A stretch of DNA of 37,764 nucleotides from Candidatus Zixiibacteriota bacterium (GTDB lineage: Bacteria; Zixibacteria; MSB-5A5; WJJR01; JAJRUJ01). Shown here piece by piece: positions 1 through 37,764 of the stretch (the first letter of the stretch is position 1; every line of letters starts with the position of its first letter). The stretch lies in the NCBI GenBank assembly GCA_024277855.1, contig JAJRUJ010000026.1, positions 1 through 37,764 of the forward strand. The letters are read 5' to 3'. The notes beneath the pieces are model-generated. The model had not been told where the DNA came from. It was given only the letters and a program-made list of their open reading frames with translations, and searched no databases. The position numbers were made by a program, and so were the translations under genes.

Positions 1-31
1 CTCCAAATTGTCAAGCGCAAATCACCACCGG

Positions 32-1042
32 TCACACCCGCAGACCATCCACCACCGACTCCGGTGCCGGGGCCACCGTGACCGTCCCCTCGGCTTCCCC
101 CCGGGACCAGGTGACCTCGACCCGGGCATCTTTTTTGCGGTCGGAATACCGCGCAGTGAACGCACAGGCCGTTTGTAATGCCTCGTCGGTCACCGCACCC
201 TGGATCAGCGTTATCGGCGAACCTGCGTCTTTGACTTCGCAGATCGTCTCGGCCGGGTCGGCATAGGCCAGGATTTTCTCGTTGTCACCCTGGTCGCGGC
301 CGACGATGAATTTTGTGGCCGGCGAAAAGCGAAAATGCCGTCCATGTCGCAGCAGGTTCAAATCGGTGAAGGCGACTTTGGGATGATGGGTAAACAGGTC
401 GCGCAACTTGCGCGAAAAATCCGAATTTGTCAGCAGGCATCCGCCGGCAGGGGAGGGGTAGTTCTCCAAGCCAAATTCTCGGGCCATCTCCATTTGCCGG
501 TGCCGTGACCGGCCGTTAATCCCCTCCAGCAGTTCCCGGTCGACCAATCCCTCGCGCTCGGGAATGGTCGGTGGCAGCAGTTTCGCCGAAAGCGGTCGCA
601 ACAACCGTCCGGTCAACCCGGCTTCCCGCGCGGTCATCGTCAGCTTGTCTTTCAACTGCGAAAACGGCCGCTGACCCATCACCTCCCCGGTAATCACAAA
701 ATCCGCCCCGACCGCCTCCATGTATTCTTTGGCCTCACGTAACATTAAAATCCGGCAGTCGACACATGGGTTCATATTTTTCCCATGCCCGAATTTCGGC
801 TCCCGGACGATATCGACAAACTTCTGCCCCAACTGCATCAACTTGACTGAGAAACCGAACTTCTCCGCCACCGGATAGGGGTTGTGGGAACAGGACGACC
901 GGTCGTCCAGGTCACAGCCGAAATGTGTCATGAACGTCAGCGCGGTAACCTCGATATTTTGTCGCAGCATGAGCAGTACGGCCAGGCAGGAGTCCAGCCC
1001 GCCGGAAAACAACGAAATTGCCTGTATGTTCTTTCGTGCCAT
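32..1042 (-). CDS. PP-loop ATPase, MnmA/ThiI-like, possible tRNA thiolation enzyme
   Basis: The 336-residue protein begins with a PP-loop (SGGLDS, residues 13-18), the ATP-pyrophosphatase signature of enzymes that adenylate a tRNA base or other carbonyl before sulfur or nitrogen insertion. A middle block TGEVMGQRPFSQ (about 118-129) is typical of the MnmA/ThiI-like branch. Three cysteines stand out: C93xxC96 and C202 in AGGCLLT. In several U34/U54 thiolases such a triad holds a [4Fe-4S] cluster, so the same is possible here (inference). The C-terminal third resembles the NFACT-R/DUF814-type domain often fused to this family. It lacks the full MnmA length and architecture, so I give no symbol. 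The ATG at 1042 fits family N-termini. It is divergent from the protease gene at 1219 with a 176-base gap. The family call is firm; the exact substrate is not known. Confidence 0.8.
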   Translation of the reverse strand: MARKNIQAISLFSGGLDSCLAVLLMLRQNIEVTALTFMTHFGCDLDDRSSCSHNPYPVAEKFGFSVKLMQLGQKFVDIVREPKFGHGKNMNPCVDCRILMLREAKEYMEAVGADFVITGEVMGQRPFSQLKDKLTMTAREAGLTGRLLRPLSAKLLPPTIPEREGLVDRELLEGINGRSRHRQMEMAREFGLENYPSPAGGCLLTNSDFSRKLRDLFTHHPKVAFTDLNLLRHGRHFRFSPATKFIVGRDQGDNEKILAYADPAETICEVKDAGSPITLIQGAVTDEALQTACAFTARYSDRKKDARVEVTWSRGEAEGTVTVAPAPESVVDGLRV

Positions 1043-1218
1043 CTTTGGTCAATCCGCCCCTGATTGTACATGGTATACGGTGTACGGCAGGCCGGCAACG
1101 AAATTTGTGGAGATTGCCGAGTCGACGTCGAATCTTCTCCCATTTTCACTTGACGACATCGACCCAAAAACGTGTTATAGCAAACAGGTTGACAAACTCT
1201 ATGACCGGGGGAAAAACG

Positions 1219-3081
1219 ATGAAACGCCGTCTCTTTATATTTGCCGTGTTCACATTGGTTGTTGCTTCGGGCAGCGTCCGCGCTGAACTGACCGACCCGT
1301 ACGAAATCCTGCACAAACACTATGAGGCCGTAGGTGGGTTGGAGAAACTGAAGGCGCAGACGACTTCCTTCGTCACCGGCAAAATCATCCTCGAAGGTAC
1401 GGGCCTTGAGGGGACTTTCAAACACTGGTCGGAAAGGCCGATCAAGTCGCGGCAGGAAATCGACCTGACCGTCATCACCCAGACAGTTGGCGACAACGGG
1501 AAATTTGCCTGGACGGTCGATCACAATGGTAAACTGCATATCCAGCAGGACGAGAAAACGACCAACCAGCGTCAAATCACCATCCTGATGGACGCCTACG
1601 AACACCTCAACCCCAAATCTGATGTATTCACGGTCACTTACGAGGGTATCGACAGCGTCGATGGCGTTGCCTGTTATCTGGTCAAAATCACCAACTCGCT
1701 CAATGCCGAGGAGGTTACCTCGTACTATGATTGCAATAACTTCATGGAGTTGAAATCCATCACCATCACTCCGGATAACCAGGAACATACCCTGTACAGT
1801 GACTATCGCCGGGTCGGCGGCGTCCTGCTTCCCTACTCGCAGACGACCACGGAATTTCCGACCGGGATGGTTCAGCGGGTCGTCATCGACTCGATTGCCG
1901 TTAATCTCGATATCGATCCTACGCTTTTTGAACCGCCAAGCGCCGATGTGGAGGATTTCCGGTTCCCTGACGGCGCCGGTGTCGTCCAGGTGCCCTTCAA
2001 ATTTATCGAAAACCATATCTACGTCCCCCTCGAGGTCGGGGGAAAAGAACGTCTCTGGGTGTTGGATTCGGGGGCGGGGGCGACCTGTATTGCCAAATCA
2101 TTTTCCAATGAACTCGGCTTAAAAAGTGAGGGGAGCATCAAAGGCAGAGGCGCGGGCAATTTGGTCGATGTTTCATTTGTTGTCCTGCCGGAGTTTTCAT
2201 TGGCGGGGTTGACCTTTGACCGGCAGAAAGTCGTGGTCCTGGAGCTTAATCAAATTTTCAGAAAACTGCTGGGGAAGGAACTGGCGGGGATTCTCGGCTA
2301 TGATTTTCTTTCGCGGCTCGTTGTCAAAATCGACTATGCCAATGAGGAGCTATCGTTTTTTCATCCCGACAGTTTCCGGTACACCGGTGACGGGGTGGTC
2401 ATTGACGCGCCGATCTCACAGGACAATATGTTCCATTTGTCGGCGACCGTCGACGGCCAATATGAGGGCAAATGGAACCTCGACCTGGGGGCCGGGGGTT
2501 TATCTTTCCATTATCCCTATGCCGAGAAACATCGATTTGCCGAGCGTGAGGGTATCGAACACATTGGTTACGGCGCCGGTGGGGCCAGCCGCAGCAGGCT
2601 GGTCAAGTTCGACACGATTGAACTGGCCGGTTTTACCGTCCATAATCCGATCATCGGCGTTCCGTTGCAGTCCGGGAAAGGGGCCTTTGCCGGCGGGGAA
2701 CTGGCCGGGAATCTGGGTAATACCCTCTTCCGGCATTTTGTGCTCTATCTCGATTATCCCCGCCAGCGGGTCATTATTGAGAAAGGCGCAAATTTCGGTC
2801 ATGACTTCCCCGTCGACGGTAGTGGAATCCAATTGGAGTATACCGCCGACCAGGCGATCAGGATTTCGTTTATCGTTCCGGGCGGCCCGGGAGACAGGGC
2901 CGGTCTGCAGGCCGGCGATCTGCTTCAGACGATCAACGGCATTGATGTCGGACATCTTGACGGTCTGGTGGCCGTGCGGGAGATGTTCAGAGCCAAAACA
3001 GGCACCACCTATCAATTGGGTGTCATGCGGGACGGCGCGGAACACACACGCGCACTGGTCCTCAGCGATTTGTTCAAATAG
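1219..3081 (+). CDS. Exported aspartyl protease-like protein with two protease repeats and a C-terminal PDZ domain
   Basis: This 620-residue protein starts at the ATG at 1219, which opens a clear signal peptide (MKRRLFIFAVFTLVVASGSV, then RA). The open frame extends back to 1018, but that extension overlaps the divergent gene and has no signal sequence. Residues 25-245 form a beta-rich LolA/lipoprotein-sorting-like region. Residues 255-385 are a retropepsin-like half with the catalytic motif LDSGAG (D283) and the downstream GILGYDFLSRL block. Residues 400-520 repeat the fold, with LDLGAG (D422) and GNLGNTLFRHF. A PDZ domain (about 535-615; GDRAGLQAGDLLQTING) ends the protein. The second active-site motif has Leu where Ser/Thr is expected, so that half may be weakened or structural. 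It is probably periplasmic. A weak TTGACG at 1150 lies upstream, but no good -10 box is correctly spaced from it. Confidence 0.85.
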   Translation: MKRRLFIFAVFTLVVASGSVRAELTDPYEILHKHYEAVGGLEKLKAQTTSFVTGKIILEGTGLEGTFKHWSERPIKSRQEIDLTVITQTVGDNGKFAWTVDHNGKLHIQQDEKTTNQRQITILMDAYEHLNPKSDVFTVTYEGIDSVDGVACYLVKITNSLNAEEVTSYYDCNNFMELKSITITPDNQEHTLYSDYRRVGGVLLPYSQTTTEFPTGMVQRVVIDSIAVNLDIDPTLFEPPSADVEDFRFPDGAGVVQVPFKFIENHIYVPLEVGGKERLWVLDSGAGATCIAKSFSNELGLKSEGSIKGRGAGNLVDVSFVVLPEFSLAGLTFDRQKVVVLELNQIFRKLLGKELAGILGYDFLSRLVVKIDYANEELSFFHPDSFRYTGDGVVIDAPISQDNMFHLSATVDGQYEGKWNLDLGAGGLSFHYPYAEKHRFAEREGIEHIGYGAGGASRSRLVKFDTIELAGFTVHNPIIGVPLQSGKGAFAGGELAGNLGNTLFRHFVLYLDYPRQRVIIEKGANFGHDFPVDGSGIQLEYTADQAIRISFIVPGGPGDRAGLQAGDLLQTINGIDVGHLDGLVAVREMFRAKTGTTYQLGVMRDGAEHTRALVLSDLFK

Positions 3082-3114
3082 ATCCGGAAAGCAGGTGGGG
3101 ATCGCTTGAGGTGA

Positions 3115-4545
3115 TCAGAAAAACCACATCACCGAGGAGGAAGCCAATTTGATGAAATATTCGGGGGAGATGCCGACAATAATCGTGCCCAGTGCGGCGA
3201 CGACCAGGGTGAAGACCAAACCGGCGGATATCCGGATATCGGGATTGGTTTCCTCGCCGGTTTTCATGAAAGCATAGACCGGCGTCCGGAGGTAATAATA
3301 AACCGAGACAATCGAATTGACCGCCGCGATGATTACCAACCAGACAAACCCATGTTGCAGTGCCTGCTCGAAGATATAGAACTTGGCCACGAATCCCGCC
3401 ACCGGCGGTATCCCGGCGAGTGAAATTAAAAACAGCGTCAGGACCAGCGTGAGGCCGGGATTAGTCTTGCCTTTCCCGGCACAATCAGCAAAACTCAATG
3501 ACCGCTCCTGCGATTTCTCCAGCGTCGCGATCACCGCAAAGGCGCCGACCGAGGCCAGCAAATACCCCAGCAAATAATAGCCGACCAAACCGATTGCGAC
3601 GGTGCCGCCGACCACCAAACCAACCAGCGCATACCCGGCGTGGGCAATTCCCGAATAAGCCAGCATCCGTTTGACCGAACTCTGCGTGAGCGCCAGGAAA
3701 TTCCCCACGGTCATCGACAACGCGGCCAGCATCCAGACTATCCGCAGGATGACCGGGTCCGAGAAACTGAAGGCCCAACTGACCAACCGCAAGAGGATCG
3801 CGAACCCGGCGATTTTCGGTCCGGCGGCAAAAAACGCGGTTACTGCGGTCGGGGCGCCTTCGTAAGCGTCGGGTTCCCACATATGAAACGGCACCGCGGC
3901 GATTTTGAAAGCCAGTCCGATCACGATCAACAGCATTCCCGCCACACCGAGCGAGGAGAACCCCGCGCCGCGCGGCCAGACCCGCGCAATCTCCTCGATC
4001 GACAGCGTTCCGGTTGCGCCGTAGACCAGTGCAATGCCATAGAGTAAAAACCCCGAGGCGAACGCCCCCATCAGGAAATATTTGGCTCCCGCCTCGACTG
4101 AACGCTCGCTGCCGCGCCGCATCGCCGCCATGATATACAGCGGAAGCGACATAATCTCCATGCCGAGGAAAACGATAATCATATTCGCCGCCGAGATCAG
4201 GAGGGTCATGCCCAAAACGGAGAATAAAACCAGTGCGTAATACTCTCCCCGAAAGGCGTCCTGTTGCTGGAGCGACGGGCGTGAAAAACTCACCGCCAAA
4301 AACGAGCCGAGCAGAACCAGCGTCCCGAAAAACACGAAGAACCGGTCATAGACGACCATCCCGGAGAACAGTACGCCGATCTCGCCGTACGATTTCCACA
4401 TCAATACGCCGGATAGGGCGAGGATCAGCAGAGTCAACGTCGGCAGGAATGAACGGCCCCGCTCGGAGGCGAATGCCTCGAACAGAAACAGCAATGTGCC
4501 CCCGATACCCAGCACGATTTGCGGCGAAAAGAGACTGAGATTCAT
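3115..4545 (-). CDS. nuoN: NADH-quinone oxidoreductase subunit N
   Basis: This is a polytopic inner-membrane antiporter-like subunit of respiratory Complex I, 476 residues, a normal NuoN length. It carries the family's proton-channel features: a conserved Lys/Glu set within hydrophobic helices, the block AFKIAAVPFHMWEPDAYEGA (about 215-234) and KRMLAYSGIAHAGY (about 293-306), where helix TM7-TM8 lysines and histidines move protons. The ATG at 4545 overlaps the nuoM stop in an ATGA arrangement, and a GGAGGAAC Shine-Dalgarno lies just upstream inside nuoM, so translation is coupled. It is the last gene of the operon. Its stop lies 33 bases from the stop of the convergent protease gene, and I see no strong terminator between them. 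Confidence 0.96.
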   Translation of the reverse strand: MNLSLFSPQIVLGIGGTLLFLFEAFASERGRSFLPTLTLLILALSGVLMWKSYGEIGVLFSGMVVYDRFFVFFGTLVLLGSFLAVSFSRPSLQQQDAFRGEYYALVLFSVLGMTLLISAANMIIVFLGMEIMSLPLYIMAAMRRGSERSVEAGAKYFLMGAFASGFLLYGIALVYGATGTLSIEEIARVWPRGAGFSSLGVAGMLLIVIGLAFKIAAVPFHMWEPDAYEGAPTAVTAFFAAGPKIAGFAILLRLVSWAFSFSDPVILRIVWMLAALSMTVGNFLALTQSSVKRMLAYSGIAHAGYALVGLVVGGTVAIGLVGYYLLGYLLASVGAFAVIATLEKSQERSLSFADCAGKGKTNPGLTLVLTLFLISLAGIPPVAGFVAKFYIFEQALQHGFVWLVIIAAVNSIVSVYYYLRTPVYAFMKTGEETNPDIRISAGLVFTLVVAALGTIIVGISPEYFIKLASSSVMWFF

Positions 4546-6137
4546 CGCGGTTGTTCCTCCTCAGTCTCAGGGTCGGCCGACTTTGTCTCCATTGCCGGAG
4601 GTGGATAGGTGTTTCTCGTCGACAACAACTCATCCTGTTTTGTTTTTTCGACTACCTGTACCGCATTGACCCGGTCGATTACCCGGTTTAAGGCGGGCTC
4701 GATTCGTTCGAGGATTGGCTTGGGATAGATCCCGATGGCAAAAATGATAATGACCAGCGGGACCAGGATCGCCCGCTCGCGGAGGGTCATGTCGGTGATG
4801 TTTTCGTTTTTCGGATTGGTCACCTGGCCGAAGAAGACCCGTTGATACATCCAGAGCATATACCCGGCGGCCAGCACGATTCCCGCCGTGCCCAGCACTG
4901 CCGCCACCGGATGACTGCGAAAGGCACCCAATAAGATCAAAAACTCACCGACAAATCCATTCGTCCCGGGGAGGCCGATTGACGATAACATGACGATCAT
5001 GAAATAGATCGAGAACACCGGGACAACTTTAAACAGCCCGCCATAGTCGGCGATTAACCGCGTGTGCTGTCGCTCATAGATAATCCCCACCAGCAGGAAC
5101 AAGGCCCCGGTCGAAATGCCGTGGTTGATTTGCTGAAGTAACGAACCGGCGAACCCGACCGTGTTTAGGGCGCACAGCCCCAGCATCACAAATCCGAGAT
5201 GTGAAACCGACGAATAGGCCACCAGCGACTTGATATCTTTCTGCACCATCGCCACCAACGCGCCATAGATGATTCCAATTACCGCCAGGACCAAAATTAC
5301 CGGCAGGGCATCCAGAAACGCCGACGGGAACAACGGAATGGCAAACCGCAAGAACCCGTAAGTTCCCATCTTTAATAGCACGCCGGCCAGGATCACCGAA
5401 CCGGCTGTTGGCGCCTGGACATGCGCGTCGGGCAGCCAGGTATGCAATGGGAACATCGGTACCTTAATCGCAAAGGCCAGGGCAAAGGCAATAAACAACC
5501 ATAGCTGGTTGGCCGTGGGAATCGAATACTGCATCCAGACAGTCAGGTCGAAAGTCCAGACCCCGGCGATTTTGTGGATGATATTTGCGGTATAGATAAT
5601 CGCCACCAGCATAAACAAACTGCCGGTGATCGTATAGATCACGAATTTGTAGGTCGCGTAGATCCGGTTGACTCCACCCCAGATACCAATTAAGAAATAC
5701 ATCGGCAGCAACATCAATTCCCAGCAGACATAGAACAAAAACAGGTCGGTTGCGCAGAATGTGCCGATCATCCCGGTCTCCAGTACGAGGAAGGCGATAA
5801 AATAGCCCTTCACGCGTTCCTGAATTGCGCCGAACGACGCCCAGACCGAGATTGCCGTTAATAAGGTCGTCAACAACACGAGAAACAAACTGATCCCGTC
5901 GATTCCCACCTGGTAGCCGACACCAAGTGTGTCCGACCAGAGCCAACGGACGGTGAATTGGTACCCCGCACCGGTCTTGAAAGCAAACAACAGGTAGGTC
6001 GAGACGACAAACTCGATAATCGTCCCGGCCAGGGCTGCCTGGCGGATGTGGTCGGGTCGGTCACCGCGGATCAACGCGATGATCGCTGCGACGACCAGCG
6101 GCCAGAAAATTAAAAATGTGATGATCATCGAATCCAC
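4542..6137 (-). CDS. nuoM: NADH-quinone oxidoreductase subunit M
   Basis: This is the second large antiporter-like membrane subunit of Complex I, 531 residues. Family blocks include KVPMFPLHTWLPDAHVQAPT (about 225-244), the MVQKDIKSLVAYSSVSHLGF region (about 298-317) and an early ETGMIGTF segment that carries the TM5 glutamate. I take the GTG at 6137 as start because it lies 9 bases after the nuoL stop with an AGG about 8 bases upstream; an ATG at 6128 (MIITFL) is the alternative. The hydrophilic C-terminal tail, ending in a Glu-rich stretch, is longer than the last transmembrane helix requires. The stop overlaps the nuoN start by four bases. Confidence 0.96.
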   Translation of the reverse strand: MDSMIITFLIFWPLVVAAIIALIRGDRPDHIRQAALAGTIIEFVVSTYLLFAFKTGAGYQFTVRWLWSDTLGVGYQVGIDGISLFLVLLTTLLTAISVWASFGAIQERVKGYFIAFLVLETGMIGTFCATDLFLFYVCWELMLLPMYFLIGIWGGVNRIYATYKFVIYTITGSLFMLVAIIYTANIIHKIAGVWTFDLTVWMQYSIPTANQLWLFIAFALAFAIKVPMFPLHTWLPDAHVQAPTAGSVILAGVLLKMGTYGFLRFAIPLFPSAFLDALPVILVLAVIGIIYGALVAMVQKDIKSLVAYSSVSHLGFVMLGLCALNTVGFAGSLLQQINHGISTGALFLLVGIIYERQHTRLIADYGGLFKVVPVFSIYFMIVMLSSIGLPGTNGFVGEFLILLGAFRSHPVAAVLGTAGIVLAAGYMLWMYQRVFFGQVTNPKNENITDMTLRERAILVPLVIIIFAIGIYPKPILERIEPALNRVIDRVNAVQVVEKTKQDELLSTRNTYPPPAMETKSADPETEEEQPR

Positions 6138-6146
6138 GTAATTCGC

Positions 6147-8063
6147 CTACCTCATCAGATAGATCATCCAGCCGAGCACCAACGCCGCGCCGAGTGAGAA
6201 AAACGCCGCATATGCGCGGAAATACCCGGTCTGCGCCAACGCCCCGCCGCGCCCGATTGCGCGCACCAGTCTGCCCAGTCCGTTGACCGCACCGTCGATT
6301 GCCAATTCGTCGAATTTATGCCAGAGTAGTCGCGAGCCGCCGATCAGTGGCCGCACGATAACCGCCTGATAAAACTCATCGATATAATATTTGTTCAAAA
6401 CCAGCGTGTACAATCCGGGGAATCGTTCTTTTATCCGTTCCGCCGCCGGAGATTCACTGATATACCAGCGATAAGCCCAGAAGAATCCGATGACGCCGAT
6501 GGCAACCGACAGGCCCATTAGCAGGTATTCGGTGGAATACGCGTGGTGGCCGCCTTGAGGCAGATACTCTTTTGCCTGGGCAAATACCGGTTCAAGATAA
6601 TTGCCGAATGAGTTCCCGCCGCCCAATGCCTCCGGCCAGCCGATCCAGCCGCCGACGATCGAGAGAATTGCCAGAATCGACAGCGACCCGGTCATCGACA
6701 TCGGCGATTCATGGATTTTCGCCGCGGTGGTGTCATCAAAACGAGATTTGCCGTAAAACGCCAGGAACAACAGGCGGAACATATAAAACGCCGTCAACCC
6801 GGCCGTCAACACCCCGACAATCCAGAAGACCAGCCCTCCCAGGGGGGAGGAAAAACTGCTCCAGAGAATTTCATCTTTGGAAACAAACCCGGCCAGTCCG
6901 GGAAAGCCGGAGATCGCCAGTGTCGCAATCGCAAAGGTCAAGAATGTCGCGGGCAGATATTTACGCAGCCCGCCCATCTTACGCAGGTCCTGTTCCTCGT
7001 GCATTGCATGGATCACCGATCCGGCGCCGAGGAACAAGAGCGCCTTGAAAAAGGCGTGGGTCATCAAATGAAAAATCGCCGCCGAAAACGCCGCCACACC
7101 GCAGGCCAAAAACATATAGCCCAGCTGGCTGATCGTCGAGTAGGCCAGCACTCGTTTGATATCGTTTTGCACGGTGGCCATCGTTGCGGCAAAAAGCGCG
7201 GTCGCCGCGCCGATAATCGCCACCACGAGCAAGGCTGTCGGCGAGAAAACAAACAACGCCGAACAGCGCGCCACCATATACACCCCGGCGGTCACCATTG
7301 TCGCGGCGTGGATCAACGCCGAAACCGGCGTCGGACCCTCCATTGCGTCGGGCAGCCAGATATATAACGGAATCTGCGCCGACTTGCCGGTGGCGCCGAG
7401 GAATAACAGCAGACAGATGAGCGTAGCCAGGCCGCCTCCCGCACCCAAAACCTCCGGCGCCGCCGCGAACACGTCGGGAAACTGCACGCTGCCGAAATGC
7501 CAGAAGATGAGAAATATCCCCAGCGCAAAACCAAAATCGCCGACCCGGTTAACCAGAAACGCTTTCTTGCCGGCGTTGGCCGCCGAATCTTTGTGGAACC
7601 AGAATCCGATCAGCAGGTATGAACACAGCCCGACTCCTTCCCAGCCCATGTACAGCAGGAGGAAATTGTCGGCAAGGACCAAAATCAGCATGAAAAAGAC
7701 GAATAAATTAAGATAGGCAAAATAGCGCGAAACGTGTTCATCATGGGCCATATAGCCGGTCGAATATACATGAATCAAGAATGCGACCCCGGAGACCGTC
7801 AGCACCATGACCGAGGAAAGGGGATCGAGAATAAACCCGAAGGATACCGAGAATGTTCCGGAAACTACCCAATCGAGCACCTCGATGTGGTATGAATTCT
7901 CTTTCAGAAAAAGCACGGCCAGCAAGGAAAAGATAAACGAGAAGAACACCATCATACACGCGACTACCCCGGAACCGTACCGCGACAGACGGCGGCCGCC
8001 CAGACCGTTGATCAGAAAACCGATCAGCGGGAAAACCGGGATTAGCCAGATTGTGTTCAACAT
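6147..8063 (-). CDS. nuoL: NADH-quinone oxidoreductase subunit L
   Basis: This is the distal antiporter-like subunit of Complex I, 638 residues, the length expected when the long lateral amphipathic helix (HL) and final TM helix are present. Recognisable blocks are MGWEGVGLCSYLLIGFW (about 139-155), KSAQIPLYIWLPDAMEGPTP (about 227-246), HAATMVTAGVY and VQNDIKRVLAYSTISQLGYM (about 298-317). The C-terminal 150 residues include NKYYIDEFYQ, which sits ahead of the HL/TM16 region in homologues. The ATG at 8063 lies 8 bases after the nuoK stop. The 9-base gap to nuoM supports a single transcript. Confidence 0.97.
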   Translation of the reverse strand: MLNTIWLIPVFPLIGFLINGLGGRRLSRYGSGVVACMMVFFSFIFSLLAVLFLKENSYHIEVLDWVVSGTFSVSFGFILDPLSSVMVLTVSGVAFLIHVYSTGYMAHDEHVSRYFAYLNLFVFFMLILVLADNFLLLYMGWEGVGLCSYLLIGFWFHKDSAANAGKKAFLVNRVGDFGFALGIFLIFWHFGSVQFPDVFAAAPEVLGAGGGLATLICLLLFLGATGKSAQIPLYIWLPDAMEGPTPVSALIHAATMVTAGVYMVARCSALFVFSPTALLVVAIIGAATALFAATMATVQNDIKRVLAYSTISQLGYMFLACGVAAFSAAIFHLMTHAFFKALLFLGAGSVIHAMHEEQDLRKMGGLRKYLPATFLTFAIATLAISGFPGLAGFVSKDEILWSSFSSPLGGLVFWIVGVLTAGLTAFYMFRLLFLAFYGKSRFDDTTAAKIHESPMSMTGSLSILAILSIVGGWIGWPEALGGGNSFGNYLEPVFAQAKEYLPQGGHHAYSTEYLLMGLSVAIGVIGFFWAYRWYISESPAAERIKERFPGLYTLVLNKYYIDEFYQAVIVRPLIGGSRLLWHKFDELAIDGAVNGLGRLVRAIGRGGALAQTGYFRAYAAFFSLGAALVLGWMIYLMR

Positions 8064-8071
8064 CTCGTTTA

Positions 8072-8374
8072 TTATCCTTTCAACAACCGCAAAATATCAA
8101 CATCGACCGATTCCTTGCGGCGAAATACGGCGATAACCAGCGACAACCCCACCGCCGCTTCCGCTGCCGCCACGACAAAGACGATAAAGACAAAAATGTG
8201 CACACCCGGATCACCATACCAACGGGCAAAGGTGATAAAAACCAGATTGGCCGCATTGAGCATCAACTCCACCGACATCAACAATTTGATCAGGTTGCGC
8301 GAGATAATTACGCCGACCACCCCAAGGCCGAAAATAATCGCCGAAAGGAGAAGATAATGCGACAAGGGGATCAT
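8072..8374 (-). CDS. nuoK: NADH-quinone oxidoreductase subunit K
   Basis: This is a small three-helix membrane subunit of Complex I, 100 residues, exactly the family length. The N-terminal helix LSHYLLLSAIIFGLGVVGVI, the LMSVELMLNAANLVF block with the conserved membrane glutamate (about residue 36), and the AAAEAAVGLSL block with the second glutamate (about 70-72) are all present. These buried glutamates belong to the E-channel that links quinone reduction to the antiporter subunits. Its start codon overlaps the nuoJ stop (ATGA), indicating coupled translation. Confidence 0.97.
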   Translation of the reverse strand: MIPLSHYLLLSAIIFGLGVVGVIISRNLIKLLMSVELMLNAANLVFITFARWYGDPGVHIFVFIVFVVAAAEAAVGLSLVIAVFRRKESVDVDILRLLKG

Positions 8375-8886
8375 TCCCGTTCCTCCCGGCGGCCTGCCGC
8401 CAGGACCAGCGCCCCGGCTACGGTGATCAACAGGAGAATTGAGGTTAACTCGAATGGTAAGAGATAATCGTCGAACAACAGCCGCCCAATCTGGCCCACC
8501 GAGCCAAAATTACTGGTGATGGCTTGTGCGCCCGGATGGATTGCGGAGGGCACAAAGAGCCGGATGACAATCGATATTTCCAGCAAAATTGCGCCGCCCA
8601 GCAATAAACCAAACGAGTGCAGTACACCCCGTCGGCCCTCCTCGTCGCCCTGCTTGAGATTCAACAACATGACCACAAACAGAAAAAGAACCATAATTGC
8701 GCCGGCATAGATGATAATCTGCAGGGCGGCGATGAATTCGGCGGATAATTGAAGGTAGATCACGGCCAGGGCGAACAGAACCACGACCAGGGAGAGAACC
8801 GAATTGATCGGCCTGGCTTGAATTATCAGGTTGACCGCGGCGGCAACTGCTACCCCGGCAGCTATCCAGAATACGATGGCGTCCAT
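8371..8886 (-). CDS. nuoJ: NADH-quinone oxidoreductase subunit J
   Basis: This five-helix Complex I membrane subunit is 171 residues from the ATG at 8886 (MDAIVFWIAAG). The open frame extends to 8979, but the extra 31 residues are not membrane-like and run through the -35 box of a strong minus-strand promoter, so that start is rejected. The family hallmark LQIIIYAGAIMVLFLFVVML (about 55-74), the TM3 segment that moves during coupling, is intact. It is the first gene of a nuoJ-K-L-M-N unit. The usual upstream genes nuoA-I are absent from the window, so the peripheral arm and nuoA/H must be encoded elsewhere. Overlaps or short gaps link all five genes. Confidence 0.95.
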   Translation of the reverse strand: MDAIVFWIAAGVAVAAAVNLIIQARPINSVLSLVVVLFALAVIYLQLSAEFIAALQIIIYAGAIMVLFLFVVMLLNLKQGDEEGRRGVLHSFGLLLGGAILLEISIVIRLFVPSAIHPGAQAITSNFGSVGQIGRLLFDDYLLPFELTSILLLITVAGALVLAAGRREERE

Positions 8887-8949
8887 AAAATTCCAATTAC
8901 CGACAGCGTGCAACAAACTCCCTGCCCCGTTCCCGTCCGGGGTCAGGCA

Positions 8950-8979
8950 ATGATAACCGCCCCCTCCGCCAACTGTCAA
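8950..8979 (-). promoter_or_regulatory. Sigma70-type promoter of the nuoJKLMN operon
   Basis: On the minus strand there is a perfect -35 TTGACA (8974-8979), an 18-base spacer, and -10 TATCAT (8950-8955, five of six matches). The predicted transcript start is near 8943, giving a leader of about 57 bases before the nuoJ ATG at 8886. The boxes and spacing are seen directly; activity is inferred. Confidence 0.7.
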
Positions 8980-9251
8980 CTGTTTTCATCCAGTTGAATG
9001 ACAACGCCTACGGGCAACAGCGCTTTGTCAAAAATCTCTGCCATAAATGTTTTTCAGGTGAAATTCATACTCCGGACTTCAAACTGAAATCCAAACAAGA
9101 GCGGAATTTGACCGTTTCCGACAGCCAAATTCCTCGGCAAATCCTCCCGCCCATCCGGCCATAATTGCAACTTACCGCGTAGTTGCAGGTGAGGTTCTAT
9201 CATTTAAGATGTGGGTCGATGTCAATCTCGTAATATGATAATAATAAATGA
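8980..9251. other. Intergenic region upstream of the nuoJ promoter, no gene recognised
   Basis: These 272 bases contain no convincing coding frame. A small perfect hairpin (tgcaact/agttgca, 9166-9172 with 9181-9187) and an AT-rich run at 9231-9249 are present. The AT-rich run holds a TATGAT (9234-9239) that could be a plus-strand -10 box, but it lacks a good -35 partner. Confidence 0.4.
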
Positions 9252-9395
9252 CTTGCAAAATAATCGCAAGAAGTAGTCGATATCGTGGCGGTAACTCTCA
9301 AGGCCGCTTGAGAGTTACCGATAACTTTAATGCACGGCGTCTACAGCCCCCCTCAAAGGCCGCATTACCCTTAGTGGTAAGCGGCCTTATTTTTT
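9252..9395 (+). ncRNA. Candidate small structured RNA ending in an intrinsic terminator
   Basis: Three hairpins follow each other on the plus strand. The first is cttgc/gcaag (9252-9271). The second is a perfect 12-bp stem (9290-9301 with 9308-9319) closing the loop ggccgc. The third is a strong terminator: aaggccgc + ttacc (9356-9369) pairs with ggtaa + gcggcctt (9376-9388) around a single bulged A, followed by ATTTTTT. The second hairpin's loop and flank (aaggccgc, 9300-9307) equals the terminator's 5' arm, so the terminator's 3' arm could pair with either. No plus-strand gene lies just upstream that would need this terminator, and the next gene is convergent, so a short independent RNA is the simplest reading. 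It matches no RNA family I recognise, and the promoter is not clear. Confidence 0.4.
9356..9395 (+). terminator. Rho-independent terminator (plus strand)
   Basis: A 13-bp GC-rich stem (arms 9356-9369 and 9376-9388, one bulged A, loop cttagt) is followed directly by ATTTTTT. On the opposite strand the same stem has no T-run, so it does not terminate the helicase gene that approaches from the right. Confidence 0.75.
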
Positions 9396-9455
9396 GGCCG
9401 AATGGTGGTACGGAAATCTGCAGGAGGACGGGCAAAAAACAATTTGTCGAACTGC

Positions 9456-11732
9456 TTAGATATGGCCGACCGCCGCCCAACGGAGTAATCGTTGCGCGCC
9501 GTCCTTACCGTGGGGGCCGATTTCACTTTCCGGACCGACACATGACGGACATCCTGCTTCACAGCCGCACGAATTAATTAAATCAGCCGTGGCCTCGAAT
9601 AGCTCTCGCGACATCCGGAAAATCTTTTGCGATAAGCCGACCCCGCCGGGAATATTATCGAACAAATAGATCGTCGGCCGTTGTGAAAAGTCCGATCGTA
9701 CCTGTGAGATTGCCCCGATATCGCGCGAGTCGCACATCACCCACAACGGCGCAATCGTTCCCAGCGCATTGGCCGCCGCGCGTAAAATCTCGCCCGAACG
9801 CTCAAACGGCATCCCCAGCGATTCGGCAAAATTGTCGGGGAACTCATACCAGAACGACGTCGTATGCATCTCGATTTCGGGCAGCGCAATCGGGCCGAAG
9901 CCGACATTTTCATGGGTGAAAAACCGAATTTTCTTATACTGCACTGCTACCCGCGTCAGCGAAACTTCGCCCAGGGTCTTGCTCCCGGTCGGCTCATTCT
10001 CGGTCTCGTCGGCTGCGAGAACTTTCAAATCGGTTTTGGTCTCGGCGTCGGTATAGTAGTCGGTAGCGATTTTCTTGACATACGCCCGCCGTCCCTCCCA
10101 GTCGAGTTCCTCGACGTGGTATTGCTCGGCCCCGTGCAGGTATATCGCCTTGGGATGCAAAAACTCAGGCGCCGAAAAATAATCGGTCTCACCGATTACT
10201 CGGTTTTCCGGACCGCGCTCGATGATGACAAAATTTTCCGGCGAGGCCGAACGCAAACTGATCTCGTTGGCCGGATAAATTTCCGAGGCCCAAAACCACT
10301 TGTCTTTCGATTGGTGGACGACCCGTTCACCCTCAAGGTGAGATAAAAACGGCGCCGCCAGGCCCGCACCGAACGTTTCATCACTCTCGAACGGGATTTC
10401 GAACGCCGCACATTTGATATGCGACATCATCACGATCAAATTATCCGGATCGATGATTCCCGACTCGAACGGCCGTCCGAACAGGTATTCGGGATGGTGC
10501 ATCAAAAACTGGTCGACCGGGGAGGAGTTGCCGACAAAGACCGCCACTGAAATATCCTGCGTCCGGCCGGCGCGCCCGGCCTGTTGCCAGACTGACGATA
10601 TCGACCCCGGATACCCGTTGATCACCGCGGCCGACAACGACCCGATATCGATCCCCAGTTCCAGCGCGTTGGTCGAAACCACGCCGTCGATTGTCCCCTC
10701 ACGCAAACCCCGTTCGATTGCCCTTCTTTGCCGGGGAAGATACCCGCCGCGATAGCCCTCAATCTTGTTTGGATTGCGTTTTTGCTTTTTCGTCGCATCC
10801 TTTAAGTAAGTCAGCAACAGCTCGACCTGCCGGCGGTAGGGGGTAAACACGATCGTCTGCACCCCCGACGATAAAAACCGCGTGGCAATATCCCGCGACT
10901 GCAACAGCGACGATCGCCGGATCCCCAGTTGTTTGTTCACCACCGGCGGGTTGACCATCAGTATGTGTTTTTCACCCGAGGGCGCACCGTTTTCATCAAT
11001 GGTGACAAATTTAGTTTCGGCCAGTTTTTCGGCCAGTTCGCGGGGATTTTGAATCGTCGCCGAACAGGCGATAAACCTCGGCTCGGTGCCGTAAAACGCG
11101 CAGATCCGTTTGAGCCGCCGCAACACATTCCCCAGGTGACTGCCGAAAATTCCCCGGTAATGGTGGACCTCGTCGATCACGACAAATTTCAAATTCTCGA
11201 ACAGTTTGATCCACTTGGTATGATGGGGGAGGATTCCGGCGTGCAGCATATCCGGATTGGTGATCACAATATGTCCGGCCGACCGGATTTTCTTGCGCGC
11301 ATCGCCCGGTGTGTCGCCGTCGAAGGTATGGGCCTTGATCTCCAGTCCCAGCGCGTCAATCATCGTCACCAGCTCGTCCATCTGGTCCTTGCCGAGCGCC
11401 TTGGTCGGGAAAAGGTACAACGCGCGCGCTTCCGGATGTGCGGCCAAAGTCGAAAGCACCGGCAGATTGTAACAAAGTGTTTTGCCCGAAGCCGTCGGCG
11501 TGACCACCACCGGGTTTTTCCCGGCTTTTACCGCATCCCATGCCGCGCGTTGATGAGAATACAACCGGTCGATCCGGCGGGCCTTGAGGATTTTCACCAG
11601 GCGCGGATCGAGATCGAGCGGAAAATCGGCATATTTGCCTGCCCGCGCGGGCAGTTCTTTCCAGTAAACCACATCCCGCATGAATTTAGGATCATCACGA
11701 AATTGATCGAGTATTTGTGTCAGGTTTATCAT
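9456..11732 (-). CDS. DEAH-box helicase with C-terminal zinc-type cysteine cluster, MrfA/YprA-like
   Basis: This superfamily 2 helicase is 758 residues from the ATG at 11732 (MINLTQ); the frame runs on to 11768 but that start has no better ribosome site. Visible motifs are Q61 (HQRAAW), Walker A TPTASGKT (78-85), DEVH (187-190), SAT (224-226), and in the second RecA domain the ELGIDIG and QQAGRAGR (motif VI) blocks. The C-terminal part has the DUF1998-type cluster CGCEAGCPSC (about residues 722-731), which binds metal in Bacillus MrfA and yeast Hrq1. MrfA-type helicases act in DNA repair, for example of mitomycin lesions, usually with an exonuclease partner (MrfB). No such partner is adjacent here. 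Length matches YprA/MrfA proteins. It stands alone between two non-coding regions. Confidence 0.9.
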   Translation of the reverse strand: MINLTQILDQFRDDPKFMRDVVYWKELPARAGKYADFPLDLDPRLVKILKARRIDRLYSHQRAAWDAVKAGKNPVVVTPTASGKTLCYNLPVLSTLAAHPEARALYLFPTKALGKDQMDELVTMIDALGLEIKAHTFDGDTPGDARKKIRSAGHIVITNPDMLHAGILPHHTKWIKLFENLKFVVIDEVHHYRGIFGSHLGNVLRRLKRICAFYGTEPRFIACSATIQNPRELAEKLAETKFVTIDENGAPSGEKHILMVNPPVVNKQLGIRRSSLLQSRDIATRFLSSGVQTIVFTPYRRQVELLLTYLKDATKKQKRNPNKIEGYRGGYLPRQRRAIERGLREGTIDGVVSTNALELGIDIGSLSAAVINGYPGSISSVWQQAGRAGRTQDISVAVFVGNSSPVDQFLMHHPEYLFGRPFESGIIDPDNLIVMMSHIKCAAFEIPFESDETFGAGLAAPFLSHLEGERVVHQSKDKWFWASEIYPANEISLRSASPENFVIIERGPENRVIGETDYFSAPEFLHPKAIYLHGAEQYHVEELDWEGRRAYVKKIATDYYTDAETKTDLKVLAADETENEPTGSKTLGEVSLTRVAVQYKKIRFFTHENVGFGPIALPEIEMHTTSFWYEFPDNFAESLGMPFERSGEILRAAANALGTIAPLWVMCDSRDIGAISQVRSDFSQRPTIYLFDNIPGGVGLSQKIFRMSRELFEATADLINSCGCEAGCPSCVGPESEIGPHGKDGAQRLLRWAAVGHI

Positions 11733-11838
11733 CGTACCCAATCTATACCTTTCACCACGCAAAAACACTTACAACTTCGCCACCCGAGGCGCAATCACTT
11801 TTCCTGTGGCAGTGATCGTTCTCATGCTGCCACAATTT

Positions 11839-11888
11839 GTAGGGGCGGGGCTTGCCCCGCCCACGGGTCAGGCAAGCCTGACCCCTAC
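11839..11888. repeat. 50-base three-way palindromic repeat
   Basis: The outer arms GTAGGGG (11839-11845) and CCCCTAC (11882-11888) enclose two perfect inner hairpins: gggcggggc-tt-gccccgccc and gggtcaggc-aa-gcctgaccc. Folded, this is a cloverleaf-like three-way junction. The design resembles small non-autonomous palindromic elements scattered in many environmental bacterial genomes (general knowledge). Only one copy lies in this window. Confidence 0.7.
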
Positions 11889-11989
11889 GGTTACAGGCAA
11901 CGATAAGGAAACTTACCCCACCGAGGCGGGCAGACTGATAGACGGGCCACCAATTGCGATTTTTTCAATAAGTCACTTCCTGTGCAGCT

Positions 11990-12044
11990 GGTGCCCCACC
12001 TAAGTGAAGTCCCGCAACGCGGGACAAAGTGCCAGGTGGGTTTA
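11990..12044. repeat. Dispersed 55-base hairpin repeat, copy 1
   Basis: It has outer arms cccacct / aggtggg and an inner perfect stem gtcccgc-aac-gcgggac. It matches a second copy at 16797-16851 over 55 bases with only three differences, all in the unpaired stretch after the inner stem. Confidence 0.85.
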
Positions 12045-12102
12045 GATAACATTGCCTGTATAGTTGGATTTGGCTAAGACCTGAAAAGATGCGCAGGCGG
12101 GC

Positions 12103-12157
12103 GTGGCCCTGACCAATGAAACTCTGAAAGAGTTTCGCGGTCAGGGTTTATAGGTGC
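12103..12157. repeat. Dispersed 55-base nested-stem repeat, copy 1
   Basis: The outer stem ccctgacc (12107-12114) pairs with ggtcaggg (12139-12146). The inner stem gaaactc (12118-12124) pairs with gagtttc (12130-12136) around the loop tgaaa. The copy at 16659-16713 has the same outer arms and spacing but a different, still perfectly paired inner stem, so the fold rather than the sequence is conserved. Confidence 0.85.
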
Positions 12158-12193
12158 AGTGAATTTGGCGGGCAAGGCTCCGATTATAAAAAA

Positions 12194-12251
12194 CGTACCC
12201 GCTGGGTGCGGCACCGGCAGAATATTCCGGTGCCCCATCATTCATGATGGG
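12194..12251. repeat. Run of three consecutive hairpins
   Basis: Three stems follow with no spacer: cgtaccc/gggtgcg (12194-12210, one G-T pair), gcaccgg/ccggtgc (12211-12233) and cccatca/tgatggg (about 12235-12252). The first is related to the hairpin at 16912-16928, which is also followed by gcaccg. Confidence 0.65.
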
Positions 12252-12272
12252 TTAGCAGATTGTTCGTTCTTA

Positions 12273-12297
12273 TATCCCACCGCAGAGCGGTGGGATA
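12273..12297. repeat. Perfect palindromic hairpin with CCACCGC arms
   Basis: Eleven-base arms (tatcccaccgc / gcggtgggata) surround an aga loop. The core CCACCGC/GCGGTGG arms recur in the hairpin at 17805-17820. There is no T-run on either side, so a terminator role is unlikely. Confidence 0.65.
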
Positions 12298-12323
12298 CCC
12301 GTGTTGACAAGCAGCGAGTAAAA

Positions 12324-12352
12324 AACGCCCCTCCCGATAGGGGAGAGGCGTT
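12324..12352 (-). terminator. Rho-independent terminator of the asnS-leuS operon
   Basis: Read on the minus strand, a 12-bp stem with one G-U pair (aacgcctctccc / gggaggggcgtt, loop ctatc) is followed by TTTT, completing a run of six T. It begins about 22 bases after the leuS stop codon. Confidence 0.85.
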
Positions 12353-12373
12353 AAACTTCAGCTGATTATTGGA

Positions 12374-14851
12374 CTACTGAACGACGAAATTCACCAGCCG
12401 TTTGGGTACGACAATCGTCTTTTTGATCGTCTTGCCCGCGAGATGTTTTTGTACTCGCGGCTCGGCCTTGGCGAGTTCTTCAATCGTTGCGTTATCGGTA
12501 TCCGGCGGCACTGAAATCTGCCCGCGCACCTTGCCGTTGATCTGGCAAGCCAGCGTTATTGTCGCCGCCGCGATAGCTGTCTGGTCGACCGACGGCCACC
12601 CCGCCGCGCGGAACACACTCTCGCTGTTGCCCAACACCTTCGCCCACCATTCCTCGGCGGTATGCGGGGCCAGCGGCGCGAGGACCCGTACAATATTTCC
12701 GGCGATATACGTCCGCATCTCGGCCGATATGTCATTCGGGATGATGTTCAGCAGTTCCATCACCGCGGCTGTGCAGGTATTAAACTGCAACCGCTCAAAA
12801 TCGAAATTGATTTTTTGCAGCGCCAGCTGAAACGCCAGATACGCTTTCTTGTCCTCGGCGGATAAATCAGCCATCCCGAAAGTCCGGTTCAAATCGGTAT
12901 TGCCGGAAAAATCTGCCGACCGGACAAACTGATCGGCCCGGATCAGGAATCGTTCCGTGCCGGTGATCCCGGCGCTCGACCACTGGATTTCTTTTTCCGA
13001 CGGCGCCGCAAAAAATACGGCCAGCCGGACCGGATCCGGGCCATGTTCGCCGACCAGGTCGATAGGGGAGACCACATTACCGACCGACTTTGACATCTTC
13101 CGGCCCTGCTCGTCGTTGACCATCCCGTGGTTGAACATCCGAACCGTCGGTTCTTCCAGCTTTAACAGCCCCAGGTCGTAGAGAAACTTGGTGAAAAACC
13201 GGTAATAAATCAGGTGCCCGGTCGCGTGTTCGATCCCGCCGACATACATATCAATCGGCAGCCAGGCGGCGGCCTTCTTTGGATCGAAAATCGCCGTTTC
13301 ATTTTTCGGATCGCAATAGCGCAGGAAATACCACGACGAACACATAAATGTATCCATCGTGTCGGCATCGCGCTCGGCTTTCCCGCCGCATTCCGGACAA
13401 TCGACTTCGATATACTCTTTTACATCGGCCAGCGGCGACCGGCCGGTCGGCATAAAATCGATATCCCCGCGCGGCAGTTCGACCGGCAGTTGGTCCTCGG
13501 GTACCGGTACGATTCCGCATTTTTTGCAATGGATCATCGGAATCGGACAACCCCAGTAGCGTTGACGGGAAATCAGCCAGTCACGGATTTTGTAATTTGT
13601 GCAGGCGCGGCCGATCTTCTGTTCTTCGCAATAGTCGATCACCGCCCGGATACCCTCTTTGCCGACCTGTCCGTCGAACCGGTCGGAATTCATCATCGTG
13701 CCGTAAGCCGGATCGGCGGCGGGCTTTTTATCATACCAATCCTGTCCGCGGCCGGTATCGATGACATACTTAATTTCCAGGTCGTATTTTTTGGCGAAAT
13801 CATAATCGCGCTGGTCATGGCCGGGGACCGCCATCACCGCCCCGGTACCATAAGTCGCCAGCACATAGTCACCGATCCAGATCGGCACCCGTTCACCATT
13901 AAGCGGGTTGATCGCATAGCAGCCGCTGAACACGCCGTCTTTTTCGGTTTGCGCCGTCCGGTCGATTTCCGATTTGGACCGCGCGGCCTCGATATAAGCG
14001 TTCACTTCCGCGCGGCGGTCATCGGGAATACCGATCTGTTCGACCAGCGGCGACTCCGGGGCCAGGGTCATAAACGTTACCCCGAAAACCGTATCCGGCC
14101 GCGTCGTAAAAATCGGAATTTTGATTTCCGAGTTTTCCAGCACAAAATCAACTTCCGCGCCGATTGATTTCCCGATCCAGCCGCGCTGGATTGTCCGCAA
14201 ATTATCAGGCCAACCGTCGAGTTCGTCGATTCCCGCCAACAACCGTTCGGCATACTCGGTGATCTTGAAAAACCACTGCAACAGCTCGCGCTTTTCCACC
14301 GGGTTCTCGCAACGCCAGCACACTCCGCCGGCCGCCTGCTCGTTGGCAAGGACAGTATTGCATGTCGGACACCAGTTGACCGTTGCGGTCTTGCGATAGG
14401 CGAGGCCCTTCTTAAAAAACTGGATAAACAGCCATTGTGTCCATTTGTAATAATCCGGCAGGCAGGAGGTCACCTCGCGCGACCAGTCGAACAATATTCC
14501 GCACTTTTGCAGCGTGGCTTTGCTCACCTCGATATTATGCAGGGTCCACTCTTCCGGATGCCGTTTATTCTTGATTGCCGCTTCCTCGGCGGGCAGGCCG
14601 AACGCGTCCCACCCGAATGGATGCATGACATCGTACCCCTCCATCATCTTCTTGCGGGCGATCGCATCGGTAATCGAATAATTGCGGAAATGCCCGATAT
14701 GGATATCACCCGACGGATAGGCGAACATCGGCATCACAAAATATTTTTTCTGCGGCGTCTCGGGGGCCTCGGCCAGCTTGATCCCGGCCCAGTACTGTTG
14801 CCACTTTTCGCCGATCGCCACAAAATCTGTTTTCTGTTTTTCGGTACTCAT
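12374..14851 (-). CDS. leuS: Leucyl-tRNA synthetase
   Basis: This class I aminoacyl-tRNA synthetase charges tRNA-Leu. From the ATG at 14851 (MSTEKQK; a GTGAG lies about 8 bases upstream) it is 825 residues, a normal bacterial LeuS length; the frame runs back to 14980 but that extension overlaps asnS. The HIGH motif (IHIGH, about residue 51), the zinc-type CPTC...CWRC pair, the editing-domain threonine-rich segment TTRPDTVFG and the KMSKS loop (GRKMSKSVGNV) are all present. It lies 62 bases downstream of asnS on the same strand and is followed by a strong terminator, so the two synthetase genes probably share a transcript. Confidence 0.96.
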   Translation of the reverse strand: MSTEKQKTDFVAIGEKWQQYWAGIKLAEAPETPQKKYFVMPMFAYPSGDIHIGHFRNYSITDAIARKKMMEGYDVMHPFGWDAFGLPAEEAAIKNKRHPEEWTLHNIEVSKATLQKCGILFDWSREVTSCLPDYYKWTQWLFIQFFKKGLAYRKTATVNWCPTCNTVLANEQAAGGVCWRCENPVEKRELLQWFFKITEYAERLLAGIDELDGWPDNLRTIQRGWIGKSIGAEVDFVLENSEIKIPIFTTRPDTVFGVTFMTLAPESPLVEQIGIPDDRRAEVNAYIEAARSKSEIDRTAQTEKDGVFSGCYAINPLNGERVPIWIGDYVLATYGTGAVMAVPGHDQRDYDFAKKYDLEIKYVIDTGRGQDWYDKKPAADPAYGTMMNSDRFDGQVGKEGIRAVIDYCEEQKIGRACTNYKIRDWLISRQRYWGCPIPMIHCKKCGIVPVPEDQLPVELPRGDIDFMPTGRSPLADVKEYIEVDCPECGGKAERDADTMDTFMCSSWYFLRYCDPKNETAIFDPKKAAAWLPIDMYVGGIEHATGHLIYYRFFTKFLYDLGLLKLEEPTVRMFNHGMVNDEQGRKMSKSVGNVVSPIDLVGEHGPDPVRLAVFFAAPSEKEIQWSSAGITGTERFLIRADQFVRSADFSGNTDLNRTFGMADLSAEDKKAYLAFQLALQKINFDFERLQFNTCTAAVMELLNIIPNDISAEMRTYIAGNIVRVLAPLAPHTAEEWWAKVLGNSESVFRAAGWPSVDQTAIAAATITLACQINGKVRGQISVPPDTDNATIEELAKAEPRVQKHLAGKTIKKTIVVPKRLVNFVVQ

Positions 14852-14913
14852 TATCAACTCACTATTCAGAGGGAATCTCCGCTCGGTCGGGTCATCCCGC
14901 CCGGGCCGCACAC

Positions 14914-16209
14914 TTACGGATTCAACCGGCCCATCGTCCGGGCGAAGGGAACCGCCTCCCGGATATGATGGATGCCGCAAATCCAGGCCACTGTGCGTTC
15001 CAGGCCAAGACCGAACCCCGCATGAGGGACCGACCCGAATTTCCGTAAATCCAGGTACCAGCCGTATGCCTCGAGGGGGAGTTTTTCCTCCTTAATTCGT
15101 TGGATCAGTTTTTCCGGATCTTCTTCGCGCTGTGACCCGCCGATAATCTCGCCGTACCCTTCCGGGGCGAGCATATCGTTGCAGCGGACCAGGTCGTCGC
15201 GTTCCGGATGCTGTTTCATATAGAATGCTTTGACCGCCCGCGGATAATCGTAAACCATGATCGGCCGGTCGTACATCTTGGTCAATATTGTTTCGTCATC
15301 TCCGCCAAAATCGGCGCCGTACTGAATGTCCGACTCGCCGACCTCCTGTAATTTTTTCACCGCCTCGTCATACGATACCCGCGGAAACGGTTTGACCACC
15401 TGTTCCAGCTTCGAGATATCGCGTTCCAGTGTTTCCAGATCAGGCCGCGATTTTTCCAGCACCCACCGGACGACATAACAAATCAGATCTTCCTGCAGGT
15501 CCATGTTATCGTCGCTGTCGTTGAACGCCACTTCCGGTTCCATCATCCAGAACTCGGTCAGATGACGGCGGGTTTTGGATTTCTCCGCTCGGAACGTCGG
15601 GCCAAAACAATAGACCTTGCCGAAAGCCATTGCCCCGGCTTCGGCATACAACTGACCGGTTTGGGCCAGATAGGCCTGGCCCAAATCGAAATACTTCGTT
15701 GCAAACAGTGTCTGCCCCGATTCCCCGACCGAGCCGGTCAAAATCGGCGTATCAACCAGAACAAATCCGTTTTCATAAAAATATTGCCGGATTGCCATTA
15801 CGATTTCATTGCGCACCCGCATTATCGCATGTTGCTGGCTGGAGCGCAGCCAGAGGTGCCGGTGGTTCATCAGGAAGTCAACACCATGTTCCTTTGGCGT
15901 GATCGGATACTCCTCGGCAATCTGGACGATCTCCAGCTTGCTTACCGACATCTCGTATCCGCCCGGAGCGCGTTTTTCGACGCGGGGAACGCCGGTCACT
16001 TTTAGTGAGGATTCCTGGGTCAAATTACCAAATGCCTCCAATACCTCATCGGGGGTTTCACCCTTAACCAGCACGCATTGCACCAGTCCGGTGCCGTCGC
16101 GCAGCAGTAAAAACTTGATCTTACCGGAGGAACGTTTGTTGTAGACCCAGCCACGGATTGTCACTTCCTGGTCCGTGTGGTCGCCCAGGTTTTCGATGTA
16201 ACAGGACAT
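14914..16209 (-). CDS. asnS: Asparaginyl-tRNA synthetase
   Basis: This class IIb synthetase is 431 residues. An N-terminal OB-fold anticodon-binding domain (about 1-110, [18 protein letters not shown]) precedes the catalytic core. Motif 2 [20 protein letters not shown] (about 207-226) and motif 3 [12 protein letters not shown] (about 400-411) are clear. The [13 protein letters not shown] segment and the overall length favour AsnS over AspRS or LysRS. The ATG at 16209 is preceded by GGTGAG about seven bases upstream. The presence of AsnS suggests direct charging of tRNA-Asn. No T-box leader is visible. The region upstream is repeat-rich, and I could not assign its promoter with confidence. Confidence 0.95.
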
Positions 16210-16493
16210 GGTCTTCTCACCGGGTTAATGTAATTTAACGGGTCGGAGGACCCCCGGCCCGCTGTCGCTATGTTTCGATCCCACCCGTTATGGGTATGGT
16301 CATACTATCGTCTGTTTCCGCCAAATCTGCGACTGATTATGTATTGGCAGACCGGGCCTCGCCCTGTTCGCGGCGACAATTGCGTCAAAATGGAGTGATG
16401 CGCCCCTGCTGTCAAGAATTTAGTGCATGAGGCATTGCGGGAATCTCCGCCGGTGGTTTTTGACATCTGGGTGGAATTACTTATTGGAGTCGC
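16210..16493. other. Intergenic region upstream of asnS
   Basis: No credible gene is seen. A perfect minus-strand TTGACA at 16410-16415 could belong to the asnS promoter, but the hexamer at the right distance (CATTTT) is a poor -10 box. No leader peptide or attenuator is visible. Confidence 0.4.
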
Positions 16494-16521
16494 TTGACAG
16501 AAATCTAAACGTGCCTATTAT
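16494..16521 (+). promoter_or_regulatory. Plus-strand sigma70-type promoter with a dyad over the -10 box
   Basis: A perfect TTGACA (16494-16499), a 16-base spacer and TATTAT (16516-16521) are seen. The -10 hexamer sits in the spacer of a perfect inverted repeat, cgtgcc (16510-16515) and ggcacg (16523-16528), which looks like an operator. The nearest intact downstream gene is the beta-barrel protein at 17062, more than 500 bases away, so the promoter may be left over from the gene remnant that starts here. Confidence 0.5.
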
Positions 16522-16618
16522 GGGCACGGCGGGAACAAACTTATTATTGATTCGACACGCGCATGTTTCCGGCCGATCCTGCCGGGTAACACCCGGCAAT
16601 TCCCCTCAAACCCTGTAG
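16520..16618 (+). pseudogene. Possible N-terminal remnant of a histidine phosphatase (phosphoglycerate mutase-like)
   Basis: An ATG at 16520 opens a 32-residue frame containing TNLLLIRHAHVSG. LLLIRHA is the N-terminal catalytic RHG-type signature of the histidine phosphatase superfamily, whose His is phosphorylated in catalysis. A stop follows at 16616-16618 and the rest of the family fold (about 150 more residues) is missing; dispersed repeats begin about 40 bases later. No ribosome-binding site is visible, and the ATG lies inside the -10 box noted at 16516. The match is short, so chance resemblance remains possible. Confidence 0.35.
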
Positions 16619-16658
16619 TCTCAACCAGACATTTTGGCGCAAAGAATTGTAAGCAGGC

Positions 16659-16713
16659 GTGGCCCTGACCGAAGGGTTTTTCTGGAAAACCCACGGTCAG
16701 GGTTTACAGGCGC
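16659..16713. repeat. Dispersed 55-base nested-stem repeat, copy 2
   Basis: The outer stem ccctgacc (16663-16670) pairs with ggtcaggg (16695-16702). The inner stem gggtttt (16674-16680) pairs with aaaaccc (16686-16692) around the loop tctgg. The architecture (8-3-7-5-7-2-8 bases) is identical to copy 1 at 12103-12157, while the inner arms differ in a compensated way. Confidence 0.85.
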
Positions 16714-16743
16714 GTCGAAAATGGCAAGAAACAACGATCCGTC

Positions 16744-16784
16744 ATTCCCGATGCCGAAGAGTTTGCCCGCAGGCGAGCGGGAAT
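16744..16784. repeat. ATTCCCG/CGGGAAT hairpin repeat
   Basis: The arms attcccg (16744-16750) and cgggaat (16778-16784) are followed by ccatt. The gtcattcccg...cgggaatcca pattern is a common palindromic intergenic repeat in many proteobacterial and environmental genomes (general knowledge). There is a single copy in the window. Confidence 0.6.
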
Positions 16785-16796
16785 CCATTTTGTTTT

Positions 16797-16851
16797 GGTG
16801 CCCCACCTAAGTGAAGTCCCGCAACGCGGGACGTAGCGCCAGGTGGGTTTA
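16797..16851. repeat. Dispersed 55-base hairpin repeat, copy 2
   Basis: It is the second copy of the element at 11990-12044, in the same orientation and 52 of 55 bases identical. It carries cccacct / aggtggg outer arms and a gtcccgc / gcgggac inner stem. Confidence 0.85.
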
Positions 16852-16911
16852 CATTTCGGAGCCTCGATTGGCGAATCGGACAGCGTATTCGGATAATAAA
16901 GTCATAGATTT

Positions 16912-16928
16912 CGCACCTGTTAGGTGCG
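16912..16928. repeat. CGCACCT/AGGTGCG hairpin followed by gcaccg
   Basis: Seven-base perfect arms surround gtt. It is related to the stem at 12194-12210: where that copy has ACCC/GGGT, this one has ACCT/AGGT, a compensated change, and both are followed by gcaccg. Confidence 0.6.
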
Positions 16929-17061
16929 GCACCGCGCGGCCCACCCATCAGGTACGTTCGGGAGTTGGTGTTAATTGCTTGACTCCACTCACGACATTCG
17001 GTAACGTGAATTAGCATTCGTTATTATGAAAGCCAGCCTGAATTCTGGGAGGTCTATACCG

Positions 17062-17784
17062 ATGAGTATCCTTGGATGGAAATCACTTCGATTATTATTG
17101 CTCATTGTCACCGGTCTGGCTATTTGCGCGCCGGTTGCCCTGGCCGATGAAGGTCGCCCCAATTCACTCACCGACAGCAGCTGGGCATTACAATTCGAAA
17201 TCGGCAAGAATTTCACCCTTAAATCTTTCGGAGGCTCGACAATCTCGCTCAAAAAACATACAGCCGCTAATGCCGCGTGGCGGCTGAGCCTGGATTTGGA
17301 CTTCAAATGGAAGGATGAAGAACGGATAAGCTGGGATGTCAACGACGAGGGGACGAGCTCCGGGTGGCAAGATCCGAATTCCACAAAAATTGCCCTGACC
17401 GTCACTCTGACGAAGATCAAATACGTCAATACTACATCCGATATAAACCTCTTTTTCGGTTTCGGACCTTTTGTTGGATTTTCAATTTACGACTATGGCA
17501 AATCGTTGGTATCCGCCGACTGGACAAGGGAACAACGAATAGATAAAGATAGTTTCCATGCCGGCCTTAGCGGGCGAATCGGTACCGAGTGGTTTGCTAC
17601 CAGAACGATAAGTTTAATGGCGGAGTATTGCTCACGACTGCAATACACCGGGGAAAGGACGAAAGACGTCGATATCATAAACAACTTGGATACACCGGAT
17701 ATGTCGTGGAATGAGCAAACCGTCCAAAATACTATTGCATTTATTGACTCTGGTGTGCGTTTTGGTCTGTCGGCCTACTTTTAA
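17062..17784 (+). CDS. Exported protein, probably an outer-membrane beta-barrel
   Basis: From the ATG at 17062, with GGGAGG nine bases upstream, the product is 240 residues; an in-frame ATG at 17026 has no ribosome site. The first 28 residues are a signal peptide (MSILGWKSLRLLLLIVTGLA..., cleavage likely after ALA). The rest alternates polar and hydrophobic residues in strand-like runs (for example KIALTVTLTKIKY, INLFFGFGPFVGFSIY, TISLMAEYCSRLQY) and ends in an aromatic residue (SAYF-end), as outer-membrane barrels commonly do. I do not recognise a specific family; it resembles generic opacity-type or outer-membrane beta-barrel-domain proteins. A possible promoter TTGACT (16979) with TAACGT (17002), 17 bases apart, lies upstream. 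The gene stands alone. Confidence 0.7.
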   Translation: MSILGWKSLRLLLLIVTGLAICAPVALADEGRPNSLTDSSWALQFEIGKNFTLKSFGGSTISLKKHTAANAAWRLSLDLDFKWKDEERISWDVNDEGTSSGWQDPNSTKIALTVTLTKIKYVNTTSDINLFFGFGPFVGFSIYDYGKSLVSADWTREQRIDKDSFHAGLSGRIGTEWFATRTISLMAEYCSRLQYTGERTKDVDIINNLDTPDMSWNEQTVQNTIAFIDSGVRFGLSAYF

Positions 17785-17804
17785 TCATTGATCAATTGGG
17801 TATG

Positions 17805-17847
17805 CCACCGCTTGCGGTGGGTCGGAGGGCGGTTGCGTAGCAGCCGC
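17805..17847. repeat. Double hairpin after the beta-barrel gene
   Basis: A perfect ccaccgc-tt-gcggtgg stem (17805-17820) is followed by gcggttgc-gta-gcagccgc (17829-17847, one G-U pair). The first stem's arms match those at 12273-12297. It starts 21 bases after the stop codon but has no T-run, so it is more likely a dispersed palindrome or mRNA 3'-end stabiliser than a classic terminator. Confidence 0.55.
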
Positions 17848-17908
17848 TATTTCATCAAATCCCGGCATAAAGAATCCCCCGAATCAGGTGACCCGGGAGA
17901 TTATGATA

Positions 17909-17981
17909 TGGAGCTGAGGGGATTCGAACCCCTGACCTCTTGACTGCCAGTCAAGCGTTCTCCCAACTGAACTACAGCCCC
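17909..17981 (-). tRNA. tRNA-Ala, anticodon GGC
   Basis: The minus strand folds into a complete 73-base cloverleaf: acceptor GGGGCTG/CAGCTCC, D-arm GTTC/GAAC, anticodon stem CTTGA/TCAAG with loop CTGGCAG (anticodon GGC), and T-arm AGGGG/CCCCT with TTCGAAT. The acceptor contains the G3-U70 wobble pair, the main identity element for alanyl-tRNA synthetase, and A73 as discriminator. CCA is not encoded. A strong promoter lies just upstream. Confidence 0.97.
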
Positions 17982-17996
17982 GGTCTTTCGGCCGAT

Positions 17997-18024
17997 AATA
18001 TATCGCCCGGCGCGGCTTTGTCAA
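17997..18024 (-). promoter_or_regulatory. Sigma70-type promoter of tRNA-Ala
   Basis: The minus strand has perfect TTGACA (18019-18024), a 16-base spacer and TATATT (17997-18002). A start near 17990 would leave about nine bases ahead of the mature tRNA. Confidence 0.75.
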
Positions 18025-18069
18025 GCGCCGTCTCCGACGGGCTGTCTAAATCCGTGCGGCGCATAAAAT

Positions 18070-18870
18070 TCATGGTGTCTTCGAATAATCCAGTTCCGAG
18101 CCCAACATGCTGTGCGGGATCAAATAAATCCCCAGCGTCACAATGGCCGCAATGATAATCCAAATCTTCGGATTCCGGCCCTTCGACCCCCGGAAAAAGG
18201 CAATTATCCAGAAAATGAAGGCAAAAGCAGTTTTGTTATCGGTCAGGTCATGGCCGATTGGCCAACCGGTCCAGAACGCGCCGAAGGCATATTTTTGCAC
18301 CACCGGTCCCAAAATCAAACCGCCGATAAATAGCGTCACGATTGTCCAGATAACCGACTTACGCGTCGGCCCGCGACCGAGTGCGGTCAGCCCGGCCACA
18401 TTGGCCAGAATCATCGCCAGTGACATAAAGAGGATGTGTGAATACAATATTGGCTTGGGTACCGCGCCTTTGAATCTGATCACCACCGGTTTATCCGGCG
18501 GAATTGGTATCTTCTGCTCCCCGTTAATCAACGTTATTCGATATTTCAATTTCCCTGCCGGGGGTTGATGGGGAAGAGCGTATTTCACCGTATCGCCGTG
18601 GCGCTCCATCTTGCCGCCGCTCCATTCGTCGTTCGACTTGAATCGTTTGTAGGCCAGCACCGGCTCGATGGTCGTATCCGGTAAAATAAGCGAAATCGTG
18701 CAATCGGTCAGCCCGCCATGCGTCCGTTCCAAACGGTATTTTACCGTTTGCCCGCCAACCTCGACGCTGCCGCGTGCCGGATGAGTCGGTCCGGTCAGTC
18801 GCTGATAGACCGCCGAACCCAGAAAAATAATTATCGCCAGTGTCCAGATCACCCAGGTGCGTTTTAACAT
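18070..18870 (-). CDS. Inner-membrane protein of unknown function
   Basis: The 266-residue protein has one N-terminal membrane helix (about 5-23), a beta-rich soluble stretch (about 30-140), then about four further helices (roughly 145-163, 172-190, 210-226 and 233-252). The soluble part contains repeated strand-like segments such as VEVGGQTVKYRLERT and GKLKYRITLING, so it may be a periplasmic beta-sandwich. I do not recognise the family. The ATG at 18870 has GGAAGGA about seven bases upstream and lies 21 bases after the ggt stop, so it is probably the last gene of that operon. No catalytic motif is visible. Confidence 0.75.
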   Translation of the reverse strand: MLKRTWVIWTLAIIIFLGSAVYQRLTGPTHPARGSVEVGGQTVKYRLERTHGGLTDCTISLILPDTTIEPVLAYKRFKSNDEWSGGKMERHGDTVKYALPHQPPAGKLKYRITLINGEQKIPIPPDKPVVIRFKGAVPKPILYSHILFMSLAMILANVAGLTALGRGPTRKSVIWTIVTLFIGGLILGPVVQKYAFGAFWTGWPIGHDLTDNKTAFAFIFWIIAFFRGSKGRNPKIWIIIAAIVTLGIYLIPHSMLGSELDYSKTP

Positions 18871-18891
18871 CGAATGTCCTTCCCTGAAGTC

Positions 18892-20646
18892 CTATTCCCC
18901 GGCCGGTTTTCCGCCTTTGCGCGGGTCCGCTACGCCGATAATTTCCTCGTCGGTTCGATAGATCATCTGAATATGTCCCGGCGAGGACGGATAGCGACCC
19001 ACTCGATGGCCCCGTTTGATTAATCCCAGCACCAGATCGCCGTTGATATCCTCTTCAACGTAGACAACGTCCGGCTGCCATTGATGATGGAATCTCGGCG
19101 CGGCGACCGCGCGATCCGATCGCATGCCGAACCGTAGTTTGTTCAGAATTACCTCGAGGGTGCCGGTGATAATCCGCGGACCGCCCGAACCGCCGACAAT
19201 CAGGACCGGCCGGTCGTCTTTGGTGATAATTGTCGGCGACATCGAGGACAACGGCCGTTTCCCCGGGCCGATCAAGTTGGCATCGGATTGCACCAGGCCG
19301 AATTGGTTTGCCACCCCGGATTTTATCGAAAAATCATCCAGTTGATTATTCAATACAATCCCCGTGCCGGGGACCATCACATACGAACCGAATTCCAGGT
19401 TGATTGTCTCGGTGCAGGCCACGGCCATTCCCGCAGAATCTAATACACAATAATGGCTCGTGCCCCGGTCGTCGGCCAGTTTCCCCGTGCCATAATGGTC
19501 CGGGCGGTACGTGTCGTCCGGTTTGAAATCATCGATGACCAACTGTGCGGTCGACGGGTCAATCATTTGCTTGACCAACTTATGTACCTGCCCGTCCGGA
19601 TCAAAATCCCAATCGCCCAGCCCCGCCGCCCGGTCGGCAAATGCATGTTTCAGACATTCCACCAGAAAATGCGGCCAGTTTTCGGCGAGTGCGTCCCGGA
19701 CCAGTCCGGTCTGTTCGTAGCGGTCAACCGCATTCAAGACCGCCGTGATCACCGCACCACCCGAAGAGGGGGGAGGCATCGTCCAGGTTTCGTATCCCAT
19801 AAAACTCCCGGACAATGGTTCCCGAATGGTGATTTCGTATCCGGCCAAATCGGCAGAGGTTATCGGTCCGTGCAACTCACTCATCATCCCGACAAGTCGT
19901 TTGTGCAGTTTCCCGGCCGGATCGTACAGCGCATCCGCGCCGTCCTCGGCAATCAAGCGAAGACTTGCGGCGAGTTGCGGCCGCCGGAGCGTGTCGCCGA
20001 CCCCATAGGGCCGACCGTTACGCAAAAATGTCCGGGCCAGTTCATGGTAATTCCCGGCTGCATCGGGGTGACGGTCCAACCAGTCAACCAGGCCAGCCAT
20101 TGCTGCGCGAGTATGTTTATCAACCGGGAAGCCCTTCTCGGCCAGCTCCAGCGCCGGTTGGATCACCTCGACCAGCGTTTTGGTGCCGTAGTGTTCCAGT
20201 ACGTAGGTCATTCCCTTGAGCGTGCCCGGAATGCCCACGGCCCACGCTCCGCGGACTGTCATGCCGGGAACGGGATCACCATTTTCATCGAGATATTTGT
20301 CCGGGGAGCACGCGGCCGCCGCCCGTTCCCGAAAATCAACCACCACCGGTAATTCACCCGGCGGTTTGATCATCATAAATCCACCCCCGCCCAGGCCGGT
20401 CGAGTATGGCCGGACCACTCCCAGGGCAAACGATGTCGCCACCGCCGCATCGACCGCATTGCCGCCCTCGGCCAATACCTGTGCCCCAGCCCGCGAGGCC
20501 AGCGGATGGTCGGCTGACACCATATATTCGGTTCCCCGCGCCGCCCACCAACCGAGGGCGGATGTGTCCCGGGAAAGCCCGCAGGCGATACTCGCCCAAG
20601 TGAGCATGACCGCCAGCAAGATGATCGGCAACAACCTCCTGCGCAT
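18892..20646 (-). CDS. ggt: Gamma-glutamyltransferase (exported glutathione hydrolase)
   Basis: The 584-residue proenzyme has an N-terminal signal peptide with a possible lipobox-like IACG near residues 20-23. GGT cleaves itself before a threonine that becomes the N-terminal nucleophile of the small subunit; here that is T396 in DRGTSHYC. Other family marks are GGNAVDAAVA (61-70), the GLGGGGFM block, DFRERA (104-109, substrate carboxylate binding), PPPSSGG (291-297), the LNNQLDDFS segment and PLSSMSPTI, which builds the oxyanion hole. It acts on glutathione and other gamma-glutamyl compounds outside the cytoplasm. It starts one base after the SDR stop, so the two are cotranscribed. The LDDF lid segment is intact. 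Confidence 0.95.
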   Translation of the reverse strand: MRRRLLPIILLAVMLTWASIACGLSRDTSALGWWAARGTEYMVSADHPLASRAGAQVLAEGGNAVDAAVATSFALGVVRPYSTGLGGGGFMMIKPPGELPVVVDFRERAAAACSPDKYLDENGDPVPGMTVRGAWAVGIPGTLKGMTYVLEHYGTKTLVEVIQPALELAEKGFPVDKHTRAAMAGLVDWLDRHPDAAGNYHELARTFLRNGRPYGVGDTLRRPQLAASLRLIAEDGADALYDPAGKLHKRLVGMMSELHGPITSADLAGYEITIREPLSGSFMGYETWTMPPPSSGGAVITAVLNAVDRYEQTGLVRDALAENWPHFLVECLKHAFADRAAGLGDWDFDPDGQVHKLVKQMIDPSTAQLVIDDFKPDDTYRPDHYGTGKLADDRGTSHYCVLDSAGMAVACTETINLEFGSYVMVPGTGIVLNNQLDDFSIKSGVANQFGLVQSDANLIGPGKRPLSSMSPTIITKDDRPVLIVGGSGGPRIITGTLEVILNKLRFGMRSDRAVAAPRFHHQWQPDVVYVEEDINGDLVLGLIKRGHRVGRYPSSPGHIQMIYRTDEEIIGVADPRKGGKPAGE

Positions 20647-20647
20647 C

Positions 20648-21394
20648 TCAGGTCTCCTGCTCTGTCGGGCGGATCAGAATCTCGTTCACATTGACGTGCG
20701 ATGGTTGTGAAATTGCGTATATCACTGCGTTGGCGATATCCTCGGCTTCCAGGATTTTTATTTGCGAAAACTCGGCGAACCGTTCCTTGACTGTTTCGTC
20801 GGTAATTGACAGCGTTAATTCGCTGCGGGTGAATGCCGGTTCGATGATGGTCACCCGAATGTTATCCCGGGGTGAGAGTTCCGCCCGCAAGCCCTCCGAG
20901 AAAGCGCAAACGAAAAATTTTGTCGCGCAGTACACCGAACCGGCAGGGAAAATCCGTCGTCCGGCCAATGATGAAATATTGATGATATGCCCCGACTGTT
21001 GTTCGAGCATTGTCGGAATCACGGCGCCGGTGCAGTTGAGTACACCTTTGACATTAACGTCCACCATTCGATCCCACTCGTCAAGATGGAGGTTTTTGAC
21101 AAACGACAGCGGCATCACCCCGGCATTGTTCACCAGGATATCAATTTTTCCCCAGTTGTCGAGCACGGCCCCGACAGTCTTTTTTGCCTCTTCCCGCGAA
21201 GTCACATCGCAGGGGCAGACCAGTGTCCGCTCACTGTCGGTCGAAATCTCACCCGCAATCTTTTCCAGCCGATCAACCCGCCGCGCGGCCAGCGCGACTC
21301 GCAGGCCCGCCTGCCCCATCGCTCGCGCGATGGCTTCGCCGATCCCCGCCGATGCTCCGGTCACCAGCGCAACTTTATCCGTCATTGTTTCCAT
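20648..21394 (-). CDS. Short-chain dehydrogenase/reductase (SDR family)
   Basis: This classical SDR is 248 residues from the ATG at 21394, with GAGGA nine bases upstream; an internal ATG at 21385 gives MTDKVALV, which is also possible, and the frame can open three bases earlier at a TTG. The cofactor motif TGASAGIG, NNAG, the catalytic serine in NISSLAG and the YCATK (YxxxK) pair are all present. An arginine-rich segment after beta-2 (AARRVDRLEK) suggests NADP(H) preference. It resembles the YdfG-like hydroxy-acid/serine dehydrogenase group, but the substrate cannot be read from sequence. It sits between a small membrane protein and ggt in one operon. Confidence 0.9.
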   Translation of the reverse strand: METMTDKVALVTGASAGIGEAIARAMGQAGLRVALAARRVDRLEKIAGEISTDSERTLVCPCDVTSREEAKKTVGAVLDNWGKIDILVNNAGVMPLSFVKNLHLDEWDRMVDVNVKGVLNCTGAVIPTMLEQQSGHIINISSLAGRRIFPAGSVYCATKFFVCAFSEGLRAELSPRDNIRVTIIEPAFTRSELTLSITDETVKERFAEFSQIKILEAEDIANAVIYAISQPSHVNVNEILIRPTEQET

Positions 21395-21399
21395 CAACT

Positions 21400-21666
21400 T
21401 TATTCCTCGTTAGTTGAATTTTTTATTTTCTTCAGGAATTTTTTAAAATCCGGTTCGCCGGAGTCGGACTCCTCGTCTTTATCCCCGGCCAGCCGGTGAA
21501 TGACCTCTTTCGTCCCTTTTTGAGCGTCCCGGTTCACCCAGTCATGAAAGACGACCAGCCCGGTAAACGATCCTCGCGGCCGGGTCAACCACCCGCGTCG
21601 GTACGCGTAGATTGCCAGCAGGACAACCACGGCGAGGATCACTCCGGCGACAGCCCAGTCGCTCAT
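21400..21666 (-). CDS. Small single-pass membrane protein, function unknown
   Basis: The 88-residue protein has an N-terminal membrane helix (about 5-21) followed by a basic segment (YRRGWLTRPRG), then a charged cytoplasmic tail ending in a Lys/Glu-rich stretch. The start ATG at 21666 overlaps the trmO-like stop in ATGA form and the stop lies five bases before the SDR start, which supports a real gene in an operon. I recognise no family. Confidence 0.7.
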   Translation of the reverse strand: MSDWAVAGVILAVVVLLAIYAYRRGWLTRPRGSFTGLVVFHDWVNRDAQKGTKEVIHRLAGDKDEESDSGEPDFKKFLKKIKNSTNEE

Positions 21667-22121
21667 CCGGTCACCTTGCCGCCAACTTCATCAATCCAAC
21701 CCTGTCGGATACCCTCACCCACATTGCCCGGTGCGCTATACGGTTTGAGATCCAATAGCGGGGTGCCGTCGAGCATATCCACATCGCGCACCTGCACGAC
21801 ATTTCCCTCGATTTTCTCCAAACGCACAACGCTGAGGCCGAGATGATTGGGCCGGTTCGGCGAATGGGTGGCAAACACTCCGCGTTCGACCGGGGAATTC
21901 GGCGGCGTAACCAGCAAAGGGGCCGTCGTAGAGCGGTCGAAATAAAATACGACGATCACATGTGAAAATCCCTCAAGGTCCCGCAGGCCGGCGGCATATT
22001 TTTCATCGACCACGATCCGGCCCCGCGCCCCGTCGGCTGATGACGGTCCGCGCGGTGCGTCGCCGGTGGTGGCAAATGGGGTGTGGATAAGCCCGATGGG
22101 TGTTAGTGTGATATTTTCCAT
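21663..22121 (-). CDS. trmO: TrmO/TsaA-family tRNA m6t6A37 methyltransferase-like protein
   Basis: From the ATG at 22121 (MENITLTPIG) the protein is 152 residues. TrmO methylates N6-threonylcarbamoyladenosine at position 37 of certain tRNAs using S-adenosylmethionine. Hallmarks are IGLIHTPF at the N-terminus, GLRDLEGFSHVIVVFYFDRS, the signature GVFATHSPNRPNHLGLSVVR (quoted at 20 residues) and a final D(M)LDGTPLLDLKPY. It is a single-domain version without the C-terminal domain found in E. coli TrmO, as in many bacteria and archaea. The longer frame to 22139 would need a TTG start. It overlaps the next gene by four bases. Confidence 0.88.
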   Translation of the reverse strand: MENITLTPIGLIHTPFATTGDAPRGPSSADGARGRIVVDEKYAAGLRDLEGFSHVIVVFYFDRSTTAPLLVTPPNSPVERGVFATHSPNRPNHLGLSVVRLEKIEGNVVQVRDVDMLDGTPLLDLKPYSAPGNVGEGIRQGWIDEVGGKVTG

Positions 22122-22175
22122 TTGCCAATAGTGCAACAAAATAAACGACAGGGCAACTATCTTCGGCCCGCTGAT

Positions 22176-22550
22176 TCAACGCGCCGTTTTCCACGGTGAA
22201 AAAACGAAATACAAGATGATCGTCCCGAGGGCCACCAACGTAGTCGCCGCGGTAATAATTTCGTTTGAGATATCGAGATAAAGCAACCGTTGCGCCCAGG
22301 CGGCCAGAAAAGACTCCGGGGGAGAGCCGCCGCGCAGAGAATACTCCCACACCGTCAGGGGACAATACCGGGCCCATAGCGGCACCGATGCGGTAAATAT
22401 CATTCCCAATAAGTGCGCCGTGCGAATTATTTTCCACCCGCGCAGACGGTGGATGAAAATTCCCGCCACCGCGAGGAAAAACCCGCCGATCATAAACACC
22501 GCCCATAACAGGTGGATAACAACCAGGACATCGGATAAGGTTTGGTTCAT
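22176..22550 (-). CDS. DUF2784-family membrane protein
   Basis: The 124-residue protein has four membrane helices. The conserved pattern of this family is visible: an early helix with HLLWAVFMIGGFF, then HLLGMIFTASVPLWARYCPLTVWEY, where the Cys-Pro-Leu-Thr stretch is a hallmark. Function is unknown. It is the first gene of the minus-strand set 22550-18070; the 54-base gap to trmO allows either cotranscription or a separate start. Confidence 0.82.
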   Translation of the reverse strand: MNQTLSDVLVVIHLLWAVFMIGGFFLAVAGIFIHRLRGWKIIRTAHLLGMIFTASVPLWARYCPLTVWEYSLRGGSPPESFLAAWAQRLLYLDISNEIITAATTLVALGTIILYFVFSPWKTAR

Positions 22551-22552
22551 GA

Positions 22553-22789
22553 TCGAGCCCGCACAATTGTTACGTCCAATATTCGTTTCTTGAGATGAAA
22601 ATGAAACTCAACTTGCGCGCAAACGGCCTGCCGCCGTTAATCCAGGCACTCTCCCAATTATATCTGGGATACTACTCTGTCGAGGACCTCATCGGGATGG
22701 AGTTAATTTCCGGTGCAAAAAGCGCTTTGACAATCCTCGGCCGCGCTTTTCCGCGTACACCGACATATATCGAAGAGTGGTTTGAATAA
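22553..22789 (+). pseudogene. Possible C-terminal fragment of a GNAT/sterol-carrier-type acetyltransferase
   Basis: The frame runs from the stop at 22550-22552 to a TAA; its first ATG is at 22595 (64 residues). The segment LIQALSQLYLGYYSVEDLIG followed by ALTILGRAFPRTPTYIEEWF closely follows the C-terminal SCP2-like end of Eis-type GNAT acetyltransferases, where a QL..GY(R/Y)S..DL motif precedes a final LFP..P.....WF. The N-terminal acetyl-CoA-binding part is missing, since the opposite-strand DUF2784 gene occupies that position. I read it as a decayed remnant, though a small expressed protein cannot be excluded. The match is by eye. Confidence 0.4.
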
Positions 22790-22835
22790 AAAAATCCGGC
22801 GTTTCAGGAAGGGGGGGAGAAACCAGAAACGCCGG
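22787..22835 (-). terminator. Rho-independent terminator for the exported-protein gene
   Basis: On the minus strand a perfect 10-bp stem (ccggcgtttc 22835-22826 with gaaacgccgg 22805-22796) and a 20-base loop are followed by ATTTTTTT. It lies about 100 bases after the stop codon at 22938. A second short hairpin, gaaatcggt/accgatttc (22841-22861), lies just before it. Confidence 0.75.
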
Positions 22836-22937
22836 CGGGTGAAATCGGTGGAACCGATTTCAGATCCTCTTCTATTCCTGTATATCGCAATTCCCGGGCC
22901 AATCTGTCGGCAATCATCAGATAGGCCTCGCTGCAGA

Positions 22938-24080
22938 TTATCTCTCCTCGTTGGCCCGTTCCATGGACGAGACTCGTACACTATAGGGAAAGGATGTCGT
23001 TGGGCTGTGCCCGTAATTATCGTAGAAAACCTTGAAATCAATACTCCCCAGCGGTGTCGGCACCGTGTAATAAAGTTCGGCCTGCATCGGTTTGTGCTCG
23101 GCATTGTGAATCGGGTTTTCATCGGTGTAGAAAATAATCGACCACCAGAAATCCTGCGGAATAATGCCGTTTTTCTGCAAAATTTTGAACGTATACCCCG
23201 CCGCGCCGAACAATGGGTCGTAGTGGTTCGGCCCGAGGACCTTGCCGTCGATCTGTGGTTCGATCATCTCAAATCCCTCGGCCAGTAAGTAGGTTGTCCC
23301 CGCCGCGAGAATATCGTTTTTCAGTATTTTCTTCAAATTGAGATATCCCAGCAGATCACGACACATATGATTACCCTTGTCGGTGTAGGGATAGGGTGTC
23401 TGGGTACGTTCGGATTTCTCGATACTCATCGCCGAGAGCAGGGGGGTAACAACCGGCGGCGTTCCGAGGTGTTCATCGTTGGGGAGGACCGGGTTCTGCC
23501 GGGGGTCGCGACAGTCGATTTCGGCGATTTCCACGCGCAAGCCGAATGTTTCTGCGGGCCAGTCGTGCAGTTGGCTCAGCGTTTCTTCGGCGATCGATTT
23601 ACGCAGGTAGCCGATGCCGGTGCTTGGTGGCGGGGGACAAAGAGAAGAAACGCCGTCGTTGCAGACGGCGTTTCTCGATGGGCGTATGCCCCTCAAATTA
23701 AGCTGGGGGAAAAGGCCGTTGGCAACGGTCACGCTCGGGAGGGTCAGAAGCGAGCGCAGGAAATCTCCCCCAGCAATTATCTTCTCTTTATCTTTTACCC
23801 GCAACGGTCCGACGCATTCCGCCCCGCTGCCTCTTGTTCTGTCTGTTTCCCGACCATTCGAGGTCGATGTACCCTTGTGGTCGGTTTGAGCGGCGCTGAC
23901 CGTATTGGAGTACTGCCCCCCTGTTACGCGGGCGATAATTACGTCGGACGTTTTTCGGTCGTTTATTACCGTGCTTTTCTGATCCCGGTCCGTGGCAAAC
24001 AAAGACGAACTTGACACCAGAACCGATATCACTATCGCCATAAATGATACGCATGTTTTTTTGGCCTTTGTTGTCATCAT
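22938..24080 (-). CDS. Exported protein of unknown function with an embedded palindromic block
   Basis: The 380-residue protein has a clear signal peptide (about 1-29, KKTCVSFMAIVISVLVSSSS then LFA). No known domain is recognised. The C-terminal half (about 230-370) looks well structured, with WWSIIFYTD and GSIDFKVFYDNYGH. The N-terminal half is polar and low in hydrophobic residues. Residues about 103-145 are encoded by DNA packed with inverted repeats (23646-23774), which may be an in-frame insertion of a palindromic element. Lack of stops over 1.1 kb, the signal peptide, a GGTGA about six bases before the ATG and a terminator downstream support a real gene. It stands alone. Confidence 0.65.
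   Translation of the reverse strand: MMTTKAKKTCVSFMAIVISVLVSSSSLFATDRDQKSTVINDRKTSDVIIARVTGGQYSNTVSAAQTDHKGTSTSNGRETDRTRGSGAECVGPLRVKDKEKIIAGGDFLRSLLTLPSVTVANGLFPQLNLRGIRPSRNAVCNDGVSSLCPPPPSTGIGYLRKSIAEETLSQLHDWPAETFGLRVEIAEIDCRDPRQNPVLPNDEHLGTPPVVTPLLSAMSIEKSERTQTPYPYTDKGNHMCRDLLGYLNLKKILKNDILAAGTTYLLAEGFEMIEPQIDGKVLGPNHYDPLFGAAGYTFKILQKNGIIPQDFWWSIIFYTDENPIHNAEHKPMQAELYYTVPTPLGSIDFKVFYDNYGHSPTTSFPYSVRVSSMERANEER
23646..23774. repeat. Palindrome-rich block inside a coding frame
   Basis: A perfect 12-bp hairpin (agaaacgccgtc / gacggcgtttct, 23646-23675) and a larger stem with arms gctggggga (23702-23710) and tcccccagc (23766-23774) flank smaller inverted repeats such as ggccgttg-gcaacgg. It keeps the reading frame of the exported protein open. 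It resembles REP-like intergenic elements in style, although no second copy lies in this window. Confidence 0.55.
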
Positions 24081-24437
24081 GAACGGTCACCAAGCTGTCC
24101 CCCCGGGGCCGCGCCCGGCTGACTCGTTTGATTCTCTTTGCGCAAAGCACATACCAAATTCCTCATATCCTGAATGATTTGAGGCGGGTGGTGTAATTCG
24201 TTAAGCGGCCATTAGATAGCAACGGAGAAAACTCGCCCCGATTATGCCGCCGTTTCTCAATTAGGCAACTGCTTTCACACCTTTGACCAAAATGAGGCAG
24301 TGAAGGAATTAACGAGGGTATTTCTCTGGCCCTTATGGCGATATTGAAGCCCGCATAAAAACTGTTGCGCATTACATCCGGTCATCTTTCCTTTTTGCCA
24401 CGATCCCGGTCGGTTCAGTAAAAAGGAGATCGCGCGC
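24081..24437. other. Divergent intergenic region
   Basis: These 357 bases separate the minus-strand exported-protein gene from the plus-strand permease. They should hold both promoters, but I found only partial boxes (for example TTGACC at 24283 without a good -10). No small gene, RNA or repeat is convincing. Confidence 0.5.
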
Positions 24438-25583
24438 GTGTCTGAGACTTCACCCATACCGATCAAACGAGGGGTAACCGCGACCCTTGCCCTGGCAACT
24501 TTCGCCGCGGTTGTCCTGTACCTTTGTTACCGGATCATCGAGCCGTTTTTGGTGCCGCTGTTATGGGGCATCGCGATTACCGTCGTTTTCTGGCCGGTCA
24601 GCTGCCGTCTTTGCGCTCATCTCAAATATCGCTGGGTCGGCGCGTTGATCGCGACGACTCTGATCTCGGCGCTGATTATCGCGCCGACTATCTATCTCGG
24701 CGCCGTGTTGATCGATGAGGTTTTCGGGTTTTACCGGCAAGTGCAATTGGGAACTTATCAGGCCCAGCTGGCCGTGATTTTCAATTTCCAGGAAACGGCG
24801 ATTTTCAAAAATATCGCCGAACGGCTCAGCCCGTGGGTCGACCTCTCCGGACTGGATCTTACCAGTATGCTTTTGGACAATCTCCGCCGATTGACCACCT
24901 TTGCCGTCGATCAAACCTCTCGCCTGGTGGGTAATTTTTCGATGTTCCTGTTGCATCTGGGGGTTGTCGTACTCACGATGTTTTTCCTCTTCCGCGACGG
25001 CGAATTGCTTTTGGCCCAGGTCAAGGAGGCAATGCCGTTGACCCGCGAGCGCACCGAGGAGTTATTCTCCCAACTGTACACGATTATCCGTGCCGCGTTA
25101 TACGGCGGCGTCCTGATTGCCGTCTTGCAGGGGCTGCTCGGTGGGCTGACGTTCATTATCCTCGGTCTCCCGGCGCCGGCTTTGTGGGGGGCAGTGATGG
25201 GGTTTTGCTCGTTTATCCCGATATTCGGTGCCGCGTTGGTCTATGTCCCCGCCGCCCTGCTTCTGATCCTCCAGGGTTCGCTGCTTAAAGGATTAATTTT
25301 GCTCGGGATGGGATTCGGCGTCGTCTCGACCGTAGATAATTTCATTCGCCCGCTGGTCATCAGCGGCCGCACCCAGATGCACACCCTGGTGTTGTTCATT
25401 TCCATTCTCGGCGGTCTGAAACTGTTTGGCCTGCTGGGGTTGGTGATGGGGCCGGTCCTGGCGGCGGTCTTTATCTCATTTTTCAATTTTTATCTCGCCG
25501 ACCTGCGGCGGATCCGCCTCGCCTCGGCAACCACCGCCGCAACCGGCGACAAGGCGGACAAACCGCAAGCTGCAAATTCATGA
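24438..25583 (+). CDS. AI-2E/PerM-family (UPF0118) membrane transporter
   Basis: The 381-residue protein starts at a GTG (24438) with AAAAGGAGAT eight bases upstream, a near-perfect ribosome site. It has about seven to eight membrane helices in the family pattern: paired N-terminal helices, a soluble segment (about 90-155), then a helical core with GVLIAVLQGLLGGLTFIILGLP and the conserved block LWGAVMGFCSFIPIFGAALVYVPAA. Members export autoinducer-2 or act in Na+/Li+ efflux (general knowledge), and many have unknown substrates, so no symbol is given. The final 30 residues are polar. The DinB-like gene follows 79 bases later. Confidence 0.9.
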   Translation: MSETSPIPIKRGVTATLALATFAAVVLYLCYRIIEPFLVPLLWGIAITVVFWPVSCRLCAHLKYRWVGALIATTLISALIIAPTIYLGAVLIDEVFGFYRQVQLGTYQAQLAVIFNFQETAIFKNIAERLSPWVDLSGLDLTSMLLDNLRRLTTFAVDQTSRLVGNFSMFLLHLGVVVLTMFFLFRDGELLLAQVKEAMPLTRERTEELFSQLYTIIRAALYGGVLIAVLQGLLGGLTFIILGLPAPALWGAVMGFCSFIPIFGAALVYVPAALLLILQGSLLKGLILLGMGFGVVSTVDNFIRPLVISGRTQMHTLVLFISILGGLKLFGLLGLVMGPVLAAVFISFFNFYLADLRRIRLASATTAATGDKADKPQAANS

Positions 25584-25662
25584 GATTTGTTTCTGGCCCC
25601 CGTGCGCCGACTTGGCTACATTGTCCCGCGACAAGAATCGATATTGCCGGTGGAGGTGAATT

Positions 25663-26205
25663 GTGACGGCCAAACGCATTGATTTGCCCGAACGCGGAAC
25701 TCAGGAACCGCAGGTCGGCCTGTTCTATATCATGCAACAGGAATTGCGCGGGCGGACCAAATCTGCCGCGGCCGATTTGACGCCGACACAACTGGCCTGG
25801 AAGCCCGACGACGGCGGCAATTCGGCCGGCGAGTTATTGTTGCACATTGCCGAGGCCGAAGTTTGGTGGATCAAGCAGGTTTGCGCGGGGGAGGCGCTGA
25901 CGACCGCCGAACAAGATGATTACCGTACCGAATTATACGGCGACCCGTCCGCCCCGCCACTGGCCGAACAACCCTTCGAATGGTTTGTCGACAAACTCGA
26001 CGAAACCCGCCGGTTCACCATGGTCTGGTATACGACGTTGAGCGATCTTTCACTCGACAATACCCGGCCATACACTGCCGAGGACGGCAAAGCGTACGAA
26101 TTTACGATCCGCTGGATTCTGTTCCATCTGCTCGAGCATGAAGCCGGACACCGCGCTCAGATTTTATCTCTGCGGCGGATCATTAAGAATCGAAAAATCG
26201 TCTGA
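25663..26205 (+). CDS. DinB-fold putative metal-dependent protein
   Basis: The 180-residue protein starts at a GTG (25663) with GGTGGAGGTG just upstream. The DinB four-helix bundle usually binds a divalent metal with three histidines: here H61 in LLLHIAEAEVWW plus two in the HLLEHEAGHRAQI block (about 155-167). The family includes thiol-dependent transferases (bacillithiol, mycothiol) as well as damage-inducible proteins of unknown activity, so the reaction is open. It lies 11 bases upstream of the symporter gene, and the two are probably cotranscribed. Confidence 0.85.
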   Translation: MTAKRIDLPERGTQEPQVGLFYIMQQELRGRTKSAAADLTPTQLAWKPDDGGNSAGELLLHIAEAEVWWIKQVCAGEALTTAEQDDYRTELYGDPSAPPLAEQPFEWFVDKLDETRRFTMVWYTTLSDLSLDNTRPYTAEDGKAYEFTIRWILFHLLEHEAGHRAQILSLRRIIKNRKIV

Positions 26206-26216
26206 ACCGACAACCG

Positions 26217-27422
26217 ATGATTGAATTTATTAAGAAAAACAACCTGCTCCTGATCTTCCTCGGCGTAATCATCGGCGCGGTCTGGTCGATCTTTCATCCC
26301 TCATCCGCCGAACCGTTTCGCTATCTGGGGTACGCTTTCCTTAATGCCCTGAAACTGGTGGTCATCCCGCTGATTTTTACCACCATTACCACGAGCGTTA
26401 CACAACTGGGCAACATGCGGCGATTCGGCAAACTCGGACGCAATACCATCATCTATTACCTGTTGACCAATGTCGCGGCGGTCACCGTCGGCCTGATCAT
26501 GGTCAACCTCATCCAACCCGGTGCCGGTATGGTTCCGCCGTCCACCGATTTTATCGCTCCGCAGCGGGGTTGGATCGATTTCATCGACACCGTCCTTCCC
26601 GCCAACCTGATTACCGCGCTGGCCGAAAACCGCATCCTGCCGCTGATCTGGTTGTCGCTGCTGTTAGGGGTATTTTTAATCCGCTCCGGACAACGCGCCG
26701 CCGGCGCAATTGACTTTTTGAATCTGCTCAATGACGGTATCCTCAAACTGGTCCAAACCATTGTCATGTTCGCCCCGCTCGGGGTCATGGGTTTGGTCAT
26801 CGGCCAGGTACTTAAGCATGGCGGTGGTGCAGAAATCTGGACGTCGTTGGTTGGTGTCGGGTGGTACTCACTCACGGTAATCGCCGCCCTGGCTTTCCAC
26901 GCCATCGTCGTGTTGCCGCTGATATTTCGTCTGATCACCGGCCGGTCGGTATCCCGTTACCTGCTCAATATGGGGGAGGCGCTGCTCACGGCATTTTCGA
27001 CCGCGTCGTCGGCGGCAACCCTGCCGATTACCCTCCGCTGTGTCCAGGTCAAAAACAAAGTCGAAAAAAGAGTCGCCGGTTTTCTTCTGCCGCTGGGCGC
27101 CACGGTCAATATGGACGGCACCGCGCTGTACGAGGCGGTTGCCGCGATGTTTATCGCCCAGTCGTACGGGATCGATCTGGCCCTCTGGCAGCAGGCGATC
27201 ATCTTTCTCACGGCCAACATGGCCGCAATCGGCGCGGCCGCCATTCCCGAAGCAGGCCTGGTGACCATGGTAATGGTCCTGCATTCGGTTGGTTTGCCCG
27301 TTGAGGGGATTGCCTTGATTCTAATCGTCGATTGGTTGCTCGATCGTTTCCGCACGGCTGTCAACGTCTGGGGCGACTCGGTCGGCGCGGCGGTGGTCGA
27401 TGCAAAAACGTCGCTGGATTAA
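26217..27422 (+). CDS. Dicarboxylate/amino acid:cation symporter (DAACS family)
   Basis: The 401-residue protein belongs to the glutamate/C4-dicarboxylate carrier fold. Signatures are the serine-rich hairpin loop AFSTASSAATLP (about 261-272), GATVNMDGTALYEAVAAMFI (about 292-311; the NMDGT stretch binds sodium and substrate), the HP2 segment IGAAAIPEAGLVTMVMVLH and the TM8 block WLLDRFRTAVNVWGDSVGAA. The arginine in DRFRT supports binding of an acidic side chain, so glutamate, aspartate or a C4-dicarboxylate is likely. It is coupled to Na+ or H+. The length is normal for prokaryotic members. Confidence 0.93.
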   Translation: MIEFIKKNNLLLIFLGVIIGAVWSIFHPSSAEPFRYLGYAFLNALKLVVIPLIFTTITTSVTQLGNMRRFGKLGRNTIIYYLLTNVAAVTVGLIMVNLIQPGAGMVPPSTDFIAPQRGWIDFIDTVLPANLITALAENRILPLIWLSLLLGVFLIRSGQRAAGAIDFLNLLNDGILKLVQTIVMFAPLGVMGLVIGQVLKHGGGAEIWTSLVGVGWYSLTVIAALAFHAIVVLPLIFRLITGRSVSRYLLNMGEALLTAFSTASSAATLPITLRCVQVKNKVEKRVAGFLLPLGATVNMDGTALYEAVAAMFIAQSYGIDLALWQQAIIFLTANMAAIGAAAIPEAGLVTMVMVLHSVGLPVEGIALILIVDWLLDRFRTAVNVWGDSVGAAVVDAKTSLD

Positions 27423-27773
27423 AAAATTAAACGCCCGTAATATTGTCCAGTACAATTAGATACAGGTTTTTGGTGCGCCGCGAATGGCCGGCTATTCTCC
27501 CGTCGTCCGATCCGGTTGTTTCAAGTATAGTTCCTTTTTGCCGATAGAGTAAGATAGCTTGCCAGTTTGCGAAACCCTCCCGCTGGACTTTCTCCAGGGA
27601 GGGTTTCTGCTTTTTTGAAACTACAAACCTGATCGGACTGTCAATCCATGGTTTTCATCCCCACCGGCCTTTAATTCCAATGGTTTTCCAATTGTCTGTT
27701 CAGGCGATAGACCGGGATTCCGATACTTGAATAGAGAAGCAGTGGACCCACGATCCCAGCTGAGGTGACCGGC
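27423..27773. other. Intergenic region before the signalling island
   Basis: It contains an intrinsic terminator at 27571-27616 and no convincing gene. I could not find a well-spaced promoter for the phosphatase gene in the last 150 bases. Confidence 0.5.
27571..27616 (+). terminator. Rho-independent terminator separating the symporter from the signalling island
   Basis: A perfect 11-bp stem, gaaaccctccc (27571-27581) with gggagggtttc (27597-27607), is followed by TGCTTTTTT. It lies about 150 bases after the symporter stop. Confidence 0.85.
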
Positions 27774-29120
27774 ATGACCGAGATGTGTCAATCGGATACG
27801 ACGACAGATGCTCAAATCTCTCCGGCAATCAGGGTTGCCGAGCTTGAACTGGATCTGGAGCGGATTAAACAGAACCTCGAAGATATTTCCCGGATGGGTG
27901 CGGTCCTGACTTCGATTACCGATCTGGAGGAAGTGCTTTCGGTTTTGATGCAAATGGCGTTGCGGGTAATTGGCGCCGAAGTCGGTCTGATTATGACCGA
28001 CGGTCCCGGTGGTCCGACACCCAAGATTGTCTGGGGATTTGAAGCCGACGCAGTCTCCGTGCTGCAATGTGAAGACGGCAGAAATGTTGTCGAATGGGTG
28101 ATGACCAACGGGGAAGGCGCCAGTCTCGATTTTTCCGAGCACACTAATGGTCTCGAATACGACGGCCGCCGGTTGATGGTTGGCGGGGTACTCTGTCTGC
28201 CGATTAAGGCCAAGCTGGCTACGGTCGGTTGTGTTCTCGCGGTCAACAAGATAGTCGGCGGGCCGTTTACCGATGACGACCACAACGCTTTACAGCGCCT
28301 GGTCGATTTTGCCGGTGTTGCCATCGAAAACTCGCGCCTGTTCAAGGAATCTCTCGAAAAACAACGTCTCGAACAGGAGCTTTCGGTGGCCGAGGAAGTC
28401 CAGCAGACCCTGGTGCCGTCGGTCGATTTTGATTTTCCCGGGATCACGATCAAGTCGCTCTATCGGCCGGCCGGCAGAGTCGGCGGTGACTATTTCGACT
28501 TCATCCCGCGTGGAAAGGGGCAGTTCGTCCTGGTTATCGGCGATGTTTCCAGTAAAGGCGTACCGGCGGCGCTGGTGATGACCGCCGTCCGCTCGATCGT
28601 TCGCTCCGAGGCCCTGCGCTCCGACTCCACTGCCGAAGTTGTCTCGCGGATCAATGACTTGATCAGCAAAGACCTGACCGGGACCCGTGATATGTTCGTA
28701 ACCTTCTGGTATGGTTTATTCGACCTGAACAACGGCCGCCTCAAATACACCAATGCGGGGCATGAGCCGCCGTTGCTTTACAAAGCGCAATCGGCGTCGA
28801 TTGTCGAACTGCGAGACGGCGGCGTCTTCCTGGGGCAATTCCCCGGATCGGAATTTGCCGAGGGCGAGGTCGAATTGGCTCTCGGCGACCGTTTTATCAC
28901 CTGTACCGACGGGGTGATTGAGGCCGCGGATGCCGATTGCAATCTCTTTGGCCGCGAGCGGTTTCGGCAAACAATGGAGGACGGCGTTTCGCTGGAGCCG
29001 GAGGAGTTTCTGGAAAACCTCCGCCGGGACGTGGAGGAAAACTTCAATAATGCCGATTTCATAGACGATATGACGGTGGTGTTCGCGCGTATCGACCGGC
29101 GAGGAACTGAGAATGACTAG
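27774..29120 (+). CDS. GAF-domain PP2C/SpoIIE-type serine phosphatase, RsbU-like
   Basis: This 448-residue protein starts at the ATG at 27774, with GAGGTGA about six bases upstream; a GTG at 27765 is in frame but overlaps that ribosome site. Residues about 20-40 can form a short coiled coil, a GAF domain spans about 42-190, and a helical linker leads to the SpoIIE/PP2C domain (about 205-445). Metal-binding aspartates are visible in RVGGDYFDF (D239), IGDVSSKGVPAAL (D257) and TCTDGVIEA (D379). Such phosphatases dephosphorylate a STAS-domain antagonist and so release a switch kinase's target. The partner is encoded immediately downstream, overlapping by eight bases (ATGACTAG). The GAF ligand is unknown. 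Confidence 0.93.
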   Translation: MTEMCQSDTTTDAQISPAIRVAELELDLERIKQNLEDISRMGAVLTSITDLEEVLSVLMQMALRVIGAEVGLIMTDGPGGPTPKIVWGFEADAVSVLQCEDGRNVVEWVMTNGEGASLDFSEHTNGLEYDGRRLMVGGVLCLPIKAKLATVGCVLAVNKIVGGPFTDDDHNALQRLVDFAGVAIENSRLFKESLEKQRLEQELSVAEEVQQTLVPSVDFDFPGITIKSLYRPAGRVGGDYFDFIPRGKGQFVLVIGDVSSKGVPAALVMTAVRSIVRSEALRSDSTAEVVSRINDLISKDLTGTRDMFVTFWYGLFDLNNGRLKYTNAGHEPPLLYKAQSASIVELRDGGVFLGQFPGSEFAEGEVELALGDRFITCTDGVIEAADADCNLFGRERFRQTMEDGVSLEPEEFLENLRRDVEENFNNADFIDDMTVVFARIDRRGTEND

Positions 29121-29949
29121 ACGAAGCTTGCAACGTGCCGAGCTGTGTTTCCCTGCGGACATTCGCTACCTGAGTTGGGTGCATGCGTTATTTGAGCGGG
29201 TGGCCGGTGAGTACGACTTCGACGCCCGCAGACGTAACCTGATGCTGGTGACAATCAGCGAGGCATTCACCAATGCCGTCATCCATGGCAGCAGGAAAGT
29301 GCCTAATGCGGTGATCGATCTGGTCATTATTACCCGGTCTGATTACCTCGAAATTAAACTTATCGATCACGGTCGCGGTTTGATCGCCTTGCCCCCGCAT
29401 TCTGAGTGGGGTGCTCTCGATCCCGAGCGTGAGGGCGGGCGCGGGCTGGACCTGATGGATCGCTTGACCGACGACATGCAAATGACAGAAACCTTTGGCG
29501 GCGGCCTGACCGTACGGTTGCGCTATCGCGCGCCGGCCCCGGAACCGCGGCCACCCGAAGCACTACATATTGATATATCTGCGAAAGGAGAAGCCATGGA
29601 ATTGCAGGCCGAACAAGCCGGGGAACTCGATGTTCTTCGCGTTACCGGCCGACTTGATCTGGTTGGCGCCAATGCTCTCAAAGATGAGATCAGGCGGCGC
29701 TTGCAGGACAATCGGCGGCTGTTGGTACTCAATCTTGAAAATGTCGATTTCATTAACAGTTCGGGACTCGGTGCATTAGTCTCGGTGCTCAAGGATGTGC
29801 GTCTGGTAAAAGGGCGTCTGGCGCTGACCAGCCTGGCCTCGTATGTCAAAGAAATATTTACGATCACCCAATTGTCCAATGTGTTCGAAATTTTTGAGAC
29901 CGAACGACAGGCCCGGGAAGCGTTGAATACTCCGGTGGCGACCGCCTGA
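29113..29949 (+). CDS. Fused switch kinase (RsbW-like HATPase) and STAS antagonist (RsbV-like)
   Basis: The 278-residue protein joins two normally separate partners. Residues about 8-138 are a GHKL ATPase of the anti-sigma/RsbW type, with E50 and N54 in the N-box (SEAFTNAVIHG), DHGRG (85-89) and the G2 box GGRGLDLMD (108-116). After a proline-rich linker (140-160) comes a STAS domain (about 163-270) with VDFINSSGLGALVSVLK; one of S216/S217 is the expected phosphoacceptor. AAAGGAG (29584-29590) lies five bases before an internal ATG at 29596, so a free 117-residue STAS protein may also be made. The gene start overlaps the phosphatase stop. No sigma factor gene lies in the window, so what the kinase restrains is unknown. 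Confidence 0.9.
   Translation: MTRRSLQRAELCFPADIRYLSWVHALFERVAGEYDFDARRRNLMLVTISEAFTNAVIHGSRKVPNAVIDLVIITRSDYLEIKLIDHGRGLIALPPHSEWGALDPEREGGRGLDLMDRLTDDMQMTETFGGGLTVRLRYRAPAPEPRPPEALHIDISAKGEAMELQAEQAGELDVLRVTGRLDLVGANALKDEIRRRLQDNRRLLVLNLENVDFINSSGLGALVSVLKDVRLVKGRLALTSLASYVKEIFTITQLSNVFEIFETERQAREALNTPVATA
29584..29598 (+). promoter_or_regulatory. Internal ribosome-binding site and ATG for a separate STAS protein
   Basis: AAAGGAG (29584-29590) with a five-base spacer to ATG (29596-29598) lies in the linker between the kinase and STAS domains, exactly where a stand-alone RsbV-like gene would begin. The signal is as strong as any in the island. The product would be 117 residues (29596-29949). 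Confidence 0.65.
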
Positions 29950-30016
29950 ACTTGCCTGCCGAAATTGTGCGGCATTCCGCGCATGACCACGTGGACCTTT
30001 GCCGGAGGGAATGCGG

Positions 30017-30427
30017 ATGGACCAACAAAATCGTCTGTTGATTGTTGATGATGAACTGTTGATTCGCGACTTGCTGTATGACCATTTCAGCGGGTGCGAT
30101 TATCAGGTCTCTCTGGCGGCTGACGGCGGGTCAGCGCTGGCGAAATCGGTGGGAAAAGAATTCGACGCCGTGATCCTCGATCTGAAGATGCCCGATATGG
30201 ACGGGCTCGAACTTGCGGCGCAGTTACGAGAAAACCAGACTGCCGTCCCGATCATCATCATTACCGGATATCCGTCTGTCGACAGCGCGATTGAGGCGTT
30301 ACGCAATCGCTGCCATGACTATTTCGTCAAACCGTTTAACATGAAGAAACTGGAAAGAGCTGTCAGGGAGGCCGTTGCCGAATATCGGAAGACTGCCCTC
30401 GGGACGGGGGAGAAACACAGTGACTGA
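30017..30427 (+). CDS. Single-domain response regulator (receiver only)
   Basis: From the ATG at 30017, seven bases after GGAGGG, the product is 136 residues; an in-frame ATG at 30011 is too close to the ribosome site. It is a receiver domain with the acidic pair in IVDDE, the phosphoacceptor aspartate in LDLKMPDMDG, the switch threonine in IITGYPS and the lysine in YFVKPF. No output domain follows, only a short tail. It is close in sequence to the next protein (GYP(S/T).DS.IEALR is shared), which suggests tandem duplication. Its alpha-4 region reads NRCHDY instead of the common AGAYDY. It probably passes phosphate or signal to a partner by protein contact. Confidence 0.92.
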   Translation: MDQQNRLLIVDDELLIRDLLYDHFSGCDYQVSLAADGGSALAKSVGKEFDAVILDLKMPDMDGLELAAQLRENQTAVPIIIITGYPSVDSAIEALRNRCHDYFVKPFNMKKLERAVREAVAEYRKTALGTGEKHSD

Positions 30428-31031
30428 CCAAACCTCAGAAAAACGCGTGTTGGTGATCGACGACGAGGTGTTCATCCGCGAACTTCTGGAGGAGTATTTC
30501 AGCCGGTTGGATTTCGAGGTGGTAACCGCCGAATCCGGTGACCAGGGCATCGAGCGGGTCAGTGCCGACCGTTTCAGTACAGCGTTGGTCGATTTGAAAA
30601 TGCCGGGGAAAGACGGCATCGAGACGTTGCGCGAAATCCGCCAGATCGATCCAAACTGTATGATTATTGTCATGACCGGATATCCGACAATCGATTCTTC
30701 GATCGAGGCCCTGCGGGCCGGGGCCTACGACTATATCATTAAGCCATTCAAACTGAGTGAATTGCGCGAGGTTGTCGAGCGGGCGATCAAAGAGTATTGC
30801 CTCAAAGCCGAGATTGAACAAATTCAAGACAACATTGAGATTGTCGAAGGTGAAATGCGGGACTATCTCGCGAAACCACGCCAGGACAGACCTTCTACTG
30901 CACTTCATCCGCACAACAGCGAAAAGTATATCCAGGGCCAGGTGCGTGAATTAGACCGCTTGCGTGAGGCCGGTTATCTTTCCGGCTGTGAATATGAACA
31001 AAAAAAACGCGATCTCCTTGCCCGGCGATGA
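30420..31031 (+). CDS. Response regulator receiver with SHOCT-like C-terminal tail
   Basis: It starts at the GTG at 30420, eight bases after GGGGGAG, and overlaps the previous stop by eight bases. The 203-residue protein has a receiver domain (about 8-125; IDDE, VDLKMPGKDG, VMTGYPT, IIKPF) followed by a helical, partly coiled segment (about 125-150) and a C-terminal motif LDRLREAGYLSGCEYEQKK (about 180-198). This last part resembles the SHOCT domain, a short helix-turn motif often added to proteins as an oligomerisation or membrane-complex module (family knowledge). No DNA-binding or enzymatic output is visible. Confidence 0.9.
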   Translation: MTDQTSEKRVLVIDDEVFIRELLEEYFSRLDFEVVTAESGDQGIERVSADRFSTALVDLKMPGKDGIETLREIRQIDPNCMIIVMTGYPTIDSSIEALRAGAYDYIIKPFKLSELREVVERAIKEYCLKAEIEQIQDNIEIVEGEMRDYLAKPRQDRPSTALHPHNSEKYIQGQVRELDRLREAGYLSGCEYEQKKRDLLARR

Positions 31032-31088
31032 TTGCCGGGAGCAAGTCTTGGGAACGACGGTAAGGCGATCGTGTTGACCGGAGGCAGC

Positions 31089-31466
31089 ATGGATGATTTG
31101 AAAATTCTTGCCGTTGACGATTCCCCGACCATGCGGCGGTTTATCGTCAACACCCTCCGGCATGCGGGATATCTGGATGTCACGGAAGCCACCGACGGTA
31201 AAGATGCCCTGGCCAAGATGGCCATCGATAAATATAACTTCATTATTACCGATTGGAATATGCCCGGTATGGACGGGATCGCCCTGGTCAAACATTTGCG
31301 TTCCAAACAGGAGACTAAAAAAATACCGGTCCTGATGGTCACCCGGCGTTCGGTGAAGGAAGATATTATGGAAGCGCTCCGGGCCGGGGTCAACAACTAC
31401 GTTGTCAAACCCTTCACGCACGGAACAATCAAAGAAAAAATTGACCAGACACTCGCAAATTTGTGA
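31089..31466 (+). CDS. CheY-like response regulator
   Basis: From the ATG at 31089 (GGAGG four to five bases upstream) this is a 125-residue stand-alone receiver of CheY type: AVDDSPTMRR at the N-terminus, phosphoacceptor D in ITDWNMPGMDG, switch T in MVTRR, and K in YVVKPF. The DDS-TMRR and TDWNMP blocks are those of CheY proper rather than of NtrC- or OmpR-type receivers. No flagellar or chemotaxis genes are nearby, so it may serve this signalling locus rather than motility. It is separated from the previous gene by 57 bases and is followed by a 337-base gap. Confidence 0.93.
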   Translation: MDDLKILAVDDSPTMRRFIVNTLRHAGYLDVTEATDGKDALAKMAIDKYNFIITDWNMPGMDGIALVKHLRSKQETKKIPVLMVTRRSVKEDIMEALRAGVNNYVVKPFTHGTIKEKIDQTLANL

Positions 31467-31803
31467 TCCCTTTATCAACGCTGATTGGCAGGATGGGGAG
31501 ATGGCCCCGCATCCGGACGTCTCAACATCATTTGGACAAGATCGGGGTACGGCGGATGTCGTCGACACGCCGGAGCGGAAATCCCCGCAATTGCGTCTGA
31601 TTCAGTTCCATTTCACCACTCCCAACAGAGGCCGAACCGCCGTTTTCTCTCCCGAAATTGACGGTTCTCCCCTGGGTTTTTCGACAAAATAGATTTCTGC
31701 CGCCGGCTTGCCGTCTGAGCCGATTTCAATATTTCTGAAAATCTCCCGTCTTTGCTGTCATTTTATCGTTGCGCACGAATCGGGCGACCCTATATTCGGC
31801 GAT
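31467..31803. other. Intergenic region with a probable histidine kinase promoter
   Basis: No gene is seen. Near its end TTGCGC (31769-31774), a 16-base spacer and TATATT (31791-31796) form a plausible promoter. The expected transcript start, about 31803, is next to the kinase ATG at 31804, and no ribosome-binding site precedes that ATG, so the message may be leaderless. Confidence 0.45.
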
Positions 31804-33030
31804 ATGGGGCAGGGGCAAACTGACCACACGGGGGACCCGGCGGCAGAAAATGGCTCATTGGAAGAGTTCGTTTTCTCCGTCGAGGCGTTCCAGGAAACCA
31901 TCGGCCGATTGAACCAGCGCTACCGCGATCTGGAAAAGCGGTATCTGGAAATAAATCGACAGTTGGAGGCCACCAACCGGCAATTGCAGGCCGCCGGTGA
32001 GGAAAACCGCCGGTTCGGCGACTACCTCGATTGTATCCTCAAAGGGATTGATGTCGGTATCGTCACCATCGACGAATTCGGCTTGATTCGCTTTTTCAAT
32101 CCGGCGGCGGCCCGGCTCCTTGGCGGGGATCCGTCGGCGATAATCGGCGGGTCGTTTGCTGAAACATTTGTCGAAATCCACCGGGAATTCACCGGCCGGC
32201 AGGAGACCACGTCAATAGAGATTGCGCGTCCGTGTCCGCAAACCGGGCGGGAATTACAACTGGCCATTAGTGTTTCGCCGATCGGTGGGGAGGACCAGCA
32301 CGCCGGGGCCGTCTATGTCGTCCGGGATCTCACCGGAGCGCGTGAAATGGAAAAAGAGATGAGCCGGCTCAAGACCCTGGCCGCGCTCGGCGAAATGTCG
32401 GCCACCCTGGCCCACGAAATCCGGAACCCCCTTACCGGGATTGCCGGGTATTCCGGTTTGTTGTTGCGCGAACTTCCCGATGGTCCCGAACGTCGCTGGG
32501 CCAGGCAGGTTGAGGAGGGTGTACACCGGCTCGAAAAGTTAATCCTGAACATGCTCGAGTTTGCCAAAGATCCCCGGTTGGATCGACGGACCATCCGCTG
32601 GCAGAATTTCGGGCAGGAAATCGCCAATGCGTTCGAGAGCGGTCTCTTAAAGAAAAACGTCAAACTCGTGCGAAAGTTTCCCGACAAATGGCCCAGTACA
32701 CAGGGTGATCCGTCATTATTGCGTCAGGCGGTTCTCAATATCCTGCAAAACGCCGAACAGGCGGTCGGCGAGGGCGGCGAAATCAGTCTGACGATCACCC
32801 CGGCCGCTGCCGGGCAACTCATGCTGGAAATATCCGATAATGGCCAGGGGATGGATGATCAAACCCGCGAAAATATATTTCAACCGTTTTTTACTACTCG
32901 TGAACAGGGTACCGGACTGGGGCTGGCGATTACGCGCAAGATTATCGAGGCGCACGGTGGCACGATCAATGTCGATTCCCGGCCGGGCAAAGGCGCGCGA
33001 TTTGCAATATCGTTACCCGCCGGCGCCTGA
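31804..33030 (+). CDS. PAS-domain sensor histidine kinase, NtrB-like, cytoplasmic
   Basis: The 408-residue protein is taken from the ATG at 31804; the frame opens further up only with a TTG. It has no membrane helix, so it senses an internal signal. A coiled coil (about 28-70) precedes a PAS domain (about 75-178; GIDVGIVTIDEFGLIRFFNP). The HisKA domain carries H204 in ATLAHEIRNPLTG. The ATPase domain shows the N-box NILQNAEQAV, DNGQGM, FFTTREQGTGLGLA and a closing GKGARFAISLP. The HEIRNPL box and length suit the NtrB/ZraS-type kinases that phosphorylate sigma54 activators, matching the NtrC-type gene 50 bases downstream. Confidence 0.94.
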   Translation: MGQGQTDHTGDPAAENGSLEEFVFSVEAFQETIGRLNQRYRDLEKRYLEINRQLEATNRQLQAAGEENRRFGDYLDCILKGIDVGIVTIDEFGLIRFFNPAAARLLGGDPSAIIGGSFAETFVEIHREFTGRQETTSIEIARPCPQTGRELQLAISVSPIGGEDQHAGAVYVVRDLTGAREMEKEMSRLKTLAALGEMSATLAHEIRNPLTGIAGYSGLLLRELPDGPERRWARQVEEGVHRLEKLILNMLEFAKDPRLDRRTIRWQNFGQEIANAFESGLLKKNVKLVRKFPDKWPSTQGDPSLLRQAVLNILQNAEQAVGEGGEISLTITPAAAGQLMLEISDNGQGMDDQTRENIFQPFFTTREQGTGLGLAITRKIIEAHGGTINVDSRPGKGARFAISLPAGA

Positions 33031-33080
33031 GTTGCCGTCTTATTTCAACGTCGGCGCTCGCGGCGGGCAAGGAGGGACAG

Positions 33081-34466
33081 GTGAAACCGAATATTCTCAT
33101 CGTTGATGACGAACATCTGATTACAGATTTTCTAATCGACACCTTCAAACCGTCCGACTATGAAACCGAAACCGCCGCTTCCGGCGATGAAGCGGTCGAA
33201 ATGATTGCGCGGCGGGAGTATGACCTCATTTTTTCCGACGTTAGAATGCCCGGTCTTAACGGCCTCGAATTGCTCCGGAGGATTAAAAAAATCGCCCCCG
33301 AGACGGTTGTCGTGATGATGACCGCCTACGGCAGTGTACAGGACGCCGTCCAGGCGATGAAATCCGGCGCCTACGATTACCTGCTCAAGCCATTCGGTCC
33401 CGACCAGGCCACTCTGGTGGCCCAACGCGCCCTCGAACGTCGACAGCTTGTCCGCGAAAACCGTATCCTGCGCAACGAAGTCGCGGCGAAGTATTCATTC
33501 GAAAACCTGGTCGGCAAATCCAAACCGATGGAGCGGCTCTATTCTTTAATCGAATCGGTCTCCAACTCTCGGGCCACGGTCCTGATTTCCGGCGAATCCG
33601 GCACCGGCAAGGAACTTGTCGCCAAGGCCATCCACTATCATGGCAATCGTCAGGATGGGCCGTTTGTGGCGCTAAACTGCGCGGCGTTGCCCGAGGCGCT
33701 GATCGAGAGTGAGCTGTTCGGCCACGAAAAAGGCGCTTTCACGAATGCTGTCCGGCAGAAAAAAGGTCACTTTGAGATCGCCGATGGGGGAACGTTGTTG
33801 TTAGATGAAGTATCCGAAATGCCGCCGGGTCTTCAGGCCAAGTTATTGCGTGTCCTGCAGGAAAAGGAGATTCAGCGTCTTGGCTCCGAGGCGAAACTTC
33901 CGATTGATGTCCGGGTTATTGCCACCTCCAACCGGCACCTCCAAACCGAAATTGAAAACGGGAATTTCCGGGAAGACCTCTATTATCGGCTTAACGTCAT
34001 TCCGATTCACTTGCCGCCGCTGCGTGAACTGACGGCCGATATTCCGTCGCTTGTCGAGCATTTTATCAATATTTATAATGCCGAGAATAATCGAGCAATC
34101 AAACGAGTCACCGACCGGGTGATCGACTTATTCGAGGGCTATGCCTGGCCGGGTAATATCCGCGAATTGGAAAATTACATGGAACGGGCCATTGTAATCG
34201 CCGGGAATGAAACCCTGACGCCCGATGATTTCCCCTCGGAGTTGTTTACCGGCGGGGTCCGGCGGTCGACCGAGGCGATTCGCTCCGGGATGACCATCCG
34301 TGAAATGGAACGCTCGTTGATCCTCAAAACGCTCGAACAACAGGGCGGGAACCAGACCAAAGCAGCGGATTTGTTGGCGATCTCCACGCGAACGCTGCGG
34401 AACAAGCTCTACGAGTATGGGGTCAAAGAGGCGAAAACCCCGGCCGAAAAAGTCGATACCGAGTAA
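33081..34466 (+). CDS. NtrC-family sigma54-dependent response regulator
   Basis: The 461-residue protein starts at a GTG (33081) preceded by AAGGAGGG. The receiver domain (about 4-120) has DD9-10, phosphoacceptor D53 in FSDVRMPG, T81 in MMTAYGS and K103 in LLKPFG. The AAA+ domain (about 142-380) has Walker A GESGTGKE (171-178), Walker B GTLLLDE (237-243) and the sigma54-contact loop at 218-223, here GAFTNA instead of GAFTGA. A Fis-type helix-turn-helix (about 415-452; NQTKAADLLAISTRTLRNKL) ends it. It should activate promoters used by sigma54 RNA polymerase after phosphorylation by the adjacent kinase. I found no clear -24/-12 site in the window's gaps, so its targets may lie elsewhere. Confidence 0.95.
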   Translation: MKPNILIVDDEHLITDFLIDTFKPSDYETETAASGDEAVEMIARREYDLIFSDVRMPGLNGLELLRRIKKIAPETVVVMMTAYGSVQDAVQAMKSGAYDYLLKPFGPDQATLVAQRALERRQLVRENRILRNEVAAKYSFENLVGKSKPMERLYSLIESVSNSRATVLISGESGTGKELVAKAIHYHGNRQDGPFVALNCAALPEALIESELFGHEKGAFTNAVRQKKGHFEIADGGTLLLDEVSEMPPGLQAKLLRVLQEKEIQRLGSEAKLPIDVRVIATSNRHLQTEIENGNFREDLYYRLNVIPIHLPPLRELTADIPSLVEHFINIYNAENNRAIKRVTDRVIDLFEGYAWPGNIRELENYMERAIVIAGNETLTPDDFPSELFTGGVRRSTEAIRSGMTIREMERSLILKTLEQQGGNQTKAADLLAISTRTLRNKLYEYGVKEAKTPAEKVDTE

Positions 34467-34801
34467 GGTAATCGAACAAAACCGACCCGTCGACCATGTC
34501 CGCCATCGATTCATTTCTACTTCGCCCGCGGGAAATCCCCGTCTGGCCCGACCGACGCGAGGTTCCCTGCAGGGACTTTGATCTGGATTGTTTTGCCTTC
34601 GACGGTGTCATCCCATTCGGGGATTATCGGCGATGTCACGCTTATGAACCCGAATCCGGCCGTTGCATATTCCTCAACCGCCGACCCGATGACACAGAAA
34701 GCTAATCTTTGCCTCCAGCCGTAGAATCATCCTTGACGGCCGCCGCTTGCCGGACTTTATTCGCCCCAGTAAATTTCGGGGTCTGTTAGTGGAGGATTCT
34801 T
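34467..34801. other. Intergenic region; small open frame of doubtful status
   Basis: A 69-codon frame (34496-34705) with four cysteines is present, but it has no ribosome-binding site and no recognised family, so I do not call it a gene. The right end holds the antiporter promoter and ribosome site. Confidence 0.4.
34733..34761 (+). promoter_or_regulatory. Likely promoter of the antiporter gene
   Basis: TTGACG (34733-34738), a 17-base spacer and TTTATT (34756-34761, four of six matches) lie about 40 bases ahead of the ATG at 34802. A GGAGG ribosome site follows near 34790. Confidence 0.5.
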
Positions 34802-36136
34802 ATGGATAAACGGCACTTTGGATTACTTCTCCTGGTCTTGTTGCTCATTTCCCTTGCCGCCGGCCCGGTGCTGGCCTCATTTAACGGGGAAGGCGGCGCG
34901 GTTGCCCAGGATTCGTCGATTGCCGGTGTACTGGTTGCGCTGGTGGTCATCTTAATTGGAGCTAAACTGGGTGGGGCGCTCTGTGCGCGTATCGGTCAGC
35001 CCGAAGTGCTCGGCGAATTGATTGTCGGCGTGGTTATTGGGAATTTTGTGCTCCTCGGATTGAATGTCTTTGAACCACTCAAGACTTCGCATGTCATCGA
35101 AATTTTTGCCGAAATTGGTGTAATATTATTGTTGTTTGAAGTTGGCCTCGAATCCAACCTCAGCGACATGATGAAAGTCGGTTTCTCTGCGCTGCTGGTC
35201 GCTACGCTCGGTGTTATCGCACCGTTCCTGCTCGGCTGGGCCGTCGGCGCCTGGTTCCTGCCTGACGCTTCGATTTACGTGCATATTTTCCTCGGCGCAA
35301 CTCTGACGGCAACTTCTGTCGGGATCACCGCCCGGGTATTGCAGGATATGAAGAAAATCAACACCAAAGAGGCCCGCATCATTCTCGGGGCGGCGGTCAT
35401 TGACGATGTGATGGGGTTGGTCATTCTTGCGGTGGTTTCCGGGATCATCGTGGGCGTCAACAAGGGGGGAGACGGGATGTCTTCTTTCGGCATCCTCCTG
35501 TTGATTGCCAAGGCGATAGTATTCCTCGGCGGTGCGGTTTTTGCGGGCCGCTTCGCCTATCGACCGCTTTTCCGGATCGCCAACCTGCTTCGGGCCAAAG
35601 GGATGTTATTGATCACCGCATTGGCCATCTGTTTTACCGCTGCCTGGCTGGCCGATATTGTCGGTCTGGCCCCGATTGTCGGCGCTTTTGCCGCCGGTTT
35701 AGTTCTGGATACGGTGCAATACGACGACTTGGGGATGGCGCAAACACACAGTCTGGCCGAACTATTGCATCCGTTGGGCTTATTCCTGACCCCGATTTTC
35801 TTTGTGTATATGGGTCTCAAGGTCGATTTGCTGGCCTTTGGTCAGGGCTCGATCATCGGTTTTGCCCTGGTGCTGACCGCTGTCGCAATAATCGGTAAAC
35901 AGGCCTCTTCTCTTGGAGTGCTGGAAAAAGGCCTCGACCGGTTTTCCATCGGTCTGGGTATGATCCCGCGTGGTGAAGTCGGGTTGATCTTTGCCAGTAT
36001 CGGCGCTTCTCTTTATATTGGGCAGGAACGAGTGATCACACCGGATGTTTATTCGGCCGTGGTGATCATGGTCATCATCACCACGATGATCACTCCACCG
36101 TTGCTAAAATGGAAATTCGGCAATGCCAAATCCTGA
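34802..36136 (+). CDS. Cation:proton antiporter, CPA2 family
   Basis: The 444-residue membrane protein has about 12-13 helices after an N-terminal signal-like helix (about 6-26). The CPA2 core is visible: GQPEVLGELIVGVVIGN (about 62-78), GVILLLFEVGLESN, TATSVGITARVL with the broken-helix TAT stretch, and the ion-binding aspartate pair in AAVIDDVMGLV. The TM11-like MIPRGEVGLIFASIG motif is also present. These transporters exchange Na+ or K+ for protons and control pH or salt balance. No KTN/TrkA regulatory domain is attached, unlike KefB/KefC. The ribosome site GGAGG lies about seven bases before the ATG. Confidence 0.93.
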   Translation: MDKRHFGLLLLVLLLISLAAGPVLASFNGEGGAVAQDSSIAGVLVALVVILIGAKLGGALCARIGQPEVLGELIVGVVIGNFVLLGLNVFEPLKTSHVIEIFAEIGVILLLFEVGLESNLSDMMKVGFSALLVATLGVIAPFLLGWAVGAWFLPDASIYVHIFLGATLTATSVGITARVLQDMKKINTKEARIILGAAVIDDVMGLVILAVVSGIIVGVNKGGDGMSSFGILLLIAKAIVFLGGAVFAGRFAYRPLFRIANLLRAKGMLLITALAICFTAAWLADIVGLAPIVGAFAAGLVLDTVQYDDLGMAQTHSLAELLHPLGLFLTPIFFVYMGLKVDLLAFGQGSIIGFALVLTAVAIIGKQASSLGVLEKGLDRFSIGLGMIPRGEVGLIFASIGASLYIGQERVITPDVYSAVVIMVIITTMITPPLLKWKFGNAKS

Positions 36137-36190
36137 GTTGTCCGGTACCGGCGACCGGGGTAAGGTGATCGACCATTCGGGGGATTTTCG

Positions 36191-36817
36191 ATGTTAATCC
36201 TCGGCGCGGCTCTGGCCTATCTGCTCGGTTCGCTGCCCTCGGCCTTGCTGGTGGGGCGTCTCGCTGGACGTATTGATATCCGCGAACACGGTTCGGGGAA
36301 CATGGGGGCGACTAATGCCTTCCGGGTTCTCGGCTGGCGGTGGGGTCTCGTCGTCGGACTATTCGACCTCGCCAAAGGTTACCTTCCGGTTTTACTGTTG
36401 CCGGCATTATTCGATCCAACCGGCAATTATGATCCGCTCTATCTCGAACTCGGCTACGGCCTCTGCGCGATTATCGGCCATATTTTCACGGTTTTCGCGC
36501 GATTTCGCGGAGGGAAAGGCGTTCTCACCGGTCTGGGTGTTCTTCTGGCGATTGCCCCGCTGGAAGCCGGCATTACCATCCTGGTCTTTGTGGCCGTGTT
36601 TCTGGTAACTCGCATTGTCTCGTTAGGTTCATTACTGGCCACCGCGGCGCTTTGTGGTGTATTGTTTTTTGAGCGATATGCCATGCAGTTGGCCGTAAGG
36701 TTGGAACTGATTTTAACTTGCCTTTTACTTCTCATTATAGTATTAGTAACTCATCGGTCGAATATAAAACGGCTGTTGAAAGGAACCGAGCCAACATTCA
36801 AAAAACCAAAAGGTTAG
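36191..36817 (+). CDS. plsY: Acyl-phosphate glycerol-3-phosphate acyltransferase
   Basis: The 208-residue membrane enzyme transfers an acyl group from acyl-phosphate to glycerol 3-phosphate, the first step of phospholipid synthesis. Family motifs: motif 1 GSLPSALLVGRL, with the following GSGNMGATNAFRVLG (about 36-50) and, later, GHIFTVFARFRGGKGVLTGLG (about 97-117), which hold the catalytic and phosphate-binding residues. About five to seven helices are visible, and the length is normal. GGGGGA lies six bases ahead of the ATG at 36191. It is followed by gpsA, which supplies its substrate, an arrangement found in many bacteria. Confidence 0.95.
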   Translation: MLILGAALAYLLGSLPSALLVGRLAGRIDIREHGSGNMGATNAFRVLGWRWGLVVGLFDLAKGYLPVLLLPALFDPTGNYDPLYLELGYGLCAIIGHIFTVFARFRGGKGVLTGLGVLLAIAPLEAGITILVFVAVFLVTRIVSLGSLLATAALCGVLFFERYAMQLAVRLELILTCLLLLIIVLVTHRSNIKRLLKGTEPTFKKPKG

Positions 36818-36885
36818 GCCGGTTCAAGGTCGTGACCGGGAATTAATCTTTTGCCTTAACCGTTGGTGGCCGGGAAAGGTTGTCT

Positions 36886-37764
36886 GTGGATCGTTCCGAT
36901 GGTCAGAAAGTCGCGGTGTTGGGTGCCGGTAGTTGGGGAATAGCGATTGCAAATGTGCTGGCGGATAATGGGTATCGTCCTTTCCTCTGGGAATTCGACC
37001 GGGATGCTGCCGCCGGCTTACTGAATTTACGAGAACTGCCGGGAAAACTTCCTGGAATAGCCATACCGGATATCATCACGATTACCAACGATCTGGCGTG
37101 GGCCGTAGCCGACGCCCAGGCGGTCTGTATCGTTGTGCCGTCGCAGACTGTTCGCAGCGTTGCGGCGCAACTGGCATCGTTGAATCAGTCATTCCCGGTC
37201 GTGATCAACTTTTCAAAAGGCGTTGAAGTTACCTCGCTGAAAAGAATCTCCGAGGTTCTTGAACAGGAACTTGACTCCGGTTGCGCAGGAAATGTCATCA
37301 CGATTTCCGGTCCTTCGCATGCTGAGGAAGTCGCGCGGCGGATTCCGACGGCAGTCGTGGCCGGTTCACAATCGTTGGCCAATGCTGAAATAGCGCAAAC
37401 GATGTTTTCCAATGATTATTTTCGGGTTTATACCAACGATGATATTATCGGCGTCGAGCTTGGTGGCTCGACTAATAATGTCATCGCCATCGCCGCCGGT
37501 ATCCTCGACGGTCTGCAGCTCGGAGACAATACTAAAGGGGCATTGCTCACGCGGGGGATCGCCGAAATGACCCGGCTGGGTGCGCGGTTGGGGGCCCGGC
37601 CCGCCACCTTTGCCGGCTTGGCCGGGATTGGTGACCTGATTACGACTTGCACCTCGAAACACTCGCGCAATCGTTTCGTCGATGAAAAGATCGGTTTGGG
37701 GCAGACACTCAAAGAGGTATTGGCCAGGATGACGATGGTCGCCGAGGGCGTGGCCACCACCGAG
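36886..37764 (+). CDS. gpsA: NAD(P)H-dependent glycerol-3-phosphate dehydrogenase (3' end outside window)
   Basis: The frame opens at a GTG (36886), six bases after AAAGG, and continues to the window edge without a stop: 293 residues are visible, about 40 short of the usual 330-340. It reduces dihydroxyacetone phosphate to sn-glycerol 3-phosphate. The Rossmann motif GAGSWG follows the start closely; further marks are NFSKGVE, SGPSHAEEVARR, ELGGSTNNVIAIAAGI, the catalytic lysine in NTKGALLTRGIAEM, the GLAGIGDLITTC block and SKHSRNR. It lies 68 bases after plsY, so glycerol-3-phosphate production and acylation are probably coexpressed. Confidence 0.95.
   Translation, partial: MDRSDGQKVAVLGAGSWGIAIANVLADNGYRPFLWEFDRDAAAGLLNLRELPGKLPGIAIPDIITITNDLAWAVADAQAVCIVVPSQTVRSVAAQLASLNQSFPVVINFSKGVEVTSLKRISEVLEQELDSGCAGNVITISGPSHAEEVARRIPTAVVAGSQSLANAEIAQTMFSNDYFRVYTNDDIIGVELGGSTNNVIAIAAGILDGLQLGDNTKGALLTRGIAEMTRLGARLGARPATFAGLAGIGDLITTCTSKHSRNRFVDEKIGLGQTLKEVLARMTMVAEGVATTE

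Follow-up and report, generated by a model that had tools for sequence, protein, structure and literature searches.

Organization of the locus

The window analysed here, that is the whole stretch of 37,764 bases, is the entire contig G000:C11 of a 3.07 Mb genome assembled in 129 contigs. An open reading frame that starts with ATG at 29113 and stops with TGA at 29949 encodes a kinase domain followed by a STAS domain in a single chain (Table 1), and both the coordinates and the description of this 278-residue gene in the initial annotation proved correct by ORF and Pfam analysis. The preceding GAF-SpoIIE gene ends at 29120 and overlaps the fused gene by 8 nt (ATGACTAG), an overlap that had also been reported; SpoIIE lies upstream in 16/16 neighbourhoods that contain the kinase.

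Table 1. Features of the kinase-STAS locus, in window coordinates
Feature	Position	Strand	Evidence
GAF-SpoIIE (PP2C-type) phosphatase	27765..29120	+	Pfam SpoIIE (E 7e-50), GAF; upstream position conserved in relatives
Fused kinase-STAS gene, 278 aa, 31.2 kDa	29113..29949	+	ORF; Pfam HATPase_c_2 and STAS; 17 fused homologues counting the window
RsbW/SpoIIAB-like GHKL serine-kinase domain, residues 13-137	29149..29523	+	PF13581; place in genome search; N/G1/G2 box residues; Foldseek to SpoIIAB
Inter-domain linker, residues 138-161, containing the internal ribosome-binding site	29524..29595	+	Predicted disordered; hypervariable among homologues
Internal Shine-Dalgarno (SD) sequence AAAGGAG	29584..29590	+	Sequence; SD in 17/17 fused homologues
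Internal ATG (M162), candidate start of free STAS	29596..29598	+	In 17/17 fused homologues; aligns with true STAS start of split relatives
STAS anti-sigma-antagonist-type domain with SSG phosphosite	29596..29949	+	PF01740, TIGR00377; complete fold from residue 163
Three receiver-domain genes	29999-30427, 30375-31031, 31032-31466	+	Pfam Response_reg
PAS histidine kinase	31708-33030	+	Pfam; synteny: downstream in part of relatives
NtrC-type sigma-54 activator	33081-34466	+	Pfam; synteny: downstream in part of relatives

Pfam places HATPase_c_2 at residues 13-137 (E 3e-16) and STAS at residues 165-267 (E 8e-20). The kinase half reaches 59.8 bits against PF13581 (cut-off 27.4), the STAS half 71 bits against PF01740 (cut-off 22.6) and 73.2 bits against TIGR00377 (cut-off 53.45), and NCBIfam assigns the latter, over cut-off, to the anti-sigma-antagonist superfamily. 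The kinase half stays under the RsbW/SpoIIAB equivalog cut-offs (TIGR01924 29.3/155, TIGR01925 40.7/135 and NF003144 36.0/145 bits); it can be considered related to RsbW and SpoIIAB, a claim of orthology being unsupported by these scores. Foldseek matched SpoIIAB, SpoIIAA, RsbV/RsbW complexes and the RsbU-RsbW part of Rv1364c. The kinase boxes and the SSG phosphosite had been described as intact, and we could extend this to the family: the N, G1 and G2 box residues E50, N54, H58, D85, G87 and G109-R110-G111 as well as the motif N215-S216-S217-G218 are invariant in 17/17 fused homologues, as is M162.

Among the downstream genes, the third receiver (31032-31466) is CheY-like and 61-72% identical to receiver-only proteins that follow the STAS gene of relatives, in G014 within a che cluster. 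The other two carry no output domain, and with the TTG starts as listed they would overlap by 53 bp; their true starts probably lie further in, for the first one at ATG 30017 behind GGAGG.

Split and fused relatives across the phylum

We searched 132 genomes of the phylum, the class and phylum searches returning the same set, and obtained a match at E <= 1e-18 in 103 of them. Similarity to the window protein guided the choice of loci, and the 103 loci examined correspond to nearly one per genome, many of the assemblies being fragmented. The kinase lies directly upstream of STAS in 98/103 loci, as a separate gene in 81 and fused in 17, which rules out that the fusion is unique to the window. 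The homologue alignment suggested by the initial annotation returned fusion in 17 of 98 pairs, all 17 with the internal SD-ATG. An excess of split pairs in frame with each other, which would be a sign of stop-codon readthrough, was not seen (24/81, about one third).

The 17 fused homologues span 12 genera in four separate lineages. Ten belong to f18, three to f2, two to f8 (genus g35) and one to f17; the window gene is the only case in f1, to which f2 is the sister family. In a maximum-likelihood tree built from the 96 pairs whose kinases score well, the fused genes occupy four well-separated places (f1 with f2, f8/g35, f17 and f18) and at least six changes of state are needed. Two split species of genus g71 are nested among the fused ones of f18, so that reversion to separate genes is likely in this family. 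At these two loci (L091 and L095) the kinase frame ends in TAG TAA TAA, followed by GGAGG-ATG, an arrangement that probably reflects fission of a fused gene with retention of its internal start.

The nearest relative of the window protein (genome G001, 58% identity) is split by a TAG five codons ahead of the STAS ATG and retains the same ribosome site, AAAGGAGG. The TAG aligns with TCT of the window, in a stretch with several further substitutions, and comparison with G001 revealed no frameshift adjoining the kinase-STAS junction in the window. Because G001 is split by this TAG and keeps the ribosome site, the window fusion would reflect either loss of the stop, or fusion in the ancestor followed by gain of a stop in G001; parsimony cannot tell the two apart, and the window fusion may be young. 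In f17, fused L052 and split L092, the latter with an ATGA overlap, differ by one inserted base beside the SD, so that this particular fusion could be an assembly error. Since split relatives have the same SD-ATG, the sequences support an origin of the fusions from adjacent genes that retained the old start, in line with the earlier suggestion of two genes merging in this way.

A probable internal start at the domain junction

As the initial annotation had stated, AAAGGAG precedes an in-frame ATG (29596) by 5 nt at the domain junction. All 17 fused genes possess an ATG at the STAS start with an SD 5-8 nt upstream, which reads GGAGG in 14, AGGAG in 1 and GGAG in 2 cases. An SD energy of -8.2 kcal/mol or lower was found for 17/17 junction ATGs versus 9 of the 124 further in-frame ATGs that these genes contain, and the median anti-SD energy was -9.5 kcal/mol both at fused junctions and at true split STAS starts (Mann-Whitney p = 0.88). 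In 11/17 fused genes the internal SD exceeds the SD of the upstream start in strength; the window gene is one of them, with -8.7 and -6.5, respectively. Across the fused genes, the mRNA shows less folding near the internal start than at most positions in the gene (mean rank 0.22, p = 0.001); the window gene alone has an average rank of 0.50.

In f18, although the linker is hypervariable, all ten fused genes carry GGAGG-N5-ATG unchanged, with nnG GAG Gnn at codons -4, -3 and -2 and varying amino acids at -4 and -2. In the alignment of the ten genes, the third base is invariant in only 7/264 codon columns, two of which are -4 and -3; the chance of this at that given codon pair is about 6e-4. When the amino acids and each gene's own codon usage are taken as given, the probability that nine genus representatives all carry the exact SD codons is 3.4e-6; this value treats the representatives as independent, which holds only in part. 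The p-values are too optimistic, because the sequences share ancestry. Shuffling synonymous codons and scoring the result by its hybridisation energy with the anti-SD gave no significant signal (combined p = 0.11); several synonymous spellings of the SD codons also pair well with the anti-SD.

With the internal SD-ATG kept in 17/17 fused genes, equal in strength to split STAS starts and invariant in f18, we infer with good support from these sequences that one gene gives rise to a 31 kDa fusion and a 13 kDa free STAS (117 aa and 13.0 kDa as predicted from M162). The proposal that fused and free antagonist derive from the same gene can therefore be regarded as probable. Routine annotation would overlook the short product.

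Predicted structure of the fused chain

AlphaFold2, run with an alignment of fused and split relatives, predicted two confident domains, with pLDDT > 90 in most blocks, and a disordered linker in which residues 149-156 fall under pLDDT 50. The pTM of 0.64 leaves the relative placement of the domains undefined, and no fixed docking of kinase and STAS was predicted. The built-in cis inhibitor proposed in the initial annotation, with the tethered STAS acting on the kinase of its own chain, is possible. The first STAS strand starts at residue 163, one residue after M162, and a product initiated at M162 would consequently be a complete domain.

Genomic context and candidate targets

Downstream of the module, neighbourhoods of f1, f2, f11 and f18 carry genes for receiver proteins, for a PAS histidine kinase and for an NtrC-type activator, and those of f5, f8, f15, f16 and f17 have receiver genes from about 2.2 kb onward. 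Six loci of this latter group were inspected in detail (L020, L021, L024, L040, L052 and L122), and in five of them the gene after STAS encodes a HEAT-repeat-like protein of about 485 aa, Pfam-tested in L020. Downstream of the f8 locus L122 (genome G014) we observed a cluster of receiver, CheR, receiver, CheA and CheB genes, which ties the partner switch to chemotaxis. In genera g3 and g4 of f2, SpoIIE and the kinase are absent from the locus, and STAS, receivers, histidine kinase and NtrC stay; these are loci L010, L011, L013, L028, L128, L129, L130 and L132 (genomes G002, G003, G004 and G006), and in G002 a relative of the protein encoded at 26217-27422 of the window sits directly before STAS.

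The window's genome additionally contains a second kinase-STAS pair (G000:C6:4479-5292, minus strand), which is split and, as is classical, has the STAS gene ahead of the kinase gene; other genomes of the order contain similar pairs. No SigB/F/G-type sigma factor scored over cut-off in the genome, the best TIGR02980 match reaching 140 bits against 234, and by inspection this match, beside an FlhF-like gene, looks like FliA. FlgM was looked for in the same genome and not found, and Rfam returned one tRNA only in the window. As targets of the switch, motility or a sigma-54 pathway are guesses from this context.

Discussion

We consider it probable that the locus is a partner-switch module in which the genes of kinase and antagonist have merged into one dual-product gene. 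Its domains, intact motifs, operon arrangement and conserved internal start can be read directly from the DNA. In the model we propose, translation from 29113 would yield the kinase-linker-STAS chain, while initiation at the internal SD-ATG at 29596 would release free STAS. By analogy with SpoIIAB and RsbW, the kinase is probably dimeric, and judging from the family it would phosphorylate an SSG serine on both tethered and free STAS, with the phosphate being removed by the overlapping GAF-SpoIIE phosphatase. The most likely diffusible output, again by family analogy, would be free unphosphorylated STAS. The fusion would guarantee at least one antagonist per kinase in addition to a free pool, and tethering may insulate the pair from the second, split pair of the genome. 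That both products are made, as well as all of this biochemistry, we infer.

Several other explanations have to be weighed against the dual-product gene. The free STAS could be the only antagonist that matters, loss of the stop having no effect beyond letting ribosomes continue, and the fused chain acting as a kinase whose tethered STAS is neutral. Retention of the internal start everywhere would fit this, as would the interchange of split and fused states, with its six or more tree changes and a return to split genes in f18 g71 as the simplest reading, and the persistence of STAS in g3 and g4 of f2, where the locus has neither SpoIIE nor kinase. However, the linker frame of f18 is open across 7 genera with long branch lengths, which suggests that the fused form is maintained, and the kinase boxes and SSG motif are intact in the fused chains, so we regard a neutral tether as unlikely, though still as an account of real weight. 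The converse, in which only the fusion protein is made and the SD-ATG is an unused relic of the former intergenic region, gains from the possible youth of the window fusion next to a split G001 and from the non-significant energy-based shuffle. Conservation of SD and ATG in 17/17 fused genes, including an old fused family with an otherwise randomised linker, makes it improbable.

The same conservation bears on the reading of the SD-like site as a translational pause that aids inter-domain folding. Its position exactly at the domain boundary would suit a pause, but a pause needs no ATG at fixed spacing, whereas all 17 fused genes have the ATG, at the place where the STAS of split genes starts, rendering this explanation very improbable. 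The initial annotation had further held that its proposal would be refuted by a stop codon between the domains in related genomes, as a sign of a sequencing error or a recent mutation. Such a stop does exist in G001, and the window is one of the 129 contigs of its assembly; yet no frameshift lies beside the junction, the TAG of G001 corresponds to TCT amid several other substitutions, and independent fused homologues occur in f8, f17 and f18 as well as in f2, the sister family. That two genes were joined in this contig by an error of assembly or sequencing is hardly credible in view of the fused homologues in other families, and we reject it.

The proposed dual-product module shares the folds and motifs of its kinase, antagonist and phosphatase with the Bacillus systems SpoIIAB/SpoIIAA and RsbW/RsbV with SpoIIE/RsbU. 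In the spoIIA and sigB systems, these are separate proteins, with the antagonist gene first and the sigma gene last. The window instead shows the order phosphatase, kinase, STAS, with no sigma gene alongside. The statement in the initial annotation that kinase and antagonist are separate in known systems was wrong, since Rv1364c of Mycobacterium tuberculosis combines PAS, PP2C, kinase and STAS in a single chain, its own kinase phosphorylating STAS Ser600 and its own phosphatase reversing this (PMC9138534, PMC12143880, PMC10950880). Rv1364c, which we compared by description only, shares with the window an RsbW-like kinase N-terminal to STAS but has PAS and PP2C in the same chain, whereas the window phosphatase is a separate gene with an 8-nt overlap; no internal start for Rv1364c is described in the open-access papers searched. 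Internal starts are found in SpaO/SctQ, made as full-length and short form (PMC13059759), and in Cas11b, a C-terminal product released in this way (PMC11899642). As in these cases, the window gene would give two in-frame products of which the short one is the C-terminal part alone, but SpaO/SctQ and Cas11b are unrelated proteins of structural assemblies with no phosphorylation switch. The HsbR-HsbA partner switch of the Gram-negative Pseudomonas aeruginosa has a STAS antagonist with a tie to motility and FlgM as its partner (PMC6482189). The module before che genes in G014 resembles it, whereas HsbA is separate from HsbR, and FlgM was not found in the window's genome. Kinase-STAS fusion (Rv1364c) and genes with an internal start that releases a C-terminal product are thus already known separately, while recurrent kinase-STAS fusion with a constrained internal start in a partner switch did not turn up in the open-access papers searched.

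For partner switches, what counts is how much antagonist there is relative to kinase. With a fusion plus a released antagonist, a minimum ratio would be fixed by architecture and be tunable via one ribosome site. Only tentatively, and with more doubt than confidence, we suggest that this represents a repeatedly evolved dual-product switch, a self-buffering and insulated kinase whose tethered STAS would compete in cis with free STAS, in which the internal start would set the antagonist/kinase ratio and lineages may go from split to fused and back while always keeping the free antagonist. The phylum contains the pair in both forms, naturally split and naturally fused, so that the effect of tethering on the switch is directly testable.
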